A stretch of 62,033 bases of DNA from a virus: IMG/VR virus record IMGVR_UViG_3300043777_000073, positions 1 to 62,033 of that record; one strand, given 5' to 3'. The translations under genes were made by a program, and so were the position numbers. The notes beneath the pieces were generated by a model. The model had not been told where the DNA came from and made no database searches. It worked only from the letters and a program-made list of their open reading frames with translations. Shown here one piece after another: positions 1 to 62,033 of this stretch. How positions within the stretch are numbered: the first letter of the stretch is position 1; each line of letters starts with the position of its first letter.

Positions 1-126
1 GGCGCCGCTCGCGCCGTGGGCGCCGCTCGCGCCGTGGGCGCCGCTCGCGCCGTGGGCGCCGCTCGCGCCGTGGGCGCCGCTCGCGCCGTGGGCGCCGCTC
101 GCGCCGTGGGCGCCGCTCGCGCCGTG
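1..126. repeat. Seven perfect 18-bp tandem repeats
   Basis: The unit GGCGCCGCTCGCGCCGTG is repeated seven times without a mismatch and starts at the first base of the window, so more copies may lie outside. It is in frame with the methyltransferase on the minus strand, where each unit encodes His-Gly-Ala-Ser-Gly-Ala. It falls in the loop that, in this family, lies between the second conserved block and the C-terminal SAM-binding block. Confidence 0.95.
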
Positions 127-2055
127 GAGTTGGCCCGGTGCATCTCGATCGCGGCCAGTCAGTTCACTCCCGTCCACAAGGTCGAAACCATCAAGCCCGA
201 AGTCTCGTTCCCCGCGCGACGGCTTCGCGCAGAAGAAGAAGCGTGCAGCGCCTCCGACATCGCTGCGCGCAGTACCTGGCGAGTCGATGCCACCGAACAT
301 GCCGCCGCCATAATCTGCCCGATGCTCGCCGCCGCCGCTCATACCAGGACGGTCGCCAGATTGTTCGTTTAGGAGCTTGACAGGACAGCTTTCCACGCAA
401 GAGTAGACTTCGCCGACTTCGCCGCGCTTCGTCTGCGCGAGGCTGCCGCGCGTAAAGCCAATCGACTTGACCGGCTGATCGGGTGTGGCGCCTAGAATGG
501 GCCGCACACCGACAACCTCTCCAGTCTTGCGGCATCCGTCCGCATGGCTCAGTGCGATGTGAGCCGGCCAGCGGCCATTCGCCTGCGATTCGAGATACTC
601 CGGCAGCGAGCCAGCCGCGCGCTCGGTATGCAGACCAAAGTCGCCGATGCCGGCCCCGTGACTTGGGTGGCCCAGTCTTTGCGCCACCGCCGCCGCCGCC
701 GCCGCCGCCTTATCCTCTTCGCTGACGTAACCGATCCGGCACGCATCGATGTTGAGCGCGCCAGTTCCATGGCGCAAGACGTTCGCCGCTAGCGTCGGCT
801 CAGAGAGCGGCGCGCGCGCTAGCCACCAGTCCTCGCAGGCCGGCTTGAGCGCAGAGCCCCAGCCGTCCCAGGCCGCCGAGGCCGCCGAGGCCGCCGAGGT
901 AATGGCGTGCCCCGGTTCGCGCATGTCAAGTCCGTAAACATCCGTTTGCACACCGTTCGGACGTCTCGCGGCATATTGGCCTTGCCCGAGCACCGGCCGC
1001 TCATTCGCTTCCGCCAGTGCTTGATATTCACTTGCGAGCGTACCGACCGTGAATGAGATTAGGCTTGCCGCCATGAACTCCGTAGTAGTGGCACTCGTGG
1101 CAGAGGCATTGTCCGTTTCGTGTGTCATGCCTGAGTTCTGGATGTGTTCGGATCGGCTTGATGTGATGAGCTTCCAGTCTTCGAGTAGAGCCGCATATAG
1201 CGCATCGCTTGCCGCCGCCATCGATGACGGCTCGCTTCCAAGCCAGATCTTCAGGGCTGCGGCGCCCCTGAGTCTGTCCGGCGTGACGCCGCTTGGCAAG
1301 TCCAGAGCATCGTTGGGAGCAGTAGAAGTGTCCGTGCGGTCTGCCGCTGTGATTGTCGATGAGCCAACTTTTATATTTTTGACTGATTCTTCCGCATCCG
1401 TCGCATCTGCGCTCCACCATGTGGAAGGCTCGCTTGCATCCGGTGGAGCAGAACATTGCTCCGCTTCGCACGTGTGATGGGCTTCGGTTACCAACGGTCC
1501 CGCACTGGACGCATCGCACGGCAACTTTTCTGGATTGATTCGCTGCGCTGCACGCTCGCGAGCAGAACGGGCCGCGTCTAGCTGGTCCGCCGCAACGCCG
1601 GCACGCGCCGCGTATTCGCCAAACGCGCGGCAGAGCGCCGGTTGATCTACCTCGCGAACCCGCTGCTGCAACCGCACCCACTTGTCCCGCTCCTGTTTAT
1701 CTATATGCTTTGATATGTTAGCGCTTTTCGGAAACCCGCTCGCAAAAAAATGCGCCACTCGATCACGCACATCCCATCCCGCATTCTCGATGGCCATTGC
1801 GGTCCAGTGCGACGTCCTAGGCAGCGCCCACACGAGCGCGTGCGCGCCAGGCTTTGCGACGCGTCGCAACTCCACGAACACTTCGGCTAGCCACGCGATC
1901 CACTGATCGCGTCCGCCTTTATCCTTGTCCCATTCGGCATTCATGAAGGCGATGCCGCTCGGCGGATCGGTCACGATGGCGTCCACGCTCGCGGTGTCCA
2001 TCGTTCGCAGGACTTCGAGCGCGTCGCCGTGGTGGAGAGTCCAGCGAGCGGTCAT
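1..2055 (-). CDS. DNA adenine/cytosine-N4 methyltransferase, partial (runs off left edge)
   Basis: The reading frame starts at ATG 2055 and stays open to base 1 (685 codons), so the stop is outside the window. Residues 8-33 carry the N6/N4 methylase start with catalytic motif TDPPSG (D30-P-P-S). Further on are typical blocks of phage site-specific methylases: HFFASGFPKS, WDGWGSALKPACEDWW, LRHGTGALNIDACRIG and FFFCAKPSRGERDFGLDGF. The C-terminal FxGxG SAM-binding part would follow beyond the edge. The start overlaps the upstream stop as ATGA, so translation is coupled. It probably protects phage DNA against host restriction. Odd points are an out-of-frame HNH gene inside it (1028-1681), an Ala run near 697-716 and SAA repeats near 878-898. 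The roughly 220 codons overlapping the HNH gene show no methylase motif. Confidence 0.8.
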   Translation of the reverse strand, partial: MTARWTLHHGDALEVLRTMDTASVDAIVTDPPSGIAFMNAEWDKDKGGRDQWIAWLAEVFVELRRVAKPGAHALVWALPRTSHWTAMAIENAGWDVRDRVAHFFASGFPKSANISKHIDKQERDKWVRLQQRVREVDQPALCRAFGEYAARAGVAADQLDAARSARERAAQRINPEKLPCDASSAGPLVTEAHHTCEAEQCSAPPDASEPSTWWSADATDAEESVKNIKVGSSTITAADRTDTSTAPNDALDLPSGVTPDRLRGAAALKIWLGSEPSSMAAASDALYAALLEDWKLITSSRSEHIQNSGMTHETDNASATSATTTEFMAASLISFTVGTLASEYQALAEANERPVLGQGQYAARRPNGVQTDVYGLDMREPGHAITSAASAASAAWDGWGSALKPACEDWWLARAPLSEPTLAANVLRHGTGALNIDACRIGYVSEEDKAAAAAAAVAQRLGHPSHGAGIGDFGLHTERAAGSLPEYLESQANGRWPAHIALSHADGCRKTGEVVGVRPILGATPDQPVKSIGFTRGSLAQTKRGEVGEVYSCVESCPVKLLNEQSGDRPGMSGGGEHRADYGGGMFGGIDSPGTARSDVGGAARFFFCAKPSRGERDFGLDGFDLVDGSELTGRDRDAPGQLHGASGAHGASGAHGASGAHGASGAHGASGAHGASGAHGASGA
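1028..1681 (-). CDS. HNH endonuclease nested out of frame inside the methyltransferase gene
   Basis: The 217-residue product has four Cys-pair zinc knuckles between residues 27 and 125 (CRRC, CVQC, CDGC and FCS..C patterns). A classical HNH domain follows: C160-A-I-C163, AHHIKP (H172-H173), N189, then C194-H-E-C197. The start is GTG 1681, and an AGGAG sequence sits 8 nt upstream inside the methylase coding sequence, giving it its own ribosome site. It is in the -1 frame relative to the methylase, which has no stop anywhere across the overlap. The family is typical of free-standing homing endonucleases. The cysteine pattern makes this frame certainly protein-coding. Whether the methylase frame is also used here is open. 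Confidence 0.85.
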   Translation of the reverse strand: MGAVAAAGSRGRSTGALPRVWRIRGACRRCGGPARRGPFCSRACSAANQSRKVAVRCVQCGTVGNRSPSHVRSGAMFCSTGCKRAFHMVERRCDGCGRISQKYKSWLIDNHSGRPHGHFYCSQRCSGLAKRRHAGQTQGRRSPEDLAWKRAVIDGGGKRCAICGSTRRLEAHHIKPIRTHPELRHDTRNGQCLCHECHYYGVHGGKPNLIHGRYARK

Positions 2056-2369
2056 CCTTCGAAGTCCTCCGAGGGCTTGCCTGCGAGGAAGTGGTCCAGT
2101 GCGCGCTCGGCTTCGGTCGCCGCAGGCTCCGGGTGCGCTGCGGCCTCGCCGTCGAGCCCCATGCCGCCGCGCAGCAGGAGCAGCGCCCAGCCGCGACGGT
2201 GCTCGGCGCAGAGCGTCGACATGAGGGTGTCGAGGCGCTCGAGCGGGTCCAGCACCGGACGCATGGTCTGCTGGCAGAGCGCCACCATGCAAGCGGTCGC
2301 AATGGCCGGCTCGACCTCGCCTCGGCGCGCGAGCGCCGAGCAGTCGCAGATGACGCAGCGGCAGGTCAC
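2052..2369 (-). CDS. Hypothetical Cys-containing protein
   Basis: 105 residues from GTG 2369, which overlaps the upstream stop as GTGA. Its own stop overlaps the methylase ATG. The N-terminus has MTCRCVICDC, a possible metal-binding cluster, then a helical stretch with Leu/Met repeats (TLMSTLCAEHRRGWALLLL) and an acidic end. I recognise no family. Its tight coupling puts it in the methylase operon. Confidence 0.6.
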   Translation of the reverse strand: MTCRCVICDCSALARRGEVEPAIATACMVALCQQTMRPVLDPLERLDTLMSTLCAEHRRGWALLLLRGGMGLDGEAAAHPEPAATEAERALDHFLAGKPSEDFEG

Positions 2370-2560
2370 GGCGACACCTGGAGCGGGGGCGGCCCGAAAC
2401 GCTTGGGCAAGCGCACCACGCGAAGAGCCATCGTTGACCGGCAAACGCAGTTGCGAAGCTCGAGCCAGTTGAACGGGCCGTCTTGGTGCCAGCCGACGAA
2501 GCGAAGCGCGCGGTACTCGGCGACGGTGTACCGGCGGGAGCAGGAGCAGGGAACGCTCAC
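2366..2560 (-). CDS. Hypothetical 64-residue protein
   Basis: Starts at GTG 2560 (GTGA overlap with the gene before). It has an N-terminal SVPCSCSRRYTVAEY segment with two close cysteines and a basic C-terminus. No known family is recognised. Support is the four-base overlap at both ends and an uninterrupted frame. Confidence 0.55.
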   Translation of the reverse strand: MSVPCSCSRRYTVAEYRALRFVGWHQDGPFNWLELRNCVCRSTMALRVVRLPKRFGPPPLQVSP

Positions 2561-3024
2561 GACGTGTGCTCCTTCACGAATCGACGGATGTGCTCGGCGA
2601 CCTCGTGCGCGGAGGCTTTCGCGAGCGGCCGGCCGGTATCCGCACAGGCCGTGCATTCTGACCCGTCCTCGTTGTAGTGGTCGCCGCGGCAGTCCGGGTC
2701 GTCTTGATCGCACGGCGTGAACAGGTACTCGGTTGCACCCTCCGAGAGGTCAAAGAGAAGCTCGGACGCGCGCACGTATGCGGCGTGGTACCTGAGGTCG
2801 GAGCCGATAGGGGCGGGCACGAAGGCGTTACTGATCGAGCGAATCTCGACGCCGCACTCCTTGCCCCAGAGCGCGGTCGCGTGCCCGAGCGCGCAGGCCG
2901 GCGCGCCGCATTCGGCGAGCGGTCTGCCGTCCCAGCTTGCGGCCACCCACGAGCGGAAGTTGAACCGCTTGGGCGGCAGCGTGTCCAGATGGTCGGCGAG
3001 GGCCAACAGGCGGGCGGCGTTCAT
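2557..3024 (-). CDS. Hypothetical 155-residue protein
   Basis: Starts at ATG 3024 in an ATGA overlap. Residues 5-45 form a helix followed by the motif KRFNFRSW and a CGAPACALGHAT segment, an arrangement that recurs in small phage proteins of unknown role. A DPDCRGDHYNEDGSECTACA cluster near residue 115 has four Cys/His that could bind zinc. The C-terminus is a charged helix (AHEVAEHIRRFVKEH). Function unknown. Confidence 0.7.
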   Translation of the reverse strand: MNAARLLALADHLDTLPPKRFNFRSWVAASWDGRPLAECGAPACALGHATALWGKECGVEIRSISNAFVPAPIGSDLRYHAAYVRASELLFDLSEGATEYLFTPCDQDDPDCRGDHYNEDGSECTACADTGRPLAKASAHEVAEHIRRFVKEHTS

Positions 3025-3236
3025 GGCGACACCGCTCCCGTCTGCACGAGCCCAGCGACCTCGCGTCCGGCGTCCGTCAACCCGAGCCGCGCCCAGCCGT
3101 GGCCGATGGGCTCGTGATACATGAGACCAAGCCGGATGAGAATCGTCGGCGTCTCGCCCAGGTGCTCGTCCGCGGGCCGCTCGATGGGCCACGGGCAGCG
3201 AAGGTAGGAGATCGCGCGAGGCGTCAGGCGAATCAT
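3021..3236 (-). CDS. Small winged-helix-like protein
   Basis: 71 residues from ATG 3236, overlapping the preceding stop as ATGA. The end, RLGLTDAGREVAGLV, looks like the last helix and wing of a winged-helix DNA-binding fold, and ILIRLGLMYHEPIG could precede it as the wing. A DNA-binding role is inference. A longer open frame upstream is not used, because the overlap start fits the operon pattern. Confidence 0.6.
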   Translation of the reverse strand: MIRLTPRAISYLRCPWPIERPADEHLGETPTILIRLGLMYHEPIGHGWARLGLTDAGREVAGLVQTGAVSP

Positions 3237-3532
3237 GACTGCACCCAGAACGGTACGGGCGGCAACGCCTCGAAGTGCCAGCGGTACCAGCAGACTTCCG
3301 AGGCGCCCTGCTCGTCGATGGCCACGCATCCGTCGCAGATGGGGCCAGGCGAGTGGACGGCAGGCCGGTCAACGCGCGCGGCTTCGGCGACGGTGAGCTG
3401 CATGTCGCAGTAGCCGCAGCGCACGGCGCCGTCGCCGCCGCACTTGTAGCAGACGGCCGCGCTCCCGTGGTCGTCGTAGATGAAGCACTCAGCGTCGCAT
3501 TCGGGGCATCGGGCAATATCGGTCGGGTGCAT
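3233..3532 (-). CDS. Zinc-ribbon protein
   Basis: 99 residues from ATG 3532, with a GGAGG ribosome site about 9 nt upstream (TGTAGGAGGGCCACGACC). Cys pairs CPEC, CYKCG, CGYC and a later CDGC point to one or two zinc ribbons. It is the first gene of the 3532-2055 run of 4-nt-overlapping genes, separated by 23 nt from the gene before. Partner unknown. Confidence 0.75.
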   Translation of the reverse strand: MHPTDIARCPECDAECFIYDDHGSAAVCYKCGGDGAVRCGYCDMQLTVAEAARVDRPAVHSPGPICDGCVAIDEQGASEVCWYRWHFEALPPVPFWVQS

Positions 3533-3555
3533 GGTCGTGGCCCTCCTACAGGCTT

Positions 3556-3735
3556 CTAGGCGAGAATGTGTTTGCCGTGCTGGCGAGCCAGCGAGCGGGC
3601 GAGTTGTCCTTCGAGGTCGGCCGACGTGTCCGGGCGCGCAGCGCGGGCGAGGTCGCAGGCTTCGAGCCAGGTTGGGGCCATGCCGAGTTTGAGGAATCGG
3701 CGGGCCATGCGGCGCTGAATCGCGGTGAGGGTCAC
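3556..3735 (-). CDS. Hypothetical 59-residue basic protein
   Basis: From GTG 3735 (GTGA overlap) to TAG 3556. The product begins MTLTAIQRRMARRFLK and is largely helical and basic, with no cysteines or recognisable fold beyond that. Support is the overlap start and a frame free of stops between two clear genes. Confidence 0.55.
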   Translation of the reverse strand: MTLTAIQRRMARRFLKLGMAPTWLEACDLARAARPDTSADLEGQLARSLARQHGKHILA

Positions 3736-3890
3736 GACAACCTCGCAGCCGGCCGAACCGTGGCCGTCATGGTCGAGTACATGATCCAGCGGGCCGCGGT
3801 GTCGATGGTCTGCGAGACCTCGAAGGCGCGGAACTGGGCGACGGACACGGGCGCGACGGGAGCGGCGGGCGGAAGGATTGTTGCGTTCAC
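3732..3890 (-). CDS. Hypothetical 52-residue protein
   Basis: From GTG 3890, overlapping the upstream stop as GTGA. The N-terminus is Pro/Ala/Val-rich (ATILPPAAPVAPVSVAQF). No domain recognised. It is placed here because each neighbour is joined by the same four-base overlap. Confidence 0.45.
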   Translation of the reverse strand: MNATILPPAAPVAPVSVAQFRAFEVSQTIDTAARWIMYSTMTATVRPAARLS

Positions 3891-4087
3891 GACTGCGCCG
3901 TCTTCCAGCCCGAGATGGGGCACCAGTACATGAGGGCGCGGCCCTCGTAGCAGATGACCGCGGAGAAGCCGCGGCGCCGCACCGCGTCCTTCGCGGCCGC
4001 TAGGCTGGTGCAGTCTTCGTCCGCCGAGCAGACGTAGAGTGACTTGACCGTCCAGAGAGCCGAGCTGTTTTGCGTTGCGTTGTTCAT
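3887..4087 (-). CDS. Hypothetical 66-residue protein with leaderless start
   Basis: The product starts MNNATQNSSALWTVKSLYVC and continues with a compact alpha/beta-looking stretch (AAAKDAVRRRGFSAVICYEG). ATG 4087 is preceded by ACTCCC and then a -10-like hexamer, with no ribosome site, so transcription should begin at or next to the A of the ATG. It is the first gene of the left operon that leads to the methyltransferase. An ATG at 4102 is an alternative start. Confidence 0.65.
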   Translation of the reverse strand: MNNATQNSSALWTVKSLYVCSADEDCTSLAAAKDAVRRRGFSAVICYEGRALMYWCPISGWKTAQS

Positions 4088-4093
4088 GGGAGT

Positions 4094-4122
4094 AGTATGC
4101 ATCCTAGCATTGCATGGCGCAA
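4094..4122 (-). promoter_or_regulatory. Sigma70-like promoter for a leaderless mRNA
   Basis: On the minus strand: TTGCGC, 17 nt, CATACT, then ACTCCC and ATG. Both hexamers match the sigma70 consensus only in part. The 17-nt spacer and the 6-nt gap to the ATG are identical to the promoters at 6603-6631 and 19674-19702, which supports the call. Confidence 0.5.
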
Positions 4123-4148
4123 GACAATAAACGCATGCCCATGTCGAT

Positions 4149-4367
4149 TTATCTTTCGGCCACTTTGACGTGTGGGACCTTGTAGCCGAGTCGTTCCGCG
4201 TAGGTCGAAAGCGCCTGGTAGTGCCAGCGGGATATCTCGACCTTGCCCTCAGACCAGCGCCACACAGTCGAGGCGGACACCCCGAGCGCTTTGCCGAGTT
4301 CCGTGACCCCACCCGCGGCCTTTGCGAGCTTTAGCCATGCCCCGGACAGCTTCGTCGTGCGATTCAT
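4149..4367 (-). CDS. Helix-turn-helix DNA-binding protein (YdaS/Cro-like)
   Basis: 72 residues from ATG 4367 (ATGA overlap). Residues 22-48 form an HTH: GGVTELGKALGVSASTVWRW, with the Cro/YdaS pattern TELGKALGVS..TV.RW. It closes the operon that begins at 6596, just before the next leaderless promoter. It could be a repressor or a Cro-like switch protein, and is the only clear phage-repressor candidate in the window. Confidence 0.75.
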   Translation of the reverse strand: MNRTTKLSGAWLKLAKAAGGVTELGKALGVSASTVWRWSEGKVEISRWHYQALSTYAERLGYKVPHVKVAER

Positions 4368-5476
4368 CGGATGGGCTCCTGGGTCATTTCGCCGTAGGCT
4401 TTGGGGAAGTCTCGCACGCACAAGTCCGCGGGCCACTCGGCCATGTTGCCGCCGTGGCCGTCGCGGAGCGGCATGATGACACCGCGCTCGCGGTCGCCTT
4501 GCGTCGGCCGGAAATCCTCGCCGCCAGCGCCAAGGGCGCAAGCGTAATCCTCGAATACGTCGTCGTCGCGCGCGTCATCGGTAAACACCGGCTGTCGGCC
4601 AAGTTGCTTGACGAATACACGCGCCGTTGCGGCGGCGGGATCCCGAGCCGCATCGAGCAGCTTGCGCGCCCAGGATACGTGGAATGGTCTCGCGTCGTGT
4701 CCACTCTCTCCGCCTACGATGACCCAGTCGAGCCCGCGCTCCCATGTGCCGCCAGCGCGCGCGATGTCTGGGCGGGGGTGCTGGAGTCGGTGTCCGTCCG
4801 TCGTGCGGAGCGTCCACTTGAGAAACGGCAAGAAGTCGACCGGGCCGAGCGCTGGCTCATAGCTCACGAATCGAACGGCGGCTGGCGAGGCCAGCAGAGC
4901 AGGTATCCGCTCGTCGGCATACTTTTGACTCTCGACGCTGACGCCGAGCCAAACGTTCGGGAGCGGCCACGGCATCTCGAAGCGCACCTTGTCGTGCCAG
5001 GCGTCGCCGTCTTGCATCATCTGACCGGCGAGCACAGCTAGCCGCTCGTGCATCTCCGTGCGGTTCGTGGCCATGTAGCGAGCGAGCCTGTCGGCGCGCT
5101 TGGTGAGAATCTGGAACGTGTGGCCGTAGTTCCGGTCGTGCATCGCGCACACGGCCATGACGGCGAACACGCGATCGATATCATGGTCCGCGAGGCCCTC
5201 GTGGAATAGGTCGCTCATGCTATTGACGAAGATGCGCCGACCGCGACGCCAGCGGATAGGGTCTAGCAGATGCGCCGGCACGAGCGCGACCTTGCGCGTC
5301 CAGCGCGGCCCGTGTTCCGTTCGCTCCGCGAAGCCATAGTATGGCAGGCCCGGCTTGGAGAATCGCGCGGCCTGCGACTCGGCGTAGCACGACTCGCAAC
5401 CCGGCGAGACGCGCGAGCAACCGCGAATCGGATTCCAGCTCGCGTCGGTCCACTGGATCTCGGACTTGGCGCCCAT
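4364..5476 (-). CDS. DUF5131 family protein (phage Gp37/Gp68-like)
   Basis: 370 residues. The N-terminus reads SEIQWTDASWNPIRGC followed by SRVSPGCESCYAE, the signature of the DUF5131/Gp37-Gp68 family, with three cysteines (C20, C27, C30) spaced like a radical-SAM iron-sulfur site. The blocks FVNSMSDLFHE, FQILTKRADRL, PNVWLGVSVESQKYADERI, FVSYEPALGPVD and WVIVGGESGHDARPF follow in the family order. Length fits an extended member. The molecular role is unknown; the cysteine layout suggests an Fe-S/SAM enzyme. Its start follows the previous TAG without a gap. Confidence 0.9.
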   Translation of the reverse strand: MGAKSEIQWTDASWNPIRGCSRVSPGCESCYAESQAARFSKPGLPYYGFAERTEHGPRWTRKVALVPAHLLDPIRWRRGRRIFVNSMSDLFHEGLADHDIDRVFAVMAVCAMHDRNYGHTFQILTKRADRLARYMATNRTEMHERLAVLAGQMMQDGDAWHDKVRFEMPWPLPNVWLGVSVESQKYADERIPALLASPAAVRFVSYEPALGPVDFLPFLKWTLRTTDGHRLQHPRPDIARAGGTWERGLDWVIVGGESGHDARPFHVSWARKLLDAARDPAAATARVFVKQLGRQPVFTDDARDDDVFEDYACALGAGGEDFRPTQGDRERGVIMPLRDGHGGNMAEWPADLCVRDFPKAYGEMTQEPIR

Positions 5477-5857
5477 CTAGGACACCGCTTCCCAGCGAAC
5501 ATCCGCCAGACGCACGACGTACGGAGCACCGTTGCCAGCCGCCGAGTAGTCGGGGAAGCACGCGACGCAGCCGGGCTCGGGCGCATAGAGCCCGTGCGTG
5601 CGACCGTTCGCTAGAAGCCGCGAGGCGACATCGAGCTGCGCGATGGTCGAGAGAAAGCCGCCAGCGCCGCTCACGGGGCCTGTCACGCTGCCTGAGCCGT
5701 CTAGGAATGTGAAGCGGACCCGTAACGCGCCCTCGCGATGACGCGGACAGGCACCTCCGCCCGTGCGCCATAGGCACCGCGCGTGCGGGCAGAAGTCCTC
5801 CGGGTGCGACTCCTTCGAGCGAGCCACGGAAGCGGCCACAGAACGGCGCGACGTCAT
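5477..5857 (-). CDS. Hypothetical 126-residue protein
   Basis: ATG 5857 overlaps the upstream stop as ATGA, and the stop directly abuts the DUF5131 gene. It has an N-terminal CPHARCLWRTGGGACPRH segment with four Cys/His and a second Cys pair (CVACFPDYS) near the end, so it could bind a metal. No family recognised. Confidence 0.65.
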   Translation of the reverse strand: MTSRRSVAASVARSKESHPEDFCPHARCLWRTGGGACPRHREGALRVRFTFLDGSGSVTGPVSGAGGFLSTIAQLDVASRLLANGRTHGLYAPEPGCVACFPDYSAAGNGAPYVVRLADVRWEAVS

Positions 5858-6111
5858 CGGCCGGCTCCGCTCTCCTCTTCGGACTCGAAGTCGTCATCAT
5901 CCAGCGCGGGCCGATCGGGAATCTTGCCCGCGAGCATCCAGCCGCGCTCCTCTTGCCACTTCCACGGCTTCTCGAGGAAGTCGGCCGTGTTCTCGACGGT
6001 CGCGCTCTCGTCCTCGCCCTCAAGCATGCCGGTCTCGCATAGGAAGCGATACAGGCGCGCGAGTTCGGTGTGGTCGGCCCACCATGCGGTCATCTGGTCT
6101 GTCGTCGCCAT
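5854..6111 (-). CDS. Acidic hypothetical 85-residue protein
   Basis: Start ATG 6111 has a GAGGGA ribosome site directly before it, and its first A is shared with the upstream TGA. The product, beginning MATTDQMTAWWADHTEL, is helical and strongly acidic at the end (DDDDFESEEESGAGR). It could mimic DNA or be an adaptor, but there is no direct evidence for either. Confidence 0.65.
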   Translation of the reverse strand: MATTDQMTAWWADHTELARLYRFLCETGMLEGEDESATVENTADFLEKPWKWQEERGWMLAGKIPDRPALDDDDFESEEESGAGR

Positions 6112-6596
6112 CAGTCCCTCCACTCGGTGTTATTCTTGAAGATGTACTCCGGGTCGTAGTCGTGATTGAGGCGATCGAAGTCGTAGAGCGACAAGCGATG
6201 CTTGTGGCCCTCGTGGTCGTCTTCGGCGATGGTGACGGTCTCGGCTCCGATGGCCACGATGGGGCCCGTGAAGATGAGGTTGTAGGTGTGGTAGACGGCG
6301 CGGTCGCCGAGTTTGAACGACTGCGCGAAGAGGCGCGAGCGCTTCGTGATCTTGCCGTCCGCGTAGTCGTGGCTCGTCTCGATGCCGTGGAGCAGGACGC
6401 TCTCGCCGGGAACAATAACGGCGTGGTGGCCTTCCGAGACGCGGCCCTCGTGCTTGTGGCCGAAGCGGACCCAGTCGCGGGACTTGATGACGTCGACCGT
6501 GATGGGTGCGGAAGCCTTGCGAGCGCGCTTGGCGCGTGCCGGCTGGGCGGTATCGTTGGCGGGCATCGTCTCGGCGGTGTTGGCTGCGCTGTTCAT
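6111..6596 (-). CDS. Hypothetical 161-residue protein, first gene of leftward operon
   Basis: ATG 6596 lies 6 nt from a good -10 element and has no ribosome site, so the mRNA should be leaderless. The N-terminal 30 residues are Ala/Lys/Arg-rich and probably disordered. Residues 35-160 look beta-rich (WVRFGHKHEGRVSEG, GPIVAIGAETVTIAEDD). Such KOW-like small barrels occur in phage proteins of unknown role. Confidence 0.75.
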   Translation of the reverse strand: MNSAANTAETMPANDTAQPARAKRARKASAPITVDVIKSRDWVRFGHKHEGRVSEGHHAVIVPGESVLLHGIETSHDYADGKITKRSRLFAQSFKLGDRAVYHTYNLIFTGPIVAIGAETVTIAEDDHEGHKHRLSLYDFDRLNHDYDPEYIFKNNTEWRD

Positions 6597-6602
6597 GAAG
6601 AT

Positions 6603-6631
6603 ACTATACGGTCAGGCGTTGCGGCATGCAA
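6603..6631 (-). promoter_or_regulatory. Strong sigma70-like promoter, leaderless transcript
   Basis: Minus strand: TTGCAT, 17 nt, TATAGT, then ATCTTC and ATG 6596. This is the best -35/-10 pair in the early region. The start site, about 7 nt after the -10, falls on the initiation codon itself. Confidence 0.75.
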
Positions 6632-6678
6632 TGCTAAAAGCACACCGCTCGGTCGATTTCTGGCCGCCGCTTTTCCCC

Positions 6679-6707
6679 TTGACATCCGGCCAGGCCAGGC
6701 GTCACCC
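6679..6707 (+). promoter_or_regulatory. Possible rightward early promoter
   Basis: A perfect TTGACA at 6679-6684 lies between the divergent operons. The expected -10 position (about 6702-6708) is poor (TCACCC/CACCCT), so the promoter may need an activator. The next gene has a normal ribosome site. Confidence 0.25.
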
Positions 6708-6734
6708 TGACGACGCACGCTGGAGGGCGAGGCC

Positions 6735-6968
6735 ATGACCGACATCCCGCAGACCGAACCCGTCGACACCCTCGGCGACGCCCTCCCTCGTGAGATGTCG
6801 CGCGTGCGCGACCACGTGCTACCAGCGTACGTGGACATCGGCGAGGCCGGGCGGTTCGCGGCGACAATGATTCGCAACACGCTCGACGTCGCAACGAAGG
6901 CGCTGGCGGAGGGCGACGTCGTCATGATGCTGCGGGCTTACCAAGAGCTGAAAGGATTCGCCGAATGA
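6735..6968 (+). CDS. Hypothetical 77-residue protein, first rightward early gene
   Basis: ATG 6735 has a GGAGG site 9-13 nt upstream. The protein is mostly helical (SRVRDHVLPAYVDIGEAGRF, ALAEGDVVMMLRAYQELKGF). No family recognised. It overlaps the next start as ATGA, beginning a chain of coupled small genes that runs to about 10.4 kb. Confidence 0.65.
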   Translation: MTDIPQTEPVDTLGDALPREMSRVRDHVLPAYVDIGEAGRFAATMIRNTLDVATKALAEGDVVMMLRAYQELKGFAE

Positions 6969-7480
6969 CCTCCCCTCTCAACGGCGCATCCCTCTCGCCC
7001 ATCGGCGACTGGGTCATCGCGATCACGAACGGCAAGGACTTCATCGGCAAGCCGGTCTACGCCGGCCGTCCCATCCGCGCAGTGGGCGGCAGGGTCGTCG
7101 GGCAAGCAGCCGACCCGGTTCGCATCGAGCGCCTCTCGCCCGTCTTCGAGCTACAGATCAAGCTCGAGGTCATGCAGGTCATGGACGCGCGCACGCGCCA
7201 GCCAGCGCGCGACGCGCAGGGCAATCCGATCATCCAGCAGCGGACAAACTACGGAGGCGTCCCGGTCTGCCTGCTCGCTTCCGTGCGAGAGGTCGAACTG
7301 CCGGATGGCGCCATCATCATCGAGGTAGCGTCGCTGTCTCCCGAGGACAGAAAGCGGATGGCCGCGTGCGTCGCGATGGCGGAGCAGATGGCGCAGAACA
7401 TGCGCGCGGCCGACAGCAACCTCACGCTCGTGCCCGCGCTCCCGCAAGGCCTGCCGAAGCCGCCGGGGCAGCAGCCGTGA
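6965..7480 (+). CDS. Hypothetical 171-residue protein
   Basis: Starts in an ATGA overlap. Residues 15-110 look beta-rich (GDWVIAITNGKDFIGKPVYA), followed by a helix (EDRKRMAACVAMAEQMAQNM) and a Pro-rich tail. No motif gives a function. Confidence 0.65.
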   Translation: MTSPLNGASLSPIGDWVIAITNGKDFIGKPVYAGRPIRAVGGRVVGQAADPVRIERLSPVFELQIKLEVMQVMDARTRQPARDAQGNPIIQQRTNYGGVPVCLLASVREVELPDGAIIIEVASLSPEDRKRMAACVAMAEQMAQNMRAADSNLTLVPALPQGLPKPPGQQP

Positions 7481-7695
7481 CGAGCGCGCCGCATATCGCT
7501 GGCTGCAACGGCAACGGGGGTGTCGACTGTTGGGACTGCGACCACGAGGGCTCCGTCGAACGCCAGTTGAGCGATGACCCGTACGACGTCGAGATAGTCG
7601 CGTGCCATACTTGTGCCGGTACAGGATTCATTGTCTGCGGCGCGTGCGAGCCCGATGAGAGCGCGCGCCAGCAGGAAGCGGGGCAGCTGCCGTGA
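7477..7695 (+). CDS. DnaJ-like zinc-finger protein
   Basis: 72 residues from GTG 7477 (GTGA overlap). Two repeats of the DnaJ-type knuckle are visible: CNGNGGVDCWDCDHEG and CHTCAGTGFIVCGAC. With no J domain it is a small zinc-binding protein, possibly an RNA- or protein-binding adaptor. Confidence 0.7.
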   Translation: MTSAPHIAGCNGNGGVDCWDCDHEGSVERQLSDDPYDVEIVACHTCAGTGFIVCGACEPDESARQQEAGQLP

Positions 7696-7925
7696 CCTAC
7701 GCCGAAAAAGTCGGCTTCTTTCGCAAGGCCTTCGAGAGCGTCCCGCTCGCGGAGTTCGACGGGCCCCAAGCCTTCGTCGAGTTTCGTAGCATGTCGGCCT
7801 ATGCGGTACGGATCGCGGGCCATCCGTACGATGACGAGTGGCCGCTCGCCGCACTGGAAGTCTTGTGCGAGGGCTCGCCGGCGGCGAAAGAGTATTACGG
7901 GCGGACCAAGGAGCAGATCTCGTGA
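7692..7925 (+). CDS. Hypothetical 77-residue protein
   Basis: GTG start with a GTGA overlap. The product, beginning MTYAEKVGFFRKAFESVPLA, appears helical and contains no Cys. Unknown. Confidence 0.55.
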   Translation: MTYAEKVGFFRKAFESVPLAEFDGPQAFVEFRSMSAYAVRIAGHPYDDEWPLAALEVLCEGSPAAKEYYGRTKEQIS

Positions 7926-8161
7926 GCCGCCCACTGGTCGTCTTCAACGCGAACCTCGCGCGGCAGATTGCGCCGGATGAGGACGAGGTCGACCGCATGG
8001 TCGAGGACATCGCGAAGATCGCCCGCGACGCCGACTTCGACTTCAAAGTGACCGACGAGCCCCCGGTCGCGTTCGACACCGTCGTCACGGTGCGCGTTGC
8101 TGGGCCGGGCCGGTTCGAACGGATGCGCGAGCGCGTCGCGCGCTGGCTGGGGCTGCGATGA
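7922..8161 (+). CDS. Hypothetical 79-residue protein
   Basis: GTG 7922 (GTGA overlap). It has an acidic helix (DEDEVDRMVEDIAKIARDA) followed by two likely strands and a basic C-terminal helix (RFERMRERVARWLGLR). The architecture resembles that of the 81-residue product at 15390, whose C-terminal half also has a helix followed by a DFDF stretch. Unknown role. Confidence 0.6.
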   Translation: MSRPLVVFNANLARQIAPDEDEVDRMVEDIAKIARDADFDFKVTDEPPVAFDTVVTVRVAGPGRFERMRERVARWLGLR

Positions 8162-8613
8162 GCGGCATCTTCAATCCGCCCAAGCCCGTCGACCCTGCGG
8201 CCATCCGCCAGCGAGCCGAACGCGCGACCGCAGCCCCATGGGTCTCGCGCGGCCTGCACGGCTCTCTCATCCTGCCGGGCGCGATGGGCGAGAACGCCAT
8301 GGGCTTCGAGGCGACGCACGCCGACTTCAACTTCATTGGCCACGCTCGCGAAGACGTGCCCGAGCTGCTCGACGTCGTCGACGCGCTCGCGCGGCTTCTG
8401 CTCAACGCCGAGGGCCAGATCGGAATCCCGCCTGCGGCGCCGCGCGAAGGCGTGGACGACCACGACATCCTGCTCACGTATCGCTGCGACGAGGTCGTCG
8501 ACGCACTGGCGCTTCTGGGCCTGGACACGAAAGAGAAGAGGGACGAGGCGCGGCGCAAGCTCTCGTGGGCGGGCGGCGGGACACTCGGCAAGGTAAAGGA
8601 GCAAGGACCATGA
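8158..8613 (+). CDS. Ead/Ea22-like early protein
   Basis: 151 residues. The segment DFNFIGHAREDVPELLDVVD matches the conserved core of Ead/Ea22-like phage proteins, which are non-essential early genes of unknown activity. The N-terminus RAERATAAPW is also usual there. The C-terminal half is helical. The call rests on this motif only. Confidence 0.55.
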   Translation: MSGIFNPPKPVDPAAIRQRAERATAAPWVSRGLHGSLILPGAMGENAMGFEATHADFNFIGHAREDVPELLDVVDALARLLLNAEGQIGIPPAAPREGVDDHDILLTYRCDEVVDALALLGLDTKEKRDEARRKLSWAGGGTLGKVKEQGP

Positions 8614-8927
8614 AAAAGCTGGATCTGGGATGGCAGAAAAGCGAAACGGGCCGCGGCATGATACGAGCGCGGGAATTTGTCGACCACAACGGGACGCTCG
8701 TTCCCGTCAGCGCCTCGACTCGAACGGCGGCAAGTGTGCCGGGCTTCATCGGGACGGTCTCGATCGCGGGTGAGATGATCCACATGTCCGAGCACGGCTC
8801 GATGCGCGAGGCCACGCGAGCATGCGACTCGGCGTTCAGCCGAGCGCGGGAACTGCGGACGCTGCCTGGGCAGCGCGACGTGGAAGACGACGAGGACGAT
8901 GACGAAGCGGACGAGTCGGAAAACTGA
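8610..8927 (+). CDS. Hypothetical protein with acidic tail
   Basis: 105 residues from ATG 8610 (ATGA overlap; AAGGAGCAAGG precedes). It ends in a run of Asp/Glu (DVEDDEDDDEADESEN). No domain recognised. Confidence 0.6.
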   Translation: MKKLDLGWQKSETGRGMIRAREFVDHNGTLVPVSASTRTAASVPGFIGTVSIAGEMIHMSEHGSMREATRACDSAFSRARELRTLPGQRDVEDDEDDDEADESEN

Positions 8928-8954
8928 CACGCAAACCAGTAGGAGGCTAAACCA

Positions 8955-9251
8955 ATGGGATTCAAGTATTCTCTCGGCGATCATCTCAGAGACCGCATCT
9001 CGGGCTTCGACGGCATCGTCATGTGCCGCACGGAGTACCTGCACAACTGCAACCGCTACGGCCTGGCGCCGAGGAACGTCGACAAGGACGGCAAGCCGAA
9101 GGACAGCATCTACTTCGACGAGGACCAGGTCGAGCCGATGCCGAAGAAGAAAGCGCAGCCGTACGTCGCGAGGCCCGGCACGCAGCTCGCGCCCGACCAC
9201 GGAGGCCCAGCGCCGGCTCCGCAGCGGCGAGCGGATCCGGGCAGGCGGTGA
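8955..9251 (+). CDS. Small beta-barrel-like phage protein
   Basis: 98 residues; AGGAGG lies 9 nt before ATG 8955. The core YSLGDHLRDRISGFDGIVMC, then RTEYLHNCNRYG and YFDEDQVE, is a pattern I have seen in many phage small proteins with a KOW-like fold ('G-D-x-V-x-D..G..G..x-R..YL.GC'). Its role is not established. The last 25 residues are Pro/Arg-rich and differ in composition. Confidence 0.65.
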   Translation: MGFKYSLGDHLRDRISGFDGIVMCRTEYLHNCNRYGLAPRNVDKDGKPKDSIYFDEDQVEPMPKKKAQPYVARPGTQLAPDHGGPAPAPQRRADPGRR

Positions 9252-9367
9252 CGTCGAAGCGCTTCAACCTCGCGGCCGTCGACTGGACGGCGCTCTGCGT
9301 GTACGCGACGCTCGCGCTGACGGCGATCGGCTGCATCTGGGGCGCGTGCTGCCCGGAGGCGAGATGA
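9248..9367 (+). CDS. 39-residue single-span membrane protein
   Basis: GTG 9248 (GTGA overlap) to 9367. The only notable part is one hydrophobic segment, ALCVYATLALTAIGCIWGAC, suggesting one inner-membrane helix. Support is the four-base overlap at both ends. Confidence 0.5.
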   Translation: MTSKRFNLAAVDWTALCVYATLALTAIGCIWGACCPEAR

Positions 9368-9681
9368 AAGACTACCACTCGTCGCACGCGGTCAGCTACG
9401 AGCAGCCGGCGCAGTATGGCTTCACGGTCGTCGACGTGCTGCCGTTCCTCCGCGGTCGCAAGTGGGACGAGCGCGCGCTTGGGTTCGTGCACACACTGCG
9501 GCCGTCCTACATCCGGGTGACCCGAGGTGAGGTCAAGACCGACGCGCGGACGTGGCGCGTCACGGTCTACGTCGATCATGCGGACACCATTCTGTCGATC
9601 AAGCAAGAGGTCGAGATCGGACTGACCGGCACCGACTGGGAGAACGGTTACGACGCGAGCCTGTGGGTTGACGGCCGATGA
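9364..9681 (+). CDS. Hypothetical 105-residue protein
   Basis: ATG 9364 in an ATGA overlap. Beta-rich C-terminal half (TWRVTVYVDHADTILSIKQE, VEIGLTGTDWENG). Phage proteins with this pattern are often of unknown function next to RusA. Confidence 0.6.
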   Translation: MKDYHSSHAVSYEQPAQYGFTVVDVLPFLRGRKWDERALGFVHTLRPSYIRVTRGEVKTDARTWRVTVYVDHADTILSIKQEVEIGLTGTDWENGYDASLWVDGR

Positions 9682-10136
9682 GCCGCTGGGAGGTCACACT
9701 CATCGTCGACGCGGACCGCAGCCCCGACACGTCGATGTTCCCGACGCCGCTGGTCGTGCACTCGTTCAAGGTCGTCGAGGTCTACGAGCCCATCGTCATC
9801 TTCGAGCTTCCCCTGCGGCTCGTGTCGCTCGCCAACGAGCACACACACTGGCGCATGAGGCAGAAGCGTGCGAAGGAGCATCGAAGCCTCGTGGGCCTTC
9901 GCACGGGCGCGGCGCTCGCATGGGCCGGAGTGCACGGGACGGTTGTGCGCCGTGTGCGCCTCACGCGGCTGGCTCCGCGGCGTCTCGACAGCGACAACGC
10001 CGTCATCGCGGCAAAAGAATGCCGAGATGGCGTGGCGCGAGCGCTTGGCGTCGACGACCACGATGAGCGCGTCACGTGGGAGGTCGCGCAGGAGAAGACC
10101 AGCGGCTACGGCCTTCGCGTGGAGCTTTGGAGATGA
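9678..10136 (+). CDS. RusA-like Holliday-junction resolvase
   Basis: 152 residues. The diagnostic region is RLDSDNAVIAAKECRDGVAR followed by ALGVDDHDERVTW, the D-x-DN..K..RDG..ALG.DD pattern of RusA nucleases. The two Asp pairs are the expected metal ligands. The N-terminal strand ANEHTHWRMRQKRAKEHR matches the usual N..R..W..R motif. It would resolve recombination or replication junctions before packaging. Confidence 0.65.
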   Translation: MSRWEVTLIVDADRSPDTSMFPTPLVVHSFKVVEVYEPIVIFELPLRLVSLANEHTHWRMRQKRAKEHRSLVGLRTGAALAWAGVHGTVVRRVRLTRLAPRRLDSDNAVIAAKECRDGVARALGVDDHDERVTWEVAQEKTSGYGLRVELWR

Positions 10137-10399
10137 CCGAGCACGACCACGACTGGAAAGAGACCGACCGCGACGACAACGCCGAACGCATTCGCACGCG
10201 AGACGAGTGCACGGGATGCGGGGCCAGGCGCTACGGCTGCTACGCGAAGTGGCTCGGGGAACTCTGCGAAGGGCAAACCGACTACGATCGGATGGCGGAC
10301 GGCACGCGGCTCGGAGCCTGGGGGCCCGTCGGTCGCTGGACGCATTCAATCGAGCCTTCTGGCGAATTGCCTCTTGCGAAGGCAGATCGCCAAGCGTAA
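10133..10399 (+). CDS. Hypothetical zinc-knuckle protein
   Basis: 88 residues from ATG 10133 (ATGA). One CTGCG motif with a further Cys and an HDHDW start could bind zinc. A GLGA-like C-terminal part is Trp-rich. Unknown. Confidence 0.55.
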   Translation: MTEHDHDWKETDRDDNAERIRTRDECTGCGARRYGCYAKWLGELCEGQTDYDRMADGTRLGAWGPVGRWTHSIEPSGELPLAKADRQA

Positions 10400-10430
10400 A
10401 GATACCGGCAAGCTCAGGAGGGCTACGCGC

Positions 10431-11243
10431 ATGACCGAAGGGTACAGGCTGCCGCCGGACCTACAAGGTGACCTCACGTGGTACTGGACGGAAGCCGAGA
10501 GCGCCCTGGGGGTCCGCAGCACTACCGGATCGCAAGTCGCTCTTTTGCAGGCCAGGGCGATGCCTGAAAAAGAGCGTATCGACCCGGGGCTGGCCCTAGA
10601 ACGCTGGCGCCTGGGCGGGCCGGAGGAACGTAAGGCCATGCGGGCGGAGCGCTGGGAGCGCGAGGACCAGGCGGCGCGCGACGTCTTCCAGACGCTCTCG
10701 GTCGGCAAGGGCTCGGCCGGCGACTGCACGCGCTACAAGCGAGCCTTTGCGACCTCGTCGATCGATGGTGTACCCATCGAGCTTTCAGAGATAACGTATG
10801 AGCCCGATTGGTCGAGGATTTCTGGCGCAGCGGCTCAGGTCCGGCAGAGAAGCCGACGAGTGTGGAGAAACTTGCATCGAATGAAGGGCCAGCCTGTGGG
10901 CGTCCGCCACGAGTTTATCCTGTTCCGTGCGTTTGGCCCGCAAGTGAACGTGCTTCAAGAGTCGAAGACCATCGCCAAAGAACGAGAAGCCAGGGAGCTT
11001 GAGCCGCTCTACGAGTTTACGCCGGAGATTTCGCGGCGGCTGGACGGGAGCATTTCGCGTCGGCGCGTTCTCGAGTTGGCTCTGCGCAAGCCCTCTCCGT
11101 CCCTGCAGCGCGTGCTTCGGGAGCAGGCGCGCACCGTCTTGTGTGACGCAAGCTGGGCGTACAGCAAAGCAGCTGAGCATGAGACGTTGGGCCAGAGGGA
11201 TCGCGGACGTGGGCGAGTTCTGCGACTGATGGCGGCGGCATAG
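10431..11243 (+). CDS. Hypothetical 270-residue protein
   Basis: ATG 10431 with AGGAGGG upstream. Highly charged and Arg-rich, predicted helical (EERKAMRAERWEREDQAARD). It contains no signal peptide and no motif I recognise. Codon use is slightly less GC-rich than its neighbours, as are the next two genes, which suggests a more recent arrival. Confidence 0.65.
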   Translation: MTEGYRLPPDLQGDLTWYWTEAESALGVRSTTGSQVALLQARAMPEKERIDPGLALERWRLGGPEERKAMRAERWEREDQAARDVFQTLSVGKGSAGDCTRYKRAFATSSIDGVPIELSEITYEPDWSRISGAAAQVRQRSRRVWRNLHRMKGQPVGVRHEFILFRAFGPQVNVLQESKTIAKEREARELEPLYEFTPEISRRLDGSISRRRVLELALRKPSPSLQRVLREQARTVLCDASWAYSKAAEHETLGQRDRGRGRVLRLMAAA

Positions 11244-11338
11244 ACGTACGATGTCCGACTAGGCGCTTCCGGGCTAGGCAGTGCACGTCAACGTTCGGTG
11301 ACGCAAGGCAAGGGCCCTTCGGGGCGTAGGAGCGAACG

Positions 11339-11644
11339 ATGAAAATTGTAAAGCTGAGCGACGAGACGTGCAGGCTGATTGAGGAGGCGAACGAGATAGA
11401 TCGTGCGGCTCGCGAATTGGACGCCGAGTTCAAGCGCCTGCCGGAGTACGCAGCGTTCCAAGCAGCCGCGGTGGATGGCGGTGTGCCTGCGTATTGTCCG
11501 GCTGCAGTCGCCCTGCAGATGCTGGAGATAACGTCCAGATGTCGTCGGGCGGATGGAGACCGCGACGCGGCCGTGAAACGCGCGTGGGCCGCTTTGAGAG
11601 CAGACATAGGCGTAGTCTGGAGCATGTATTATGAGCATTACTAG
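11339..11644 (+). CDS. Hypothetical 101-residue helical protein
   Basis: ATG 11339, with TAGGAG 7 nt upstream. The product begins MKIVKLSDETCRLIEEANEI and is helical throughout. The start of the following gene overlaps its end by 14 nt, so the two are probably expressed together. Confidence 0.65.
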   Translation: MKIVKLSDETCRLIEEANEIDRAARELDAEFKRLPEYAAFQAAAVDGGVPAYCPAAVALQMLEITSRCRRADGDRDAAVKRAWAALRADIGVVWSMYYEHY

Positions 11645-12392
11645 ACGCAACGCAATCATCGGGGCCGCCGCGTGCGCGGTGGGGCCCGTTCCGGCGATGG
11701 CCGGCACTTCGCATCGCGACAAGTACGGCAAGCTTTGGGAAGAGGGACCGTATGCGTCGCCAGCGCGGCAGGAACTGGCAGAGATACTGCTCGCGGTGCC
11801 GGGGGTGGCGCGGGTGGCGACAACGAGTCCGAACCAAGAGACCAACGCGTGCGGCATACGGTGCACGACGGAGGCCGGTCGCGATTGGTATACCGGCTGC
11901 CTGCAATTCAAGGACGAAGCCCCACGCCCGCAAGAGGCTCTCTGGGAAGAGTTGCGCGACACGACGGCGATGGACGTCGTCATCCGTGGCGATAGCGCGG
12001 AGACGCTTCTCTGCGAAGCTACGGGTGAGCAGAACCGAGCGTTGATTGACGCCAGCAATCTGAATTGGGAGGCGAAGAAGTGGCCGATTGAGGCGCTGGA
12101 GGCGTCGATGCTGGAGCGTCTGCGAGCGACGCCTGGCGTCAGATACGCTCGGGCGCCACGGACGGAACATCTCGGGCGTCGTGCCGACTTCGTCCACGTT
12201 TGCATGTCGGATGGGTGGCACCTTGAATGGGACAAGGACACCAAGCCGTTTTGGCCCACGAGAGAAAGGCTGCTGCGTCGCGTGCTCACGACTGGGCCGT
12301 ACGAGATACAACGCTTCACGGAACGGCGGCGTGCGATAAAAGCGAGGTCTAGAACCCACCAGCGAAACGTGGTAACGAGAGAGAGCCTGTAG
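11631..12392 (+). CDS. Putative exported protein with Tat-like signal
   Basis: 253 residues from ATG 11631; GGAG lies 8 nt upstream. The N-terminus MSITRRNAIIGAAACAVG has a twin-arginine, a hydrophobic stretch and a possible AMA-G cleavage site near residue 25. The rest is soluble, with scattered Trp and no recognised fold. An exported protein among early phage genes is unusual. If the signal is real, it could act at the envelope. Confidence 0.6.
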   Translation: MSITRRNAIIGAAACAVGPVPAMAGTSHRDKYGKLWEEGPYASPARQELAEILLAVPGVARVATTSPNQETNACGIRCTTEAGRDWYTGCLQFKDEAPRPQEALWEELRDTTAMDVVIRGDSAETLLCEATGEQNRALIDASNLNWEAKKWPIEALEASMLERLRATPGVRYARAPRTEHLGRRADFVHVCMSDGWHLEWDKDTKPFWPTRERLLRRVLTTGPYEIQRFTERRRAIKARSRTHQRNVVTRESL

Positions 12393-12404
12393 GAGGGCAC
12401 AATC

Positions 12405-13223
12405 ATGGCATTCGGAAAAAAGAAGGTCGAGATCAACTACAATCAAGCCAATGTCGCGATGCTCGCGGCGGATGCACTCAAGAAGTCTAGAGCGGTGCGT
12501 GTCCGCCTGGCACTGCGGCTGACGTTCGATACGCCGCTTCTCATGCAGCGGTGGACGACGAAAGCGGTGCGGCAGATGCTCGGGAAGATGGTGGGCATGC
12601 CCGAGCCGAAGGTCTCGAAGGATCTAACGAAAGACTTCGAGGAGTCGTACTACCGGAACACGAACGGCGAGCCGGTTATCCCGTGCCGCGTCATCAAGGC
12701 GGCAATCGTCTCCGGGGCCATCGCAACGGGAGATGTCGTCACGAAGGCGGACCTCAAGCGAAGCTTGCGGGTCATCGGCTGGACGGCCCCAGTCGTGTTC
12801 AAAGGCGCGAAGACCATGAGCACCATGATCGTTCGCAACAGCGGCGGCCAGCCTGACGTTCGTGCACGCGCGGAGTTCCCTGTCGGTTCAACCGTCGACA
12901 TCCTTGTCGAGTTTGGCGTGCCGCTCACGCCGGACAAGGTGATGGCCGCCATCGAAGCCTCAGGCGTCGCTATCGGCATTGGCGAGTGGCGACCTGAGAA
13001 CGGCGGCGAGCTTGGGACGTTCCACGTCGACATCTTGAAGAACGACAAGGCGGCGCACGACCGAATCATCAAGGCGACGAGCGTGCCGGAGGACGAGTTC
13101 GTGATTCCGCCCGAGATGCTTCGGACGCTGGAGAGCATTCCAGTGGAGAAGCTAAGCGACTCCGCGCGCAAGGTTCGGTCGTTGGCGGATCACATCGGAA
13201 AGCAGAAAAGAACCGGGACTTGA
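12405..13223 (+). CDS. PLLMxR-family protein, locus 1 (possible RAMP-like nucleic-acid binder)
   Basis: 272 residues; AGGAGGG precedes ATG 12405. Marked motifs are TPLLMQR at 43-49, EPVIPCRVIKAAIVSGA near 89-105, RARAEFP near 153 and a Gly-rich IGIGEWRPENGGELGTF at 190-206. The protein at 18792 has the same four blocks (SPLLMNR; KPMLPGENLMACLIAAG; RPRFD; VGLCDFRPARKGVFGKF), so the two are homologous although distant. Similar proteins occur in other phages without a known job. The C-terminal Gly-rich segment recalls the loop of RAMP proteins such as Cas7, but that is inference. A ribbon-helix-helix gene and a 5-nt-phased array follow directly. Confidence 0.8.
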   Translation: MAFGKKKVEINYNQANVAMLAADALKKSRAVRVRLALRLTFDTPLLMQRWTTKAVRQMLGKMVGMPEPKVSKDLTKDFEESYYRNTNGEPVIPCRVIKAAIVSGAIATGDVVTKADLKRSLRVIGWTAPVVFKGAKTMSTMIVRNSGGQPDVRARAEFPVGSTVDILVEFGVPLTPDKVMAAIEASGVAIGIGEWRPENGGELGTFHVDILKNDKAAHDRIIKATSVPEDEFVIPPEMLRTLESIPVEKLSDSARKVRSLADHIGKQKRTGT

Positions 13224-13224
13224 A

Positions 13225-13473
13225 ATGACTCGAGACAAGCAGATCAATTTCCGCGTTTCCGAGGACGAGGCGGCCCGATTCGATCGTGTCGCCGAGCACT
13301 ATGGGCTGGCGATGGCAGCGATGATTCGGATGCTCGTGAAGGAGAAGGGACGATACCATACGGGGACGTCGAGGCAGGCATGGTCTCCACCGGATTGGAG
13401 CGGCAAGGACGGGTTAGGCATGGCAGGCAAGGTTTCCACCGGATCGGAAAGTCCAGCACCGGCATCGGACTAA
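13225..13473 (+). CDS. Ribbon-helix-helix protein, locus 1
   Basis: 82 residues, one base after the previous stop. Residues 5-42 are a CopG/Arc-type RHH: QINFRVSEDEAARF, then DRVAEHYGLAMAAMIRMLVK. The first strand and two helices are complete. From about residue 50 the sequence changes to low-complexity Gly/Ser/Lys, which is simply the translation of the downstream pentamer array, so the natural end may have been near 46. It could bind operators or the array DNA. Confidence 0.75.
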   Translation: MTRDKQINFRVSEDEAARFDRVAEHYGLAMAAMIRMLVKEKGRYHTGTSRQAWSPPDWSGKDGLGMAGKVSTGSESPAPASD

Positions 13474-13758
13474 ACTCCGAACGCATAGGAAGTCAACGGC
13501 TTGGCGAGGCAGGAGTGTCTAGGAGCGGCTTCGTGGGTTCACGAACGGATGGGACCGGCGTGGCAAGGCAGGCAAGGCAGCGATCGAATCGGCGTCGCAT
13601 GGATTGGATCGGCACGTAGGGGTCAGGTATGGCAGGAACGGATAGGATAGGCGCGGATAGGATACGGAATGGATTGGCAAGGCAGGCGTCGATTGAAGCG
13701 TAGAGGATAGGAGCGGCACGTATCGGTCATCACCTGATTGGACCGGCATGGCAGGCAC
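13373..13758 (+). repeat. Degenerate 5-nt-phased GGNNN array, locus 1
   Basis: About 55 GG dinucleotides occur in 386 nt. Successive GG starts lie mostly 5 nt apart, or 10, 15 or 20 where a unit is degenerate; for example 13635, 640, 645, 650, 655, 660, 666, 671, 676, 681. All steps of 4 are GGCAGG. Common units are GGCAA, GGCAT, GGATT, GGATA and GGATC. G is enriched on the coding strand. The part after 13473 is non-coding. It is not a CRISPR array, since there are no constant repeats. Confidence 0.85.
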
Positions 13759-13780
13759 TGAAAACATGTAGGAGGACAAC

Positions 13781-14362
13781 ATGAAAAGAGCACCGACGAA
13801 AACGAAGTACAGGTTCAGGCTCATCCAAGACGAGTCACTCGCGCAGCTTGCGGGAGTCGAACTGACGAAGCTGGCAGAACAGCTGAAGGTCAACGACATC
13901 CGGCAGCTAGACGCCGCGACGGTCTGTGACATCGTTCTCAACGACAAGAAGCACCCGCTGAGAAAGCTCCCGATCTGGGGAGACTTCGATACCAAGACAG
14001 CGGCCCGCAAGCACTGGATCGAAACGACGCGTCGGCTCATTTCTGGGATTCAGATCGTGACGTACCATGTCGGCAAACGAGAGCACGTGAGCCCGATGTT
14101 TGTGAGCGCCGAGGCCCCAACGAAGAAAGAAGGGTCGAGGGCGACACGGCGATCGCACGTGATGACGGCCGACAGCTTGGCGCATGACCCGGTATTCATG
14201 TCGGCGGTCGGGACCAAACTGCGGACGATTTTTCATACGCTGCAGAGTTTGGAGCAGTACACGAGCGCGAGGCAGGTCCCCGAGAACCTGAGTGAACTTC
14301 TGGCTACTATCCGAGAGGCGGTGGACGCGTACAACGGAACGATGGCGAGCGAGGCAGCGTAG
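13781..14362 (+). CDS. Hypothetical 193-residue protein
   Basis: ATG 13781 with GTAGGAGG 7 nt upstream. The protein is basic at the start (MKRAPTKTKYRFRLIQDES), then helical, with a long helix near the end. No motif recognised. It is the first gene after the array and may share its transcript. Confidence 0.7.
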   Translation: MKRAPTKTKYRFRLIQDESLAQLAGVELTKLAEQLKVNDIRQLDAATVCDIVLNDKKHPLRKLPIWGDFDTKTAARKHWIETTRRLISGIQIVTYHVGKREHVSPMFVSAEAPTKKEGSRATRRSHVMTADSLAHDPVFMSAVGTKLRTIFHTLQSLEQYTSARQVPENLSELLATIREAVDAYNGTMASEAA

Positions 14363-14449
14363 GAGTCCAGACATCGCACGTCCCGATGCGGTTCGGTAAC
14401 GCTAGTATGGGCAACGCTAGACAAGGCAAGAGGCTTCGGTCTGAGCACG

Positions 14450-14848
14450 ATGAGCAAACCGAAAGCACCACGAATCCCGACGGGACTGAGCAAGCACGTC
14501 AGCATGCGTGGCTTGGCCGTTCGAGTCGCGAAGGCCAGTGGGGAGCCAGCCCACAACGTGGAGATGAAAATTCGCAGGCAACTTCTCAAGTGGCTTGCTC
14601 ATGACGTCCAGCAAGGGCTCAACCCCACTTGGATGTACCGCGCTCCGCACTCACGGACGTGGCGGATCAACCTCAGCGCTCTGCGGGCGGCGCACAAGGA
14701 ATTTTTCGAAGATCCATTGCCTCAAGACTTGGAAGCCAGGATCGAAGCGCTCGAGACCGAGGTCGACGAACTCAAGTGGGCGCGCGACACGATGGCGACC
14801 GAGATCGGAAAGCTCAGGGGCGCGGTCGAGGGGAGGGCCGGGGCGTGA
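14450..14848 (+). CDS. Putative DNA-binding protein with coiled coil
   Basis: 132 residues. Residues 10-75 are basic and helical with Arg/Lys/Trp (MYRAPHSRTWRINLSALR), suggesting nucleic-acid contact. Residues 88-125 form a coiled coil with leucines every seven (EARIEALETEVDELKWARDT). Role unknown; it could be a regulatory or nucleoid-type protein. Confidence 0.6.
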   Translation: MSKPKAPRIPTGLSKHVSMRGLAVRVAKASGEPAHNVEMKIRRQLLKWLAHDVQQGLNPTWMYRAPHSRTWRINLSALRAAHKEFFEDPLPQDLEARIEALETEVDELKWARDTMATEIGKLRGAVEGRAGA

Positions 14849-14907
14849 GGCAGACAGGCGATCTGCGAAGCGCTAGAACAGTGAACGCGCGCTCACGCTT
14901 ATCCCAC

Positions 14908-15384
14908 ATGAAAAATGTGCGTGTCAAGTGGGACCTTTTGCATGGTATAAGGCAGCGTAACTCAATGGGAAATATCCAAACGAAATCGAAGCTACTGAAG
15001 CTCATCAGGAAAGAGGAGCAGGTTTGCCGTTCGCCAGAGCCACGGGTCGGTGCGGCGCAAATCATGAAGCGCGTCAATCGCTCCGAGGGCGAGTTCGTGA
15101 AGCACGCAGCGGAGAACCACGACGTTCGCATCTGGCGCCACGGGTGGCCGGACTTCTTGCTGCAAGACAGGTCGACCGGGAAGACCTACGCCGTCGAGGT
15201 CAAGCGCGGTAAGGACGTTGTGCGGGAGAGCCAGGCGGCGATGTTCGTTGCACTTGAGGCGGCGGGCATCCCGGTCTACGTGTGGAACCCGGCCGTGCCG
15301 AATCGACTGAGGCATTGGCGGAGCTACGCCGAGTGGAAGCCGGAGCCGCCACGGGAGTGGTATGAGCGCTGGGGAAAGAAGTAA
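14908..15384 (+). CDS. VRR-NUC type nuclease
   Basis: About 158 residues from ATG 14908 (ATG 14965 is an alternative). The core reads GWPDFLLQDRSTGKTYAVEV, then KRGKDVVRESQAAMFVALEA. It holds the PD-(D/E)xK residues D, E and K of VRR-NUC proteins, followed by the QxxxxxxLexAGIPVYVW block. These stand-alone nucleases cut branched or flap DNA in phage replication and recombination. The first 60 residues are helical. Confidence 0.8.
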   Translation: MKNVRVKWDLLHGIRQRNSMGNIQTKSKLLKLIRKEEQVCRSPEPRVGAAQIMKRVNRSEGEFVKHAAENHDVRIWRHGWPDFLLQDRSTGKTYAVEVKRGKDVVRESQAAMFVALEAAGIPVYVWNPAVPNRLRHWRSYAEWKPEPPREWYERWGKK

Positions 15385-15389
15385 TCTAC

Positions 15390-15635
15390 ATGGCCAGATC
15401 GTTCACGCTCCAGAACGGCGACATCCTCGTGATTCCAGAGGGCATTCATACGGAGACGGTGAGCCCGTGGCACCCGTCGGTCACTGGCGGCCGCGCCGTG
15501 GTCGAGGTCCAGCGGATCGAAGCCTTCGCGGCCAGCCTCAAGCGGGCGGCGGAGTCCGTCGACTTCGACTTCGTCGCGCGGTTCTCGCGCAGGCCCGAGC
15601 CCAGCGCGGAAGCTGAACCACAGTCGCGAACTTGA
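15390..15635 (+). CDS. Hypothetical 81-residue protein
   Basis: Starts 5 nt after the nuclease stop. Beta-rich first half (RSFTLQNGDILVIPEGIHTE), then a helix and DFDFVARF. Last gene of the rightward early region. Unknown function. Confidence 0.6.
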   Translation: MARSFTLQNGDILVIPEGIHTETVSPWHPSVTGGRAVVEVQRIEAFAASLKRAAESVDFDFVARFSRRPEPSAEAEPQSRT

Positions 15636-15661
15636 CCTATGTCGGTGGCCACGTATCGTCA

Positions 15662-15680
15662 CGCGATGCCATGCATCGCG
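15662..15680. promoter_or_regulatory. Perfect 8-bp inverted repeat with 3-nt loop
   Basis: CGCGATGC-CAT-GCATCGCG. Could be an operator or the stem of a terminator, but no T-run follows. Confidence 0.5.
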
Positions 15681-15689
15681 CATCAAGTT

Positions 15690-15740
15690 AGTAGGAGTCG
15701 CGCGCTGGACCAGGCCTCCCTTCGGCTCGGCCCTCCTACT
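15690..15740 (+). terminator. Possible early-region terminator
   Basis: AGTAGGAG (15690-15697) pairs with CTCCTACT (15733-15740). The arms enclose GC-rich sequence that can also fold, and the stem is followed by CGTTTCGTTT. The loop is long, so the call is tentative. Confidence 0.35.
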
Positions 15741-15783
15741 CGTTTCGTTTGGTGCGCTCACCCAGCCCGACTCCGCTAACGCA

Positions 15784-15813
15784 TTGCGTAGGTTGCACGT
15801 GGAAACGTAGTAA
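15784..15813 (+). promoter_or_regulatory. Possible promoter for packaging and structural genes
   Basis: TTGCGT, 18 nt, TAGTAA. The expected start near 15820 is directly before the inverted repeat at 15825-15839. Confidence 0.35.
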
Positions 15814-15824
15814 TCACACATGCT

Positions 15825-15839
15825 TGCGTAATTGACGCA
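15825..15839. promoter_or_regulatory. Possible operator (inverted repeat)
   Basis: TGCGT-AATTG-ACGCA, a 5-bp inverted repeat just after the expected transcription start. A regulator bound here could block the structural operon. Confidence 0.35.
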
Positions 15840-15851
15840 CGCAATTTCATC

Positions 15852-16361
15852 TTGACCCCACCCGCCAAGCCTCGCCGCAAAGCCAGATACGCAAAAGACG
15901 ACGCCCGGGCGGTAGACGCCCTAGAGCGCCAGCGCAAGGTGCTTGAGCTTCGGATCAAGGGCTTCGGCCACCGGGAGATCGCCAAGGAGCTTGGCATCGC
16001 GGTGGGGACCTCCCACAAGGACACCGAGCTTGGCCTCAAGGCCCTGCAACCGCTCGAAGAGGCGGAGGTCTTGCTCGGCATCGAGCTTGCGCGCCTGGAC
16101 CGCTACCAGAAGGCGCTCGACGACGGCGCGGAGTCTGGGGACGCCCGGAGCGTGCTGGCCGCGCTGAAGATCATGGATCGGCGGGCCAAGTACCTCGGCC
16201 TGGATGCCCCGGCGCAGCTCGAGCACTCGGGCACCCTGAAGCACATCAACGTTGACCCTTCCAAGCTCAGCGACACCGAACTTCGAGACCTTGCGTCAGG
16301 AGCTTGGCCCCAGGCCCCCGGCGGCGATGGTGGCAGCGGCGGAGCTGGAGCGGCGGCGTAG
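15852..16361 (+). CDS. terS: Terminase small subunit
   Basis: About 169 residues. The N-terminal HTH (RKVLELRIKGFGHREIAKEL, then GIAVGTSHKD) would recognise packaging DNA. A helical oligomerisation region (ELARLDRYQKALDDGAESGD, then ALKIMDRRAKYLGLD) is the usual core of such subunits. It sits directly before and overlaps the large subunit. The first codon appears to be TTG 15852, since no ATG or GTG lies between the last in-frame stop (15789) and the HTH. The Gly/Ala-rich tail is encoded in the overlap. Confidence 0.8.
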   Translation: MTPPAKPRRKARYAKDDARAVDALERQRKVLELRIKGFGHREIAKELGIAVGTSHKDTELGLKALQPLEEAEVLLGIELARLDRYQKALDDGAESGDARSVLAALKIMDRRAKYLGLDAPAQLEHSGTLKHINVDPSKLSDTELRDLASGAWPQAPGGDGGSGGAGAAA

Positions 16362-17733
16362 GCTTCGCACGACGGGCCTGCTCGACTTCGTTCCGCTGCT
16401 CAGCCCGCAGTGGGATAGTCCGAAGCACCTTGAGCCGCTCACGTCGCGCTTCGAGCGCGCGCTGATCGAACCGATTCGCTTTCTCTTCAGCGTCCCGCCG
16501 CAGCACGGCAAGACGGAGACGGTCGCCCACGGCATCGTCTGGACGATGCTGCGCGACCCTACTCGGTCGCACATCTACGTCACCTACCAGACCAAGCGAA
16601 CGCGCGAGGTCAGCATCCGAACCCGCCAGCTCGCTGAGCGCGCAGGGCTCCGGCCGGAAGGCACGCAAGACCTCTGGCGCCTGCCGGAGGGCGGGCAGAT
16701 AAGCTTCACCTCCTTCGACGGGCAGCTGGGCGGTACGCCCGCGTCCGGTCTCATCATCGTCGACGACCCGCACAAGAACCGGCAAGAGGCCGAGTCGTCA
16801 ATCGTACGAGAGCACGTCTGGAGCGAGTTCAACTCGTCGGTCATGACTCGTATGCACAATACGACATCGGTCGTGGTCATCCACACGCGCTGGACGACCG
16901 ACGACCTCATAGCGCGGCTCGAGAAAATCGACGACCCGATTGAGCCAGAGCGCAAGCTCTGGCCCTACACGAACCTGCCGGCCATAAGCGAGGCGGGCGA
17001 GCTACTTTGGCCCGAGCACAAGTCGCGGCGTCTCATCGAAGAGGCCCGGGCGCGAAACGAATACGCGTGGTGGTCGCTCTTCATGGGGCAGCCGAGACCC
17101 CCAGGCGGCACGGTCTTTCACGACGTGCAGTTCTATGACGAACTGCCCAAGACCTACCGCGTCGCCTTTGGCCTGGACCTCGCGTACACGGCGAAGACAC
17201 GCAGCGACTACTCGTGCGCGGTCGTGCTCGCCGAGAGCGGCGGCAACTACTACGTACTAGACGTCAAGCGGGCGCAGTGCCCGACGCCGGAGTTCGCCCC
17301 CAAGCTTCGGGAGATCAAGGCGTCGTACCCGGGCGCGCAAGGTCTCTGGCACACGTCGACGACGGAGCCGGGAACCGCGGACTTGCTCCGCGAAGTCCTC
17401 GGATTCCACATCCGCAGCGAGCTTGCGCGCGGTGACCCCTTCCAGCGCGCTCAGCCCGTCGCGGCAGCCTGGAACACACGCGAGGGGCATCCGGGCCGCG
17501 TTTTCCTTCCCCGCGACAGGCCGTGGGTCGAGGCGTTCGTGTCCGAGCTTGTGAACTTCACCGGGGACCCGAAGCGCCACGATGACCAGGTGGTCGCGCT
17601 GGCGTCCGCGTATCAACTGCTCTCGATGGGGCATGCGGAAGTGCCCCGAGCCTTCCCGACCAAGTTCACGAAGCAGACGGGCGGCGGCCCCGTGTTCCCC
17701 GAAGGCGGCAAGGGCGGAGGATTCGTCTGGTGA
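16327..17733 (+). CDS. terL: Terminase large subunit
   Basis: 468 residues from ATG 16327 (a TTG at 16252 would add 25). The ATPase has Walker A SVPPQHGKT (residues 55-63) and Walker B LIIVDD (142-147). A VVVIHTRWTTDDL motif contains the coupling residues. The nuclease starts at FGLDLAYT (D284) and ends with RHDDQVVALASAYQ. The protein translocates DNA into proheads and cuts the concatemer. The overlap with the small subunit is 35 nt. Confidence 0.92.
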   Translation: MVAAAELERRRRLRTTGLLDFVPLLSPQWDSPKHLEPLTSRFERALIEPIRFLFSVPPQHGKTETVAHGIVWTMLRDPTRSHIYVTYQTKRTREVSIRTRQLAERAGLRPEGTQDLWRLPEGGQISFTSFDGQLGGTPASGLIIVDDPHKNRQEAESSIVREHVWSEFNSSVMTRMHNTTSVVVIHTRWTTDDLIARLEKIDDPIEPERKLWPYTNLPAISEAGELLWPEHKSRRLIEEARARNEYAWWSLFMGQPRPPGGTVFHDVQFYDELPKTYRVAFGLDLAYTAKTRSDYSCAVVLAESGGNYYVLDVKRAQCPTPEFAPKLREIKASYPGAQGLWHTSTTEPGTADLLREVLGFHIRSELARGDPFQRAQPVAAAWNTREGHPGRVFLPRDRPWVEAFVSELVNFTGDPKRHDDQVVALASAYQLLSMGHAEVPRAFPTKFTKQTGGGPVFPEGGKGGGFVW

Positions 17734-17930
17734 ATGACGTTCAGCTCGTGTGCACATGCGGTCGGCACTTCTACCACTACGCCACCAAGGCGTACGTCGC
17801 GCGCCTGTCCTCGGGCCTTGTCGTGCTCAAGCCTCACTCGTGGCCGCCGTGCGTGCAGAAGCTCGACGCCGAGCGGCTCGAGCGCGCCGAGGAGATCACG
17901 CGAGACGATCTGCCCGCGGTGCTCAAGTGA
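17730..17930 (+). CDS. Small Cys-containing protein
   Basis: 66 residues from GTG 17730 (GTGA overlap with terL). CTCGRHFYHY and a later CVQKL could form half a zinc ribbon. Unknown. Confidence 0.55.
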   Translation: MNDVQLVCTCGRHFYHYATKAYVARLSSGLVVLKPHSWPPCVQKLDAERLERAEEITRDDLPAVLK

Positions 17931-18436
17931 GCAACCTCGCGCCGTACTCGCCGCAGTTCCGTGTCCGAACGGATGCGTGGGGAAAAGATGAGACGAAGCC
18001 GGCGACCCCCGTGGTCGCGAGGCAGCCGGTCATAGATTGGATCAGGGCGAACGCGCCGGACCTTCGGCTTGGAAAACTCGCCAGCTGTGAGCATTGGAAC
18101 GAGACTGAGAAACGCAGCGAGCGCTTCGAGCATCGCCGCTGCATTGCGGCGTTCACATTCGACGGAGAGCGTTTCAACCTGGTCTCGTGCGCTGGCGTAG
18201 CCGAGGATCCAGACGATCACGTCATCCGACTTTGCGAGGATGCGCTGCGCAAGGCGATGAAGATCGAGGCCGCCCAGGGCCGGCCGCGTGAGCCCGGACT
18301 CGAGCAGCAGGTCATCGAAGCGGAACTCCAAGGCGACGCTTCCGAAGTGGCCAGACTGACGCAGCTTCTCATCGGCGGCCAACCCCGCGATCCAGATCGG
18401 TTTCGACCGATACCAATTCGACAGCGACAAGTGTGA
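17927..18436 (+). CDS. Hypothetical 169-residue protein
   Basis: GTG 17927 (GTGA overlap). Mixed alpha/beta, with CEHWNETEKRSERFEHRRC in the middle and a charged helical end (EQQVIEAELQGDASEVARLT). Last gene of this rightward run before the minus-strand cassette. No family recognised. Confidence 0.6.
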   Translation: MSNLAPYSPQFRVRTDAWGKDETKPATPVVARQPVIDWIRANAPDLRLGKLASCEHWNETEKRSERFEHRRCIAAFTFDGERFNLVSCAGVAEDPDDHVIRLCEDALRKAMKIEAAQGRPREPGLEQQVIEAELQGDASEVARLTQLLIGGQPRDPDRFRPIPIRQRQV

Positions 18437-18467
18437 AAACTAGAAGGCCCCAGCCCATCGCTGGGCC
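18437..18467 (-). terminator. Intrinsic terminator for the minus-strand cassette
   Basis: Reading the minus strand: stem GGCCCAGC (18467-18460), loop, and GCTGGGGCC with one bulged base, followed by TTCTAGTTTT. The stem is 8 bp. It would end the transcript that starts at 19674-19702, after the array. Confidence 0.65.
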
Positions 18468-18479
18468 AGGGCCGTCTCC

Positions 18480-18791
18480 TTGCATCACGTCGCGCTACCA
18501 CGCTCAGCAGAGCACTGGCATAGGACGCAGGACCGTGCCACACGAGAACCAGCCACGCCGTGCGCGACCCCGCGCTGCCGGAGCTTGCGCCTGATTGATA
18601 GTTCCCGCCCGAGCCTTCCGACGCGAACGGGAATCCTTGGATTGCATTGCCTGGCCGGACCCGACGACGGCCCAGGGCGCAAGGCCGCACGCGGCGTCGA
18701 CCCGCCACGCAGTGCCGAACCTCGGATGGCATCTCATTGCCGAGCGCCGCGAAACGACACCTGGCGAAGCCCGGCACAGCGCTGCCCTAAT
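18480..18791 (-). repeat. Degenerate 5-nt-phased array, locus 2
   Basis: Between the stop of the PLLMxR gene and the terminator there is no gene. On the minus strand the sequence divides into pentamers that mostly start with G (for example GCAGC GCTGT GCCGG; later GCCAG GCAAT GCAAT). GG starts seen as CC on the plus strand at 18635, 650, 655, 660, 685, 705, 715, 720, 740, 760, 770 and 785 are all in one 5-nt phase. Nearer 18500-18580 the phase shifts once and continues. More degenerate than locus 1, but with the same strand and position relative to the gene. Confidence 0.7.
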
Positions 18792-19409
18792 TTATTCAGC
18801 CGCCGCCGAATGCTCGACGCGGTCCCACCGCTCGACGACGAACTTCCCGAAGACCCCCTTGCGGGCAGGGCGAAAGTCGCAGAGGCCGACTCGTTTCCCA
18901 GCGAGGTCCCATAGCTGCCGGATCGTATTCTCGCCGATCTCGGCATCGTCTAGTTCGATGCGTACGTGGAACGCCCAGCGGTCAAACCGAGGGCGCACGA
19001 TGCAGACCGCTTCGTTGCCGTTCGGGTTGACCCCCTTACGGACGTCGGGCTCCCAGGCGACCGCCTTTTTATCGTTGTCGGGGTCAACGAGCGGCAGCGC
19101 GAAATCCAGCATCGACATGAGTCCCGGCAGGATGGTCGACTTGCCAGTGCTGATCTGCCGCTTCGCGTCGAGGCGCACGAACACGCCTGCCGCAATGAGG
19201 CACGCCATCAGATTCTCACCGGGCAGCATCGGCTTCCCGTCGTGCAAATATAGCTTCGGCTCCGCATCTTCGCGCGGCGTGCGGACATGTCCAATGTCCT
19301 TCGCCTTTGGCTCCTTGACCTTCGTCCTAAGTTTTTCGAGGACGTTGTCACCGACTCGGTTCATGAGTAGTGGCGACGTTCCTCTGCACTTCACTCGAAT
19401 CAACAACAT
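18792..19409 (-). CDS. PLLMxR-family protein, locus 2
   Basis: 205 residues; a GGAGAAGG ribosome site precedes ATG 19409. Blocks: SPLLMNR (12-18), KPMLPGENLMACLIAAG (59-75), QISTGKSTILPGLMSMLDFA, NGNEAVCIVRPRFDRW and the final VGLCDFRPARKGVFGKF (174-190). It is shorter than the locus 1 homologue, which has about 30 extra residues at the N-terminus. Metagenomic phage proteins with this pattern are unannotated. The glycine-rich end with RP and FG resembles nucleic-acid-binding loops, which is inference. Confidence 0.8.
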   Translation of the reverse strand: MLLIRVKCRGTSPLLMNRVGDNVLEKLRTKVKEPKAKDIGHVRTPREDAEPKLYLHDGKPMLPGENLMACLIAAGVFVRLDAKRQISTGKSTILPGLMSMLDFALPLVDPDNDKKAVAWEPDVRKGVNPNGNEAVCIVRPRFDRWAFHVRIELDDAEIGENTIRQLWDLAGKRVGLCDFRPARKGVFGKFVVERWDRVEHSAAAE

Positions 19410-19490
19410 GACGAGCCCTTCTCCCCATATTTCGGGGTGCCGTGGATAACGATGCGCTGAACTACAATGCCAAGCCGTGCGAAGGCTGGC

Positions 19491-19667
19491 CTACTCGTCT
19501 TTGACTTTTCCCTCCCCATGCCGCCTCCGATACTCCGCACGGACCATCCGTCGGAGCACGTCGGCCTTCTCAGTGCCGTCGATATCCGCCAGTAACGCCA
19601 GCATTCGCGTCTCATCCGTGGAAAGACAGAGCGTGAATCTGAAGGGGCGGCGGGCGATGCGAGGCAT
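19491..19667 (-). CDS. Small ribbon-helix-helix-like protein, locus 2 (leaderless)
   Basis: 58 residues, MPRIARRPFRFTLCLSTDET onward, then LALLADIDGTEKADVLRRMV. The strand FTLCLS, the helix TDETRMLALLADI and the helix KADVLRRMVRAEYRR follow the CopG/Arc RHH pattern and match the locus 1 protein in layout. ATG 19667 is 6 nt from the -10 element and has no ribosome site. It is the first gene of the cassette and lies 81 nt before the PLLMxR gene. Probable autoregulator. Confidence 0.65.
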   Translation of the reverse strand: MPRIARRPFRFTLCLSTDETRMLALLADIDGTEKADVLRRMVRAEYRRRHGEGKVKDE

Positions 19668-19673
19668 GCGGAT

Positions 19674-19702
19674 TAGCTACGCCAACACATGCGGACAGTC
19701 AA
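19674..19702 (-). promoter_or_regulatory. Promoter of the minus-strand cassette, leaderless
   Basis: Minus strand: TTGACT, 17 nt, TAGCTA, then ATCCGC and ATG. Spacer and gap to the ATG equal those of the promoters at 4094 and 6603. Confidence 0.65.
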
Positions 19703-19712
19703 CGGAAAAGAG

Positions 19713-19889
19713 ATGAAACAGCAAGACAAGCCGGCGCCATCGCGCAGGCCACGACATGGCACGCGTCGCGGACCGGCCCCCGAGGTCATCATCCGGCCGC
19801 GCCGGCACTACACGGGCGCGACGGGAGCGAGCATCGGGGACCTTCCCGAGCGCGCCGAGTTCGATCGCGGGAGCCGCGTCATCAAGTGA
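19713..19889 (+). CDS. Hypothetical basic 58-residue protein
   Basis: ATG 19713 with GGAAAAGAG upstream; ATG 19689 is an alternative. Arg/Pro-rich (PSRRPRHGTRRGPAPEVIIR), probably mostly disordered. It begins a new rightward run and overlaps the next start as GTGA. Confidence 0.5.
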   Translation: MKQQDKPAPSRRPRHGTRRGPAPEVIIRPRRHYTGATGASIGDLPERAEFDRGSRVIK

Positions 19890-20083
19890 CCCAGCCGACG
19901 CAGGCGCAGCTCGACTACGTCGAATGGGCGTCGCTCTGGCCGCTCGACAAGCCCGAGCCGCATCTCCCCTACGGCACCCGCTGGCGCTACTTCCGCAGCC
20001 TCTACAACGCGCCCACCCTGACGGGCCTCTTGCTCGGCGTCTTCCGTACGCCCTGGATGCAGGAGCGCCTCGCCGCCACATGA
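19886..20083 (+). CDS. Hypothetical 65-residue protein
   Basis: GTG 19886 (GTGA). Aromatic-rich (DYVEWASLWPLDKPEPHLPY). No family recognised. Confidence 0.5.
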   Translation: MTQPTQAQLDYVEWASLWPLDKPEPHLPYGTRWRYFRSLYNAPTLTGLLLGVFRTPWMQERLAAT

Positions 20084-20316
20084 CTGCCGAACAGAAGCTC
20101 GCCCTCATCAAGCGGCACGCACCGAGCTTCAAGCTCGAGCCCTACCAGTACGGTGGCTCGCACGGATGGTGCGCGACCGTCAAGATCAACGGCAAGCCCT
20201 ACGAACTCAGCGAAGTCGGGCCGGCGAAGTTCTCGGACAGAATGCGAAGCAACATCATCCAGTGCGTCTTCGAGGACGACCGGGTCGTACCTCGCCACGC
20301 GAGGCTGAGCGCCTGA
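20080..20316 (+). CDS. Hypothetical 78-residue protein
   Basis: ATG 20080 (ATGA). It looks like a small alpha/beta protein (GGSHGWCATVKINGKPYELS). Unknown. Confidence 0.5.
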   Translation: MTAEQKLALIKRHAPSFKLEPYQYGGSHGWCATVKINGKPYELSEVGPAKFSDRMRSNIIQCVFEDDRVVPRHARLSA

Positions 20317-20684
20317 TGCGTCCAAGCTTCCACAAGTCGTCTGGCTTCAGTGGCACCATCCCCGTTCGTCTCGAGGGCGCACCGGACGGGCCTCTCGCAA
20401 ATCAGACGATGTTCCGAGGCGTCAAGGACTTCGAGCACGCGACCCTGTCGCGGGCATTCGGACTGGACCCAGCAACTTTCTGGTTCGACGTGGCGTCGAC
20501 GGCGCGGGGCATCGGCTCGAACACGGGCTCACATTCGGGACGCCGTGGGACGATCGACGGCTTCGTCTTCTGGGGCGAGTACGGACGCCCGGTCGCCAAG
20601 CTGCGTGTCATCTGGCCAGGCGAGAAGCTCTGGGACTCCGACCCCGGCAGCCGCGCAGACTTCGAGAGGCTCGACCACTCCTGA
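20316..20684 (+). CDS. Hypothetical 122-residue protein
   Basis: ATG 20316 shares one base with the upstream TGA. Mixed composition with GSHSGRRGTIDGFVFWGEYG. No match recognised. Confidence 0.55.
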   Translation: MRPSFHKSSGFSGTIPVRLEGAPDGPLANQTMFRGVKDFEHATLSRAFGLDPATFWFDVASTARGIGSNTGSHSGRRGTIDGFVFWGEYGRPVAKLRVIWPGEKLWDSDPGSRADFERLDHS

Positions 20685-20830
20685 TGTGTGAGCGCGCGAC
20701 GGAGCAGCAGCGCAACGAATTTGCGGAGGCGCTCAAGCGATTGGGAACCGAGAGCGTCATACCTCTTGACGAGGTCGACGCCACCGCACCAACGACGTCC
20801 ACGAAGGATCACGAGGCAGGCACGCCATAA
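20684..20830 (+). CDS. Hypothetical 48-residue protein
   Basis: ATG 20684 overlaps the previous TGA by one base and ends at TAA 20828. The first half is an amphipathic helix (TEQQRNEFAEALKRLG). Small but well placed. Confidence 0.45.
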   Translation: MCERATEQQRNEFAEALKRLGTESVIPLDEVDATAPTTSTKDHEAGTP

Positions 20831-20875
20831 CCGGCGGCCCGCCCACCTGGGGCCGCGCACCAGGGAGATGTTTCG

Positions 20876-21325
20876 ATGAACTCGTCAATCGCAGCAGCCA
20901 ACAAGCACAACGCGACGCAGTACCTCACCAAGTACGGCTGCATTGCGGCCCGCATCGGCACCAACCACATGGTCAAGCTTCGGGTCGATTGGACCTCGGA
21001 GCAGGGCCGGTCGTTCCGCAAGGGCACCAACGTCCAGCTGACGTGCCTGGACATCACGCGCCACCCCGAGCTGACGAAGACCAAGGGCCTGGTCACGTGG
21101 CACTGCGTCTACTGCCGGCAGGACTGGGAGTCGAAAGAGGAACTCATCGCCGCGCATCCCGACAACCGAATCCTCGCCAAGCAGCTCGAGACGCACCTCT
21201 ACTACGCGACGGCGCAGCGGGCCGCGAGCGCAGGCAAGCCGGCCAAGCACGATGGCAACAAGGTCGTCGCCGAGGCCGTCGAGGCGGTCGAGTCGGTCTG
21301 CGCGCTATTGAGCGATGAGGAGTGA
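20876..21325 (+). CDS. Hypothetical protein with zinc-finger-like segment
   Basis: 149 residues; AGGGAG precedes ATG 20876. A CVYCRQDWESKEELIAAHPD segment resembles a C2H2/C2HC finger, and the N-terminal half is beta-rich. The last 40 residues form a helix. Just before the portal gene. Unknown role. Confidence 0.6.
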   Translation: MNSSIAAANKHNATQYLTKYGCIAARIGTNHMVKLRVDWTSEQGRSFRKGTNVQLTCLDITRHPELTKTKGLVTWHCVYCRQDWESKEELIAAHPDNRILAKQLETHLYYATAQRAASAGKPAKHDGNKVVAEAVEAVESVCALLSDEE

Positions 21326-21360
21326 AAGAAGACTTTTTCGATAGGTAGGGCGCACCCGAT

Positions 21361-23289
21361 ATGGCAAACGTAGGTGCACCCAACGGAGGCGGCTGGACGA
21401 ATGGCCCTCAGCCTAACGGCGCGGCCGTTGGGCCGGCGCGCGGCGCGCAGGGTGCCGGAGGCAATCTCCTCATTGACCAGTTTGGCAACTGGCTGCCGCC
21501 GACCAATGACCCAGCGTTTCAGCCGCCAGGCAACCCGCTAAGGGACATCGAAGCCGCCAAGGGGCGCGCGAAGGTCATCCACCGGGAGATCCCCAACGTC
21601 GTCGTCGAGACGGGCTGGAGCCCGGGCTCGATCCGTTCGGCGCTCATGGATCTGGTCGTCGGCGTCTTCGACCGACCGAGCCAACTTCACGAGAGCATCA
21701 TGGCGGACTCGCGCGTGCAAAGCGCGATGAAGTCTCGGAGCGGCGGGCTTCTGGGCCGCGCCATTCGGTTCAAGGTCCCCAAGCGGTTCAAGGACGACCA
21801 GCGCGCGATCGACTGCCACGGCTCGTGGGAGCGGCACTGGCCCGCCATGCACGCGGAGCCCGCGCTCCTGCAGCTGCTCGAGACCGCGCACTCGCTCGGG
21901 TTCTCCTACTCGCAGATCCTATGGGACACGAGCAAGCGCGTCTGGAAGCCGTACCTCGTTCCGTTCAACGCGCGCTACTGCTACTACCACTGGACGCTGC
22001 GCACGCACGTCGCGGTCACGCTCGACGGGCAGATGCCCATCACCGGCGGCGACGCCCACTGGGTGCTGCACGCTCCCTACGGCAGCTACCGCGGCTGGAT
22101 GTTCGGGGCGCTTCGCGCCATCGCGCAGTGGTATCTCGCGCGAAACTACGCGCTCAGGGACTGGGCTCGGTACTGCGAGCGCCACGGCTTCCCCATCCCG
22201 CTGGCCGACACGCCGTTCGGAGCAGACCCGCAAGACATCCTCGCGTATCAGCTTCAGCTCGCAAACCTCGGACAAGAGTCCGTCATGCAGCTGCCGGGCT
22301 CGGTCGACGTCAACAAGTACGGCAAGTACGACCTCCGGTACCTCGAGCCCAAAGACGACAACTGGCAGGCGTTCAAGGCGCTCATCGAGCAGTGCAACGA
22401 CGAGATCACTCTCTCGCTGCTCGCCCAGAACCTCACGACTCAGGTCAAAGAGGGAAGCTTCGCGGCCGCCCGCGTGCACGCCGACGTGCGCCAGGCGCTG
22501 CTCGAAGCCGACGCTCGGGCGCTCGCCAAGACGCTTTACGTCCAGGTCGCACGCCCGTTTGCGGCGCTCAACTTCGGCGACGCCAACCTCGCTCCCGAGA
22601 TCACGTGGGACGTCCGGCCGCCGGAAGACCTCAAGACCAAGGCGGAGACGTTCGAATCGCTCTGCGTGGCCATCGCGCAGATGCGCATGGCCGGCATCAG
22701 GCTCACGGACGTCGAGCGCTTCGCACGTCGCTTTGGCATCATCGGCATGCAGGTCGAGGACATCAACCCACTGCAGGTCGAAGCCAAGCTCGCGCAAGCC
22801 ACGGGCAAGGTCGAAGCTGGCGGCGACGCCGAGCCAGTCGCAGACGACGAAAAGAAGAAAAGCAAGAAGTCCGACAAGCAGAACGAGGGCGAAGAAGGCA
22901 AGGGCGAAGAGGCTGTGGCATCTCGCTCGGAGCAGCGCCGCGTCGAACGCCGTCGCACAGCGCGCATGGTCACCAAGGCCACGCGCCGTGCGGCCCGCTC
23001 GGTGATTGCCCCCGCTCTCGAAGTCGTCGAGGCCCAGACGCGAGAGACCGCCGAGCGCCTCGCAGCCTTCGGTGCGCAGCTCGCAGAGCTTGCCGCGAAA
23101 GAGCCGCCTCCTCCCCCGCCGGCGCCAGAGCCACCACGTGAGCCGGAATTGACCTTTGCCCAGCGTAACGCCGCATTCCTCGCCGACCTCAAAGAGATGC
23201 GCGACCTCGGACTCAAGACCGACAGACTAGCCATCGAAGCCCTCGCCGAGCAGCATGGCGTGCCTGCGCCCGAATCTGAGGACGACTGA
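21361..23289 (+). CDS. Portal protein, DUF935 (Mu gp29-like)
   Basis: 642 residues. The region GGDAHWVLHAPYGSYRGWMF, WYLARNYALRDWARYCERHG, then FPIPLADTPFGA and EITLSLLAQNLTTQVKEGS are the typical blocks of DUF935 portals. The dodecameric ring joins head and tail and is the docking site for terminase. The N-terminal 35 residues are Gly/Pro-rich. About 170 C-terminal residues (Lys/Glu-rich, then coiled coil, then a Pro run) are a long extension compared with Mu gp29. Confidence 0.88.
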   Translation: MANVGAPNGGGWTNGPQPNGAAVGPARGAQGAGGNLLIDQFGNWLPPTNDPAFQPPGNPLRDIEAAKGRAKVIHREIPNVVVETGWSPGSIRSALMDLVVGVFDRPSQLHESIMADSRVQSAMKSRSGGLLGRAIRFKVPKRFKDDQRAIDCHGSWERHWPAMHAEPALLQLLETAHSLGFSYSQILWDTSKRVWKPYLVPFNARYCYYHWTLRTHVAVTLDGQMPITGGDAHWVLHAPYGSYRGWMFGALRAIAQWYLARNYALRDWARYCERHGFPIPLADTPFGADPQDILAYQLQLANLGQESVMQLPGSVDVNKYGKYDLRYLEPKDDNWQAFKALIEQCNDEITLSLLAQNLTTQVKEGSFAAARVHADVRQALLEADARALAKTLYVQVARPFAALNFGDANLAPEITWDVRPPEDLKTKAETFESLCVAIAQMRMAGIRLTDVERFARRFGIIGMQVEDINPLQVEAKLAQATGKVEAGGDAEPVADDEKKKSKKSDKQNEGEEGKGEEAVASRSEQRRVERRRTARMVTKATRRAARSVIAPALEVVEAQTRETAERLAAFGAQLAELAAKEPPPPPPAPEPPREPELTFAQRNAAFLADLKEMRDLGLKTDRLAIEALAEQHGVPAPESEDD

Positions 23290-23723
23290 TGGGTGGCGTC
23301 ATCTTCAACTGCACCAAGGCCATGTTCGCGGGTGACACCGACTGGTCATCGCCCGCGCAGACGTACAAGGCGCTGCTCGCGACCGACGACTACGTCCCGA
23401 AGGCGTCACATCGTCGAGTGACCGACGTCGAAGGCGAGCTGTCCGGCAAAGGCTACGAGCGGCAGACGCTGCACGGTCGAAGCATCATCGCGAACGAAAA
23501 GGACGGTCGCGCGGACTGTCACGCGGAGGCGTTGACCTTTGGCAAGCTCTCGACCAAGGAGTCGTATCGCTGGCTGGTCGTCTACCGCGAGCGCGACAGC
23601 GACGCGCGCTCGGAACTCGTGTGCGCCGTCGACATGGACGGCGTCTCGCTCGCCGGCATCAGCGAGCACACCATCCGGTGGGACGGCGAAGAGAAACAAG
23701 GACGAGTCTTCTCGCTCCGATAG
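23289..23723 (+). CDS. Hypothetical structural-region protein
   Basis: 144 residues; ATG 23289 overlaps the portal TGA. Mixed beta structure (ELVCAVDMDGVSLAGISEHT). Length and position suggest a minor head protein. No family recognised. Confidence 0.6.
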   Translation: MGGVIFNCTKAMFAGDTDWSSPAQTYKALLATDDYVPKASHRRVTDVEGELSGKGYERQTLHGRSIIANEKDGRADCHAEALTFGKLSTKESYRWLVVYRERDSDARSELVCAVDMDGVSLAGISEHTIRWDGEEKQGRVFSLR

Positions 23724-23737
23724 GAAACACCCGCACA

Positions 23738-24595
23738 ATGAGCAACTGCCTCTTCGGTCTAGGTCGCAACGACTTTCTGACCAAGCAACTCAACTGGACC
23801 AGCGACACCAACAAGGCGACGCTGCTCTCGATGGCCACGCAGGCCGGCAAGATCTACCTCGTGACCGGCGCGACCAATGCGTCGCCCATCGTGCTCAGCC
23901 TCACGTCGACGACCGGGATCACGACGGGCGACATCGTGGTGGTCGGCGGCGTCGGCGGAAACCTCGCAGCGAACGGGACCTGGCAGGTCGGCACCGTCGT
24001 CGCCAACACGTCGATTCAGCTTCTCACGCGCCTCGACGGGAATAACTCGACCGGCAGCGGCGCCTGGACATCCGGCGGATGGATCATCGACGTCTCGAGC
24101 GCAGCGGTGCTGTCGGACGTCTCAGGCAACACTATTGGGACCGACGTCTCGCTCTCGGGCGAAAGCGCCACGCTGGGCGTCGCCAACGCGAGCGCCTGGA
24201 CGTGGACTGGCCTCACGGCGACCCAAGCATGGGCCGTGGCCGTCTACAGCAGCACGGCGTCGAACGACCTCATCGCATTCTACGACGGGACCTATCAGGT
24301 GTACGTCATCACGCAGGCAGCCGCGAGCGCGACCGCCATCGCCGTCGCGCGGCTGTCGGTCCAGATCCCGACGGGATCCACGCTCGTCTTCTCGGACGGC
24401 TCGAGCGCCACCCTGTCGGCACAGGCCAACGTGGGGGACACATCGCTTGCGGTCACTTCGCTTGCGGCAATCGTGCATCGGCAGGCCACCGCCGACGTCA
24501 CGACGCTGGCGGCTGGCTTGCCGGTGACGCCGGCCTCTGGCGGTTCGCTGCAATTCACGCCTTCGAGCGGTGTCAACAAGCTCTTCGCGCTGTAG
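23738..24595 (+). CDS. Beta-rich virion protein with FCCH-like module
   Basis: 285 residues, Ser/Thr/Ala-rich and beta. It contains one copy of the phage 'HGL..GD.V...G..G..ANG.W.V' type module (about 23880-24080: GITTGDIVVVGGVGGNLAAN, then GTWQVGTVV and SGAWTSGGW) that recurs in the tail genes at 45-49 kb. A second part has tandem Ala/Thr-rich strands. Possibly a capsid decoration or fibre-like protein. Confidence 0.65.
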   Translation: MSNCLFGLGRNDFLTKQLNWTSDTNKATLLSMATQAGKIYLVTGATNASPIVLSLTSTTGITTGDIVVVGGVGGNLAANGTWQVGTVVANTSIQLLTRLDGNNSTGSGAWTSGGWIIDVSSAAVLSDVSGNTIGTDVSLSGESATLGVANASAWTWTGLTATQAWAVAVYSSTASNDLIAFYDGTYQVYVITQAAASATAIAVARLSVQIPTGSTLVFSDGSSATLSAQANVGDTSLAVTSLAAIVHRQATADVTTLAAGLPVTPASGGSLQFTPSSGVNKLFAL

Positions 24596-24600
24596 CCGCA

Positions 24601-25728
24601 ATGAGCAATCAGATCGTCCCGCTCTCGACCTCGCCGAACGCAGCCGACGGCAGCTTCTCGGTATCGGGCGTCTTCTGGCTCGCGGTGCCGGCCAACAACG
24701 TCGTGCCGTTTCCCGGTTTCGTGAGCCGCGTTCCGTTTATTGACCAGGCGACGCTCACGGCTCTGCGTGCCGGGACGCTCGTCGAACAGGGATTCACGTC
24801 GCAGCTCTTTGCGTCCGGCACGAGCCTCGCGACCGTGCAGGCCGCGCTCGTCACGGCGTACGGCACGGCACAGGCAGCACTGACGGCCACGGCTTCGCCG
24901 CTCTCTGGACTCGTCGCGAGCGAGTACACTGGCTCGGCCTGGGTCGCGGTCGCTTCGGGCCTGGTCGTCTTCGACCCGACGCAGAAGCTCATCGCGGACA
25001 TCTCGTGGGCGGCGGCGGCCGGACTCGTCCCGGGCGTCACGTCCGGGCGAGCCACCGGCTACTGCTCGACGTCGGCCATTGCGAACAAAATGATCAACGC
25101 GACGACCTACACGCCGCAGGGGACCAACGCGCAGCGCAGTCTTGTCTCGACGAATGCGAACGATTCGGCCTCCGGGACCGGCGCGCAAGAGGTCACCATC
25201 ACGTACCTCGACGCCGCCTTCGCGGTCCACACCGAGGTCGTGACGCTCAACGGCACGACGCCCGTCAACACGGTCGGGACCAACTACGCTTACGTCGAGA
25301 GCATGGTCGTCACGCAGTGCGGCTCGGCCGGCTCGAATCAGGGGACCGTGGAGCTTTTCACCGGGCTCGCCGGAGCCGGGACCGCGTGGTGCTCGATCGC
25401 GTTCAATTCTCCGTCGGGCGACAATCAGACCTTCCTCTGCCACCACTACGTCCCGGCCGGCGTCACTTGCTATATCCTGTCGATGGAATGCGCCGGCTAC
25501 TCGGTGCTCGCGACCCAGTATCTCGCGCACATGGGCAACCCGTCCGCGACCAACCTGCCGTGGGTGCAGATCGGCCCGACGGTGCTGCACCCCGCTGGCG
25601 ACTATCGCGAGCACGACTTCGACGTGGCGCTCGCGGTCCCAGGGCCGGACCTGATCCAGCTCTGGACGCGGCCGGTCTCTGCTACGGCCAACACCGAACT
25701 CGGCAACTTCGAGTACATCCAGTTCTGA
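24601..25728 (+). CDS. Beta-rich virion protein
   Basis: 375 residues, ATG 24601. The first about 125 residues (FWLAVPANNVVPFPGFVSRV, then a helical segment and TGSAWVAVA) resemble the whole of the next protein at 25739. The remaining 250 residues look like a jelly-roll or fibre head with many aromatic and Cys positions (GYCSTSAIANKMINATTYTP). Probably exposed on the virion. Confidence 0.65.
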   Translation: MSNQIVPLSTSPNAADGSFSVSGVFWLAVPANNVVPFPGFVSRVPFIDQATLTALRAGTLVEQGFTSQLFASGTSLATVQAALVTAYGTAQAALTATASPLSGLVASEYTGSAWVAVASGLVVFDPTQKLIADISWAAAAGLVPGVTSGRATGYCSTSAIANKMINATTYTPQGTNAQRSLVSTNANDSASGTGAQEVTITYLDAAFAVHTEVVTLNGTTPVNTVGTNYAYVESMVVTQCGSAGSNQGTVELFTGLAGAGTAWCSIAFNSPSGDNQTFLCHHYVPAGVTCYILSMECAGYSVLATQYLAHMGNPSATNLPWVQIGPTVLHPAGDYREHDFDVALAVPGPDLIQLWTRPVSATANTELGNFEYIQF

Positions 25729-25738
25729 GGGCCCCTCG

Positions 25739-26131
25739 ATGAGCGTCCCCGCAGGTACCCGGCAGATCATCCCGATCGATCAATCGCTCTCGGGCGGCAA
25801 CCTGCTCGTGCGGGTCGTCTTCTGGATCGTCCCGCCGAGCAACCGCATCACGCTCCCGTCCTCCAGCGTCGCGAGCAGCGTGCCGTCGGTCAACGCCGTC
25901 CCGGCGTGGGGCATCACGGCGGCGGAACTTCAGCTACTCCAGAGCGGGCAGCTCGTCGAGCAGGTCACGCAGGTCCAGATGGCCGCCGCGGGGCAGACGC
26001 AGGCGAGCGTCTGGGCGACGCTGCTCACGGCCTACAACGCGGCTCAGGCGGCGTATTCGGCGGCGGTCTCGTCAATCGCCGGCATCGTCGGGTCGAACTA
26101 CAACGGCACGGCGTGGACCGCGGGGCCGTAG
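25739..26131 (+). CDS. Small virion protein, paralogue of the N-terminus of 24601
   Basis: 130 residues: VVFWIVPPSNRITLPSSSVA, a helix and a Tyr/Asn-rich end (GSNYNGTAWTAGP), in the same order as the first third of the preceding gene. A duplicated N-terminal module without the C-terminal domain. Confidence 0.6.
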   Translation: MSVPAGTRQIIPIDQSLSGGNLLVRVVFWIVPPSNRITLPSSSVASSVPSVNAVPAWGITAAELQLLQSGQLVEQVTQVQMAAAGQTQASVWATLLTAYNAAQAAYSAAVSSIAGIVGSNYNGTAWTAGP

Positions 26132-26932
26132 ATGGCCCTCTCGATCGCGCAGCAGGCCTACAGCGGATCCATCTTCCCTAGTGGGACCATTGCATTCCCG
26201 AACCCAATGGGAGCAGGGAATTTGGTCCTTGTGATGGCATACGACGGTTCTAGCGACACGCTGCCATCCAGTCTTGGTGACAGCGCCGGGAACACATACT
26301 CGCTTTCGGTCGAGGCGGATGACACGGCCGATGGTGCCGTCTCGTTCATCTACTCTTGCCTGAGCGGCGCCACTTACGCCGGCACCAACACCGTTACTTT
26401 TGGTGCGAGTCACATGCCGGGGCCGTGCTTCATCCTGGAAGTCACGGGCGCGTCGTCGTGGACAAGCGGGCCGACGGCCAACAAAACCAACCCTTATTCT
26501 GGGAACAACAGCACACTCTCAATCGGTCCGGTCAACGTCGCGTCACAACCGGCATTCTTGCTGTCCGGTGTGTGGGTAACCGGAAACGTCACGACCGTCA
26601 GCGCGGGCGGCAGCTTCGCCTACTTGGCTAACTCGCCCAGTTCTTTGAGTGGGTATGCAAGCCTGTCCGGCACATACGACATCGTCACGAGCAACGGCAA
26701 CGTCACCTCCGCGCAGACGGTCTCCGCGTCCACGGGCTGGTCGGGCGTACTTGCGTCCTTCTACGGCGCTCCGCTGACCAAGTCCGATACCGTCCCGATG
26801 ACGGGCGGCGGGCGAGGAACGCGCAACGCGAGCTACATCAAGATGGCTCCGAAAGACCTCCGTGACGGCGCGCGGGCTCAGGAGTATCTTAGAGCCCAGC
26901 GGGATCGCTACCGCGCGAGAGAGGCAGCATGA
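26132..26932 (+). CDS. Beta-rich virion protein
   Basis: 266 residues beginning MALSIAQQAYSGS, with the pattern of phage IPT/Ig-like surface domains (GAGNLVLVMAYDGSSDTLPS, then GNTYSLSVEADDT). The last 40 residues are basic and helical (KMAPKDLRDGARAQEYLRAQ), a possible anchor to the head. Confidence 0.65.
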   Translation: MALSIAQQAYSGSIFPSGTIAFPNPMGAGNLVLVMAYDGSSDTLPSSLGDSAGNTYSLSVEADDTADGAVSFIYSCLSGATYAGTNTVTFGASHMPGPCFILEVTGASSWTSGPTANKTNPYSGNNSTLSIGPVNVASQPAFLLSGVWVTGNVTTVSAGGSFAYLANSPSSLSGYASLSGTYDIVTSNGNVTSAQTVSASTGWSGVLASFYGAPLTKSDTVPMTGGGRGTRNASYIKMAPKDLRDGARAQEYLRAQRDRYRAREAA

Positions 26933-27423
26933 GCCAGATTTATTCGGCGTGTTTCATCGGGCAAACTGTAACGACGGCGACCCTCTACGAAGTCTTCTCG
27001 CTCAAGCTCGCCACCGGGTGCACGGCGCGGCTTCTGGCGCTCTATCTCTCCCAGAACGCGGTCGCGCAGGACGCGAACGACGCGCAGATCGCCTACTCGA
27101 TCAAGACGGGGTACGCGACGCAAGTCACGACGGGCGGCACGTCGGTCACGCCGAACGCCGGCTCGCGCGAGGGCACGGGCTCGAACGTCACCGCGTATTA
27201 CATGACGACCGCGACCAGCACGGGCGGCACGGCCGTCATCCGCCACCAGGACGCCTTCAACGACCGGAGCGGGCTCGTCTTCATCCCGACTCCCGAGATG
27301 CAGGAGGCCCTCCAGTGGGGCCAAGCCGGAGCCGCGGATGTGCTGCAGGTCGAGTTTCCGACGTCGAACGCCAAGACGTACACGAGCGGATTCAACGGGA
27401 CGATCTACTGGGCTGAAGACTAG
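26929..27423 (+). CDS. Hypothetical virion protein
   Basis: 164 residues, ATG 26929 in an ATGA overlap. Ser/Thr-rich beta sequence (YYMTTATSTGGTAVIRHQDA), with EMQEALQWGQAGAADVLQVE near the end. No family recognised. Confidence 0.6.
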   Translation: MSQIYSACFIGQTVTTATLYEVFSLKLATGCTARLLALYLSQNAVAQDANDAQIAYSIKTGYATQVTTGGTSVTPNAGSREGTGSNVTAYYMTTATSTGGTAVIRHQDAFNDRSGLVFIPTPEMQEALQWGQAGAADVLQVEFPTSNAKTYTSGFNGTIYWAED

Positions 27424-27443
27424 TAATTACGAGGGCTTAGGCC

Positions 27444-27788
27444 ATGTCGAGCCCCGGACACTTTTCCAGGCGGTACCACCGCAAGCAGAACGTCTTCCGG
27501 CACCCGCACCGCTACCAGCTCGCCCGCAGCATCGTCTTCCCGCTCTCGGCGCCGGTCTACCAGGTGGCCGGCACGGTCTCCGGCTACCCTTCGGGCAACG
27601 GCTCGGGCATCACGGTGCAGCTCGTCAACTGGACTACGAACAAGATCGTTGCGACGACGACGACCGCAGTGGGCGGCGGCTTCTCGTTTCTCGTCTACGA
27701 CAGCGTGAGCGAGTTCGTATGCGTAGCGCTCTTTAGCGCGACCGTCACGGGCTCGTCCCAAGAGGGCACCGCAGTTTACGCTGGGTGA
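27444..27788 (+). CDS. Small protein with carboxypeptidase-regulatory-like fold
   Basis: 114 residues. A basic start (RRYHRKQNVFRHPHRYQLAR), then YQVAGTVSGYPSGNGSGITV and TTAVGGGFSFLVYD form a small Ig-like/CarboxypepD_reg sandwich. Likely virion surface. Confidence 0.55.
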   Translation: MSSPGHFSRRYHRKQNVFRHPHRYQLARSIVFPLSAPVYQVAGTVSGYPSGNGSGITVQLVNWTTNKIVATTTTAVGGGFSFLVYDSVSEFVCVALFSATVTGSSQEGTAVYAG

Positions 27789-27791
27789 ACC

Positions 27792-29621
27792 ATGGGCACG
27801 TTCGACGTCACCCTAAAGACCGGAGCGACGCCGCTCTTCAACATCGGGCTATCGGGCTCGGCGTCTGTCGTATCACCGTTCGGCATCGAGTCTGGCGAGT
27901 TCGTCGGCGCAGCCTCCATCGTCGCGCTAGTAGGACCCTATGGTGTCCCGTCCGGTGAGGCGCTAGGCCCTCCGGCCGTCGCCGTAGTCGTATCGCCGCA
28001 AGGCGTCCCGTCCTTCGAGACGGCCGGGGCATCGTCGGTCGCCACGGTCGTCACTGCGTCGGGCATCGAGACAGGCGAGGCGGCAGGCGCACCTTCGCTT
28101 CTCCCATACGCGAAACCGGCCGGCATCGATCCGGGGGAGTTTGCTGGGCCTCCGTCGCTCGCGCTCGTCCTGAATCCGTACGGGGTTGACTCCGGCGAGG
28201 CGGCAGGCGCATCAGCCATCGCTGTCGCGGTCTCGCCGTACGGTGTTGATTCTGGGGAGACTCCAGGCGCACCGAGCCTCGTCCCCAAAGTCAGCCCTGC
28301 AGGGCCAGACACCGGAGAAGCACTAGGGCCTCCAACTGCTGCGCTGTCGCTCCAGCCGAGCGGCATACAATCAGGCGAGAGCGTCGGCGCACCGACTACG
28401 CTTCTCATTGTTACGCTGGCTCCGGCTGGCGTCGACTCCGGGGAAAGCCTCGGAGCCCCAACACTTCTGCCGACGGCGAACCCCGCCGGCATCGAGACTG
28501 GCGAGAGCGCCGGACCCCCAGCGCTGGCCCTCGTCGCGAAAGCGACGGGGATCGAGTCGGGCGAGGCACTCGGGCCCGCGTCCATCGCCGTTGCAGTCGC
28601 GCCGGCTGGCATTGACAGCGGCGAGCAAGCGGGCGCACCGACGGCGCTGCCCACGCTGTCGCTATCCGGCATCGAGCCTGGCGAGCAGACCGGCGCTCCC
28701 GACGTTGCGCTCGTGGTCTCGGCCTCGGGCGTCGAGTCGCAGGAGATCGCAGGCGCACCGAGCCTCAAGCCGACGATCGGGGCCTCGGGCATCGACAGCG
28801 GCGAAGGCGTAGGCCCAGCTTCACTCACCCCGCAGATTCTTGCGAGCGGCATCGAGAGCGGCGAAGCCATCGGGCAGACGCTCATCATCTCGGCTTTCGG
28901 GCCTCTGCCTGCAGGGATCGAGAGCGGCGAGGAGGTCGGTGCTCCGAGCATCATCTCGATCGTCTCGGTCTTCGGCATCGAGTCGAGCGAAGCTGTTGGC
29001 GCTGCGACACTCACGCCGATCGTCTATCTGACGCCGGAAGGCGTCGAGAGCGGCGAGGATGTTGGGGCCCCTTCGGTCGCTGTTTCGACACCGACCGCGC
29101 TGCCGCGCACGGGCGGCGACTTCGTTGGCTTCGGTATCTTCGATCGTACGCGGCGCGCGAGCGTAGCCAGCGCGAAGGCCCTTCTTGCCGTCGACTTCGA
29201 TCTGGCCGAGCCGACGTTCGTTTCGGTCCGCGCCAAGAAGATCAAGCCGAAGGCGACGGTACACGGGCCCGTCGACCAGGCGCGACCGCTCAGCGACTCT
29301 GACGCAGCTCGGCTGGCCGACGCGATCGGCCGAGTGGCCGATGTCCGAAGCTACGCGAGCGCGTCCGCTCAGTCGCTCACCTTCGATCTCATAGAACCTG
29401 CTGCCACGTCGGCGTCCAGCGGGCACGCGGTCATCGGCGAATCGCGCGAGGCCACACTGGCGAAGGCCAGTGCGGTTAGCGCATCGTCGGCTACCGCCGG
29501 TACCATCGTCAAGAAGTCGCCTCCGAGTGAGCGAGAACGCGCGGTCGCGGAGATGCGGCTCGGGTGGCGCACGGCGGCGGTCGCGAGCCGGACGAGCCAT
29601 CGCCACAAGTGGGCAGCGTGA
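27792..29621 (+). CDS. Long repeat protein with twenty GIxSGE repeats
   Basis: 609 residues. Residues 31-434 are twenty back-to-back repeats, seventeen of 20 residues, three of 22, and a shorter last copy; consensus G(I/V)(E/D)SGE..GAPS then about ten residues. Similar 'GIxSxExxGxP' repeats occur in phage fibre-like proteins. The repeats probably make an extended beta structure. The remaining 170 residues, starting ALPRTGGDFVGFGIFDR, are mixed and end in a basic segment (HRHKWAA). It is the longest protein between portal and protease. Confidence 0.75.
   Translation: MGTFDVTLKTGATPLFNIGLSGSASVVSPFGIESGEFVGAASIVALVGPYGVPSGEALGPPAVAVVVSPQGVPSFETAGASSVATVVTASGIETGEAAGAPSLLPYAKPAGIDPGEFAGPPSLALVLNPYGVDSGEAAGASAIAVAVSPYGVDSGETPGAPSLVPKVSPAGPDTGEALGPPTAALSLQPSGIQSGESVGAPTTLLIVTLAPAGVDSGESLGAPTLLPTANPAGIETGESAGPPALALVAKATGIESGEALGPASIAVAVAPAGIDSGEQAGAPTALPTLSLSGIEPGEQTGAPDVALVVSASGVESQEIAGAPSLKPTIGASGIDSGEGVGPASLTPQILASGIESGEAIGQTLIISAFGPLPAGIESGEEVGAPSIISIVSVFGIESSEAVGAATLTPIVYLTPEGVESGEDVGAPSVAVSTPTALPRTGGDFVGFGIFDRTRRASVASAKALLAVDFDLAEPTFVSVRAKKIKPKATVHGPVDQARPLSDSDAARLADAIGRVADVRSYASASAQSLTFDLIEPAATSASSGHAVIGESREATLAKASAVSASSATAGTIVKKSPPSERERAVAEMRLGWRTAAVASRTSHRHKWAA
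27882..29093 (+). repeat. 60-bp tandem repeat region (20 copies)
   Basis: Codes the 20-residue repeats of the gene at 27792. DNA copies have diverged, so repeat number is likely to be stable in sequencing but could vary between isolates. Confidence 0.85.
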
Positions 29622-29628
29622 GGCGGAG

Positions 29629-30015
29629 ATGCACCGGACGTTGGTATGCGGGGGCCCCCGTGTCGGCAAAAGCTTTCTCTCCGCTCGCCTCGCTGCCGAG
29701 TCAGGCCTCTTCGCTCGCGGCACCGACGAACTCATCGCCCAGGGCGTGAAGTTTCAAGACGGTCCAGCGGTTGTCGCGGGCTGGCTCGATGCCCCGTCCC
29801 ACTGGATCGTGGAAGGCGTGCACACGACGCGCGCTCTCCGCATCTGGCTCGCGGAGCACGACGAGGGTCTGCCGTTCGATCGGATCTTCTGGGGTCAGGA
29901 GCCGAAGGTCGAGCGCACCAAGTGGCAAGAGACCTGCGCCAAAGGGATCAACACGGTATGGCAACAAATCGAGACGAAGCTCATCGAGAGAGGGGCCGTC
30001 ATTCAGAGATTCTGA
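29629..30015 (+). CDS. P-loop NTPase-like protein
   Basis: 128 residues. Starts MHRTLVCGGPRVGKSFLSAR, with a Walker A GGPRVGKS at residues 8-15. A possible base-binding or lid part follows (GVHTTRALRIWLAEHDEGLP, then DRIFWGQEPKVERTKW). Looks like a small kinase-type fold; the substrate is unknown. A P-loop gene between virion genes is unusual. It overlaps the next gene. Confidence 0.65.
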   Translation: MHRTLVCGGPRVGKSFLSARLAAESGLFARGTDELIAQGVKFQDGPAVVAGWLDAPSHWIVEGVHTTRALRIWLAEHDEGLPFDRIFWGQEPKVERTKWQETCAKGINTVWQQIETKLIERGAVIQRF

Positions 30016-30908
30016 GTGCACGCGCCGAGGTCCTCTCGAAGCCGCGCCTCTTTCGTCCCGAGCCGCGCATGGGCGAATGCCTGGCGATGCGGCCCGAGGC
30101 TGCCGACTTCTCGTTTCTCTGGACCGGCATCAAGCCGAACGATCGCACCAAGGACAACATCGCGATCGTCGACATCAACGGGCCCCTCGAACACCACGCC
30201 ACCTGGATGTGGGACTCGTACGAGGCCATCATCGCCCGGATCGAAGCCGCGCTCTCCGGCGAAGACATAGTCCAAGACTGGGAGCGGCGGAACTACTGGA
30301 GCGGCACCGACGAGAAGCCGCCCGAGCCGATCCCCGCGAGCGCCGTCGTGCTTTGCATCGACTCGCCTGGCGGCGAGGCTGCCGGCGCGACCTGGTGCCA
30401 CCGCAAGATTCAAGCGCTCAAGAAGCGATACGGGACGCCCGTCTACACGTACGCCAACGAGATGGCGTGCAGCGCGGCCTACGAGATCGCGTGCGCCTGC
30501 GACGAGATCTGGCTGCCGGACACCGGAGCTGTCGGGAGCATTGGCGTCATCGCGACGCTCTTCGACCGCACGCGCCAGAACGAAAAGATGGGACTCAACG
30601 TCGAGCTGATTACGTCCGGCGAGTTCAAGGCCGACGGTCACGCCGACCGTCCCATCACGGACGAGATCCGTGAGCGGATGCAGGACAAGGTCGACATCCT
30701 CGCGAACATCTTCTGGAAGACGGTCGCCAAGGCCCTCGGCACGAGCCCGAAGGCCATCGCCGAACTCGAGGCGGGCGTCTTCATCGGGCAAGACGCCGTG
30801 GACGTGGGGATTGCGACAAACGTTTCTGGCTACGGGACATTTCTCAAGACCATTGCGAAGACTTTGGACAACGAAACGGACAACGCAGACGCCGACGCGG
30901 CTGCATAG
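29958..30908 (+). CDS. S49 (SppA-like) head maturation protease
   Basis: 316 residues from ATG 29958, overlapping the P-loop gene by 58 nt; the ATG at 30069 would also fit. VLCIDSPGGEAAGA (134-139 core), then TYANEMACSAAYEIA with the nucleophile S172, GAVGSIGVIAT, and GEFKADGHA with the base K224 are the Ser/Lys dyad and oxyanion elements of S49 proteases. Phage members cut scaffold and capsid during maturation. It sits just before the scaffold gene. Confidence 0.88.
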   Translation: MATNRDEAHRERGRHSEILSARAEVLSKPRLFRPEPRMGECLAMRPEAADFSFLWTGIKPNDRTKDNIAIVDINGPLEHHATWMWDSYEAIIARIEAALSGEDIVQDWERRNYWSGTDEKPPEPIPASAVVLCIDSPGGEAAGATWCHRKIQALKKRYGTPVYTYANEMACSAAYEIACACDEIWLPDTGAVGSIGVIATLFDRTRQNEKMGLNVELITSGEFKADGHADRPITDEIRERMQDKVDILANIFWKTVAKALGTSPKAIAELEAGVFIGQDAVDVGIATNVSGYGTFLKTIAKTLDNETDNADADAAA

Positions 30909-30919
30909 AGGAACCGATC

Positions 30920-32122
30920 ATGAAGACCCTTCTGTCACTCACCAAGGACCGCGACGACGCTCTCAAGGCCGTGGCTTCGGCTACGAGCGCGGGTGCGCGC
31001 AAGAAGTCGCTTGCCTCGCTCGAGGCCGCGTCGCTCGCTCTGGCCAAGTTCCAGGCTCAGCTCGCATCCAAGGCGGCAGCTCGCAAGCCGGTCGCCGCCG
31101 TCGACGCCGACGAGGAGGATAGCGACGACGAGGAAGAGGAGAGCGAAGAGGAAGAAGAGGAGTCGACCGACTCATCGGACGACGAGCCCAAGAAGCCGAT
31201 GGAGAAGAAGTCCAAGAAGGCGAAGGCCAAGTCGAAAGACAAGGACGACGACTCCGACGACGATGACGGGGACGACGACGACGACGAAGACGAAGAGGAA
31301 GAAGACGAGGAGGAAGAGGACGACGAAGAGGAGACCTCCGACTCCGAGGACGACGACGAGGAGGAAGAGGACGAGGAGGACGACGAAGAGGAAGAGGAAG
31401 AGCGCGCCGCAAGCGCGTCGGCCCTCGCGTCCGCTCGCTCGGTGCTTTCGGCGGCCAAGAAGGCAAACGACCGCCGCGCCATCACCTCGGCCCGCGCCCA
31501 CTTCAAGTCCGTCAAGTCGGCCGTCGCCGCCATGAGCAAGACCTCGGCGCGCTACCACAAGCTCAAGGCCGTCTGCGCCGCTGTCACCGGCAAGAAGGGC
31601 CTGCAGAGCATCCTCGGCGGCATCCAGGGTCTCGCGGTCAAGGCCGCGCAGGAAGAGGCCAACACGCGCGACATCGCCAAGATGAAGGCGGCCTCGAAGG
31701 CCAAGCGCGTGAACGACATGCTCGCGCAAGCGGTCGCCGACGGCAAGATCACACAGAAGACCGTGCCCATCCTGCGCGACGGCATGACCAACACCAAGAC
31801 GCTGCGCGCGTACCTCGGCGCTCTGCCGAAGCTCGTGCGAAGCACCAAGGATCCCGAGCTTGTCGGGCGCACGCTTCGTGGCAGCACGGACGCAACGGCC
31901 GACAAGGACCGCCAGGAAATCCTCGACTTCCAGGCGCTCAGCCCCGACCTGCAGAAGTACGTCACGCAGGAAGCCGCTGCGCAGGGCAAATCGATCGACG
32001 ACTTCATGAAGTCGATGCAGGCCGTGTCGGCGAAGGCTGGCGGCGGCGTGTCTCCCATCGCGGTCAAGCGGGCCGAAGCGGACTTCATTCCCCACCGTTC
32101 GAACGGTGCAGCAGGTCAGTAA
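30920..32122 (+). CDS. Scaffolding protein with very acidic linker
   Basis: 400 residues. A helical start (residues 1-55), then about residues 60-165 are nearly all Asp/Glu/Ser with a Lys patch (MEKKSKKAKAKSKDKDDD). After that a helical region (KAASKAKRVNDMLAQAVADG) and an end LSPDLQKYVTQEAAAQGKS resemble the C-terminal domain of the Mu gpI/Z scaffold family. Separate from its protease, unlike Mu gpI. The acidic run is encoded by low-complexity GAG/GAC codons. Confidence 0.75.
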   Translation: MKTLLSLTKDRDDALKAVASATSAGARKKSLASLEAASLALAKFQAQLASKAAARKPVAAVDADEEDSDDEEEESEEEEEESTDSSDDEPKKPMEKKSKKAKAKSKDKDDDSDDDDGDDDDDEDEEEEDEEEEDDEEETSDSEDDDEEEEDEEDDEEEEEERAASASALASARSVLSAAKKANDRRAITSARAHFKSVKSAVAAMSKTSARYHKLKAVCAAVTGKKGLQSILGGIQGLAVKAAQEEANTRDIAKMKAASKAKRVNDMLAQAVADGKITQKTVPILRDGMTNTKTLRAYLGALPKLVRSTKDPELVGRTLRGSTDATADKDRQEILDFQALSPDLQKYVTQEAAAQGKSIDDFMKSMQAVSAKAGGGVSPIAVKRAEADFIPHRSNGAAGQ

Positions 32123-32186
32123 TCGGGGCGCGCAAGCCGAGCCCGCACACGCACTCCACTCTCAAAGAAGGACATAGGTAATTCCC

Positions 32187-33071
32187 ATGACGGCAGCGAC
32201 CCAGGACATCAAAACCCCCAAGCTCGGTACCGAGGAAATCCCGCCGCCCACGCTGCTCGGTTTGCCGGTCGAGACCAACACGCAGATCTTCGGCGGCACG
32301 ATGGTCGCGAGCAACGCCGCGGGCAACGCTGTCCCGGCGAAGATCAGCACCGCGCTCATCGTCTGGGGACGCTGCGAGCGCGGCATCAACAACCTGAACA
32401 CCAACACGCCTTACGGCGCGGCCGGCGCTCAGAACGTCACGGTTCGGCCCGGCGCCTACTACTGGGCGTCGGACGGATCGGTCACCGCGGGCATGGTCGG
32501 TCAGCCCGTCTTCGCGCTCGACGACGAGACGGTCACGACCAACCCGGCGGTCGCCGGCGCGACGTACTGGCTCCCGTACGCGGGAACGGTGCAGCCGCCT
32601 GGCGTCGGCGAGGCGGGCATCTTCCTCGCGAGCAACACGAAGATCCCCGTGCTCGTTGGCGAGGCGCCCTCGCTCGTGCTGCACGGCACGATCGACATCC
32701 CGCTTGCGACCCTGCAGGCGAAGACGTCCACAACGGCCTTCAACATCGGGCCCGCTCTTCCGGCGAACATCATCATCCTCGCGTCGGACATCAACGTCGT
32801 CACCGTGCTCGCTGGCGGTGGAACGTCGGCGTCGGTCGCTCAAGTGCAGAACACGGGCGAGACGGCAGGGAGCTTCCTCGGCGGAACGGCCGGAACCAAC
32901 GTATTCACGGGCGCTCCGCTCGGACCCGTGCAGGAGCCGGTCGGCCTCAACCCGTACGGTCGTCGCGGCACGCAGCAGCTGCAGATGACGGTGACCAACA
33001 CCGGCGCTGCCATGTCGGCTCTCACCACGGGCCACCTCCAGGTCGACATCTACTACTCGATTCTCCAGTAA
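32187..33071 (+). CDS. Head decoration or minor capsid protein
   Basis: 294 residues. Repeated short beta strands with Ala/Gly/Thr and the N-terminal FGGTMVASNAAGNAVPAKIS pattern of head decoration domains. It lies between scaffold and major capsid. The exact type is not recognised. Confidence 0.6.
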   Translation: MTAATQDIKTPKLGTEEIPPPTLLGLPVETNTQIFGGTMVASNAAGNAVPAKISTALIVWGRCERGINNLNTNTPYGAAGAQNVTVRPGAYYWASDGSVTAGMVGQPVFALDDETVTTNPAVAGATYWLPYAGTVQPPGVGEAGIFLASNTKIPVLVGEAPSLVLHGTIDIPLATLQAKTSTTAFNIGPALPANIIILASDINVVTVLAGGGTSASVAQVQNTGETAGSFLGGTAGTNVFTGAPLGPVQEPVGLNPYGRRGTQQLQMTVTNTGAAMSALTTGHLQVDIYYSILQ

Positions 33072-33137
33072 GGCGCTGCGCGTCTACGCCGCCGATCACC
33101 AAAGGCCAAAGCACTCCACAACAAGAGGACCACGTAA

Positions 33138-34187
33138 ATGCTCGTTACCCCTAGCAACATCAACTTCTACTTCACGGGCCTGGAGACGCGGTTCTGGACC
33201 GCGTACGGGATCGAACCGATCGCGTACACCAAACTCTCGACGGTCTACCCCGTGGCCACCGAGCAGTGGGTGTCCGGCTGGATCGGGATGCTCGACAAGA
33301 TGCGCGAGTGGATTGGTCCCCGCATCACGAACACCCCGGCGCCGCAGACGTACCTCGTCCCTATCCAGAACTTCGAGCTGACCGAGGGCATCGACCTCTT
33401 CAAGCTCGAAGACGACACCTACGGGATCTACAACCCGGTCGTGGCGTTCATGGGCATGCAGGCCGCCAAGTGGCCCGACTACCAGTTCCGCGACATGCTG
33501 CAGAACCAGTCGTCGCAGACGGGCGCGCGGCAGCTCGGCATCGACAACCTCACCTTCTTCAACACCGCGCACCCCGTCGATTTCTGGGACGCCTCCAAGG
33601 GGACGTTCTGCAACGACTACACGGGCGGCGGCGTGTCCGTGAACGGGATCCTCATCGGTGGAGCCCTCGCGTCAAACGCGTTCGCAACAGTCTGGGAAGA
33701 CATGGCAACGCGCAAGACAGAGTCGGGCGAGTCCTGGGGCCTTCAGCCGGACCTGGCGTTCAACGGTCCGAAGCTGAAGCACGCCATGAGCACCATCCTG
33801 CAGGCGCAGTTCATCGGCCTGCCGGTCATCGGCTCGATCGGCACCCAGGTCACGCAGACCGCTGGGTCCACGGCCCTGCCCAACTCGCCGCTCATCGGAG
33901 CAAGCGAGAACATGGTCAAGGGCTGGAGCGACCAGCTCACCTGGAGCGATCTCGGCGGCTCAGCGACTGTCGGCGGCGGGACGTACGACCAGGTGTGGTA
34001 CCTCGCGGCCACAACGCGGCCCGTGCGCGCTCTCTCGTGGCTGCTCCGTCAGGCCCCGGACTTCATCGTGCGCAACCGTCCCGACGACCCCGTCGTCTTC
34101 GACACGCACACGATCCAGTACGGCAGCAAGGCTCGAGGCGCTCCTGCATGGGGCTTCGCCCAGCTCATGTCCCGCTCGGGCGCGTAA
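33138..34187 (+). CDS. Major capsid protein (Mu gpT-like)
   Basis: 349 residues; ACAAGAGG precedes ATG 33138. The start MLVTPSNINFYFTGLETRFW and VYPVATEQWVSGWIGMLDKM with REWIGPR, then DNLTFFNTAHPVDF and ESWGLQPDLAFNGPKLKHAM, are the regular blocks of Mu-like gpT head proteins (HK97 fold). Length fits. The C-terminus has VFDTHTIQYGSKARGAPAWG. Confidence 0.9.
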   Translation: MLVTPSNINFYFTGLETRFWTAYGIEPIAYTKLSTVYPVATEQWVSGWIGMLDKMREWIGPRITNTPAPQTYLVPIQNFELTEGIDLFKLEDDTYGIYNPVVAFMGMQAAKWPDYQFRDMLQNQSSQTGARQLGIDNLTFFNTAHPVDFWDASKGTFCNDYTGGGVSVNGILIGGALASNAFATVWEDMATRKTESGESWGLQPDLAFNGPKLKHAMSTILQAQFIGLPVIGSIGTQVTQTAGSTALPNSPLIGASENMVKGWSDQLTWSDLGGSATVGGGTYDQVWYLAATTRPVRALSWLLRQAPDFIVRNRPDDPVVFDTHTIQYGSKARGAPAWGFAQLMSRSGA

Positions 34188-34209
34188 GCCGAGCCGAGTC
34201 CGAACGCCC

Positions 34210-34497
34210 ATGTGGCATAACCTAGTAGGCACGCTCGCGTCGTTTGCTGGCTCGTCGGGGACAGTCACCCTGCGTGCAGGCTCGATCGTGCTCCAGGTAG
34301 TTGCGCACGCCTCGGTCGGAAGCGCGACGCTCGTCATCCTTGGCGGACCGGCGATTCCCATCATCAGCGGAGCGGCCGCGCTCGTCCTGCAGAACTACCA
34401 CACGCTGCAGAAGGCGGACGCGAGCAACTCGGGGACCATCGTCTTCACGAACACCGACTCGTACTACGTGCAGTGCCTCGTGGAGGGGAACTACTAG
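34210..34497 (+). CDS. Hypothetical 95-residue head protein
   Basis: Small beta/Val-rich protein (GTVTLRAGSIVLQVVAHASV) directly after the capsid gene. Could be a joining or decoration protein. Not recognised. Confidence 0.5.
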   Translation: MWHNLVGTLASFAGSSGTVTLRAGSIVLQVVAHASVGSATLVILGGPAIPIISGAAALVLQNYHTLQKADASNSGTIVFTNTDSYYVQCLVEGNY

Positions 34498-34503
34498 GAC
34501 GGC

Positions 34504-34944
34504 ATGACCCTGTACGCCCAGGTCTCCGACGTCGTGAGCGTGGGGATGCAGGCGAACGTCGTCTCACGCCTGCAGCCTTCCCAGCAGCAGGCGTGCCTCG
34601 CGGACGCAAGCTCGGAGGCCGACGCGCACTTTCGTGGCCGCTGGGGCTACGACATGGTGCCGCTTCTGGCGTGGGATCCGGTCATCACGGGCGCCGTCGC
34701 GCGCGTGGCGGCCTACCGGATGGTGCTCGTTGCCGGCGTCAACGTCGACAGCGCGGACTACAAGCTCGCGGAAAAGCTCTACGCGAGCGGCCGAGAGACG
34801 TTCGACGCCATCCAGCGCCAGCAGCTCCACCCGATCGTGACGCTCGCGAACGGGGCTCTGCCGGGGCAGCAGCAACCGAGGGTCATCTCGTTTTCGGTGG
34901 TCAACCTGGCGACGGGGGCTGTCGCCCGAAGACGGGGCTGGTGA
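34504..34944 (+). CDS. Head completion protein, DUF1320 (Mu gp36-like)
   Basis: 146 residues. QQQACLADASSEADAHFRGR and AVARVAAYRMVLVAGV are gp36 features. In the family these helical proteins attach under the portal. Position immediately after the capsid agrees. Confidence 0.8.
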   Translation: MTLYAQVSDVVSVGMQANVVSRLQPSQQQACLADASSEADAHFRGRWGYDMVPLLAWDPVITGAVARVAAYRMVLVAGVNVDSADYKLAEKLYASGRETFDAIQRQQLHPIVTLANGALPGQQQPRVISFSVVNLATGAVARRRGW

Positions 34945-34947
34945 AGC

Positions 34948-35403
34948 ATGTCGTCGCCCGAAGCCGCAGCCGTCGAGATGCAGCGGATCGCGAGCGCCAT
35001 CCGTGCGCTCACCCACGTGCCAAGTCGCGCGAGCCGCGGTGCGGCCACAACGATCGGCAGGCTCATCGATCGCCAGTTTGAGACGGGGACCGACCCGTAC
35101 GGTCGCCGGTGGAAGGCGCTCAAGCCGAGCACCATCAAGCGCAAGGGTCACGCGCAGATTGGCGTGGACTCCCATCGCATGCGCGACTCGATCGACGTTC
35201 GTCCCATGAGCGGGGCGGGTGTGCAGATCACGGTCGGCCCCGACTACGCGGCTTACTTTGCGAAGCGGCGGCCGCTCTTCCCAACGCACGGCCTGCCTCG
35301 AGCGTGGCGCAACGCGGTGACTGACGCGCTCACGCAGGAGGCCAAGGCGACGCTCTCTGGGACCGGGGCGACGGGCGCAATCCTCGACGCCGCAGCGGAG
35401 TAG
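34948..35403 (+). CDS. Phage virion morphogenesis protein (gpG/gpS-like)
   Basis: 151 residues. RLIDRQFETGTDPYGRRWKA with LKPSTIKRKG and the RMRDSI block is the conserved 'F....P.G..W..L..ST...K' signature of this tail-completion family. Likely required to join head and tail. Confidence 0.85.
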   Translation: MSSPEAAAVEMQRIASAIRALTHVPSRASRGAATTIGRLIDRQFETGTDPYGRRWKALKPSTIKRKGHAQIGVDSHRMRDSIDVRPMSGAGVQITVGPDYAAYFAKRRPLFPTHGLPRAWRNAVTDALTQEAKATLSGTGATGAILDAAAE

Positions 35404-35406
35404 CGT

Positions 35407-36009
35407 GTGACCGGGGTCATCACGCAGATCGTCTCGGCACTGGGCGACGCGCTCAACGTGCTTCTGACGAACGCCCAGCAGCGGCCGCTTCAAGACGGCA
35501 AGATCCTGATCGGGCGTGAACACGTGGCGGACGGCTCGGCCGCTCCGCGCGTTGTCGTGATCCCGATGACGTCGCGCTACGAGGTCGCGCGGCACTCCCC
35601 GTCGACGTTCCTCCCGGTGGACGCCAACGGACGTGCGATGCGCCTTCGCGCTCGGCCACTCTGGTCTGAGGCGCTCACGCTGCAGTGCCACTGCTGGGGC
35701 GACACCGAGAGCTTCTCGGCCACTGACCCGGCGCGCGGCTTCAACGCGGCGCAAGCGCTGACCCACCGGCTCTTCACCGCGGCCTACCTCATCATGACGG
35801 CCAACGGCTGTCGACCGACGACGGGCCTCTGGGGCGACCAAGCGACCGACAAGCCCGACCTGCTCGTATCGGGTCACTACACGGTCGTAGGGCTCGAGGT
35901 CGACATCCCCATCACGGACCAGGCGCTGCGATTCGTGCCGCCTGGGACCATCATGCAGCCGCTCGATCCAGCGCGCACGCCAAGCTTCACCGCGCCAGCG
36001 GGCGACTAG
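35407..36009 (+). CDS. Tail terminator-like protein
   Basis: 200 residues from GTG 35407. The block ALTLQCHCWGDTESFSATDP and DIPITDQALRFVPPGTI fits tail completion/terminator proteins that cap the tube below the head. The call leans on position (between gpG-like and sheath) as much as sequence. Confidence 0.6.
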   Translation: MTGVITQIVSALGDALNVLLTNAQQRPLQDGKILIGREHVADGSAAPRVVVIPMTSRYEVARHSPSTFLPVDANGRAMRLRARPLWSEALTLQCHCWGDTESFSATDPARGFNAAQALTHRLFTAAYLIMTANGCRPTTGLWGDQATDKPDLLVSGHYTVVGLEVDIPITDQALRFVPPGTIMQPLDPARTPSFTAPAGD

Positions 36010-36048
36010 CCACACAACCATCGCATCCAGCGAGAGGCAGATAACTAA

Positions 36049-37617
36049 ATGGGTACTCCCGGGTACGCAACAATTTCGCTCGTCGACAACGGGGGCGCGG
36101 CCATCGTTGTGCCGAGCACGCAGGTCCAGGTCGTCATGGGCATTGCGTCTAGCGGCACGGTCGGCACCATCACCGCGACCAAGAGCCCGGCCACGCTTGC
36201 GAGCACCTTCGGATGGGGACCGCTACCTGAAGCCGCGGCATTGACGTGCCTCGCTGGCGGCACCGTGCTTGCGATCCCTCTGACGGCGGCCACCGCCGGC
36301 GCGCTTAGCGCGGTCACGACATCGCAAGGCAGTGGCGCATCGACGGGCACGTCGGTCACGACCGTCACTGGCACGCCGTACGACACCTACTTCGTCCAAG
36401 TCACGTACACGACGGGCGGCACGGTCGCGACCGGACCGATTGCCTTCACCATCTCGCTCGACGCGGGACGTACGGTCTCGCCGATCGTTCAGATCACGAC
36501 GGCCACTACCTATCTCATCCCTGGCACGGACATCACGCTCAACTTCGCGGCAGGAACGAAGATCGCGGGCAACTACGACCAGTTCTGCTCGACCGAGCCG
36601 CTCTGGAACGACGCAGGCGTGCTCGTCGCACTCAACGCGCTCAAGGCGAGCCCCTACGGCCAGCAGGGCTTCGGTTCGATGCACCTCGTCGGCGGGTCGA
36701 CCTCTCCCGGCTTCGGCACGAGCGGTGCGGCGGGCACCGACGCGACGACGATCGCTGGCGATTCGAGCGGATACATCACCGCGTGGTCGACCAACGTGCA
36801 GCCGATCTACGGCGAAGTCATCATGTCGGCTCGCGACGCCGAGGCTCCGACAGCCTGGGGCGGAAGCGGCGGCGAGACGGATTCGCAGTGGGCGACGTCG
36901 ATTCTCACGAGCTACAGCGCGGTCGCGGCGCGGCGCGCAAGCGTGTGCGCCGCCTACTACAACATGCCGTCTGCGCTCATCAACCCGCTCGGGATGGTGC
37001 CGCGCTTCCGCCGCTCGATCGCGTACTCGGTCGCTCAGCGCACGGTCCTCATGTCCGGTCCGCAGCGTAGTTGGGGCCGCGTCAAGGACGGGCCGCTCGG
37101 CAACATCGTCATCAACCCGCTCTCGGACCCGACCGACGGGTTCAACTACCACAACGAGGCGATCAACCCGGGTCTCAACGCGGGCCGGTTCGTCACGACG
37201 ACGACCCGCGCGTACCTGCAGGGAGTCTACGTGCTGCAGGCCAACAACATGGCCAGCACCGGGAGCCAGATCAACTCGCGGCCTCTCATGGCCGTGTGGA
37301 ACGTGGCGGCGACCATCCTCGTGCAGTTGGGGCAAGACCTCATCAACGACAACGTGCGCCTGCTTCCGGCGGGCACGCTCGACCCGCGCGACGCGGCCAC
37401 CATCGCGTCGAACCTTCTGAGCGGTCTCAACTCGAACATGACCGCGCAGCAGATGATCTCGAGCGCCACGGTCGTCGTCGACCCGACGGCGAACGTTGGC
37501 CAGAACGGCGTCGTGCCTGTCACGGCCACGCTCACGGCGCGCGGCATCGTGCTCCAGGTCAATGTCAACCTCCAGTACAGCGACTCGAGCCAGGCTGGCC
37601 CGGGCCAGCTCGGCTAG
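36049..37617 (+). CDS. Contractile tail sheath protein
   Basis: 522 residues. The start MGTPGYATISLVDNGGAAIV and the C-terminal region ATILVQLGQDLINDNVRLLP, with a final domain VTATLTARGIVLQVNVNLQY, are typical for sheath subunits. The middle is Gly/Thr-rich. It is followed at once by the tube gene, the standard order of myoviruses. Confidence 0.82.
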   Translation: MGTPGYATISLVDNGGAAIVVPSTQVQVVMGIASSGTVGTITATKSPATLASTFGWGPLPEAAALTCLAGGTVLAIPLTAATAGALSAVTTSQGSGASTGTSVTTVTGTPYDTYFVQVTYTTGGTVATGPIAFTISLDAGRTVSPIVQITTATTYLIPGTDITLNFAAGTKIAGNYDQFCSTEPLWNDAGVLVALNALKASPYGQQGFGSMHLVGGSTSPGFGTSGAAGTDATTIAGDSSGYITAWSTNVQPIYGEVIMSARDAEAPTAWGGSGGETDSQWATSILTSYSAVAARRASVCAAYYNMPSALINPLGMVPRFRRSIAYSVAQRTVLMSGPQRSWGRVKDGPLGNIVINPLSDPTDGFNYHNEAINPGLNAGRFVTTTTRAYLQGVYVLQANNMASTGSQINSRPLMAVWNVAATILVQLGQDLINDNVRLLPAGTLDPRDAATIASNLLSGLNSNMTAQQMISSATVVVDPTANVGQNGVVPVTATLTARGIVLQVNVNLQYSDSSQAGPGQLG

Positions 37618-37641
37618 CCCGCGTAGGAGAACAGCAAGCCC

Positions 37642-38175
37642 ATGGCAAACGTAGGCGTAAACCTCGGAGTCTCGATCGGTGGCTTCGGTCTGCCGCTCCA
37701 GTATCCGCTCATCAACGGCGTCAGCTACTCGTGGGCGTCGATCGAGTTCAAGTTCGCCGGGGGCCCGGGCATCACCGCCGTGCTCTCGACCGACTACAAG
37801 ATCACGCGCGAGCGCAAGAAGACCTACGGCACAAACGTCAACCCGCTGCGAAAGACGCGCGGGAAGATCGACTACTCGGCCAAGTGGAAGATGGCGCTGC
37901 CGGAAGCGTACAACCTCATCGGGGCTCTCGGCGCCCAAGACCCGACTGGGCAGAATGCTTACGGTGACGTCTTCTGGGTCGCGACGATCACGTACTCGGA
38001 GAACGGCTTCTCGACGATCAACGTCGTCATCGAGGGTAACACCCTCGACACGTGGGAGAACTCGCACGCCGAAGGCGTCGAGGAGCCCGTGGTCGAGTTC
38101 GAAAGCAATCCACTCCGCATCCTCGTGAACGGTCAGCCGATGAGCAGCATCCCGCTCTCGGCTCCGCAGTTCTAG
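37642..38175 (+). CDS. Tail tube protein
   Basis: 177 residues; AGGAGAA precedes ATG 37642. KITRERKKTYGTNVNPLRKT and KIDYSAKWKMALPEAYNLIG match the Mu/P2 type tail tube family. Length is normal. Hexamers of this protein make the inner tube that the sheath surrounds. Confidence 0.8.
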   Translation: MANVGVNLGVSIGGFGLPLQYPLINGVSYSWASIEFKFAGGPGITAVLSTDYKITRERKKTYGTNVNPLRKTRGKIDYSAKWKMALPEAYNLIGALGAQDPTGQNAYGDVFWVATITYSENGFSTINVVIEGNTLDTWENSHAEGVEEPVVEFESNPLRILVNGQPMSSIPLSAPQF

Positions 38176-38274
38176 TCCACGTCAGCATCGTTTACGGCAG
38201 GGGCCACCTTGCCCGGAGCGCCAAGCGGGTCACCGCCGGTGCGCTCCACCTTTCACCCAAAGGAGGCCCAGCCC

Positions 38275-38613
38275 ATGTCCGTCGACGAAAGTGTAATCCC
38301 GCAAGCGAAACTCGAAGCCCTCGAAGCGCAGTGGAAGCGCATCGGTGTCGTCACCCACCCGGACGGAAAGTCCTGGGCGGTCGTGCTGCGCAAGCCGACG
38401 CGCTCCGAGTACAAGCTCTTCAAGGCGAACGCGAACAATCCAGCAACGACGCCGGAGGCCCAAGAGAAGCTCTTCAAGGCCACGTGCGTGCTGCCCGAAG
38501 GACAGCCGGCGATCGAGGCGCTGCTCGAAGAGTGGCCCGGGATCCCCGAGGCCTGCGGCAAAACCTTCCAGATGCTCGCCGGCATGTCGGGTGTCGAAGA
38601 GGGAAAATCCTAG
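38275..38613 (+). CDS. Tail assembly chaperone, short (0-frame) form
   Basis: 112 residues; AAGGAGG 8 nt before ATG 38275. Helical, Lys/Glu-rich (PTRSEYKLFKANANNPATTP). The stop TAG is 4 nt after a slippery GGGAAAA. Together with the frameshift product it would guide the tape measure, as gpG/gpGT do in lambda-type phages. Confidence 0.8.
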   Translation: MSVDESVIPQAKLEALEAQWKRIGVVTHPDGKSWAVVLRKPTRSEYKLFKANANNPATTPEAQEKLFKATCVLPEGQPAIEALLEEWPGIPEACGKTFQMLAGMSGVEEGKS

Positions 38614-38780
38614 AGCGCCTCATCTTCAAGATGCGGCGCAGCCCAGAAGCATTTGCTGAGGGACTAGATCAATGGGCGCTGCACACGGACAGCCTCGAAG
38701 CGGAAGCTGCGAGGCTGAATGTGGCAGCGCTTTTTTTGCTAGCCGGCAACTACATGACCGATGGTAAGTTCAGCAAGTGA
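38275..38780 (+). CDS. Tail assembly chaperone, long form by -1 frameshift
   Basis: A -1 shift at 38601-38607 fuses residues 1-111 to a 57-residue segment (ILERLIFKMRRSPEAFAEGL, then DQWALHTDSLEAEAARLNVA) that ends at TGA 38778. Total 168 residues. The second frame has no good start of its own. Gene order (tube, chaperone pair, tape measure) is the standard one. Confidence 0.8.
38601..38607 (+). promoter_or_regulatory. Programmed -1 frameshift site GGGAAAA
   Basis: In frame as G GGA AAA, followed by TCC TAG. It is the X-XXY-YYZ type heptamer, close to the lambda GGGAAAG site. Confidence 0.8.
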
Positions 38781-39310
38781 ACCTAGCCAACGTCGCGCGC
38801 GGCCCGCGACCCAAGGGAGAGCCGCTATGCTGCAAGGGATGCTCCACTAGAGATCCGTCGCGGTTCCGTAGTCAGCATGACTGGTTCTGTATCGCGTGCC
38901 GAAAGACGCGCAACAAAGCGAAGCTCAATAGACCGTACTATCGCAAGTACGCGAAGCGAAGGCAACGTGACCCGAACTTGCGTTCGCGCGACCGAGCGCA
39001 GAAGCGAAAGCGCGAACGTGAACGACATGAGACCGAGCCGGGATACACCGATGAGGTTCGTGCGCGCTATATCGCGTGGAAGTACGGTGTCACGAGAACT
39101 GAGGCCAGGAAGCTTCTAGCGGCAAAGCGTAGGCGCTGTCCGATATGCCGCAGGAAGCTGACACAGCGACAGATGGTGATCGACCACCACCACAAGAAAA
39201 AACGCGTGCGGAAAGTCATCTGCACGTCCTGCAACACGGGAATCGGATATTTCCGAGAGGACGTCAAAGCCATGGCGCGCGCGATCGATCATCTGAAAGA
39301 GCACGAGTAG
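38777..39310 (+). CDS. Endonuclease VII-like HNH/His-Me nuclease
   Basis: 177 residues from GTG 38777 (GTGA overlap with the chaperone frameshift stop). N-terminal CCKGCSTRDPSRFRSQHDW with a further FCIACR gives one zinc site. The C-terminal CPICRRKLTQRQMVIDHHHK, KRVRKVICTSCNTGIGYFRE is the Endo VII (T4 gp49-type) core DH-x-H...VRG.LC..CN.G.G. It is more Lys/Arg- and AT-rich than its neighbours, and its place between chaperone and tape measure suggests a mobile free-standing nuclease. Confidence 0.85.
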   Translation: MNLANVARGPRPKGEPLCCKGCSTRDPSRFRSQHDWFCIACRKTRNKAKLNRPYYRKYAKRRQRDPNLRSRDRAQKRKRERERHETEPGYTDEVRARYIAWKYGVTRTEARKLLAAKRRRCPICRRKLTQRQMVIDHHHKKKRVRKVICTSCNTGIGYFREDVKAMARAIDHLKEHE

Positions 39311-39311
39311 C

Positions 39312-39575
39312 ATGGCGCGCATCCGAATCGTGACGCGCGTCGTGCGTCCACCGCCCACGCCTCCAGGCGCCGGGTATCCGCTCATAAACGGGTGCTGCGC
39401 CGCCCTTCCCGACTGCTACGTGTCGCTCATCAAAGACGACGGCACGGAGGTCCCGCTCGATGGCGGGATGATTACGGCGATCGAGTGGGTGGCCAGCGGC
39501 TCGGATGCGTGCACGGCGCGCATCACGTTCGCGAACACCGAGGTCGACGTCGAAGCAGAGTGGGAGTCAGGATAA
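39312..39575 (+). CDS. Hypothetical 87-residue tail protein
   Basis: ATG 39312. The stretch VRPPPTPPGAGYPLINGCCA is Pro-rich; the rest is a small beta protein. Its TAA directly adjoins the tape measure GTG. Unknown. Confidence 0.5.
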   Translation: MARIRIVTRVVRPPPTPPGAGYPLINGCCAALPDCYVSLIKDDGTEVPLDGGMITAIEWVASGSDACTARITFANTEVDVEAEWESG

Positions 39576-41399
39576 GTGGCGATCGTCTGGGGCCTCGAAA
39601 TCCGCGACACGGTCTCCGCTCCGGCGAACGCGGCCGCGTCAGCGATGGGGGACGCGGCTCAGCAGGCCAAGGCTCTTACGTCGGCGATGAAGTCCGCGCA
39701 GTCGGCGCTCGCCAAGGCGCAGGCACTTGGCGACGTGAAAGGCGTCAAACAGGCGGCCGCCAACTTCCACCTGTTCAATGAGGCACTGAGCGCGCTACCG
39801 CCGCCGGCTGCCGCAGCAGCTGAGGGAACGAAGCACCTCACTGAGTCAATGACCGAATCCGTCTTCAAGGCGGAGCTGCTCAAGGACGCGGTCGAAGAGC
39901 TTGCCAAGAAGGGACTCGAAGCCCTCAAAGAGGGGTTCATGTTCGCCATCGAGGCGAGCGAGAACCTCAAGCGCATGACCGCGCAGTTCGACGCGCTCGG
40001 GCCGGCGGGGCAGCACGCGGGCGCGCAGACGATCGCCGCCATCCGCGGCATCGCCAAAGAGGTCCCGCAGTCCGAGGCGCAGATCGCCGCGTGGGCCAGG
40101 TCGCTGCAGGCGACCGGCACGATCAAGCTCGACAAGCTCAAGGACCAGATCAAAGCCATCGCGGGGGCCGACGCGCTCGGTGCGGTCGAGGGCGCGGGAG
40201 ACAACGTTCGTTCGATGCTCGCCAAGCTCAACGAGCAAGGGGCGGGGGCCGGCAAGGTCAAGTTCTCGCTCGCGCAGCTCGCGCCCACCGGCATCAGTGA
40301 GCCGGAGTTTCTCCATGCGCTCGGCATGACGCCGCAAAACTTCGCGGCTGCCAAGAAGGCCGGCACGCTCAGCGGTCAGCAGATCTCCGACGCGATCGTC
40401 AAAGCCATCAACATCAAGTCCGGCGGCGCGCTCGAAGCGCAGATGGACGAACTCGGAACACTCGCGACCAAGGCGAAAGACTCGCTCACGCATCTCTTCG
40501 AGGACGTGGACGTCTCGCCGCTCACCGACGGGCTCAAAGAGTTCTTCTCGATCTTCGACGCGGCCACGCCGAGCGGCGCCACGCTCAAGCGAGGCATCAC
40601 CGCGGTCTTCAAGGAGATCGTCCAGATCCTGCTCAAGGTGCGCGACGGATTCCTGCACGTCGTCATTGCGTTCCTGCAGGGTGCGCTCTTCATCAAGAAG
40701 CACGGCGAGGGGATCAAGGCCGTCATCCTTGGGGTCGGCGCTGCGTTGCTCTTCGCCTTTGGCCCGGCGGCTCTCGTCGCCATAGGCGCGTACACGGTCG
40801 CCATGATCGGTGCGGCCATCGCGACGATCGCAGCGAACCTGCCGCTCATTCTCATCGCGGCGGCCATCGGTCTCATCACCGCGGCCGTCATCTACTTCTG
40901 GCCCCAGATCAAAAAGGCCATCGCGGCCATCGCGGAGTTCGCGACCAAAGGCTGGAACATGGCCGTCGACTTCGTCGCTGGTCTGGTCGGCGGCTTCATG
41001 AGCGGCGTCAAGAAGGTCGAGGACGCCGCGTCGAACGTCGCGCACGCGGCTATCGACGCCGTCAAGAACATCTTCAAGAGCCACTCGCCCTCGCAGGTGA
41101 TGATGGACGTCGGGGCCAGCATCCCAGAGGGGCTCGCTGGCGGCATCGACGCCGGCACTGGCAAGGCCGTAGGCGCCTCGCAGGACATGGCCAGCGACGT
41201 CGTGGGCGCGGCGGGACCACGCGGCGCAGCTGGCGCTGGCGGGGGAGGCGGCGGTGTCAACATCACGATCGAAAGCTTCGTCATCGAGGCGGGCCACGCG
41301 GCCACGCCGGCGGAACTGAAGGACCTGGTCGAAGAGGGCTTCTCGACGCTGGCCGATCGGCTCGCGCTCATGGTGGGCGCGGGTCCGAGCCCGGCATAG
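39576..41399 (+). CDS. Tape measure protein
   Basis: 607 residues from GTG 39576. Helical, Ala-rich N-terminal half, then at about residues 383-450 a hydrophobic region (GVGAALLFAFGPAALVAIGA, TVAMIGAAIATIAANLPLIL) and the signature NIFKSHSPSQVMMDVGASIP with EGLAGGI typical for tape measures. At about 0.15 nm per residue the tail would be around 90 nm long, which is rather short. Confidence 0.85.
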   Translation: MAIVWGLEIRDTVSAPANAAASAMGDAAQQAKALTSAMKSAQSALAKAQALGDVKGVKQAAANFHLFNEALSALPPPAAAAAEGTKHLTESMTESVFKAELLKDAVEELAKKGLEALKEGFMFAIEASENLKRMTAQFDALGPAGQHAGAQTIAAIRGIAKEVPQSEAQIAAWARSLQATGTIKLDKLKDQIKAIAGADALGAVEGAGDNVRSMLAKLNEQGAGAGKVKFSLAQLAPTGISEPEFLHALGMTPQNFAAAKKAGTLSGQQISDAIVKAINIKSGGALEAQMDELGTLATKAKDSLTHLFEDVDVSPLTDGLKEFFSIFDAATPSGATLKRGITAVFKEIVQILLKVRDGFLHVVIAFLQGALFIKKHGEGIKAVILGVGAALLFAFGPAALVAIGAYTVAMIGAAIATIAANLPLILIAAAIGLITAAVIYFWPQIKKAIAAIAEFATKGWNMAVDFVAGLVGGFMSGVKKVEDAASNVAHAAIDAVKNIFKSHSPSQVMMDVGASIPEGLAGGIDAGTGKAVGASQDMASDVVGAAGPRGAAGAGGGGGGVNITIESFVIEAGHAATPAELKDLVEEGFSTLADRLALMVGAGPSPA

Positions 41400-41406
41400 G
41401 GACAAG

Positions 41407-41973
41407 ATGGGACTCGGTCAGAACTCCCCCATCAGCAAGCCGTCGTCGTGGGACTACTGCCTGGTCGCTGGCACCGAGTGCCCAGGATGGTGCGAGGTCT
41501 CAGGCTGGACGCGCGACTGGGGCTGGCAGGAAAAGCGCGGCAAGGGCGTGCAGGGCACGACCCTCACGTACACCGGCAAGCCGAGCGCCAAGGGCACCAT
41601 CAAGTTCTACCTGACGACTGACCAAGACTTCGCCGACTGGGACACGTTCTACCCGCTCTTCAAGTACGATCCGACGCGCAAGACCATCGAGGGCGTCGAC
41701 ATCAAGCATCCAGCGCTGCAGGCGATTGGCGTCAAGGCGTGCGTGTGCGAAACCATTGGACAGCCGGAGCACGAGGGCCTGTCGCTCTGGTCGATCACCG
41801 TCAAGCTCATCGAGTACGCGCCTCCACCGAAGGCCGCAGCGGTCGCAACCCCGGCAGGGGCGGACAACGGAAAGAACGGAGTCAACGCGGGCGTGGGCCC
41901 AGCGCCGCCAGCGCCGACCAACCCGCTCATCGCCAAGGTCGCCTCACTCATCACGGAACTCGGGGCCCCGTAG
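41407..41973 (+). CDS. Tail/baseplate protein
   Basis: 188 residues. WDYCLVAGTECPGWCEVSGW, then WTRDWGWQEKRGKGVQGTTL, then TYTGKPSAKGTIKFYLTT. Position after the tape measure corresponds to DNA-circulation or distal tail proteins. A Pro/Ala-rich tail ends the protein. Family not certain. Confidence 0.6.
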   Translation: MGLGQNSPISKPSSWDYCLVAGTECPGWCEVSGWTRDWGWQEKRGKGVQGTTLTYTGKPSAKGTIKFYLTTDQDFADWDTFYPLFKYDPTRKTIEGVDIKHPALQAIGVKACVCETIGQPEHEGLSLWSITVKLIEYAPPPKAAAVATPAGADNGKNGVNAGVGPAPPAPTNPLIAKVASLITELGAP

Positions 41974-41977
41974 CACC

Positions 41978-42631
41978 ATGGCGGCTTTCGCCAACGTCAA
42001 CGGGCAAGGCACGGTGTCGCTCAACCTGGCGATCCCGCTCTACGGCCTCTGGGTCGCGGACGTCGCGCTCGCGCTCGGTACGGCTATCGCCACCGGGCCG
42101 GTCACGCTCACGCTCGGCAACATGACGCTCACGGGCGCCGTGTATCGCCAGAACGTTTTCGCAGGGCAAGTCAAGGCGCGCATCGTCGGAGGCGCGGGCG
42201 GCTGGAACCAGAAGGTCGAGGCACGCGGATACAATAACCCGAGCGGCGTGCTGCTCTCGATGGTCGTCGGCGACGCCGCGAGCGAGGTCGGCGAGTCCGT
42301 CTCGATCGCGCAAGACCAAGTGATCGGAAACTTCTACGCGCGCTTCGCCGACAAGGCCTCGCGCGTGCTCGCCGCGGTCGGCGGCCCTTCGTGGTGGGTC
42401 GATAGCTCGGGCGTGACGCACATCGGGCCGAGGCCGACACCGACCATCATGAGCGCCTTCGTCGTCGAGGACTACCGGCCGAACACGGGCGAGCTTGTCA
42501 TCTCGACTGAGGACTACGCCAGCTGGCAGCCTGGCGCGAGCTTCACGAGCGCGACGACTGGCACGCAGACCGTCGCCAGCGTGCGCCACGAGATGCACGA
42601 GAAGGCGACCATGAAGATCCTTGCGGCATGA
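41978..42631 (+). CDS. Baseplate protein
   Basis: 217 residues. VSLNLAIPLYGLWVADVALA, then TITLGNMTLTGAV-like strands and a repeated beta core (ARIVGGAGGWNQKVEARGYN). It resembles tail hub-associated proteins of Mu-like tails, without a decisive motif. It overlaps the next gene as ATGA. Confidence 0.6.
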   Translation: MAAFANVNGQGTVSLNLAIPLYGLWVADVALALGTAIATGPVTLTLGNMTLTGAVYRQNVFAGQVKARIVGGAGGWNQKVEARGYNNPSGVLLSMVVGDAASEVGESVSIAQDQVIGNFYARFADKASRVLAAVGGPSWWVDSSGVTHIGPRPTPTIMSAFVVEDYRPNTGELVISTEDYASWQPGASFTSATTGTQTVASVRHEMHEKATMKILAA

Positions 42632-43221
42632 GTAACGCCACTCCCGAGACCGACCGATGGCTTGCGTCGATGCGGGAGATCGTCCGGCAGGAACTCGCGC
42701 GGCGGCTGCTCGGCGAGTACGACTACGTCGTAGCCAGCGCAAACGGCACGACGATCGACGCAACACCGGCCGACCCGCAAGACACTGGGGCTCCGAACAT
42801 CTCTGGCCTTTCCGTCTGGATGGGCGTGCCGGGCGGTTCGTGCCAGCCCGCTGAGGGTTCGCACATCACGGTCGTCTTCCTTGACGGCAATCGGACCAAG
42901 CCGAGAGTGCGCGGGTACGACGGCACGCTCGGCGTATCGGTCACGATTGCCGACGCGACGGTCAACCTCGGTCCGACGCCAGCGCGTCAAGGCGTCGTGC
43001 TCAACGAAGAACTGCTGACACTTCTAGGGTTGCTCGACACAGCGCTCCAAGCCCTCCAAGCGCTTACGGTGACCATGACGGCGCCGACGGGCACGGTGGT
43101 ATCCTCCGACGTCGGAGGGGCATTCACTTTGCTGACGGCCGCCATCACGACGGCCGTCGAGGCGTTCACGAACGGGCTCGCTCAGCCCATTGCATCAACG
43201 ACAGTCCAGGCCTCCCCATGA
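42628..43221 (+). CDS. Baseplate spike/assembly protein (gpV-like OB fold)
   Basis: 197 residues. Residues 30-95 have a DPQDTGAPNISGLSVWMGVP and GSHITVVFLDGNRTKPRVRG pattern, the usual gpV/gp5 OB-fold (entry 'G..V...F..GD...P.V.G'). The C-terminal part is a coiled or beta stem (LLTAAITTAVEAFTNGLAQP). Likely the central spike or its hub. Confidence 0.75.
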   Translation: MSNATPETDRWLASMREIVRQELARRLLGEYDYVVASANGTTIDATPADPQDTGAPNISGLSVWMGVPGGSCQPAEGSHITVVFLDGNRTKPRVRGYDGTLGVSVTIADATVNLGPTPARQGVVLNEELLTLLGLLDTALQALQALTVTMTAPTGTVVSSDVGGAFTLLTAAITTAVEAFTNGLAQPIASTTVQASP

Positions 43222-44693
43222 AAGACAAGCCCATGAAAAGCGTTCGCCTCATCATCCTCGCCTCGATGGCCCTTCTCGTGGCCTGCTCCGGCGTCAAGCA
43301 GAAGCCGACGCACTACAGCGCGGTCTACGTGCCTCCGTCGTCGCTCACCGTGCCGCAGTGGTACATCGACGTGCAGAACACGAGCACGTGCGCCAGCGAC
43401 CAGAATAACGGCACGACATCGACGTGTGGCGGGAGCGATTCGACGGGCACGCCCAACGGCCCGATGCTCACGGCCTACGGCCTTGTCTCCGGTCGGTGGA
43501 ACTGCCAGTCGGCTGTGCAAGGATGCCCGCGGTTGCCGCAGAACACGACGGTCACCTTCCTCAGCGAGTACGCGACGGCGGCAGCAGCAGCAGCGGACCT
43601 CGTGTACCTGAGTCCGTCGCTCGAAGGCGGCTCGTACCTCAGCATCGTGTGCAACCTGCCAGCTCCGCTCGCGACTGGAGCGCTCGGCACGGTCACGGCG
43701 CTCAATGCGGCTCAGGGCGTGCTCCTGCAGTTCAGCAGCGTGCCAGGCTCGCCAGCAGTCGGGCAGCTCGTCGTCAACACGACGCACCCTGGCTACGCGT
43801 GGGTCCAGACGGCGTCCAACCCCGACGGAGGATCGCCAACCGGGACCACTCTAACGCAGCCGATGCTTGCGCAAGCTGTCCCGCTGACGAACGGTACGCC
43901 ACCGGCCGAAGTGACCGGGTGGACGACCAGCGACGCGGTCTCCGTGTACCAGCCGGGTTACGTGGCCTTCGCTTCCATCAACCCGATTGCCGAGAACATC
44001 GGCTCAAGCTCCAACGCCGGGCGCGTTTACGTCACTGGCTGCGCGAATGCGGCCGAGGTCGGCAATGCCCAGACGACGCTCAACGGCAACGTGCACTTCA
44101 TTCAATCCTCTAGCGCACGCATGCTCGTCATGTCGGCGGCCGGCGGCGGCACGGCGACGCAATACTTCATCAACGATTACCTGAGCGCCACCGTCTCCCT
44201 TGGAAGCCTGCAGCGCAGCACGCAGACGGTCTTTGCAGGAGGGCTCGCGACAGCCATCAACGGTGGCAGCGTCGTGCTCGATGGCGACCTCGTCGTGACC
44301 AGCGCGACCATCGGAAACGGCTCGGTGCTCGGCCGCGTGTATGTCGGTACCGCCATCACGGCGCCAGACGGTTTCGACAAGGTCGCGATCGCCAACTACG
44401 GGAACCCGGCGGTGTACGGGCCAGGCAACGTCAACACGCTTGCGGCCCACGTGTCCTACTCGTCGGACGCCGCCGCGCCGGATCCGGGGCTCATATTCCT
44501 CAACGTGGACGCCGGAGGCGCGCTGCAGATCAACGGGCAGACCAAGGCCTGCATCTGCATCCCTGGCTACGCAGCCATGGGAGCGTGCAACCAGGTGGTC
44601 TCGCCGGGGCTTCTCAAGTCGACGCTGAACGCGGACGCCGGCACGCCAGGCACGCTCTGTTACCCGGCCGGCGGCGCGTTCGGGAACCTGTAG
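43218..44693 (+). CDS. Phage-encoded lipoprotein in the baseplate cluster
   Basis: 491 residues. N-terminus MKSVRLIILASMALLVACSG (from residue 6) is a classical type II signal with lipobox LVAC. The rest is Ser/Thr/Gly-rich and looks beta, with paired cysteines (WNCQSAVQGCPRLP; KACICIPGYAAMGACNQ). An exported lipoprotein between gpV-like and gpW-like genes is unusual. It could be displayed on the host surface to block superinfection, or be a passenger gene; neither is shown by the sequence. Confidence 0.75.
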   Translation: MKDKPMKSVRLIILASMALLVACSGVKQKPTHYSAVYVPPSSLTVPQWYIDVQNTSTCASDQNNGTTSTCGGSDSTGTPNGPMLTAYGLVSGRWNCQSAVQGCPRLPQNTTVTFLSEYATAAAAAADLVYLSPSLEGGSYLSIVCNLPAPLATGALGTVTALNAAQGVLLQFSSVPGSPAVGQLVVNTTHPGYAWVQTASNPDGGSPTGTTLTQPMLAQAVPLTNGTPPAEVTGWTTSDAVSVYQPGYVAFASINPIAENIGSSSNAGRVYVTGCANAAEVGNAQTTLNGNVHFIQSSSARMLVMSAAGGGTATQYFINDYLSATVSLGSLQRSTQTVFAGGLATAINGGSVVLDGDLVVTSATIGNGSVLGRVYVGTAITAPDGFDKVAIANYGNPAVYGPGNVNTLAAHVSYSSDAAAPDPGLIFLNVDAGGALQINGQTKACICIPGYAAMGACNQVVSPGLLKSTLNADAGTPGTLCYPAGGAFGNL

Positions 44694-44714
44694 GCGAATC
44701 ACTCGGACTCGCCC

Positions 44715-45122
44715 ATGAACTCGACGACCACCGACTACGGCTCGGACATGAGCCTTCTGATGGATCTCGATCCCATGGGCACGACCGTGCGCGGCCGGCT
44801 TCTGCTCGCGCAAGCGCTCATCCGTCGATGGACGACGCCGCGCGGTCGCCTGCTCGACGACCCAAACTACGGCTACGCGGTGACCGACGAACTCAACGAC
44901 GATCTCAGCCCAGCGGACGTGAGTGACATCGCCGACAACATGGACGCTGAGGCCATCAAAGACGAGCGCGTCGTCTCGAGCCAGACGCAAGTGCAGTTCA
45001 ACAAGGCGAATGGCTACCTCATCACGACGACCATCATCGACGATGGCGCCGGGCCCTTCCCGCTCGTGCTGCAGATCAGCGACGTGACCGTGACCATCCT
45101 CTCGCAGCAGCTTCTGGTCTGA
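44715..45122 (+). CDS. Baseplate wedge protein (gpW/gp25-like)
   Basis: 135 residues. ALIRRWTTPRGRLLDDPNYG, AVTDELNDD and the closing strand IDDGAGPFPLVLQISDVTV are characteristic of the gpW/gp25 family. It overlaps the J-like gene as TGATG. Confidence 0.85.
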   Translation: MNSTTTDYGSDMSLLMDLDPMGTTVRGRLLLAQALIRRWTTPRGRLLDDPNYGYAVTDELNDDLSPADVSDIADNMDAEAIKDERVVSSQTQVQFNKANGYLITTTIIDDGAGPFPLVLQISDVTVTILSQQLLV

Positions 45123-46993
45123 TGTCGGCTCCCCTCAGTATCTCCGAGCTATTCCAGCCATCACCTCCTGGGATCAACTCCCAGAACCCAGCGGGAACGA
45201 TCGCGCCTGGCTCATGGCTCGCGACGCTCCTCGCTGACGGTACGACCCTCGGCCTGCCGACGAGCGCCTGGGAGCCAGGTCAAGTCGTCCGCACCATCCA
45301 GGCCATCCAGGCCGTAGAGCTGTCGAAAGAAGACACCTTTATCTCGCAGCAGGCGCAGGGAGGCTTCCTCGACTTCGCAGCGACCGGCACGGTCACCTTC
45401 ACGGATCTCGACGGCACGACGGCGACAGTTCCCGTCAGCCCCGACCCGAGCATCCCAGGTCAGAACCCGAGCGCGACGCTCACGTGGCTCGACCTTCTCG
45501 CCAGCAGCGTCTACAACGTCTTACGCTCGCCAGCCACGGCCGCAGCGGGGCTTCTCTACTTTGCGAACCTGTCGGGCTCGACATCGGGCACGTACGCCGC
45601 GGGCACGTTCCACACGCAGAACACGCTCACTCAGGCGACGTACGCGAATCAGGCTGGCTTCACGGGTACGGCCTCAAGCGTGCTTGGTACGAGCGTGACT
45701 GCGGCGAGCGCGAGCCAGCCGGTCCAGATCATCACGTCGAGCGCGCACGGCCTCTCGAGCGGAGCCGTCATCTACGGCAAAAGCCTTACGGTCACGCCGG
45801 ACGGCTTTTACCAAGTCACCGTCGTCAACTCGACGACCTTCACGCTCAACGGCTCGAACGGTACCGGAGCACCGCCCTATCCAGGGGGCGGAAACGTCTA
45901 CTCGACGCAGGCCATATCGACGGCGGCCGACCTCGTGGGCACGGGTGGCAACGCGGCGCCTGGAGCCGTCACGCAGCTTATCACGAGCGCCCCGAATTGT
46001 TTCGTCACTAACCTCGTGTCCTTCGGCGGCGCCAACTGGCAGAGCAACGTTTCGCTCGCGGCCCAGTGCCGCGCGAAGCTCGCGACGCTGTCGCCCAACG
46101 GACCAAACGGCGCGTACCTCTTCTACGCACTTGCGGCGTGGCTCATCCTGAACGGAGAGAGCATCGGTTCGTCGCCGCCGAACGTCACCGTCGCGGTTGC
46201 CAATTACCTTGCCGCGACCGGCATGGTGCTTCCGTCGCCACTGCCGACGCTCATAAACCTTGACGGCGGGCCGATCACTCGGGCGCTCGTCCAGGCGAAC
46301 AAGAGCACGGGGGTCGTCACTGTCACGCTCGCGAACTCGAGCGGGCCAGTAGCCGGGTGCATCAATAACAGCGTGACGGCTGCCACGGCAACGAGCCCGA
46401 TCGCCATCACGACAAGCTCGCCTCACAACCTGGCCACTGGCGACTACGTGCAGGTCAACCTCGTGCAGGGCCTATCCGGCGCGAACGGCACATTCGTATG
46501 CACGGTCACCGGCGGCAGCACGCTCACTCTGAATGGCTCGACCGGCACCGGATCGTATACTGGGGGCACGGGGCAGCTCTCCGGCGGAGACCTCTACGCG
46601 GTCAACGCGGTCATCCAAGCGTACTGCACGCCGAACGCGACAACGGCGATCACGCAGTCGTCCGTTGGGCTCGCGCCGCCAATCGTCGGGACGGTGTACG
46701 TCCCGCTGGCCATGGTCTCGACCTATCAGTCGAACCTCACCAACCTGTTCAACGCGTACTTCGCGAGCTTCCCCATCGGTGGACTCAACGTCGACAACGC
46801 GAGCAACGTGCTGCCGCTCGGGGCCGTCGAGGGACTCCTGTACGCCGCTGGCGCGAACGGCACTGGCGGATATTTCACGCGCAGCGTGGCTGGCGTGACG
46901 ATCAACGGTCTCGCGCAGGACTACTACATGGGCGCGAGCGGCGTCATCGACTACCCGGTGCCGACGAGCGGCATCATCGTGATCGGCCAGTAG
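45122..46993 (+). CDS. Baseplate J-like protein with two inserted FCCH-like modules
   Basis: 623 residues. N- and C-terminal parts match J-like baseplate wedge proteins (DFAATGTVTFTDLDGTTATV; LPLGAVEGLLYAAGANG). Two copies of an Ig/FCCH-like module are inserted: about 45718-45900 (SSAHGLSSGAVIYGKSLTVT) and 46390-46580 (SSPHNLATGDYVQVNLVQGL). Each ends in a TLNGS.GTG..YTGG type turn. The modules also occur in the next two genes and in 23738, and probably decorate the baseplate. Confidence 0.8.
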   Translation: MSAPLSISELFQPSPPGINSQNPAGTIAPGSWLATLLADGTTLGLPTSAWEPGQVVRTIQAIQAVELSKEDTFISQQAQGGFLDFAATGTVTFTDLDGTTATVPVSPDPSIPGQNPSATLTWLDLLASSVYNVLRSPATAAAGLLYFANLSGSTSGTYAAGTFHTQNTLTQATYANQAGFTGTASSVLGTSVTAASASQPVQIITSSAHGLSSGAVIYGKSLTVTPDGFYQVTVVNSTTFTLNGSNGTGAPPYPGGGNVYSTQAISTAADLVGTGGNAAPGAVTQLITSAPNCFVTNLVSFGGANWQSNVSLAAQCRAKLATLSPNGPNGAYLFYALAAWLILNGESIGSSPPNVTVAVANYLAATGMVLPSPLPTLINLDGGPITRALVQANKSTGVVTVTLANSSGPVAGCINNSVTAATATSPIAITTSSPHNLATGDYVQVNLVQGLSGANGTFVCTVTGGSTLTLNGSTGTGSYTGGTGQLSGGDLYAVNAVIQAYCTPNATTAITQSSVGLAPPIVGTVYVPLAMVSTYQSNLTNLFNAYFASFPIGGLNVDNASNVLPLGAVEGLLYAAGANGTGGYFTRSVAGVTINGLAQDYYMGASGVIDYPVPTSGIIVIGQ

Positions 46994-46994
46994 C

Positions 46995-48383
46995 ATGGGC
47001 TTCAAGAACCTCGGCACCCAATTCCAAACCGACATCGTCAGCGATCAGGTCGCGCCGCCGTGGCTGCAGAATCCAGTCGGAAGCGCGTACCTGCAGACGA
47101 TGGGCAAAGGCCTCGACCTCATCAGGTTCCGAAGCGCCCAGGCATCGCTGCTTCACATGCCAGGGCAGGGCGACACGAGCGCCGACTACTACATCGGTCT
47201 TGACCGGCTGCTCACGCAGGGACAGAGCGAGCCTTACCTAACGTTCGAAGCAAGGCTGTCGAAGGCCTTCGATACGTGGCAGCACGCCGGCAACGACTGG
47301 TCGGTGCTTGAGCAAGTGCTCTCGCAGCTTCTCCCATTGCAGCCGGCCGCCCGCACGATAAGCGAGACTGGACGCTGGAGCTACTACCCGGAAGCGGGGA
47401 ACACGGCGCTGCCCCCGAGCGAGTTTCTGGCCAAGACATCGAACTGGAACTGGGACAACGCTTCGTCGTTCTGGCACCCACTCAGCCCGACGGCGTGGTG
47501 GCGCTTCTGGCTCGTCGTGAACGCCGGCATGACCGTGGTCGGCACGAGCATCAACGGCGCGACATTCGCGAGCCCCATAGAGTTTTCGACGACGACGCCT
47601 CACGGGCTCGTGACCAACGCCCAGGTCTACATCGACCAGGTGAGCGGAAACCTCGGCGCGAACGGCGGTCCTTTCATGGTCGTCGTCGATAGCCCGACTA
47701 CATTCTATATTCCAGGCCTCAACGGTACTGGCATCTGGTCCGGCGGAGGCTACGTCTATCGAGCGGACCAGCAAGGATGGGCGGCGCCGTTTCCGTGTCT
47801 CGGGACTCCGGGCTCGCCGTGTCTTGGAGTGAGCACGTACGGCATCCCCATCTCTGGGGCCACGGACGCGTCGCAGATCGAGATTTCGACCTCAGTGCCG
47901 CACGGACTCTTCTCCGGCTACCAGGTCTATATCAACGAGGTCGGTGGCAACACGGCAGCGAACACCAAGGGACTGCCGTGGACCGTGACCGTGGACGCCC
48001 CGACGGCCTTCCGCATCCGAAACTCGCAGACGAACGCGTTCATCGCGGGCAACGGCGCTTACTCAGGCGGCGGCTACGTCTTTCTCGCCGGCGACCCAGT
48101 GGCCATTCCGCCTACGTCGAGCCTCGGGTTCCTAAGCTCTGGCGACGTCACACTGTCGACAGACTTCTGGAATGGCCTGCGCGCGCTGCTGAGCACGTAC
48201 AAGACGGCGCACGCGAGCCTCTGGAACATCATCGTGACCTTCGACCAGTCGCTCTTCGTTCAGGACACGCCGCTCGGAGCGGACCAGCCGGACGGAACGT
48301 ACGCGTGGCCGGCGAAGCTGGTCGCTGGCGTGTACGTCCCCGCGCGGGCCACCAATGCGCGATTCGTAGCGGGGATCACGTGA
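46995..48383 (+). CDS. Tail protein I-like, with FCCH-like modules
   Basis: 462 residues. Residues 10-150 (GLDLIRFRSAQASLLHMPGQ, then DRLLTQGQSEPYLTFEARLS) resemble P2-type gpI tail proteins. Two modules follow (47565-47757 and 47866-48090), each with PHGL....V.I..V.GN and an NGTG..SGGGYV end. Likely part of the fibre attachment or baseplate edge. Confidence 0.7.
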   Translation: MGFKNLGTQFQTDIVSDQVAPPWLQNPVGSAYLQTMGKGLDLIRFRSAQASLLHMPGQGDTSADYYIGLDRLLTQGQSEPYLTFEARLSKAFDTWQHAGNDWSVLEQVLSQLLPLQPAARTISETGRWSYYPEAGNTALPPSEFLAKTSNWNWDNASSFWHPLSPTAWWRFWLVVNAGMTVVGTSINGATFASPIEFSTTTPHGLVTNAQVYIDQVSGNLGANGGPFMVVVDSPTTFYIPGLNGTGIWSGGGYVYRADQQGWAAPFPCLGTPGSPCLGVSTYGIPISGATDASQIEISTSVPHGLFSGYQVYINEVGGNTAANTKGLPWTVTVDAPTAFRIRNSQTNAFIAGNGAYSGGGYVFLAGDPVAIPPTSSLGFLSSGDVTLSTDFWNGLRALLSTYKTAHASLWNIIVTFDQSLFVQDTPLGADQPDGTYAWPAKLVAGVYVPARATNARFVAGIT

Positions 48384-48398
48384 GAGGAATGCGATAGC

Positions 48399-49412
48399 AT
48401 GGGTTTCACCTATGGGGGTCTCGTCAGCAATATCACGGTGCCTGTCGGCATCTCGATCCTGTCGACTGTCAAGGGTAGCCCAACTGTCGTCAACACGGCC
48501 ACGCCGCACAACCTACTGAACGGCGACATCGTCGACATCACCGATCACCAGACCTGCACGGGCGTCAACGGTATCGGACTCACCGTCACGGTCACCAGCA
48601 GCACGCAGTTCACGGTGCCGATCAACACAAGCACGTACACGAGCGGCGGAGCGACTGGGTTCGTATGGCCTCGCGTCTATACGCAGAACCGCACGACGAT
48701 CCCGGTCGACGGTGACCCGAACGACGCGGCAACTTACGCGCCCGGCTTCATGTCGAACGCCGACGAGAACACGTTTGCCTTCGCGTACATGCCGCTCTAT
48801 TACTTGGGGAACGGAAACCTTAGTGCCACTGCGGTGCACACCGACAACTTATTCGGAACGCCGTGGGCTTGGGTCAAGGCGACGGCGCCAGGAGGATCGG
48901 CCAGTGCTCCGGTACAGGCTACGAGCCCAACGAGCGGGACGGCATTCGGCAGCCTGCTGCATGCTGGAGCAATTCCGGTTGCAGGAGCGGACATCATCGA
49001 GTTGCAGCTCGACTTCTCGTACGGCTGGACAACCCCGCTCGGAAGCGACCCGGATCAGTCGATCTTCTTCGCGCTCAACTGCGCCTACTATGTTCCTGGC
49101 ACGGCCACGCCGACCTTCACGCAGGAGATTCCACAGTCCTCCAAGAAGGTCAACAGTCAAATACTCACGATTTCGGCAGTCAACTATCAAGTACCGCAGA
49201 GTGGTGGACTTTCGCTACACGGATGCTTCAACGTAGCGGGCAACTTGACCCTGCAGGGCGCCGGAGCGGTCGACACAGCTGGCATGTTCGACGTTCAGCT
49301 CTATGCGGGAGCGAAGCACGGATCGTCCGGCGACAGCGTCGGCTTTGTCTTTGGGGATGCGCACTTCACGTGCAAGGTCTGGCGACCGACCAGTATCACG
49401 CAGGAGACATAG
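48399..49412 (+). CDS. Baseplate or fibre-associated protein
   Basis: 337 residues. Starts with a 90-residue region containing one FCCH-like module (NTATPHNLLNGDIVDITDHQ). The remainder has a jelly-roll-like profile and a C-terminal domain with aromatics (GDAHFTCKVWRPTSI). Possibly the fibre's proximal part. No defined family. Confidence 0.65.
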   Translation: MGFTYGGLVSNITVPVGISILSTVKGSPTVVNTATPHNLLNGDIVDITDHQTCTGVNGIGLTVTVTSSTQFTVPINTSTYTSGGATGFVWPRVYTQNRTTIPVDGDPNDAATYAPGFMSNADENTFAFAYMPLYYLGNGNLSATAVHTDNLFGTPWAWVKATAPGGSASAPVQATSPTSGTAFGSLLHAGAIPVAGADIIELQLDFSYGWTTPLGSDPDQSIFFALNCAYYVPGTATPTFTQEIPQSSKKVNSQILTISAVNYQVPQSGGLSLHGCFNVAGNLTLQGAGAVDTAGMFDVQLYAGAKHGSSGDSVGFVFGDAHFTCKVWRPTSITQET

Positions 49413-49421
49413 CGCCGTCTA

Positions 49422-50090
49422 CTACGGAAGGACGAGGCTCCGATCGGGCTGAGGATTGTCGACGCATTTGGTCACGCTCGCGATCAAGAACTCTTGGCGC
49501 TTGATCGGCATGCACGTCTGAATGACGACAGGGACCTGGGTTCCAGGTGGCACGTTGTCGAGAACGAAGTGTCCCGTAGCGTCCGTTGTCGTGATTCCGT
49601 AGAGTGGCGGGTATAGCGCATCGCACGAGACGCCTGGAGTAAGCATCGTTGGCAAGGCCGGCAGGGTTGCCGACTTCGGAGCGAAGACGGTGACAGCGGC
49701 GGCGGGGACGCCGCTCACCTGGTCGTAGACGGTCCCGCTGACGGTCGTGTGGGCGCCGACCGGGCAATTCGGGTCCGGCAGTACGGTCAGCCCGTTTGGC
49801 GCGTCCTGAGCAGCGTCCGGGTCCGCAAGAGCGCCAGCGTCGGCCTCCACGGCGGCCTCAGGTGCGCTTGCTTCGGCCATTGCCTCCGGCACGACTGCTG
49901 CGGCCTCCTCTGGCGGGTCCGGCGGCGTTCCAGCGTCCGTGCCTGCCTCCGCCCGTAGCGCGTCGCCCGCGCTCCCGACCGCGAAGGACGAGCCGCCACA
50001 ACCGCAGCCGCCGCATATCGCAGACCAAGCCAGAATCCAACCGATTGCGTTTCTCATTGTCGACCCCATGCGAGAGAGCGGAATGCCCAT
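49422..50090 (-). CDS. Host-type lipoprotein with carboxypeptidase-regulatory-like domain (moron)
   Basis: 222 residues from ATG 50090, with a leaderless promoter just upstream. A hydrophobic AIGWILAWSAICGG signal ends in a Cys cluster (CGGCGCGG), consistent with a lipoprotein signal. A linker rich in Ala/Asp/Pro follows (TDAGTPPDPPEE type), then TTVSGTVYDQVSGVPAAAVT and YGITTTDATGHFVLDNVPPG, a CarboxypepD_reg-like Ig domain. Proteins of this exact layout are abundant in Polyangia (Sorangium-type) genomes. Reversed orientation and a private promoter mark it as an acquired gene, perhaps a lysogenic-conversion factor. Confidence 0.8.
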   Translation of the reverse strand: MGIPLSRMGSTMRNAIGWILAWSAICGGCGCGGSSFAVGSAGDALRAEAGTDAGTPPDPPEEAAAVVPEAMAEASAPEAAVEADAGALADPDAAQDAPNGLTVLPDPNCPVGAHTTVSGTVYDQVSGVPAAAVTVFAPKSATLPALPTMLTPGVSCDALYPPLYGITTTDATGHFVLDNVPPGTQVPVVIQTCMPIKRQEFLIASVTKCVDNPQPDRSLVLP

Positions 50091-50095
50091 ACTAT

Positions 50096-50123
50096 ATCAT
50101 ACGGCCGAGCCGCTCATTTTCAA
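50096..50123 (-). promoter_or_regulatory. Near-consensus promoter of the lipoprotein gene
   Basis: Minus strand: TTGAAA (50123-50118), 16 nt, TATGAT (50101-50096), then ATAGT and ATG. Transcription should begin at the ATG. Confidence 0.75.
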
Positions 50124-50141
50124 TAGGGGACCGGGTGTCCA

Positions 50142-50540
50142 GTGAGCAGCCCTCTCGCGCTCAACCTGCTTCTGCGTGCTGGCTGCGCGGAGACCGGCTG
50201 CCTTCGCTGGCAGACTGGAGCCCCACCGCCATCGGCCGCCACCGACGTCAGCCTCGCGGGCTGCACCGCCATCGCGACCGTCTGGGCGCCGCAGCAGTGG
50301 AACTCGCCGCTCCTGACCATCACGACGACGCCGAGCGCGGACGGCTCGATCTCGATCAGCACCTTCTCGAGCGCCCAGGTCCCGAGCCTGGTCACGTGGC
50401 TCTTCAGCGCGGCCGGCGTGGCGCTTCTACTGCCAGCCGTTCCGCTCGACGAGGCGCGACTCGAGTGGGGGCTCAACATTATCTTCCCGAGCACCGGGCC
50501 GTGGCCGCTCATCCGCGGTCGCGTCACGGTAAAGCCATGA
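50142..50540 (+). CDS. Hypothetical tail-region protein
   Basis: 132 residues from GTG 50142. Strands of the type LLTITTTPSADGSISISTFS suggest a beta sandwich. Probably a fibre-associated protein. No family recognised. Confidence 0.5.
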   Translation: MSSPLALNLLLRAGCAETGCLRWQTGAPPPSAATDVSLAGCTAIATVWAPQQWNSPLLTITTTPSADGSISISTFSSAQVPSLVTWLFSAAGVALLLPAVPLDEARLEWGLNIIFPSTGPWPLIRGRVTVKP

Positions 50541-50541
50541 C

Positions 50542-51114
50542 ATGGGAGCACCGAACCTTGGCAACCTCAATCTCCTCAACGTCATCCTGCCGTTCGGGCC
50601 TGCGGCCCAGAGCGGCATCACGGCGTACTATCCGAGCATCGGCACGGCGCTGCCGCGCATGTCCGGCGGGTCGGTGGGGCCGATAGTGGGAAACTATCAG
50701 ACGGTCCAGACCGACTTCGTGGGGCTCCCGGGCCAGCCGATACTAAACTTCGTGCCGCCGCTCATTGGCTCCAACGACGCAGGCAACACCAGCACCGACG
50801 TCACGATCTGGACTGAGCAGATTGTCTCAGGCGCCGGCTACACGGTCACCTCCGCGCTGACCAATGTCTTCAGCGGCTTCAAGGCGCTGACGGGCAACGT
50901 CAACGTGCTCTTGCCAGCCTCCCCGTTCCCGAATCAGATGGTCTACGTGGCTGACCTCGACGGCTCGCTCGCGAATCACAACGTGACGATCGAGGGCAAC
51001 GGCAACAATATCGATAACGCCTCGGCGAACATCGTGGCGAGTAACACACTCGGGGGCCCCAAGGCGGTGTTTGGATTTTTCTTCCTGACGGCCTACGGCT
51101 GGAAGCAGGTCTAA
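50542..51114 (+). CDS. Fibre-like protein
   Basis: 190 residues. The C-terminal part holds VEYVADLDGSLANHNVTIEG-like sequence with GNGNNIDNASANIVASNTLG, a pattern seen at the ends of phage fibres and tailspikes (DG...N..TI.G.G..I). It may form a trimeric tip. Confidence 0.6.
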   Translation: MGAPNLGNLNLLNVILPFGPAAQSGITAYYPSIGTALPRMSGGSVGPIVGNYQTVQTDFVGLPGQPILNFVPPLIGSNDAGNTSTDVTIWTEQIVSGAGYTVTSALTNVFSGFKALTGNVNVLLPASPFPNQMVYVADLDGSLANHNVTIEGNGNNIDNASANIVASNTLGGPKAVFGFFFLTAYGWKQV

Positions 51115-51115
51115 C

Positions 51116-52150
51116 GTGACGCGCAATTTCAAAGCCGTCCTCGCGGGCTTCGCCGCTTTTATGCTCACGCTCGGCGCGGCCGAGGGCTGCAAGAAGAGCA
51201 AGACGCCGCCACCCGTGCACTACGGCGAGTACGCGCCGGGACAGCTATTGCCAGCGAACCCGAGCCTAGGGTCGGTGCCGTACTTCGGCGATTCCGGGGC
51301 CGGCGCCTGGGCGAACAGCCCGGCGCCCGCAGCCGGTCAGTGTCTACAAGCCTACGGCGTATGGGGCAGCTGCGGCGGCGTCCTGCCGGATGCCGGTGCC
51401 GGAGGCCTCTGGTACCAGAACGACGCGGGAGCGATTACCGCGCTGCCGGGCAGCACCACCGGGCAGTTTTTGCAGACGCAGGGCACGAGCGGCGCCCCGC
51501 CGCTCTGGGCCGTCCCAAACTCCTCGGGCGACGAAGGCACGATTGTCGCGCCACCGACGATTGCCAGCTCGACGTGGACCGACATCAATTTCGGCAGCGG
51601 CACGACGGCCGTCGATTCAGGCCGGGCCGGATTCACGACCGTTTACCTTTCGGACTTCACGACCGGCGGCGCCGAGGTCATCCGTGGGATCTCGCAACCC
51701 CTAAGTTCCGCCGTCTACACGTTCACGGCGCGAGTTCGACCGCTCCTCTACCCGGCGAACAACTCGAGCGCCGGCATCGGGATCACCGATGGGACGAAGC
51801 ACATCGTCATCCAGCTCACGTTCGTCTCCGGTGGCGTGGACATCCAGGTCGTCAAGTTCACCAACTCGACGACCTTCTCGGCTAACTACTACGCGAACCC
51901 GTGGAACATCGGGCAGAACGCTCCCTTCTGGCTTCGGATCAAGAACGACGGCACGCACCGGAACATGAACTACTCGAGCGACGGCGTGAACTACTTCCCG
52001 GCGACGATTGGTTCCTCGAGCACGTGGCCGACCTACACGAGCGCGACCGACTTCATCACGACCGAGACGGCCGCCTCGCTCATCATCGACCCGCTCAACG
52101 GCACCGGCTCCGGCGTCACCGTCGAGAGCTGGCAGATCACCTACCCATGA
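51116..52150 (+). CDS. Lipoprotein-like protein with concanavalin-like fold
   Basis: 344 residues from GTG 51116 (two bases after the previous stop). MTRNFKAVLAGFAAFMLTLG then AAEGCKKS is a type II signal. The C-terminal 150 residues (FWLRIKNDGTHRNMNYSSDG) resemble LamG/concanavalin lectins used by fibres. A fibre-like head with an export signal is odd. It could be a decoy of the host receptor or a membrane-bound binding protein. Confidence 0.65.
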   Translation: MTRNFKAVLAGFAAFMLTLGAAEGCKKSKTPPPVHYGEYAPGQLLPANPSLGSVPYFGDSGAGAWANSPAPAAGQCLQAYGVWGSCGGVLPDAGAGGLWYQNDAGAITALPGSTTGQFLQTQGTSGAPPLWAVPNSSGDEGTIVAPPTIASSTWTDINFGSGTTAVDSGRAGFTTVYLSDFTTGGAEVIRGISQPLSSAVYTFTARVRPLLYPANNSSAGIGITDGTKHIVIQLTFVSGGVDIQVVKFTNSTTFSANYYANPWNIGQNAPFWLRIKNDGTHRNMNYSSDGVNYFPATIGSSSTWPTYTSATDFITTETAASLIIDPLNGTGSGVTVESWQITYP

Positions 52151-52551
52151 GCGACCCGAACGATCCCCAAGTCGTCTACACGATTGGCCTGCAAGGCCCT
52201 TCAGGTCTGCCGATGCTCTGGCAAGGCGCGCTCGCGATCACGCCATCGCAGTCGCCCTACTCGGCGAAGGTCCTGCAGCCGGTGCCAGTCGACTGCCGCA
52301 CGGGCGCGGTGACGGTGCAGCTCCCGGCGCTCACGGACTCGTCGACGTGCGTTGTCGCCATCAAGGATCTCTACGGGGCGAGCGCCACGAACAACATCAC
52401 GGTGCTGCCGGTGTCGGGACTCGGAACGGAGGTCGAGGTCCCGGGCTCTCCCGGCACGTACGCGAGCACGACGGTCATCGCGAGCAACGGCGCGGTCGTC
52501 TGGTACGTCGCGATGTTTTCGATCAATGCGTGGATCATCTGGGTGCATTGA
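52147..52551 (+). CDS. Small beta-rich protein
   Basis: 134 residues, ATG 52147 in an ATGA overlap. Many Val/Thr strands (GAVTVQLPALTDSSTCVVAI) suggest a small sandwich. Possibly a fibre chaperone or tip. Unknown. Confidence 0.55.
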   Translation: MSDPNDPQVVYTIGLQGPSGLPMLWQGALAITPSQSPYSAKVLQPVPVDCRTGAVTVQLPALTDSSTCVVAIKDLYGASATNNITVLPVSGLGTEVEVPGSPGTYASTTVIASNGAVVWYVAMFSINAWIIWVH

Positions 52552-52955
52552 TGCCCATCTCCGATGGCGGCATCCCAGTCATCGAGGCGGCGGCTCCAGC
52601 GACGTGTGATGACGTCATCGAAGCACTTCGAGTGCAGCGCGAAGCGACGAGACGGCTCTTTGATACTCTCAACGCCAAGATTGACACCAAGTTGCGCGAA
52701 CTGCAGGACCGGACAGACGCGATCTCAGACGAGAGTCATCAGACATACGCAATCGTATGCGAGTTGCGCACGGCGGAGATCAACCGGCACCAGGTTATGT
52801 CTGACGCGCGGTTCATGGACAAATTCCGCCGCGCCGCTGCCGAGACCGAGGCCGATGAAGCGCTCGCGGAAGAGATCGCCCAGAGCGAGCGGCCGACGGG
52901 TGACTTGCCACGAGACCATGACACCGAGCCACCACACGGAAACGGAGAGGGCTAG
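52551..52955 (+). CDS. Helical protein (coiled coil)
   Basis: 134 residues. After a short beta start it is helical with heptads (REATRRLFDTLNAKIDTKLR). Ends acidic with His/Pro. It overlaps the next, membrane-spanning gene by one base. May be part of the lysis or tail-fibre unit. Confidence 0.5.
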   Translation: MPISDGGIPVIEAAAPATCDDVIEALRVQREATRRLFDTLNAKIDTKLRELQDRTDAISDESHQTYAIVCELRTAEINRHQVMSDARFMDKFRRAAAETEADEALAEEIAQSERPTGDLPRDHDTEPPHGNGEG

Positions 52956-53308
52956 TGCCGGAAGTCCCGAGCAACCCGATCGTCGTAGGTCCGGCGGCCG
53001 TATGGCTGCTGGGGGTCATCGGTGCGATCATCCTTTGGATCGGTCGGTGGATGATCGTGGAGATCCGCGAGCACCGTGTCAAGACCGAAGCGGCACTCGC
53101 CGGCAAGGTGGGACACGTCGAGTTCAAGGACCATCGACGCGAGATGGGCGAGCGGCTCGACAAACAGGACTCGGCGCTCGCAACAACCATGGGTATGTCG
53201 TCGCGCGCGCTCGGGATTCTTGAGGGGATGAAGAGAGAGCACGAGGAAGAGAAGCGCCACTCGTCGCCTCCCCCATGGCCACCGAAGATCCCACCCATAA
53301 AGCGTTGA
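52955..53308 (+). CDS. Single-span membrane protein with coiled coil
   Basis: 117 residues from GTG 52955. One transmembrane helix (VVGPAAVWLLGVIGAIILWI), then a charged helix and a Pro-rich basic end (PPPWPPKIPPIKR). Resembles the layout of inner-membrane spanins or type III holins, but lacks a definite motif. Lysis region. Confidence 0.55.
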   Translation: MPEVPSNPIVVGPAAVWLLGVIGAIILWIGRWMIVEIREHRVKTEAALAGKVGHVEFKDHRREMGERLDKQDSALATTMGMSSRALGILEGMKREHEEEKRHSSPPPWPPKIPPIKR

Positions 53309-53362
53309 CTCACGGGCTCGCCTCGTGCGAGCCTCCCAAGGCAAACGAAAGGACCGACGACC

Positions 53363-53653
53363 ATGCAGCTCAAAGCAGTCCACTACAAGGGCATCTCGCT
53401 CGCGGGAGCCGGGCCGATCCTCGGCATCCTCGTGACCGGCATCGGCTGGTTCACGAACAACGTGACGGCGACCGGCCAGCAGGTTTGCGTCAACGGTCTG
53501 CCGACCGCGATCGTCGCGGGCGTCGCCGGGCTCCTGACGATCGGCGGAGTCGTCGGCGGCATCCTGGTGCTGCTCAAGTCGCCGTCGACCGTGCCGGCCG
53601 TCAACATCGCGGCTGCCAATGAGTCGATGAAGGCGGGAGAGGTGAAACCATGA
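53363..53653 (+). CDS. Holin-like two-span membrane protein
   Basis: 96 residues. Two hydrophobic segments: LAGAGPILGILVTGIGWFTN and LPTAIVAGVAGLLTIGGVVG with GILVLL. Size and topology fit a class II holin. It precedes the exported and peptidase genes of the lysis region. Confidence 0.6.
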   Translation: MQLKAVHYKGISLAGAGPILGILVTGIGWFTNNVTATGQQVCVNGLPTAIVAGVAGLLTIGGVVGGILVLLKSPSTVPAVNIAAANESMKAGEVKP

Positions 53654-54120
53654 GGACGGCAGCCGGGCGTCTCGGCGCCATAGCTCTCATCGCCTCGTGT
53701 CTCGGGGGAACCGCAACGGTTACGAGCTGCACGCCTGCACAAGCCGCGAACGTTATCTCGACGATCGAAGGCTATCTGCAATACGTGACGACGTTCATCC
53801 AGGTCGCGGAAGGCGTCTGGTCGGTCATCTCGCCCCTGCTTGGGGCCTCGGTGGCGCCCACTGCCAACGCGCAGTTCGCCAAGGCCATCAACGACGTGAC
53901 CGACGCATGTGCTGCGCTCGAAGACGCGCTGGCGGCGGCTCAGGCAGCCAACAACCCGAGCCCGAACCTCTCGGCGCTCGTCGCCAACTGCGTCTCGGCG
54001 GTCAACGAAGTCGTGGCGGCCATCTCGCAGTACAACACGCCTGCGACGCCCAGCACCAAGAGCGGCGCGAGCCTGTCGACGTTGCAGCACATGCAGAGCG
54101 TCATCGGGAGCTGGCACTGA
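53650..54120 (+). CDS. Putative exported lipoprotein
   Basis: 156 residues, ATG 53650 in an ATGA overlap. The start RLGAIALIASCLGGTATVTS with CTPAQA shows a signal with lipobox around VTSC. The remainder is Ala-rich helical (AKAINDVTDACAALEDALAA). Possibly an outer-membrane spanin analogue, but this is not proven. Confidence 0.6.
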   Translation: MRTAAGRLGAIALIASCLGGTATVTSCTPAQAANVISTIEGYLQYVTTFIQVAEGVWSVISPLLGASVAPTANAQFAKAINDVTDACAALEDALAAAQAANNPSPNLSALVANCVSAVNEVVAAISQYNTPATPSTKSGASLSTLQHMQSVIGSWH

Positions 54121-55031
54121 TGTTCAACGCAGCAGCGCACGCGGCGTGCACGGCCGCCACTCGTCGCGACCGGCTCGGGTACATCCCAGACAAGACGCAT
54201 GACCAACGGCCGCACGTACTCAGCCTCGGGCTCACAACGACGAGCGCGGCCGCCTCCAAGGTCGAGTGGAACGGCACGAGCTTCAATCAAGGCGGGTTCG
54301 GGAGCTGCGGTGGTCACGGTACCGCGAAGGCGCAACGGCAAGCGTACCTGTCGGCCGGTTTCCCATGGCCGTTCGCTGGAGACAACCAGGACTTCTCGCC
54401 GTGCTGGTTCTACAAGCTCGCGCGTCGGATCTCGATGCCGGCGACGTCGGCCAGTGGGCCGCCGCTCACAGACTCGGGAATCGATCCGACCTCGCTGCTC
54501 TCGGTCACGCCGCTCGGTCTCGTTCCCATCGGCACCGACGGACAGTGTCCAGCGCCCGACGGGACGTACACGGACTGCTACGCGGCGACCGTCAACGTCG
54601 ACGTGCAGCTTGACGCGGAGATTGAAGGCCGTAGCAACATCGACATCAGCGCCTACAACGTCGACGCGTCATCCGGCGATGCCGACGCCATCGCGGCGCA
54701 GGTCACGCCGATCTTGCAGACGCCAGGACTCTCGAACGCGTTCGGCATCTTCGTCGACAGCGCGTTTGAGAATTGGGACCCGTCGCAAGGTCCCCTCGCG
54801 AGCGCATGCAACCTGAACGACCCATCTGGTGGTGGCCACTGGATCGACCAGGACGAGATCACGATGACGTACGTCAACGGAACACGCTGCTGGGGATTCC
54901 TCAACTCGTGGGGATCGTGGGGCCTCAACGGTCGCATCTACGTCACCGACACGCGTCTTGTCACGATGACGTCGCAGATCATCGCGTTCAAGGCCAATTC
55001 GGCGGCGACGCCGTGGAAGGCGGCAGCATGA
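54120..55031 (+). CDS. Papain-like (C1) cysteine peptidase
   Basis: 303 residues, ATG 54120 overlapping the previous stop as TGATG. The catalytic set is complete: Q57 in NQGGFGSCGGHGTA, nucleophile C63, H240 in GGGHWIDQDEI, and N262 in FLNSWGSWG. The overall order and spacing follow family C1A. No signal peptide. In this lysis region it could cleave peptide cross-links or degrade host surface proteins. C1 peptidases are uncommon in phages. Confidence 0.82.
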   Translation: MFNAAAHAACTAATRRDRLGYIPDKTHDQRPHVLSLGLTTTSAAASKVEWNGTSFNQGGFGSCGGHGTAKAQRQAYLSAGFPWPFAGDNQDFSPCWFYKLARRISMPATSASGPPLTDSGIDPTSLLSVTPLGLVPIGTDGQCPAPDGTYTDCYAATVNVDVQLDAEIEGRSNIDISAYNVDASSGDADAIAAQVTPILQTPGLSNAFGIFVDSAFENWDPSQGPLASACNLNDPSGGGHWIDQDEITMTYVNGTRCWGFLNSWGSWGLNGRIYVTDTRLVTMTSQIIAFKANSAATPWKAAA

Positions 55032-55345
55032 GCAGGGAGATTGTTTTCCTAGTCGCTTTCGGGCTCACGGTTGTTGGCTGCCCGTCGACGCCGCCGCCGG
55101 TCACTCCGGGCAACGACGCTTCGGACAGCGCGCCGCCTCCGCCTCCTGCGGTCGACGGCGGGCCGGTGTCCTTCGAGCAAGGCGTCTGCAACGCCCTCGC
55201 GGCCAGTGGCTGCAAGGTCGGGGCGTCGCCGACCTGCGCGGCCGCCATCGCGGCGACGAAGATTCCAGGCGGATTCATCGCCCCATGGGCGGCATGTGTC
55301 TACTCGGGCGCGAACCCGACGACCTGCAGCGTCCCGTGCCGATGA
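55028..55345 (+). CDS. Small lipoprotein
   Basis: 105 residues, ATG 55028 in an ATGA overlap. MSREIVFLVAFGLTVVGCPS carries a lipobox VVGC, followed by a Pro/Asp linker and six cysteines (CNALAASGCKVGASPTC). Secreted, disulfide-rich. Function unknown. Confidence 0.65.
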   Translation: MSREIVFLVAFGLTVVGCPSTPPPVTPGNDASDSAPPPPPAVDGGPVSFEQGVCNALAASGCKVGASPTCAAAIAATKIPGGFIAPWAACVYSGANPTTCSVPCR

Positions 55346-55464
55346 CGTACGAAGCCATCGCCGAGAAGCTCGGCTGCTCGATGCAGCTCGTGCAGCAGAT
55401 CGAAAAGCGGGCGCTCAAGAAGCTGCGCAAGGTCTGGCTCGCGCGCTATGGGTCGCCGCGGTGA
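55342..55464 (+). CDS. 40-residue sigma70 region-4-like HTH protein
   Basis: MTYEAIAEKLGCSMQLVQQI, then EKRALKKLRKVWLARYGSPR. This is almost exactly the sigma70 region 4.2 HTH (the T-x-x-x-I-A-x-x-L-x-x-S..x-V.x-I...AL.KLR pattern), with nothing else. ATGA/GTGA overlaps at both ends support translation. It could bind RNA polymerase or -35 DNA as a minimal transcription factor. Confidence 0.65.
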   Translation: MTYEAIAEKLGCSMQLVQQIEKRALKKLRKVWLARYGSPR

Positions 55465-55631
55465 TCTCGCCCATCGTCGCCGTCTGCTCGGACCCGGAGT
55501 GCGTGAACAACGCAAACTCGAAGCAGACGCCTTGCTGCGTGGTCTGCGGCAAATGCGGCGATCACTCCCACGCGTCGTGCGAATCGCTCGACAACACGGT
55601 GCACGGAAACCCGAACTGGAGTCCGCAGTAG
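55461..55631 (+). CDS. Cys-rich 56-residue protein
   Basis: GTG 55461 (GTGA overlap). VAVCSDPECVNNANSKQTPC, then CVVCGKCGDHSHASC gives eight cysteines, and at least one zinc site. Unknown. Confidence 0.55.
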   Translation: MISPIVAVCSDPECVNNANSKQTPCCVVCGKCGDHSHASCESLDNTVHGNPNWSPQ

Positions 55632-55652
55632 CCTGCTGCTAGGGTCGGCCGA

Positions 55653-56414
55653 ATGCTAGCTGCCGCCAGGATGCTCGTCGCCTCGCTCTCGCTGCACCTC
55701 GGGGTCGTCCCCGCGCCATCGGTCGCGGAGGCCATCGCGCGGACGGTCGCCGCCGAGGTCGCGCCGGTCCTGGGTTCGCACGCGCTCGACGCGGCGCTCC
55801 TTCTCACGTACTGCAAGGGCGAGACACGGTGTGCCGACGTCACCCCCGCCGGCGACGGCGGCCAGGCGCAAGGCCCCTGGCAGCTTCACGGCCCGTGCAA
55901 CACCGAGCCCATCGCCAAGCAGGCCGTCTGCTGGCTCAGGATTGCCGCCTGGAGCGTCAAGGCCTGCGCCGCCCTGCCGGAGCCAGAGCGGCTCGCCGCG
56001 CTTGCCTCGGGCAACTGCGGGCACGGGCACGTCATCAGCCGCACCCGCTGGCATGAGGCCGTGGCCGCGCTAAAAAACGTACTCGGTAGGAGGGATCGCG
56101 AGATGTGCACGTTCTCAATGGTGGTCGATCAGATTGGGCCATTCATCCCCGATATCGACCCGACGTGGCGGCCGCCGCCGACCATTCCGGTCTTTACGCC
56201 GAACAGCGTCTCGCCATACTCGATCGAACAGATCGAAGAGTGGCGCAGGTTCTTCGAGGACGCGAAGGCCAAGCTAGAAGCAGCCAAGGCGGAAGACGCG
56301 GCCGCCGGGACGCCGGACTGCACGGACCCGAGCAAGGCGCCCATCCTCGAGCGGCTCGCGGAAATGGAACGCCGACTCGCAGCAATCGAAAAGGCCGTAG
56401 GCCTGAAAGGATGA
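55653..56414 (+). CDS. Lysozyme-like protein fused to an MCT-type small protein
   Basis: 253 residues. Residues 30-150 look like a lysozyme/transglycosylase fold: DAALLLTYCKGETRCADVTP then GDGGQAQGPWQLHG, with the Glu as expected catalytic acid and GWQ-like downstream residues. An AGGAGGG at 56088-56094 stands 8 nt before an in-frame ATG at 56103, where MCTFSMVVDQIGPFIPDID starts. Separate phage proteins with this MCT.S.V.D beginning are common. Either two products are made or two genes have fused. Confidence 0.7.
   Translation: MLAAARMLVASLSLHLGVVPAPSVAEAIARTVAAEVAPVLGSHALDAALLLTYCKGETRCADVTPAGDGGQAQGPWQLHGPCNTEPIAKQAVCWLRIAAWSVKACAALPEPERLAALASGNCGHGHVISRTRWHEAVAALKNVLGRRDREMCTFSMVVDQIGPFIPDIDPTWRPPPTIPVFTPNSVSPYSIEQIEEWRRFFEDAKAKLEAAKAEDAAAGTPDCTDPSKAPILERLAEMERRLAAIEKAVGLKG
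56103..56414 (+). CDS. Possible internal-start product (MCT-type protein, 103 residues)
   Basis: In-frame internal start with an optimal ribosome site. Pro-rich N-terminus (PTWRPPPTIPVFTPNSVSPY), then a helix (IEEWRRFFEDAKAKLEAAKA) and a second helix at the end. Confidence 0.5.
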   Translation: MCTFSMVVDQIGPFIPDIDPTWRPPPTIPVFTPNSVSPYSIEQIEEWRRFFEDAKAKLEAAKAEDAAAGTPDCTDPSKAPILERLAEMERRLAAIEKAVGLKG

Positions 56415-56417
56415 CCC

Positions 56418-56660
56418 ATGCACTATCGAAACGGACGTGAAGCCAAGAACGGGGACCAGATCGTTTCACTCGGACCCGACGGCAAGGTGCTCGGTGTCGG
56501 TATTCTCTACAACGCCGTGGCCGGCAACGACTACTGCAATGGGGCACTGGCGCTGATTCCGGGTCCCACGTACGCCTGCCTGGTCGACGCGTTGCACGTG
56601 GACGACCTCGCAGCGCTGCTCGCCGAAAAGGGACTCGACAAGCGACCTGCCGGAAAGTGA
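56418..56660 (+). CDS. Small phage protein of unknown function
   Basis: 80 residues. MHYRNGREAKNGDQIVSLGP, GVGILYNAVAGNDYCNGALA is the layout of a frequent phage small protein ('YHNGREA..GD.V'). Possibly a KOW-like fold. Confidence 0.65.
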   Translation: MHYRNGREAKNGDQIVSLGPDGKVLGVGILYNAVAGNDYCNGALALIPGPTYACLVDALHVDDLAALLAEKGLDKRPAGK

Positions 56661-56821
56661 TCCTCACGCACGGCCAAGATTGTCCACGCTGCGGAGGCAA
56701 GGCGGCGATCATCGTCGTCTTGCGCCGGGCGTGGTGCATCCAGCGGATCGCCTTCGGCGGCTGCGGCTCCTTCTGGCAGAACGGCAGACTCATTCGAGAC
56801 GACCGGAGGGACTACGCATGA
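56657..56821 (+). CDS. Zinc-ribbon-like 54-residue protein
   Basis: GTG 56657 (GTGA) to TGA 56819. CPRCGGKAAIIVVLRRAWC and GGCGSFW suggest one ribbon. Overlap at both ends. Confidence 0.5.
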   Translation: MILTHGQDCPRCGGKAAIIVVLRRAWCIQRIAFGGCGSFWQNGRLIRDDRRDYA

Positions 56822-57483
56822 CCGACTACAGCGCAGGGCCAGCGCCCGAAGGCCTCTGGATTGACGTCGACTTCGTGCTGACGCCTCCGAAGCTCACGGC
56901 GCTCAAGGCCTACGTACACCCGCAGCACGGGCCTGTGCTCGGTATCTTCGGCTACTCGGAGCTGCCGAGCGAGACGGTCGACGGCACCGTGTGGACCGCG
57001 CAAAGCCTGGCCGACGCGACCGGCGAAGGTTTCGCGTGCGGCTGGATACAGCACCCGCTCTATCCCAACTGGGTTCCGTCGGAGAACCTTGGGGCCATCC
57101 ACGAGGAGCACGCGAGCGCCTACGCGGCCTCGGTGGGCTTCCCTGGCTCGATGCATGGTGGTCTCGACGTCGAGGGCGCAGGCGCACCATCGTATGGCTA
57201 CGCGGTCACGTGGGCGACCAATCGGGTCCAGCGCGGGGGAGGGTGCCTCGGATACCACGGCTACAAGCTCGGGATGTCCCTGGAGCAATTCGCAGCCATG
57301 GCGAACGTCACCAGCTACTGGCGCGCGCTCAACTCGCCGCCGCTACCTGGCCTGCGAGGGGATGCTGTCATCCAGCTTTACCCGAGCGTTACGATCCCTG
57401 GCGTGGGCGAAGTGGACCTCGACCTCGTTGCGAAAGACGCAAGAGGCGAGCTGCCGCTCGTCTGCTCGAAGCTCGCCGCCTAG
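56818..57483 (+). CDS. GH25/DUF1906-like endolysin candidate
   Basis: 221 residues. A barrel-like pattern: PVLGIFGYSELPSETVDGT, SMHGGLDVEGAGAPSYGYA, GGGCLGYHGYKLGM and DAVIQLYPSVTIPGVGEVDL with DLV, the last resembling the final D-x-D...  strand of DUF1906/GH25-like domains. No signal peptide, so a holin would release it. Fits the end of the lysis region. The GH25 acidic pair is not certain. Confidence 0.65.
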   Translation: MTDYSAGPAPEGLWIDVDFVLTPPKLTALKAYVHPQHGPVLGIFGYSELPSETVDGTVWTAQSLADATGEGFACGWIQHPLYPNWVPSENLGAIHEEHASAYAASVGFPGSMHGGLDVEGAGAPSYGYAVTWATNRVQRGGGCLGYHGYKLGMSLEQFAAMANVTSYWRALNSPPLPGLRGDAVIQLYPSVTIPGVGEVDLDLVAKDARGELPLVCSKLAA

Positions 57484-57496
57484 CTCACCACACCCG

Positions 57497-57545
57497 AAAC
57501 GACAGCGCCGCTGGCCCTCACCGGGTCGGCGGCGATTCGTCGTTT
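57497..57545. terminator. Possible bidirectional terminator hairpin
   Basis: AAACGAC (57497-57503) pairs with GTCGTTT (57539-57545) around a second GC-rich stem (GCCGC/GGCGGC). It lies between the convergent genes. Confidence 0.45.
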
Positions 57546-57591
57546 GTGGGCGCCAGCTGGAGCCTGGCGCGCAGCGTGTCGCGCAGCGTCC

Positions 57592-57963
57592 CTACACACT
57601 GCGCAGCGAGAGACTGTCGTAACCGCTCAAGAGATTGAGGCTCACCGCATCGAGAACGTTGCTCGGGTAGTCCTTCTCCTGCTTATTGAAAATACGATTC
57701 GCCTCCTTTGACAGAGCTTCGCGAATCAGTTTTCGCTCATACTCCCGACCAGCCAGAAACATCGGGTCGTGGTCGCGTTCCCACGTCTGACACGTTGGGC
57801 AAATAAGCTCTGGGGGAGGCGGCATGGGCCCCACGTATGTGGTGCGCGGGAACTTGTCGTCGGCCGACCGCTTCGACTCCTTGTCTCCACACACCGGGAA
57901 CGCAGCGTGACCGTCGTAGACATGCAGCAGTTTGCCAGCGTAAATCTGTTCCCATCCAAGCAT
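57592..57963 (-). CDS. Hypothetical Cys-containing protein
   Basis: About 123 residues from ATG 57963 (57975 is an alternative). HVYDGHAAFPVCGDK and LICPTCQTWERDHDPMF may form a zinc site; the end is helical. Last gene of the minus-strand operon. Confidence 0.6.
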   Translation of the reverse strand: MLGWEQIYAGKLLHVYDGHAAFPVCGDKESKRSADDKFPRTTYVGPMPPPPELICPTCQTWERDHDPMFLAGREYERKLIREALSKEANRIFNKQEKDYPSNVLDAVSLNLLSGYDSLSLRSV

Positions 57964-58021
57964 CGTCGTCACCATTCCTTCGGTCCGCGGCCACAAGCGC
58001 GCAGCGTCGCGCCGTTGTTCC

Positions 58022-58252
58022 CTACCATCTATGACCGTTGTTTCCGTCCAGATGCTGACCTTCGTGGCCACGGAGCAGTGAGCATTCCCACACTCCGTCC
58101 GGGTCATCCGGGATGCCGTTCAGGACAGAATCGCACCCTCCGTGCGCCTTCGCGGCAGCGGCCCACTCGTGGGCGCACGGATGGCACATGCCGTCATCGT
58201 CGTAGCCGTCATCCACTTCGTAATATTCTCCGCAATCTTCACACTCGGGCAT
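58022..58252 (-). CDS. Acidic zinc-finger protein
   Basis: 76 residues; GGAGG 6-7 nt before ATG 58252. CEDCGEYYEVDDGYDDDGMC and HPCAHEW at the start, later C..HL..G. Strongly acidic. Function unknown. Confidence 0.65.
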   Translation of the reverse strand: MPECEDCGEYYEVDDGYDDDGMCHPCAHEWAAAAKAHGGCDSVLNGIPDDPDGVWECSLLRGHEGQHLDGNNGHRW

Positions 58253-58278
58253 CGGGGACCTCCGTCCACAAGCAGGAC

Positions 58279-58308
58279 GCGCGCACTCCCGCGCGTTTCG
58301 TCCTTACT
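58279..58308 (-). repeat. Gene-junction box A (30 bp, identical to 60550-60579)
   Basis: Starts in the RtcB stop codon and runs toward the next gene. It contains CGCGC-GGGAGT-GCGCG on the minus strand, a short hairpin. Confidence 0.75.
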
Positions 58309-59519
58309 CAACCCTTCACGCAGACGACGCCCTTGAGCGTGTGCACGACCTCCACGAGGTCGGCCTGGGCCGCCATGACGTCGTCCACGTTCTTGTAGGC
58401 GCGCGGGCTCTCGTCGATGACGTCGGCATCCTTCCGACAGACTACGCCAGCGGTGTCCGCCTCGTGCATCGCGAGCGTGATTTGCTTCTTGGCCGCACCG
58501 CGGCTCATTACCCGCCCTGCGCCGTGGCTGCACGTGTGGAAGCTGTCCGCGTTGCCCTTACCGCGCACGATGAACGACTTGGCGCCCATGCTCCCAGGGA
58601 TAATGCCCAACTGTCCAGCGCGAGCGCTCACGGCCCCTTTGCGCGTGATCCAAAGGCTCTCGCCGAAGTGGGCCTCGCGGCTCACGTAGTTGTGATGGCA
58701 TTCAACCGCTTCGGGGCCGACCACGGCGAACCTCGTCTCGCCAAAGAGCCTAGACATTACGGCGACGGCCGATGCCATCATCGATCGCCGGTTCTCGTGC
58801 GCATACTCCTGAGCCCAGGCGACCGCATCGACGTAGGCCGAAAACTCCGGCGTGCTTTCAGGGAGCCACGCGAGGTCACGATTCGGGAGCGTGATGCCGT
58901 CCGACTCGCACCGCTTCTTGGCGAGCGCGATGAAGTGCGACCCGATCGCGTTCCCGACGCCACGCGAGCCCGAGTGCAACATGAGCCAAACGCGGTCCGT
59001 CTCGTCCAGACAGACCTCGACGAAGTGATTGCCTGTCCCGAGCGTCCCGAGCTGCCTGGGCGCCCTGTCGGCCGCTCGCGGCATGCCGATGCGCTCGAAG
59101 CCGGGAGCCATCGTAGCCCAGCGTGCGGCCACTTCGGTGGGAACAGTACCCCACGCACCGCGGTCGTTCGCGCCACCATTGTCGGATCGCCCGTGCGGAA
59201 TGGCCTCTTCCAGCGCCTCGAAGACGGCCCGCGCATCGTCGCCCAGGTCCGTGCTCGTGAGCGTGGTCGGAGACGCCGCCATGCCGCACCCAAGGTCGAC
59301 GCCTACGCAAGCCGGCACGATGGCCCCTCGCGTCGGCACGACACTGCCTACGGTCGCACCCATGCCCCAGTGCACGTCGGGCATGACCGCGACGTGCGGC
59401 CACACAATCGGGAGGCTAGCCGTTTCGATGAGCTGTTTACGCGCGACGTCTTCGACTGGCACGCCACGCACCCATGCCTTCACCGGCACCATTCCTCCGT
59501 CGATGGTCTCATACGTCAT
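58308..59519 (-). CDS. rtcB: RtcB-type RNA ligase
   Basis: 403 residues from ATG 59519 (AAAGGAGCGG upstream). VMPDVHWGMGATVGSVVPTR, VGVDLGCGMAA, GTLGTGNHFVEVCLDE, HSGSRGVGNAIGSHF, HHNYVSREAHFGESLW and SFHTCSHGAGRVMSRGAA are the usual RtcB blocks; the last holds the histidine that is guanylylated. It joins 3'-phosphate or cyclic-phosphate ends to 5'-OH ends. In phages it may repair tRNAs cut by host defence nucleases. It is slightly shorter than E. coli RtcB. Confidence 0.92.
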   Translation of the reverse strand: MTYETIDGGMVPVKAWVRGVPVEDVARKQLIETASLPIVWPHVAVMPDVHWGMGATVGSVVPTRGAIVPACVGVDLGCGMAASPTTLTSTDLGDDARAVFEALEEAIPHGRSDNGGANDRGAWGTVPTEVAARWATMAPGFERIGMPRAADRAPRQLGTLGTGNHFVEVCLDETDRVWLMLHSGSRGVGNAIGSHFIALAKKRCESDGITLPNRDLAWLPESTPEFSAYVDAVAWAQEYAHENRRSMMASAVAVMSRLFGETRFAVVGPEAVECHHNYVSREAHFGESLWITRKGAVSARAGQLGIIPGSMGAKSFIVRGKGNADSFHTCSHGAGRVMSRGAAKKQITLAMHEADTAGVVCRKDADVIDESPRAYKNVDDVMAAQADLVEVVHTLKGVVCVKG

Positions 59520-59551
59520 CGCAGTCCGCTCCTTTCGGTCATGTCGAAATG

Positions 59552-59567
59552 CCTCGCGCGCAGCGTA
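59552..59567 (-). repeat. Gene-junction box G (16 bp, identical to 61491-61506)
   Basis: Located between the 59844 gene and rtcB. Core CGCGCGC on the plus strand. Confidence 0.7.
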
Positions 59568-59586
59568 GGCGCGATTGTGACTACCT

Positions 59587-59844
59587 TCACGCCCTCGCGT
59601 CGTCATGAATGCGACGCAGGCGCCCTAGCGCGGCAAGGCTCGCTCGACCGAGTTTGACAGCCAGGTCCACCGTCGCCTCTTCGGCGCTCTTGCCCTTGCC
59701 GACCGCAATGGGCGACTCAGACCGAGGCGACAGCTCGGCTCGATAGAACTCGCTCGTCTCGTCTGGCACCGACACGAGCACGCTCGTCGGGAGCCTGCAC
59801 ACGCCATCGTATCCGTCGTTTTCGCACGCCTCTTGAGTGTTCAT
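59587..59844 (-). CDS. Hypothetical 85-residue protein
   Basis: AAGGAGA 11 nt before ATG 59844. A small alpha/beta protein (TSVLVSVPDETSEFYRAELS), then a helix EEATVDLAVKLGRASLA. Upstream of rtcB in the operon. No family recognised. Confidence 0.65.
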   Translation of the reverse strand: MNTQEACENDGYDGVCRLPTSVLVSVPDETSEFYRAELSPRSESPIAVGKGKSAEEATVDLAVKLGRASLAALGRLRRIHDDARA

Positions 59845-59875
59845 TGTCTTCGTCTCCTTCTGTTTCGGTTGATTG

Positions 59876-60070
59876 CTAGAAGTCCGCGCGCACTCCCGCG
59901 CCGTTGTTGTCTACGTTGAGCGACACCGAAAGCGACCGGCGAGGCCGAGCACCCTCGCATCCACCGGGTTCAAAGTCCCGATGCTCCGGCTCCCGATTCG
60001 CCAGCCCACCGACGTCATCGTGGGTCCAGACCCTCAGACTTGAGCTACGGCCGCTTTCGATGCCGCTCAC
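59876..60070 (-). CDS. Hypothetical 64-residue protein
   Basis: GTG 60070 (GTGA overlap). Disordered-looking; the end NNGAGVRADF is encoded by the junction box. A second partial gene at the window end finishes with the same MRADF/VRADF. Weak support beyond the overlap. Confidence 0.4.
   Translation of the reverse strand: MSGIESGRSSSLRVWTHDDVGGLANREPEHRDFEPGGCEGARPRRSLSVSLNVDNNGAGVRADF
59886..59901 (-). repeat. Gene-junction box C (16 bp, matches boxes A/B)
   Basis: Same GCGCGC-ACTCCC-GCGC core as boxes A and B (plus strand), here at the end of the 60070 gene. Confidence 0.65.
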
Positions 60071-60330
60071 TTGCTTGGCTCCTCATCCCCGAGCCCATCG
60101 GTCGCGTTGCGCAATGTTGCTTCGTCTGGTGGCGGGAACCAACAGAAGTCGCACGCATCGGGGAGATTGTCGTACGCGCCAAGACACCGCCCTCGAACAC
60201 GCCAGCAGATGGCACACCGGAAACGATGAACGACTTTGCATTTGCAGTCGTGCGCATGGGGCACGGGTCGACCTTGGTGAAACCGTATCGGCTGCACTCG
60301 GTCTGCTGGTCTGATTGCCTCAAGGTTCAT
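60067..60330 (-). CDS. Cys/His-rich 87-residue protein
   Basis: GGAGG precedes ATG 60330. HAHDCKCKVVHRFRCAICWR and ACDFCW give several zinc ligands. No known family. Confidence 0.6.
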   Translation of the reverse strand: MNLEAIRPADRVQPIRFHQGRPVPHAHDCKCKVVHRFRCAICWRVRGRCLGAYDNLPDACDFCWFPPPDEATLRNATDGLGDEEPSK

Positions 60331-60346
60331 GTGCCCCGTCCTCCCT

Positions 60347-60364
60347 CGCGCGCATCACTTCGGG
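60347..60364 (-). repeat. Gene-junction box E (18 bp, identical to 61994-62011)
   Basis: Covers the stop of the 60531 gene and part of the spacer before the 60330 start. Confidence 0.7.
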
Positions 60365-60531
60365 GATGCTCCGTACCTTCGATGCCGTTCTCGGTCCGCG
60401 TCGCGGCACATGCGGTCAAGTCGCTTCACGGCCGCCCGATACTTCTTCCCACCCTTGTAGTGGAGCATCGTGCGCCAAAGCACACGAACGCGGTACGCGC
60501 GCTCCGGCCTGGGCAAGCTCCACTCATTCAC
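60355..60531 (-). CDS. Basic 58-residue protein
   Basis: GTG 60531 with GGGAGAACGGAA upstream. Arg/Lys-rich helices (LHYKGGKKYRAAVKRLDRMC, RDADRERHRRYG). Likely RNA- or DNA-binding. The longer open frame upstream covers box B and is not used. Confidence 0.55.
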   Translation of the reverse strand: MNEWSLPRPERAYRVRVLWRTMLHYKGGKKYRAAVKRLDRMCRDADRERHRRYGASPK

Positions 60532-60549
60532 GGCGTTCCGTTCTCCCTC

Positions 60550-60579
60550 GCGCGCACTCCCGCGCGTTTCGTCCTTACT
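60550..60579 (-). repeat. Gene-junction box B (30 bp, identical to 58279-58308)
   Basis: Begins at the stop codon of the 60781 gene and ends before the ribosome site of the next. Confidence 0.75.
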
Positions 60580-60781
60580 TTTCACCACGTGCAATCAAGA
60601 TGACGTCGGCAACGAGTAGCGGTCGCTGCCACTTTCCTTTTTGGCCGAGTCCGTTCTCGCGTGTGAATCGGTAGCTGCCGCAATTCGAGCAGTCTTCGCG
60701 CGCCATACTGCCGAAGCCGAACGCGACCATGGGCTTCGGGTGACGACATCGCGCGAGACGCAGCACGGCGGTATGAATCAT
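60575..60781 (-). CDS. Small zinc-ribbon-like protein
   Basis: 68 residues, ATG 60781 in an ATGA overlap. CRHPKPMVAFGFG and DCSNCGSYRFTR indicate one zinc site; the end is a strand (LLVADVILIARG). Confidence 0.6.
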   Translation of the reverse strand: MIHTAVLRLARCRHPKPMVAFGFGSMAREDCSNCGSYRFTRENGLGQKGKWQRPLLVADVILIARGEK

Positions 60782-61212
60782 CGGCGTCCCATCACGTCGA
60801 GCGACGAAGCCTCATCGAAAACGCCCGCAGAAGTGTTTGGCTCCGTCTTCGCTTCCGAAAGCCTCCGCGCCTCATTCACAAGGCTGTAGGTCTTGTCGCA
60901 CTCGGCACAATGCTCGACGCACGAGACGCCGGGGCATGTGCATCCGAGCGCGTACTGGTCGAGTCGTGCAATTGTCCGCGCGAGCATCGTACGCAAGGCG
61001 TCGCCGTACTGTTTCTGCGCGTCGGCAATCACCGTCCAGCGGTTCCGAGCCTTCGTCATCTCTTCGAGATCGGCTTCCGCCCTAGCGAGCCTTGCGCGAC
61101 TCTCGATTAGCCGCGTCTCGGTGCCGGCTAGAAGCTCTGGGCAGAACGCCTGGTGTTCGACGCCGAGCGCTGTCTTACGCCCGCCGCACGCATCGCAAAC
61201 GAGGTAGCTCAT
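60778..61212 (-). CDS. Zinc-binding coiled-coil protein
   Basis: 144 residues from ATG 61212 (ATGA). CDACGG...FCPELL at the start, a coiled coil at residues 30-75 (ESRARLARAEADLEEMTKAR) and a second cluster (CTCPGVSCVEHCAECDK). Adaptor-like. Unknown. Confidence 0.65.
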   Translation of the reverse strand: MSYLVCDACGGRKTALGVEHQAFCPELLAGTETRLIESRARLARAEADLEEMTKARNRWTVIADAQKQYGDALRTMLARTIARLDQYALGCTCPGVSCVEHCAECDKTYSLVNEARRLSEAKTEPNTSAGVFDEASSLDVMGRR

Positions 61213-61478
61213 GGCAACGGCTCCCATCGTCCAGGCAGCCAGTGAAGCGCCTCTCCGATGCCCCAATTCTTCCAATGCTCATCGCACCTGAGCGAGCGAA
61301 CTATCACGCGACCGCTTCGCGTTCGACGATGCCTCGTAGGCCTCTGAGGGCAACGTCCGCCGCCACTCTCATGCTGGCATCGGCGGTGCTCAGTTTCGGT
61401 ATGCGGGGTATCGACGCCGCACACGGGGCATGAAAACGTACCTGTCGGAACTGCACTCATGTCGCCTCCGTTTGCCAT
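61209..61478 (-). CDS. Cys/His-rich 89-residue protein
   Basis: ATG 61478. FSCPVCGVDTPHTETEHRRC, then RRTRSGRVIVRSLRCDEHW. Zinc-binding, basic. Unknown. An upstream in-frame GTG would add the junction box. Confidence 0.6.
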   Translation of the reverse strand: MANGGDMSAVPTGTFSCPVCGVDTPHTETEHRRCQHESGGGRCPQRPTRHRRTRSGRVIVRSLRCDEHWKNWGIGEALHWLPGRWEPLP

Positions 61479-61490
61479 TGTCCTATCACC

Positions 61491-61506
61491 CCTCGCGCGC
61501 AGCGTA
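61491..61506 (-). repeat. Gene-junction box F (16 bp, identical to 59552-59567)
   Basis: Lies between the 61972 and 61478 genes. Confidence 0.7.
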
Positions 61507-61519
61507 TCGTCGATCATTC

Positions 61520-61972
61520 CTACGTCTTCGCTGGAAAATACACATGTCCGCTATGGTGTGCTTCGCCAGTTCGTTCGCATTCTCCGCACGAAATGTGCTC
61601 GCCATTTTTGACAGCATCGGCCAACGCGCGAGGATGCTGCATCGCAGGTTGTTCACGAAGCCACTCAACAATGCGTAAGCGTTCGGCCCGCAGCCTCACC
61701 ACTTCATCGCGAAGCTCCTCGGCGAGCGCGTCCCATTCGATTCCGCGCCGGTCGTCCAACGCGAGACATCGGTCAGCCATCTCGACGCAATCGAGAATTT
61801 CGACGATCCCGCCTTCGCACTCGTCGCACCCGTCGCCCATACATTCGGGGCACTCGGAGGCGATGGCGTCGCAGTGCTTGCACTGAAGGTGCTCGCCGTC
61901 GTCCGTGCGAATCTCGGTACACCAGTGGTGCTTCTGGCCCACGCACTCAGAGCATCGCTTGCAATCGGTCAT
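61520..61972 (-). CDS. Multi-zinc-finger protein
   Basis: 150 residues from ATG 61972 (AGGAGG 8 nt upstream; GTG 61981 less likely). CKRCSECVGQKHHWC, CKHCDAIASECPECMGDGCD and ISCGECERTG amount to about five Cys pairs, with a helix in between. Resembles DnaJ-type zinc proteins. No J domain. Confidence 0.65.
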   Translation of the reverse strand: MTDCKRCSECVGQKHHWCTEIRTDDGEHLQCKHCDAIASECPECMGDGCDECEGGIVEILDCVEMADRCLALDDRRGIEWDALAEELRDEVVRLRAERLRIVEWLREQPAMQHPRALADAVKNGEHISCGECERTGEAHHSGHVYFPAKT

Positions 61973-61984
61973 TTCCTTCACCTC

Positions 61985-62033
61985 CTAGAAGTCCGCGCGC
62001 ATCACTTCGGGCTTGAATCCGACATTGACGCCT
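61985..62033 (-). CDS. C-terminal end of a gene running off the right edge
   Basis: Only GVNVGFKPEVMRADF and a TAG at 61985-61987 are in the window. It ends the same way as the 60070 gene, because both end in a junction box. Confidence 0.4.
   Translation of the reverse strand, partial: GVNVGFKPEVMRADF
61994..62011 (-). repeat. Gene-junction box D (18 bp, identical to 60347-60364)
   Basis: Covers the end of the partial gene at the right edge. Confidence 0.7.

Follow-up and report, generated by a model that had tools for sequence, protein, structure and literature searches.

The window analysed here (the whole 62,033-nucleotide stretch of the IMG/VR virus record IMGVR_UViG_3300043777_000073) comes from a tailed phage, probably one with a contractile tail, and carries terminase, portal, tail sheath and tape-measure matches. 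At one of its ends, a DNA methylase reading frame occupies positions 1–2055 on the minus strand, where it stays open across an insertion and is cut by the contig end; it matches N6_N4_Mtase as well as phrog_67, phrog_6025 and phrog_3008. The N-terminal part of the methylase (1714–2055, minus strand) runs from motif IV to FPKSANI, and the Pfam match (N6_N4_Mtase, 2.3e-7) lies on this near side of the insert. The inserted segment, delimited by alignment to methylases with an empty site, follows at 1033–1713 (minus strand) and comprises about 227 codons in the methylase frame, from SKHIDKQERDKW to LISFTVGTLA. Past it, the methylase continues (1–1032, minus strand) with SEYQALAEANERPVLG, then from GWGSALKPA through GTGALNIDACRIG to ARFFFCAK, and ends in a tandem repeat; GWGSALKP, NVLRHGTGALNIDACRIG and ARFFFCAK are all readable in the methylase frame, and this far side matches phrog_3008 (DNA methyltransferase).

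Nested in the −1 frame relative to the methylase lies an HNH endonuclease ORF (1028–1681, minus strand; 654 nt, 217 aa with stop) that begins with GTG. A putative ribosome-binding site, AGGAG, is found at 1690–1694 (minus strand), inside the methylase codons CAG GAG and 8 nt upstream of the GTG; the arrangement AGGAG-N8-GTG is also present in locus L008. The nested frame matched HNH_2 (5.5e-6) and HNH (1.3e-4) in Pfam, both past the cut-offs, and PHROGs agrees with Pfam on both the methylase and the nested HNH. Its product has CxxC zinc-knuckle pairs and a C-terminal HNH, with H172 H173, N189, C194/H195 and C197/H198 invariant in an alignment of 12–13 sequences, so that the HNH active site is conserved. 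The first-pass annotation had already described such an HNH gene with its own AGGAG and GTG, together with a methylase frame that has no stop through the same 654 nt and resumes methylase sequence beyond, and the profile matches on both sides of the insert and in the nested frame bear this out. The two products would have endonuclease and methylase activity, respectively.

Two further observations concern the methylase of the window. The contig ends in a perfect 18-bp tandem repeat (positions 1–127, 7.1 copies) that lies in the methylase frame as HGASGA repeats and may be either a real coding repeat or an artefact of the assembly end; because the contig ends in it, the SAM-binding motif I of the methylase C-terminus, present in complete homologues, is not visible in the window. 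In addition, motif IV (approximately 1954–1968, minus strand) reads DPPS instead of DPPY, and the related methylases L081 and L069 have DPPA. A non-aromatic residue at this position thus seems, from these sequences, to be a subfamily trait, and it may affect base specificity or activity. With DPPS in motif IV and its C-terminus cut off, this particular methylase may or may not be active.

Related methylases, retrieved by their similarity to the N-terminal part, were used to locate the insertion site, as the first-pass annotation had proposed. Approximately 130 of them do not have the region of about 228 residues, and most of these show an empty site, so that the boundaries become apparent at FPKS-x-(D/N)(V/I)-SKAIDKAAGAEREVVG. 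The linker after FPKS usually spans 50–76 residues, mostly with SKAIDKAAGAEREVVG or a variant of it, and is reduced to 9–15 residues in some relatives; L081, the closest to the N-terminus of the window's methylase, has the empty site FPKSLDL-SKAIDAHFGAEREVVG. The insert measures 222–232 residues in all carriers. Its boundary in the window can be placed only to within about 12 residues, since the 5′ end mimics the sequence to the right of the site: its first dozen residues resemble the right side (SKQIDQQERNR in BUCT618 vs. SKAIDKAAGAER), and the right-hand copy in the window (SEYQALAEANERPVLG) is degenerate. Such drift of the right-hand copy would be expected if the left-hand mimic had taken over its role. 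Linkers of 131–147 residues in 12 other methylases were also examined and are not this insert.

The same nested pair, with the methylase frame open and the HNH in the same relative frame, was found in 14 of 14 distinct loci encoding this HNH, namely the window, Escherichia phage BUCT618 (L001) and 12 IMG/VR contigs (the near-copies L006 and L075 were left uncounted), and this conservation excludes a sequence error in the window. BUCT618 was the one annotated phage found by tblastn, and there the sole annotation over the HNH is that of a site-specific DNA methyltransferase. In 12 of the 14 homologues the HNH starts with ATG and has no clear Shine-Dalgarno sequence (the latter among those aligned). 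Phage and virus collections were the only sources of the nested lineage; E. coli genomes and bacterial genome contigs added no nested copy, and plasmids yielded only distant HNHs and likewise no nested copy of the lineage. This HNH also has free-standing relatives.

Several pairs of loci carry nearly identical inserts in clearly diverged genes. The insert of BUCT618 and that of L007 share 94% DNA identity vs. 71% and 58% for the flanks, whose third positions differ by 58–63%, and the corresponding values are 97% vs. 83% and 64% for L011 and L074, and 92% vs. 72% and 63% for L004 and L005. With inserts 92–97% identical amid flanks of 58–83%, the insert therefore moves, and these identities point to recent transfer between diverged methylases; together with the empty sites in relatives, they show a patchy, mobile distribution. 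HNH wobble positions hold a disproportionate share of the differences within the insert, and dN/dS (NG86) amounts to about 0.15–0.3 in the HNH frame and about 0.6–1.1 in the methylase frame, values that are biased in overlapping genes and were used as a direction only. The HNH is the leading, conserved frame, and what is mainly demanded of the methylase-frame peptide is that it contain no stop. The pairwise excess of identity in the methylase frame was not used as proof, since common descent inflates it in close pairs; the counts of stop codons and the free-standing control described below were used instead.

Predicted structures agree with this division of roles. The AlphaFold model of the HNH frame has a mean pLDDT of 76 and resembles the HNH of phage GVE2 (5h0m) in Foldseek with a probability of 0.99 (E = 0.04); no Foldseek match was obtained at E ≤ 0.001, and a sequence search of the PDB found nothing. 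The methylase-frame insert was modelled as mostly disordered between terminal helices, with well-folded flanks, and the HNH frame is thus predicted to fold and the methylase-frame insert to form a disordered stretch within a recognisable methylase. The earlier suggestion that the methylase tolerates some 220 out-of-frame residues as a linker fits both this prediction, with its terminal helices around a disordered loop, and the position of the site in a linker that varies between 9 and 76 residues in relatives.

GC-rich composition and codon phase could, in principle, have left the methylase frame open by chance, in which case the methylase would be dead and the HNH its cargo. Taken alone, the window is compatible with chance: synonymous shuffling of the HNH codons gave 2.3 expected stops (P(0) = 0.049) and recoding with the phage's own codon usage gave 2.0 (P(0) = 0.10), meaning that an open frame in this GC-rich sequence is weakly unusual and not significant. 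Moreover, the phase used here is naturally poor in stops (1.5–3 expected vs. 6–26 in the other phase). Chance does not, however, extend to the whole set, as the frame is open in 14 of 14 loci, including those at 33–39% GC where 5–10 stops are expected in each; no stop was observed in the host frame vs. about 76 expected from local codon usage (14 loci) and about 26 expected when each gene's own synonymous codons were shuffled (12 loci). In 35 free-standing HNH relatives recovered by the same scans, the corresponding frame had 350 stops vs. 337 expected and was open in none of them (0/35). From the absence of stops in the 14 loci and the behaviour of this control it follows that keeping the host frame open is under selection. 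A dead methylase is further contradicted by complete homologues, which keep the motifs TVKP and DPFMGSG downstream of the insert, and we consider this explanation very unlikely.

A self-splicing intron with the HNH ORF inside it, excised from the transcript, would also reconcile the two genes, and phage group I introns do often contain HNH ORFs (PMC11855218). Nevertheless, the ribozyme core of a group I or II intron was not detected with Rfam, even at E ≤ 1, and with 654 of its roughly 681 nt taken up by the HNH ORF, the insert leaves no room for one; a stop-free host frame in all 14 loci would, besides, be unnecessary for an intron, which makes splicing at the RNA level scarcely credible. No intein family was present among the Pfam matches. 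The insert could alternatively be a functional methylase domain, e.g., for target recognition, with the HNH frame overprinted later or incidental, and its near-constant length (222–232 residues), some conserved positions in the methylase frame and the helices predicted at its ends speak for such a domain. Against it, the HNH is the better-conserved frame and the one with free-standing relatives, whereas the methylase-frame insert has no HNH-free relatives: no methylase with the region of about 220 residues and without the HNH was found in IMG/VR, where all matches were known HNH carriers. Most relatives do not have the insert at all and some have a linker of 9–15 residues, so we regard the domain interpretation as highly improbable.

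We therefore favour, with a probability of roughly 0.86, a selfish, frame-transparent element of the homing type, i.e., an HNH gene taking up an insertion of some 228 codons in a tolerant methylase linker. As the host frame is free of stops, ribosomes that read through would produce a methylase with the insert looped out, and those that start afresh within the insert (here at the GTG with its AGGAG) would yield the endonuclease from the −1 frame. Methylase genes whose SKAIDKAAGAEREV site is empty would be the presumed target for cutting or nicking by the HNH, and the empty allele would acquire the element on being repaired from the occupied one, a transfer to which the insert identities above lend indirect support; such an element would need neither intron nor intein. 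In complete homologues the catalytic motif precedes the insert and the SAM-binding motif follows it, and a working methylase therefore requires read-through. Translation of both frames, cleavage of empty sites and retained methylase activity are what we infer from this arrangement.

Hidden HNH genes were also encountered in other methylases; only alternate-frame HNHs confirmed by Pfam are named here, and false matches of the alternate-frame ORF search without HNH features (L127, L180, L188 and others) were discarded. In L008, a single methylase gene harbours two hidden HNH ORFs that are unrelated to each other and lie in separate linkers (2411–3019 and 3800–4195, plus strand); the second is an HNH_3 (Pfam, 1.5e-18), and the methylase frame is open through both. 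Further HNH_3 ORFs are nested out of frame in methylases on the plus strand of L125 (3286–3711), L192 (2414–2881), L195 (537–1121), L213 (616–1104), L168 (1975–2808) and L061 (549–1301), a set that consists of environmental and cyanobacterial phages (Cr-LKS3), several of which look ShiLan-like. In the same methylase family, L081 (2811–3731, plus strand) and L072 (959–1846, plus strand) have an HNH_3 ORF out of frame within what are possibly inteins with a dual-coded homing endonuclease, an assignment that rests on splice-junction motifs, with no intein profile matched; their intein frames contain no stops vs. 7.1 and 17.4 expected. The low-stop phase is common to the lineage of the window, the ShiLan-type elements and most HNH_3 cases (with a similar expectation for the others), and Molly and both intein cases use the other phase. 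As nested HNH genes have few stops there to begin with, the low-stop phase may have offered them an easy entry.

We lean slightly towards the broader view that frame-transparent homing is a third general strategy, next to introns and inteins, by which an endonuclease gene can reside within a coding gene, and in which unrelated HNH families would repeatedly enter linkers of one phage methylase family, selection would erase the host-frame stops, and the same dual coding would occur inside inteins. The present data widen a phenomenon of mycobacteriophages to an unrelated HNH family, another site, Escherichia and environmental phages and a doubly occupied methylase, and show in numbers that the open state of the host frame is actively maintained. 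They also illustrate that annotation can miss nested HNH genes, as in BUCT618, where only the methylase is annotated. Homing and dual translation are directly testable, since 14 alleles, unoccupied sites and a clear target sequence are available.

The kind of element is already published (ShiLan domain and Pacc40, PMC11855218; Applejack, PMC12613952). The ShiLan domain, first described in 2023 (PMC9957025) and analysed in mycobacteriophage ShiLan gp65 by Arsenault, Gosselin & Gogarten (2025, Genes 16:178, PMC11855218), is likewise inserted in phage DNA methylases of this broad family without a stop in the methylase frame, and conceals a zinc-finger HNH that is read out of frame, in the same relative phase as here, and starts a few codons into the insert. 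Its 5′ end also mimics residues to the right of the site, its distribution is patchy and mobile, and it is neither intron nor intein, the intron search having been negative there as well (PMC11855218). In contrast, ShiLan is inserted between GTALKPS and YEP...FEPIVVARKP, and the lineage of the window between FPKS-NV and SKAIDK; the ShiLan HNH is an HNH_3, whereas that of the window belongs to HNH/HNH_2 with N-terminal zinc knuckles, and the two have negligible similarity (23 bits, pairwise BLASTP). ShiLan has no Shine-Dalgarno sequence according to PMC11855218, unlike the window and L008.

Among other mycobacteriophages, Molly (gp60/gp61) has an annotated out-of-frame HNH in a methylase ORF near the same linker, but of a third HNH type and in the other phase, and no relation to the HNH of the window was found by tblastn at E ≤ 1e−5. 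Applejack gp54/gp55, compared by its description (PMC12613952), also has an HNH ORF nested in a methylase ORF. The Pacc40 gp60 insertion similarly places an HNH-like ORF out of frame in a phage methylase gene that stays open, but, as described in PMC11855218, the gene is a divergent helicase-methylase and both the site and the putative HNH are different. Actinobacteriophage inteins with non-canonical architecture are the subject of a preprint cited in PMC11855218; that preprint may cover out-of-frame intein endonucleases. Group I introns with HNH ORFs and inteins are alike in being mobile and in using an endonuclease to enter conserved genes; their host product, however, is restored by splicing, whereas the lineage of the window has no splicing machinery and the host would read through. 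By its HNH family and its site, both of which differ, the element of the window is best classified as an independent lineage of the ShiLan kind and not as the ShiLan domain proper.

Follow-up and report, generated by a model that had tools for sequence, protein, structure and literature searches.

Two VIPR loci in one phage genome

The window analysed here, a 62,033-nucleotide stretch of viral DNA (IMG/VR record IMGVR_UViG_3300043777_000073), very probably represents one phage that carries two separate loci of the Viral Interference Programmable Repeat (VIPR) system. VIPR, so far reported in one preprint (PMC13142463, 2026), combines a Vipr protein, a vrRNA built of GGY/NN pentamers and an accessory gene; through the five-letter repeats of the guide RNA, the small CRISPR-like protein locates DNA of rival viruses and silences it. 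VIPR adds a second mode of recognising DNA by a guide RNA and is a proposed forerunner of class 1 CRISPR (PMC13142463). The published vrRNAs have 9-16 repeats and a structured 3' tail, targets are read with a 1-nt skip, Vipr is small (~20 kD) and without a second RRM, and the accessory genes (vap, with vap1-6 named) are DNA-interacting; the preprint divides VIPR into seven types (PMC13142463).

Each locus of the window encodes a RAMP-fold Vipr protein and has at least one small candidate accessory gene of DNA-binding type, with adjoining pentamer arrays in which three near-fixed bases are followed by two variable ones (Table 1). The original prediction had noted, from the letters alone, a PLLM-containing protein with a glycine-rich end carrying RP, a small ribbon-helix-helix (RHH) protein and a phased array at both loci, in the order protein-RHH-array at locus 1 and RHH-protein-array at locus 2; we confirm this observation. 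Its interpretation, a RAMP-like protein with the phased nucleic acid beside it as ligand, is supported, the ligand presumably corresponding to the guide RNA of the published system. The idea was right, but the system is no longer new as had been proposed, being already known as VIPR since 2026, with a Vipr structure in the PDB (36pp). The results agree with it on all three points named beforehand as decisive: a phased array is present at homologous loci, the periodicity exceeds that of dinucleotide shuffles at both loci, and the two proteins share a RAMP/Csm3 fold in predicted structures and fold searches. The system reaches beyond the extents given for the two loci, to the candidate accessory gene downstream of array 1 and to the vrRNA-like units v1 and v2.

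Table 1. Features of the two VIPR loci and of vrRNA-like units in the window
Feature	Position	Strand	Remarks
v1	11257..11325	+	11 in-phase [C/G/T]GY-NN pentamers and hairpin GCCC-UUCG-GGGC; log-odds scan 19.7
vipr1	12405..13223	+	RAMP protein, 272 aa, PLLM at 44; phrog_4652, E 2e-13
RHH1	13225..13473	+	small ribbon-helix-helix protein; weak RHH/RelB/NikA matches
array 1	13373..13756	+	six guides separated by GGCAGG[C/A]
guide g1	13377-13421	+	9 units
guide g2	13426-13507	+	~16 units
guide g3	13512-13566	+	11 units
guide g4	13571-13630	+	12 units
guide g5	13635-13680	+	~9 units
guide g6	13685-13749	+	13 units
accessory gene	13781..14362	+	vap candidate, phrog_15946 family; homologue in 73/82 vipr loci
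v2	14375..14442	+	11 pentamers and UUCG hairpin AGGC-UUCG-GUCU; also in relatives L008, L009
array 2, tract h2	18442..18589	-	~24 pentamers (18589-18470) and a hairpin tail (18477-18442)
array 2, tract h1	18601..18786	-	30 pentamers (18786-18637) and a hairpin tail (18636-18601)
vipr2	18792..19409	-	RAMP protein, 205 aa, PLLM at 13; phrog_4652, E 1.8e-20
v3	19432..19491	-	~12 pentamers between RHH2 and vipr2; scan score 17.4; tentative
RHH2	19491..19667	-	small ribbon-helix-helix protein; sequence pattern by eye

Vipr proteins and candidate accessory genes

The predicted homology of the two PLLM proteins is borne out by their matches to phrog_4652 and by the residues that they have in common, namely P-L, F, G-x3-G, R-P and G; a G..G, RP, G..G motif is conserved at the C-terminal end of the Vipr family. 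AF2 models (pLDDT 86.6 for vipr1 and 82.1 for vipr2) place vipr1 among Csm3/Cas7-type RAMPs (best Z 11.8) and vipr2 among Csm3-type RAMPs (best Z 12.4), these scores being to Csm3 chains over spans of 156-170 residues. The predicted fold of vipr1 covers residues about 30-216 and leaves N- and C-terminal extensions outside it. As modelled, both proteins fit a RAMP fold (RRM core) with a glycine-rich loop; in size, vipr2 agrees with a small Vipr without a second RRM, and the length of vipr1 includes its extensions. PDB entry 36pp is the solved structure of the SUSP1 Vipr protein, and we link the window proteins to it because the phrog_4652 family profile, which includes both of them, matches chain 36pp_D (E 6e-15, profile positions 3-183); the single sequences match 36pp weakly (E 0.16 and 2.1).

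By sequence comparison, vipr1 and vipr2 are members of different Vipr lineages. vipr1 is 65% and 54% identical to the Viprs of two relatives' loci, L010 and L011, respectively, and 17% identical to vipr2, and a shared clade of the two is mildly rejected in a tree test (p-AU 0.039, with long branches). The description of the module as duplicated is thus misleading, and the accompanying suspicion that the loci arrived separately agrees with this. vipr2 forms a long, isolated branch with at most 30% identity, which sits in the LESphi2, Medea1 and HY02 part of the tree (support 83/87), and its cassette is missing from one relative. Scans of IMG/VR with single window proteins retrieved no relatives; these were gathered with a 3-sequence alignment (A2), an 8-sequence alignment being too divergent for scanning. 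A Caballeronia candidate (H50) was rejected as a Vipr homologue, being an oxidoreductase gene matched by chance.

As for candidate accessory (vap) genes, an RHH gene is present at both loci, as predicted, and a phrog_15946 gene beside vipr1, whose family members match phrog_15946 at 1e-23 to 1e-26. The RHH domain of RHH1 comprises residues about 1-41 and the remainder of the ORF overlaps array 1; because the first separator, GGCAGGC (13373), is inside the ORF, its last half is array sequence. Array 1 is phased and on the same strand, as had been stated, but is not wholly 3' of RHH1. RHH2 had no match in Pfam. Around the loci are RHH and VRR-NUC genes, structural phage genes and genes without known function. 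The portal of this phage has its nearest counterpart in Myxococcus phage Mx4, with 36% along a part of the protein.

Pentamer arrays

The four most 5-periodic 150-nt stretches of the window are the two arrays, and no stretch outside the two loci exceeds 36 in the 5-column statistic. The strongest value is found at locus 2 (G=87.0, nominal p 1.9e-13), array 1 reaches 77.7, and the second tract of locus 2 ranks third in the scan (50.6). The values observed for h1 (G=86.4), h2 (G=55.4), g3-g4 and g6 were each reached by 0/1000 dinucleotide shuffles, and periods 4, 6 and 7 are flat at the arrays. The claim that GG recurs every 5 nt at locus 1 proved accurate, with 33 GG pairs at lag 5 where dinucleotide shuffles give 10.6 +/- 2.9 (z 7.8). 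At locus 2 the recurrence is that of a G every 5 nt but not of GG, whose signal is weak (z 1.6), its motif being [C/G/T]GY-NN with the first G of GGY largely lost. Together with GG[A/C]-NN in array 1, this consensus fits GGY/NN or a related pattern.

In array 1 the third fixed base is A or C instead of C or T, with A in 20/47 units, departing from GGY. Since the array of L010 shows the same preference (A 32, C 24, T 3), the GG[A/C] motif appears to be inherited rather than decayed; A stands at this position in 52/109 units of the vipr1 and L010 arrays combined versus 2/89 in L011 (p 2e-14). The guides, as read between the separators, have 9-16 units. No 3' tail was recognised for array 1, and 5'-end hairpins, suspected in g1 and g2, found no support (z +0.6 and +1.0). 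Both tracts of array 2 end in predicted hairpin tails (h1, -20.9 kcal/mol, z -2.65; h2, -28.8 kcal/mol, z -4.59) and exceed the published 9-16 units, their 30 and 24 units being tract lengths and not mature-RNA lengths.

Among homologous loci, 78/90 have a significant 5-nt array, above every shuffled control, and in 74 of those 78 it is found within 1.5 kb of the vipr gene. These arrays are nearly always on the coding strand (2366/2372 GGY probes) and are conserved over many host phyla.

Proposed mechanism and target search

By analogy with the published system, each array would be transcribed and then cut into vrRNAs, the borders between guides probably being GGCAGG[C/A] in array 1, whereas in array 2 each tract would be closed by its own hairpin tail. 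Vipr subunits may polymerise along the vrRNA, one per pentamer, and keep the fixed triplet from pairing, so that the pairing of the exposed dinucleotides with double-stranded DNA would advance three bases at a time and skip one of them, usually the codon wobble base. Such binding would keep the genes of rival phages or satellites from being transcribed.

When the arrays of the relatives were decoded with a skip of 1, 39 exact 8-unit matches fell within vipr genes and 1 outside them, compared with 0, 0, 2 and 2 at skips 0, 2, 3 and 4. The published 1-nt rule hence re-emerged independently, none of the preprint's data having been used; the excess comes from few guides, the 8-unit matches having three source loci of which two are the same prophage. 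For the window's own guides, 8-unit cores of h1, h2, g6 and g3 had 5, 3, 6 and 4 matches in IMG/VR with flanks at chance, and no target was found there; g4, with 3 mismatches allowed, likewise had none in 16 contigs of related viruses, nor had the other guides in the sequences gathered for the analysis. Guides translated as peptides had one weak, chance-like match in Pfam and PHROGs, and Rfam gave nothing on the window arrays at E 1 or in L001, L115 and L116.

It is possible, if somewhat doubtful, that the two VIPRs use separate codes and that the scattered single guides v1 and v2 are read in trans. Vipr1 would use GG[A/C]-NN bordered by GGCAGG, and Vipr2 [C/G/T]GY-NN closed by hairpin tails. 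In the scan for vrRNA-like units, maxima of 10 shuffled windows were 10.8-17.8, with v1 above this background and v3 at its edge. No vipr gene was found in the sequences of L008 and L009, the carriers of v2. If this reading is true, the relaxed fixed triplets would show the extent to which a VIPR guide scaffold can drift, and the sharing of guide RNAs would not require the protein, as with the v2 unit kept in these two relatives.

Alternative explanations

The arrays could derive from VIPR and yet be drifting relics, with a decaying fixed motif and guides that have ceased to function. Fixed triplets degenerate in both arrays, phase slips in g2 and g5 and the lack of targets for the guides searched would all agree with decay, which we nevertheless consider unlikely, given that four of the six guides of array 1 keep exact register over 9-13 units between separators, that the third-base preference is common to L010, that the tail hairpins are strong and that both vipr genes are intact.

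Much less probable is that the pentamers act as DNA, in an array of operators to which the RHH proteins bind, rather than as RNA. RHH proteins are DNA-binding in other systems and adjoin both arrays here, but a homologue of RHH1 is present in 0/82 and of RHH2 in 1/82 other vipr loci (upstream of vipr in L010), while arrays are present in nearly all; moreover, arrays follow the coding strand, and an operator would not explain why the decoded dinucleotides of the relatives match vipr codons at skip 1 only. Least credible of all, with hardly any probability left, is a 5-nt phase arising by chance in GC-rich DNA or as a low-complexity or coding artefact; the window is GC-rich and the pattern was first judged by eye, but the shuffling results, the flat neighbouring periods, the coincidence of the top four stretches with the arrays and the conservation across host phyla speak against it.

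VIPR was met again here by unbiased reading of raw sequence. phrog_4652, until now of unknown function, gains one, and phrog_15946 gains a lead. With two divergent members whose fixed motifs are relaxed, and with possible guide units at a distance from vipr genes, the window offers material for finding out which bases of the scaffold Vipr really requires and whether two VIPRs are orthogonal when the same genome carries both.

Comparison with known systems

The closest known systems are those of VIPR type II, from Escherichia phage SUSP1 and a Pseudomonas fulva prophage (PMC13142463), to which LESphi2, Medea1 and Felixounavirus HY02 are likely related. Shared with type II are a small RAMP Vipr, pentamers with variable dinucleotides, putatively a structured 3' tail, carriage by a phage and an adjacent small gene; vipr2 differs in its [C/G/T]GY rather than GGY motif, its tracts of 24-30 units and its hairpins, and its assignment to type II would be tentative. 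vipr1 and the accessory gene beside it are homologous to the phrog_15946 VIPR loci, which make up most of L010-L092 and are found in phages and prophages of Mycobacterium, Gordonia, Sphingomonas and Rhizobiales. The GGCAGG separators of array 1 recur in L010, L011, L012 and L039. Unlike L011, vipr1 and L010 favour A or C at the third fixed position, and vipr1 is extended at both its N and C termini.

Class 1 CRISPR-Cas was rejected as an identity for the loci, a repeat-spacer array and further cas genes being absent beside the RAMP genes, and no CRISPR RNA family was detected within 12000-20000. Unlike class 1 systems, the loci have a single small, phage-encoded RAMP and direct pentamer arrays without repeat-spacer units, and their targets would skip one base per three. 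Nevertheless, the RAMP fold and G-loop are those of the class 1 backbone proteins Csm3, Cas7 and Cmr4, with which the Viprs may also share oligomerisation on a guide RNA and periodically displaced bases.

Vipr proteins and their fold

Both ORFs match the function-unknown family phrog_4652, and the alignment of vipr1 with vipr2 has 17% identity, with PL, F, G-x3-G, R-P and G positions common to both. An RHH-type (ribbon-helix-helix) gene is present beside each ORF, so that the original observation of a homologous protein pair, each with a small RHH neighbour, is borne out. A profile of 36 homologues, both window proteins included, matched one PDB sequence, the SUSP1 Vipr protein (PDB identifier 36pp; E 6e-15). 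The AlphaFold models (pLDDT 86.6 for vipr1 and 82.1 for vipr2) could be matched to Csm3/Cas7 chains over most of the RAMP domain with Z of 11.8 and 12.4, respectively, both higher than the 7-8 that the fold-search tool gives as a common level, and Foldseek E values against such chains are about 5e-7 for both. The match list is filled with RAMPs from crRNA complexes, in agreement with the Cas7-like resemblance proposed earlier.

As described in PMC13142463, Viral Interference Programmable Repeat (VIPR) comprises a phage-encoded ancestral RAMP (Vipr), guide vrRNAs of 9-16 YNNGG repeats plus a structured tail, and an accessory gene; it targets double-stranded DNA, pairing by the NN dinucleotides only, with one target base skipped between them.

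Pentamer arrays and their association with vipr

Dinucleotide shuffles of locus 1 give 10.6 +/- 2.9 GG pairs at lag 5; the actual sequence has 33, which puts the 5-nt phasing far beyond chance. Scored with a G statistic that takes in all five columns rather than GG alone, the 62 kb window has its four highest-ranking 150-nt stretches for period 5 at 18636 (G=87.0), 13601 (77.7), 18471 (50.6) and 13321 (46.6), the fifth-ranked having G=36.0. Array 2, though weak by GG, is really the stronger, since this statistic ranks 18636 first.

Features of the two VIPR loci and extra vrRNA-like units
Feature	Position	Strand	Remark
vipr1	12405-13223	+	locus 1
RHH1	13225-13473	+
Array 1	13373-13756	+	guides g1-g6
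Separators GGCAGGC/GGCAGGA	13373, 13422, 13508, 13567, 13631, 13681, 13750	+	array 1
Accessory gene candidate	13781-14362		phrog_15946 member
Array 2	18442-18786	-	tracts h1, h2
vipr2 cassette	18437-19715	-	about 1.28 kb
vipr2	18792-19409	-	locus 2
RHH2	19491-19667	-
vrRNA-like unit	11257	+	log-odds model match
vrRNA-like unit with UUCG hairpin	14375	+	kept in L008 and L009
vrRNA-like unit, tentative	19491	-	log-odds model match; between RHH2 and vipr2

Successive separators of array 1 enclose 9, 16.4, 11, 12, 9.2 and 13 pentamers, the whole numbers placing four of six segments exactly in register, and the same separator divides the arrays of four related loci (L010, L011, L012, L039). Counts at the third fixed base are 22 C, 20 A and 5 T for array 1, 32 A, 24 C and 3 T for L010 (Vipr 65% identical to vipr1) and 62 C, 20 T and 2 A for L011 (Fisher p 2e-14 for A in array 1 plus L010 against L011); the vipr1/L010 lineage therefore has GG[A/C], not GGY. 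Array 2 has the fixed triplet [C/G/T]-G-[C/T] in 30 (h1) and about 24 (h2) units, with hairpins 3' of h1 (-20.9 kcal/mol, z -2.65) and h2 (-28.8 kcal/mol, z -4.59). The log-odds model for extra units was trained on both tracts.

Protein-only scans of viral contigs and bacterial genomes of many phyla collected 83 loci. Pentamer arrays are tied to the vipr gene: among 90 vipr loci tested, phage and plasmid records included, 78 contain a segment whose 5-nt periodicity exceeds the maximum reached by any shuffled locus, so the phased array is shared by most homologues. This segment lies <=1.5 kb from vipr in 74 loci, the majority downstream, and 2366/2372 GGY probes are on the vipr coding strand. 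Homologues of gene 13781-14362 flank vipr in 73/82 loci, making it the best accessory gene candidate for the vipr1 clade. A VRR-NUC/Holliday-junction-resolvase-like nuclease gene (14965-15384; Pfam VRR_NUC, E 3e-9) stands directly 3' of the VIPR1 region.

In the relative phages L008 (6721-6905) and L009 (1010-1080), vrRNA-like pentamer tracts lie upstream of a homologue of gene 14450-14848, yet no vipr was found in the sequence examined; these are possibly guides acting in trans. In Gordonia phage MakoManhole (L116 2884-3240, 1640-1780), pentamer tracts adjoin near-identical copies of a tRNA T-arm/acceptor-like piece, GGTTCGACTCCCCACCCGAGC, where ARAGORN detected no tRNA and Rfam gave no match; the piece could be a guide RNA processing signal. 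An Azospirillum plasmid (L107 3078-3150), a non-phage record, has a one-guide VIPR, in which vipr precedes just one short run of pentamers that leads into a perfect hairpin, GAAGGGCGGC-GTCA-GCCGCCCTTC. At its start (1-127) the window also has an 18-bp unit, GGCGCCGCTCGCGCCGTG, repeated in tandem seven times without mismatch, and long GAC/GAG-rich tandem repeats (31102-31402) forming an acidic repeat region within ORF 30920-32122.

Decoding rule and targets

Consecutive dinucleotides from relatives' GGY arrays were matched exactly, with skips of 0-4, to the collected DNA minus arrays. Eight-unit matches at skip 1 number 39 in vipr genes and one elsewhere, against 0-2 at the remaining skips. They come chiefly from one guide (4009-4050) of Sphingomonas prophage L039 (identical in L067). 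Read with each wobble position left out, this guide encodes E-D-M-V-R-V-G-M, a motif of Vipr, and it fits about 19 other vipr genes at 16/16 letters. At this site L039's own vipr reads EDMVRIGL (V to I, M to L), with Arg recoded from CGN to AGG, leaving 13/16 letters, a pattern that suggests self-escape through recoding. At the seven-unit level, guides of L022, L075 and L090 also match vipr genes of other loci. These independent sequence comparisons support the published 1-nt skip rule, through few guides and in relatives' arrays rather than the window's. Searches for targets of the window's own guides, in IMG/VR (h1, h2, g3 and g6), in 16 related viral contigs (g4) and in the collected sequences (the others), found none, which for a metagenomic phage is weak evidence either way.

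Origin of the loci and relation to the described system

In the tree, vipr1 groups with L010 and L011 (support 100/100), and vipr2 falls on the LESphi2/HY02/Medea1/Trine side (83/87) on a long branch. The 90.9 kb contig of L008 (TerL 82% identical) has no phrog_4652 member, so both vipr genes are missing there. The vipr2 cassette, antisense to surrounding genes, acts like a self-contained insert, as it is missing in L008, where homologues of its bordering genes stand directly side by side.

The array would be transcribed and then cut, Vipr would polymerise on the RNA, and competing elements would be silenced. GG[A/C] and [C/G/T]GY may be variants already listed in the supplement of PMC13142463, or additions to it. 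With the RAMP fold, the arrays, the gene-array association, a conserved accessory gene candidate and, in relatives, the skip rule, both window loci are divergent members of the already described VIPR system.

What the first reader, a model, noticed from the sequence alone, without database searches (positions are those of the whole stretch)
13373..13758. GGNNN array: possible two-layer G-quadruplex RNA or ssDNA register
Runs such as 13635-13681 have GG at steps 5,5,5,5,5,6,5,5,5, which permits GG-N3-GG-N3-GG-N3-GG quadruplexes, and the steps of 4 are always GGCAGG. Degenerate units keep the phase (10, 15, 20), as if spacing rather than sequence is selected. It also overwrites the C-terminus of the RHH gene.
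Basis: seen in the sequence. Interest (0 to 1): 0.8.

Follow-up and report, generated by a model that had tools for sequence, protein, structure and literature searches.

The report
Phage VIPR guide-RNA array, two loci
The strange GG-every-five-bases stretch is best explained as a set of guide RNAs of a recently described phage weapon (VIPR), whose protein resembles the CRISPR protein Cas7, and this phage carries a second such system whose array has a different fixed motif.

Summary
The array is real: GG-to-GG distance 5 occurs 28 times against 3.3 expected, with peaks at 10, 15 and 20. It is best explained as the guide-RNA (vrRNA) array of a VIPR system (Viral Interference Programmable Repeat; preprint PMC13142463, 2026), not as a G-quadruplex. 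The upstream gene (12405-13223) encodes a Vipr-family RAMP protein. It belongs to phrog_4652, its model matches Csm3/Cas7, and its family profile matches the solved SUSP1 Vipr (E 7.5e-44). Starting from the protein alone, 111 of 118 relatives carry the array on the coding strand, against 2 of 118 on the reverse strand. The window array parses into six guides of 9-16 pentamers, each ending in GGCA. The first three unit positions are constrained and the last two almost random, as VIPR requires. The downstream gene (13781-14362) belongs to a family found in 108 of 121 protein-first Vipr loci and is a candidate accessory gene. Two things differ from the published text: the fixed triplet here is GG[A/C], not GGY; and the phage has a second vipr (18792-19409, minus) followed by a BGYNN array (18786-18480) that a GG scan misses. 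No targets were found. Expression and target pairing here are inferred, not shown.

The parts
12405..13223 (+). vipr1: RAMP (Cas7-like) protein, 272 aa, with a C-terminal extension of about 55 aa
   Evidence: phrog_4652 E 2e-13; family profile A1 hits PDB 36pp SUSP1 Vipr E 7.5e-44; AlphaFold model pLDDT 84.8 matches Csm3/Cas7, best E 9e-8, 146 hits E<=1e-3
13225..13473 (+). small ribbon-helix-helix ORF; its 3' part is read through the first modules of the array
   Evidence: RHH match residues 2-41 only: phrog_4113 E 2.2e-5, NikA-like E 2.5e-4; no RHH at this position in L165, where one sits just upstream of vipr
13373..13758 (+). vrRNA array 1: six GGCA-punctuated modules (13377-13425, 13426-13511, 13512-13570, 13571-13634, 13635-13684, 13685-13753) of 9-16 pentamers, fixed triplet GGM, variable NN
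   Evidence: GG spacing z 13.5; module parse and per-position composition
13781..14362 (+). candidate vap (vipr accessory protein), family of phrog_15946
   Evidence: family found in 70/80 viral, 35/38 genome and 3/3 phage loci that hold vipr; predicted fold pLDDT 89.9 with no PDB match E<=1e-3
18792..19409 (-). vipr2: second, distant Vipr-family gene, 205 aa
   Evidence: phrog_4652 E 1.8e-20; nearest relatives about 29% identical (L066/L096)
18480..18786 (-). vrRNA array 2: 61 units of BGYNN directly 3' of vipr2, missed by a GG-only scan
   Evidence: phase-5 composition z 12.6 in 18788-18639 and z 7.0 in 18590-18495 against shuffles; best BGYNN segment of the whole window, 86 bits, next 23
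18446..18473 (-). terminator-like hairpin (12 pairs plus T-rich tail) just after array 2
   Evidence: fold z -3.8
19437..19491 (-). tentative third short array (11 units) 5' of vipr2
   Evidence: 19.8 bits, not above the background maximum of 23.3; the overlapping stretch is among the five strongest period-5 stretches of the window

Best explanation
13373-13758 is the guide-RNA (vrRNA) array of a VIPR system. It would be transcribed on the + strand with vipr1 and cut, or read in a staggered way, into about six guides, each a row of 9-16 pentamers ending in GGCA. One Vipr subunit (a Cas7-like RAMP) would sit on each pentamer and hold the fixed triplet (GG plus A or C), leaving the two variable bases to pair with double-stranded DNA, with one target base skipped per repeat (NNxNNxNN). 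Bound complexes would block transcription of a competing phage, satellite or prophage; the 13781-14362 product would assist. A second copy (vipr2 plus array 2) on the other strand would work the same way with its own fixed triplet (BGY). Shown here: the array, its modules, the constant and variable positions, the linkage to the RAMP gene, the fold, the second locus. Inferred from the SUSP1 work: transcription, loading, skip rule, silencing. Not found: any target.
For: Array-first: 73 of 120 loci found by an array pattern alone encode a Vipr relative in the held DNA. Protein-first: 37/38 bacterial-genome loci and 74/80 viral loci of Vipr relatives have a period-5 GG array on the coding strand; reverse strand 1/38 and 1/80. 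All 49 flanking proteins match phrog_4652, a library independent of these data; their profile matches PDB 36pp SUSP1 Vipr, E 7.5e-44. The window Vipr model matches Csm3/Cas7. Positive control: SUSP1 itself shows the arrays on both sides of vipr with GGT/GGC. Per-position entropy in window array 1 is 0.78, 1.04, 1.35, 1.96, 1.88 bits, the GGY/NN layout. Module sizes of 9-16 repeats equal the published 9-16. NG86 between window and L165 vipr: dN 0.34, dS 2.26; module contents show no clear homology beyond short, mostly GGCA-centred, matches.
Against: The third position is A in 57% and C in 31% of units, not pyrimidine as in GGY; among 118 loci only L165 and a 4-unit hit share this. About a fifth to a quarter of pentamers lack GG. 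The window Vipr alone gives only E 2.1 against SUSP1 Vipr, so the link runs through the family, and profile A1 contains the window protein. It lacks a tryptophan present in 191 of 194 relatives. No conserved 3' tail separates the modules. No exact NNxNN target of four modules in IMG/VR and none in held DNA. No sigma-70 promoter match.
Confidence: 0.86

Rival explanations
1. A decaying VIPR locus: vipr1 and the array are relics, and the lost GG, the A at position 3 and the lost tryptophan are drift.
For: Degenerate GG, missing near-invariant W, no targets found.
Against: Phase is kept almost everywhere (67 of 70 parsed units are 5-mers), position 3 is never G, the ORF is intact with dN 0.34 and dS 2.26 against L165, and L165 keeps an array with the same consensus and punctuation. 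Neutral drift would bring indels and a random position 3.
Confidence: 0.1
2. A two-layer G-quadruplex RNA or ssDNA element.
For: 30 start positions fit a loose two-tier pattern, more than in any other 386-nt block of the window (median 2, maximum 22).
Against: No G4Hunter score of 1.2 or more, no three-tier motif; GG lost while phase is kept; linkage to a Cas7-like protein; array 2 (BGYNN) has the period without the GG.
Confidence: 0.03
3. An iteron-like DNA array bound by a phage protein (replication origin, partition, or the RHH regulator binding its own gene).
For: Intergenic tandem array beside a small RHH DNA-binding gene.
Against: Iterons keep their bases; here two of five bases are near random. 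The RHH gene is absent from that place in L165 and the constant partner is the RAMP. In SUSP1 such arrays are known to be transcribed and bound by Vipr (PMC13142463).
Confidence: 0.03

Closest known systems
VIPR system of Escherichia phage SUSP1 (type II; PMC13142463, PDB 36pp)
   Same: phrog_4652/Vipr RAMP gene flanked by period-5 arrays with a constant triplet and free NN, 9-16 repeats per guide, an accessory gene nearby
   Different: Fixed triplet GGM (locus 1) or BGY (locus 2) instead of GGY; modules directly joined by GGCA without the SUSP1 tail; unrelated accessory family (A5 profile does not match SUSP1 vap1); two VIPR loci in one phage
Other VIPR types of the same preprint (staggered arrays with overlapping vrRNAs; 'a related consensus')
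   Same: Concatenated guides without long inserts and a non-GGY consensus may fall here
   Different: The supplementary figures that define these types could not be read, so the type of the window locus is not assigned
CRISPR Class 1 Cas7/Csm3 (types III-A and VII)
   Same: Same RAMP fold by structure search; backbone protein that coats a guide RNA at a fixed period
   Different: No CRISPR repeats or spacers and no cas genes seen beside it; period 5 with a constant triplet instead of one flipped base in six

Membership tests
VIPR system | Vipr RAMP protein (RRM core, G-loop, thumb), phage-encoded | tested here: met
   phrog_4652 E 2e-13, family profile to 36pp E 7.5e-44, Csm3/Cas7 fold; window sits in a virus contig with a terminase
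VIPR system | vrRNA of 9-16 tandem pentamers next to vipr | tested here: met
   Six modules of 9, 16, 11, 12, 9 and 13 units
VIPR system | Constant GGY alternating with hypervariable NN ('or a related consensus') | tested here: inconclusive
   Constant/variable layout met; G at positions 1 and 2 in 84% and 79%; Y not met in locus 1 (A 57%, C 31%, T 12%); locus 2 is BGY with Y 96%
VIPR system | Invariable structured 3' tail on each vrRNA (type II) | tested here: not met
   Modules abut; only GGCA lies between them. Array 2 ends in one terminator-like hairpin. The preprint says array architecture varies between types, so this speaks against type II, not against VIPR
VIPR system | vap accessory gene in the locus | tested here: met
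   13781-14362, family co-occurring with vipr in 108 of 121 protein-first loci; that it is one of the named vap1-6 is not tested
VIPR system | Expressed guides bound by Vipr; DNA binding by the 1-nt skip rule | not testable with these tools
   Needs RNA sequencing and binding or reporter assays
VIPR system | Guides match competing mobile elements | tested here: inconclusive
   No exact match of four modules in IMG/VR nor in about 1.8 Mb held; host and its other phages unknown
G-quadruplex element | G-tract potential beyond chance in standard scoring | tested here: not met
   Maximum 25-nt G4Hunter 1.16, no three-tier motif

The most novel reading that the evidence does not exclude
One phage carries two paralogous VIPR systems whose guide scaffolds use different fixed triplets (GGM and BGY), so that each Vipr loads only its own guides: orthogonal versions of the noncontiguous code. 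The triplet read by Vipr1 would have changed together with otherwise near-invariant residues (the lost tryptophan; glycine to phenylalanine near the N-terminus).
Probability: 0.35. Interest if true: 0.75.

Novelty: new variant of a known kind. Interest (0 to 1): 0.6.

Why it matters
VIPR is a proposed forerunner of CRISPR with a new base-pairing code, described this year from two clades. A phage with two diverged copies and two different scaffold triplets makes direct questions testable: which Vipr residues read the triplet, whether codes can be orthogonal, and how much GG a working scaffold needs. It also shows that GG-only scans miss real arrays: a scan for any period-5 composition next to vipr genes finds more.

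Tried and rejected
(1) G-quadruplex: scored, not supported. (2) Sequence similarity of the array to phages and plasmids: no meaningful hits; the array has no conserved bases to find. (3) Single-protein searches of IMG/VR with the window vap and vipr: nothing; the alignment A1 was too diverse for a scan, so the subclade A3 was used. (4) Codon-like signature of the NN dinucleotides: first run looked positive but a uniform model fits the window array better, so it was an effect of GC-rich third positions and is not claimed. Across 163 arrays the N4-N5 pairing fits codon positions 1-2 better than shuffled pairs in 126 cases, which agrees with coding targets for the family in general, not for this window. 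(5) Target search with the 1-nt skip rule: none. (6) Rfam: nothing in the window, no hammerhead in L006/L007 at gathering scores. (7) Fold of the accessory protein: confident model, no PDB relative.

Full report
OBSERVATION. The array is real. GG-to-GG distance 5 occurs 28 times in 13373-13758 against 3.3 expected (z 13.5), and 10, 15 and 20 also peak; flanks do not. Of nine raw steps of 4, seven are GGCA followed by GG and two come from GGG runs. The GGCA steps are regular punctuation: they cut the array into six modules of 49, 86, 59, 64, 50 and 69 nt, that is 9, 16, 11, 12, 9 and 13 units.

HOW IT WAS IDENTIFIED. Sequence similarity finds nothing. Clustering the genes beside those arrays gave one dominant family (58 loci), immediately adjacent to the array and nearly always on its strand, which includes the window gene 12405-13223. 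All 49 aligned members match phrog_4652, function unknown. Their profile matches one solved protein strongly: PDB 36pp, SUSP1 Vipr, E 7.5e-44. The paper behind it (PMC13142463, bioRxiv 2026) describes VIPR: a Cas7-like RAMP that oligomerises on guide RNAs made of GGY/NN pentamers, whose NN bases pair with double-stranded DNA with one skipped base per repeat, used by phages against rival phages and satellites.

INDEPENDENT TESTS. (a) Reverse test: Vipr relatives were collected by protein only. A period-5 GG array lies on the coding strand within about 3 kb in 37 of 38 bacterial-genome loci and 74 of 80 viral loci; the same detector on the reverse strand gives 1 and 1, and other spacings far less. 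(b) The window Vipr model (pLDDT 84.8) matches Csm3 and other Cas7 RAMPs, best E 9e-8. (c) Positive control: the SUSP1 locus shows the arrays on both sides of its vipr with GGT/GGC. (d) Unit composition in the window: position 1 G 84%, position 2 G 79%, position 3 A 57% C 31% T 12% G 0%, positions 4 and 5 at 1.96 and 1.88 bits of entropy. This is three fixed bases plus two free ones, which a VIPR guide needs and a quadruplex does not. (e) The closest relative L165 has vipr, array and accessory gene in the same order, the same GGCA punctuation and the same A/C third position; its modules share little with those of the window beyond short, mostly GGCA-centred, matches, while the vipr genes show dN 0.34 and dS 2.26. 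Phase and scaffold are kept and guide content is replaced.

WHAT DIFFERS. Locus 1 uses GGM, not GGY. Among 118 other loci the median share of A at position 3 is 4%; only L165 (61%) and one hit with four units exceed 30%. Vipr1, L165 and L015 lack a tryptophan found in 191 of 194 relatives, and the first two carry F where 184 relatives have G. About a fifth to a quarter of the window's pentamers have lost GG but keep phase. The SUSP1 tail is absent between modules.

A SECOND LOCUS. vipr2 (18792-19409, minus) is followed on the same strand by a period-5 stretch that a GG scan misses. Its first 150 nt have phase-5 composition z 12.6 against shuffles, and the part 18590-18495 independently z 7.0. 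The consensus is B (never A), G 86%, Y 96%, N, N. A parse gives 61 units from 18786 to 18480 scoring 86 bits; the next best segment anywhere in the window scores 23. The parse model was fitted on the first part, so the z scores are the unbiased figures. A 12-pair terminator-like hairpin with a T-rich tail follows at 18473-18446; one such consensus hit is no more than chance gives in a region of this size, so its position and its fold (z -3.8) are what count. The five strongest period-5 stretches of the 62 kb all lie in the two VIPR loci.

ACCESSORY GENES. 13781-14362 belongs to a family (phrog_15946) found with vipr in 35/38, 70/80 and 3/3 protein-first loci, so it is the likely vap of this type. 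It is not related to SUSP1 vap1 by profile and has no PDB fold match. The RHH ORF between vipr1 and the array is not constant: L165 has an RHH upstream of vipr instead, so the array overlapping its 3' end is probably incidental.

MECHANISM: SHOWN AND INFERRED. Shown by sequence: array, modules, scaffold and variable positions, linkage, fold, second locus. Inferred from SUSP1: transcription, processing at or near GGCA, loading of one Vipr per pentamer, NNxNN pairing with DNA, silencing of rivals. Not found: any target. The host is unknown and only exact matches could be scanned in the large collection, so this is weak evidence either way.

LIMITS. The window Vipr alone gives only E 2.1 to SUSP1 Vipr; membership rests on the family, phrog_4652 and the fold. 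Profile A1 contains the window proteins, so its E-values on the window are circular and are not used as evidence. The preprint's supplement was not readable, so the VIPR type and whether GGM or BGY are already listed there are open. The preprint is not peer reviewed.

Noticed in passing
window 18480-18786 (-) with vipr2 18792-19409 (-): Second VIPR locus with a BGYNN array invisible to GG scans, followed by a terminator-like hairpin at 18446-18473.
   Followed up: yes
window 19437-19491 (-): Possible short array of 11 BGYNN units just 5' of vipr2 (as SUSP1 has one upstream vrRNA); not above background on its own.
   Followed up: partly
L054 6840-7250 (-): GGYNN arrays lie between stretches that look by eye like tRNA 3' ends (GGTTCGACTCC...); not checked with a tRNA finder.
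   Followed up: no
L006 3967-4729 and L007 639-1271 (-): Array modules separated by repeated hairpin-like inserts of about 50-60 nt; no Rfam family reached gathering score there, so not the known hammerhead models.
   Followed up: partly
L035 1994-2378, L082 5632-6052: Arrays with other punctuation between modules (GGCGTTCA and GGCACCGCA) in place of GGCA.
   Followed up: no
L007, L025, L030, L055, L071, L096, L115 flanks: By sequence the neighbours of many arrays look like phage recombination genes (Sak4-like ATPase, RecT-like, YqaJ-like exonuclease), suggesting VIPR often sits in the early or recombination region.
   Followed up: no
window 1-127: Perfect 18-bp tandem repeat, 7.1 copies, at the contig end; possibly a repeat that broke the assembly.
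   Followed up: no
window 31244-31402: Acidic Asp/Glu-type GAC/GAG tandem repeat, probably a low-complexity coding region.
   Followed up: no

Follow-up and report, generated by a model that had tools for sequence, protein, structure and literature searches.

A phage cassette resembling VIPR, with a candidate guide against the neighbouring gene of related phages

The window analysed here is the whole 62,033-nucleotide stretch of the IMG/VR virus record IMGVR_UViG_3300043777_000073. On its minus strand, amid rightward genes, lie a 58-aa ORF, a 205-aa ORF referred to as PLLMxR, a noncoding stretch and a terminator-like hairpin, in the order that the preliminary description had proposed (locus 2; Table 1). 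About 320 noncoding bases separate the stop codon of the 205-aa ORF from the terminator hairpin. The terminator itself was recovered by a terminator scan, with a hairpin stem at 18473-18446 of 12 pairs, 9 of them GC, followed by the tail TTCTAGTTTT; it folds at -28.8 kcal/mol (z -4.8), and 0 of 200 shuffles were as good; taken as a class, such sites are no scarcer there than expected by chance (2 versus 1.4). The genes, the array and the terminator of the preliminary description stand; its leaderless promoter and its RHH label for the 58-aa ORF are unconfirmed, and the expression in a lysogen that it envisages is conjecture. A sigma-70 scan gave 0 sites versus 0.3 expected. By eye, TTGACT-N19-GCTAAT precedes the ATG of the 58-aa ORF with an unusual spacing; a TTGAC-type pattern was found once in the window versus 1.1 expected, located elsewhere, and the promoter type of the host may differ. 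The argument for a leaderless start is one of geometry only. As for the RHH label, the 58-aa ORF matched no Pfam family up to E 10, and phrog_25943 at E 0.073.

Table 1. Positions of the features of locus 2, its flanking genes and the second locus in the window.
Feature	Position	Strand	Basis
Gene X (left flank)	17926..18436	+	frame of ORF 17750-18436; start approximate
Terminator hairpin and T-rich tail, also 3' tail of tract B	18436..18473	-	fold, terminator scan
vrRNA-like tract B, ~22 pentads	18478..18588	-	LL 30.9; 16/16 target match
Hairpin tail of tract A	18598..18637	-	-20.9 kcal/mol, z -3.25
vrRNA-like tract A, ~30 pentads (G)GY-NN	18635..18789	-	LL 42.0
vipr ("PLLMxR" gene), 205 aa, start MLLIRVKCRGTSPLLMNR	18792..19409	-	ORF, stop TAA; phrog_4652
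Tentative short tract C, between 58-aa ORF and vipr	19438..19492	-	LL 17.1
58-aa ORF, possible accessory (vap) gene	19491..19667	-	ORF list; RHH by eye only
Gene Y (right flank)	19713..19889	+	ATGA overlap with gene X in L073/L076
Second putative VIPR locus (locus 1)	12405-13764	+	phrog_4652; pentad array
Locus 1 vipr, 272 aa	12405-13223	+	phrog_4652, E 2e-13
Locus 1 RHH-like ORF	from 13225	+	ORF
Locus 1 pentad array	13376-13764	+	LLR 75 vs null maximum -2.4

The 205-aa protein matches phrog_4652 with an E-value of 1.8e-20. A profile of the Vipr family, built from 36 members, finds the PDB entry 36pp ("SUSP1 Vipr protein") at E 5.5e-80, whereas a search with the locus-2 protein by itself gives E 0.16 for that entry, below significance. 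Its AlphaFold2 model (pLDDT 75.6) resembles Csm3/Cas7 chains (Foldseek 3.3e-6; VIA Z 12.1, rmsd 3.6, 165 aligned). The PLLMxR protein is a divergent Vipr, for which the model predicts a Cas7/Csm3-like RAMP fold. Pfam, NCBIfam and PADLOC returned nothing significant for the 36 Vipr members, the weak Cas5/Cas6 matches (NCBIfam, PADLOC) being confined to single members, and no close relatives of the locus-2 Vipr were found in viral or genome contigs. In the preliminary description, both the system (Vipr plus vrRNA) and its target had gone unrecognised.

Our literature search returned a single source for VIPR, a 2026 preprint, which describes phage RAMP proteins acting with vrRNAs, small RNAs of 9-16 YNNGG units plus a structured 3' tail (PMC13142463). 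DNA is read through the NN letters with one base skipped, pairing that a published test demonstrates, and the system is used against competing phages (PMC13142463).

The array proposed in the preliminary description exists: a 5-state model gives an LLR of 41.1, whereas 200 retrained dinucleotide shuffles average -19.1 and never exceed -2.5, and bases recur at lags of 5, 10 and 15 (z 3.9, 4.4 and 3.0). In the pentad consensus the first G stands at 0.44, the second at 0.77 and Y at 0.95, ahead of the two variable positions NN. The array splits around a hairpin into tracts A and B, both of which score above the 23.8 that was the most reached in 20 shuffled windows. Both tracts end in AAGG and are then followed by a hairpin that beats 200 of 200 shuffles; for the tail of tract A, none of the 200 folded as well. 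Because the opposite strand scores the same under the 5-state model (40.9), periodicity alone cannot give the strand, which we take instead from the gene, the hairpin tails and the terminator. Tract C and a further tract D are each below significance in LL when taken alone, and shuffles fold as well as their tails do. Ordinary repeat finders missed the array and reported only short chance pairs in the locus, without any family of direct repeats; Rfam matched neither the window nor any of 15 relative loci. One could also read the stretch as a minus-strand protein-coding gene in which the period is an effect of composition, since an ORF at 18777-18217 is open; with a strong period of 5 and a period of 3 lacking (z -1.0 at lag 3 and -1.9 at lag 9), we find this scarcely credible.

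With its Vipr-family protein, its GGY/NN-type tracts and, for tract B, a target readable under a 1-nt skip, locus 2 looks like a member of VIPR, a known kind of system, as judged from sequence. It has in common with the type II VIPR of phage SUSP1 a phage Vipr-family RAMP protein with adjacent pentad tracts that carry structured 3' tails, a target readable by a 1-nt skip at wobble positions, and a rival phage as the apparent target. It differs in the length of its tracts (~30 and ~22 units rather than the published 9-16), in the weak first G, in a tail that doubles as terminator, and in a target gene that adjoins the insertion site. The predicted RAMP fold is shared with Class 1 CRISPR-Cas (Csm3/Cas7), but locus 2 has period-5 tracts in place of CRISPR-type repeats, and a single small protein. 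The preliminary description would make the array an untranslated 3' end of the mRNA or an RNA that is processed, which agrees with the published vrRNAs.

We scored a locus as positive when a period-5 signal within 1 kb of vipr exceeded each of 40 shuffles. By this measure all 14 named phage loci and 53 of 56 IMG/VR loci were positive, versus 0/14 and 0/55 control regions (one IMG/VR locus was without a control region); much of the set consists of near-identical loci, which are hence not independent. Among 7 Felix-like phages in which vipr and the next gene are 94.9-99.3% identical, conservation extends to the hairpins but not to the NN letters, which differ wholesale, or to the number of blocks. 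TRAP sites also have a triplet-plus-two layout with a period of 5, which the tracts recall, and the arrays might then be protein-binding RNA only, a TRAP-like decoy or scaffold whose variable letters have no guide role. We dropped this reading, which we consider very unlikely, on the strength of the fold search and the VIPR preprint: the predicted fold is Csm3/Cas7-like, NN pairing was demonstrated in the published test (PMC13142463), the NN letters turn over beside conserved hairpins in the Felix-like phages, and one tract decodes to a 16/16 target, described below.

The phage L073, whose terminase is 82% identical to that of the window, aligns with the window on both flanks of locus 2 and lacks the stretch from 18437 to ~19712. 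In L073 and in a second relative, L076, the end of gene X and the start of gene Y share one ATGA, with nothing between them. This presence of the cassette versus an empty X/Y junction backs the earlier proposal of a self-contained, inverted moron, and the comparison supports a probable insertion of locus 2 between two genes near the terminase. Like phage morons, the locus is an inverted cassette with a terminator, and kin lack it at the corresponding junction of two genes; it differs from morons in that the cargo would be an RNA-guided system, and in that a private promoter is unconfirmed. A search of the whole 90.9-kb L073 record found no Vipr, but the controls of that search also gave no signal; portal relatives in genome contigs and a further search for kin gave nothing.

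When decoded with a 1-nt skip, units 12-19 of tract B match L073 at 16 of 16 letters, on the minus strand from 10535 downward, at a site inside gene X and ~60 bases from the insertion point. None of 300 unit-shuffled guides reach 16/16, while 3 reach 15; other skips give 14, 13 and 13, and the observed 18/20 is reached by 0 of 400 random guides. Allowing up to 3 mismatches, the pattern has a single site in five whole records, and its reversed control has 0. A search of IMG/VR for the 16-base pattern gave 13 stretches, L073 among them; the other 12 show little extension of the match into the flanks and are without gene X. In gene X of L073, which reads L-T-Q-E-L-M-T-G at this site, the NN letters pair with codon positions 1-2 and the wobble base is skipped. 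The window's own copy has L-T-Q-L-L-I-G-G there and matches at only 12/16, with two units wholly mismatched, because two of the eight codons read differ; L076 matches at 13/16 and L077 at 10/16. The putative VIPR cassette thus adjoins the gene that it would target in kin, here in the form of its own altered copy.

No target in kin was found under the 1-nt skip for tracts A, C and D or for locus 1, and no self-targets were found in the window under skip 1; skip-3 matches in the window were rejected as self-targets, being the arrays themselves. Under skip 0, tract A matches the portal region at 18/20 in both the window and L073, which exceeds its nulls. We set this match aside, since skip 0 differs from the VIPR rule, and regard it as a warning about near-matches. 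The core of tract A occurs in 3 stretches of IMG/VR, with no extension into the flanks and none with gene X.

That a single tract finds a target, together with a first G of only 0.44 and the tract lengths, might indicate a decaying VIPR, in which the tracts are former guides, the weak first G and over-long tracts are signs of decay, and the match to gene X is a relic or a coincidence. We believe this to be improbable, as the Vipr frame and the hairpins are intact, and the 16/16 match keeps codon register and adjoins the insertion site. Instead, locus 2 is very probably a VIPR cassette inserted as a moron, with guide B reading gene X of cassette-free kin. Some points do count against a VIPR assignment: the over-long tracts, the weak first G, the E-value of the locus-2 protein alone against 36pp, the match that the window's own gene X still retains, the decoding of only tract B to a target, the skip-0 match of tract A, and a promoter and accessory gene that are both unconfirmed.

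For locus 2 we infer the following course of transcription, processing, complex formation, repression and self-sparing. A single transcript would span the putative accessory ORF, vipr and the vrRNA tracts; Vipr would bind the vrRNAs, each made of pentads and a hairpin tail, after their release; and double-stranded DNA would be read by their NN pairs under the 1-nt skip, with repression of the target as the outcome. In closely related phages without the cassette, gene X would be read by guide B, while the carrier's gene X would be spared by its difference in two of the eight codons read.

New here is a decoded target next door to the insertion site, which suggests, from sequence comparison, a weapon in linkage with an escaped allele of its own target. 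We tentatively speculate, at somewhat less than even chance, that the cassette is a homing-like, self-linked weapon: an RNA-guided repressor that sits beside the target gene of sister phages, so that weapon and escaped allele, with its two changed codons, are co-inherited and co-recombined. If this is true, the carrier would be protected and cassette-free kin penalised. The match to L073 is an independent, database-only success of the VIPR 1-nt skip code in another phage lineage, and its location in gene X of a sister phage suggests that viruses use VIPR against their own kin. It also suggests a self/non-self rule, by which a cassette and the carrier's altered copy of the target are in physical linkage; should such linkage hold in other phages, it would explain how the weapon spreads without harm to its carrier.

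Two VIPR loci appear to be present in the window, and their Viprs belong to different clades. L073 has neither locus at the corresponding position; in place of the 3.2 kb with locus 1 it has ~235 bases. In a tree of 23 Viprs, locus 1 groups with the Viprs of the actinophages UmaThurman, Ecliptus, ODay and Quico (100/99 support); locus 2 lies outside the actinophage group on a long branch, and its place is unsure. Recurring 4-base GGCA units in the locus 1 array may mark vrRNA boundaries. A possible solitary vrRNA lies at 11249-11330 on the plus strand, with ~12 pentads (LL 18.9, below significance alone) that end in CGCAAGGCAAGG and are followed by a small GCCCTTCGGGGC hairpin.

The arrays of relatives show further features. 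On both sides of vipr in the Felix-like phages (L063-L069), whole guide blocks are swapped between conserved hairpins, and one guide block is nearly unchanged in both L063 and L066. The arrays by vipr in the Gordonia phages UmaThurman (L006, 4595-4918), Pipp (L010, 4581-4850) and Trine (L004, 4585-5388) overlap CDSs annotated as "hypothetical protein", which may be spurious genes. Vibrio-type arrays (L005, 4592-4836; L015, 3586-3928) are of the form GCA/NN rather than GGY/NN, with a GGGGTAAAACTCAA motif before each block. In mycobacteriophage arrays (L013, 4149-4512; L014, 2816-3000), the guide blocks are separated by stretches of GGTTCGAxTCC, which we take to resemble a tRNA T-arm.
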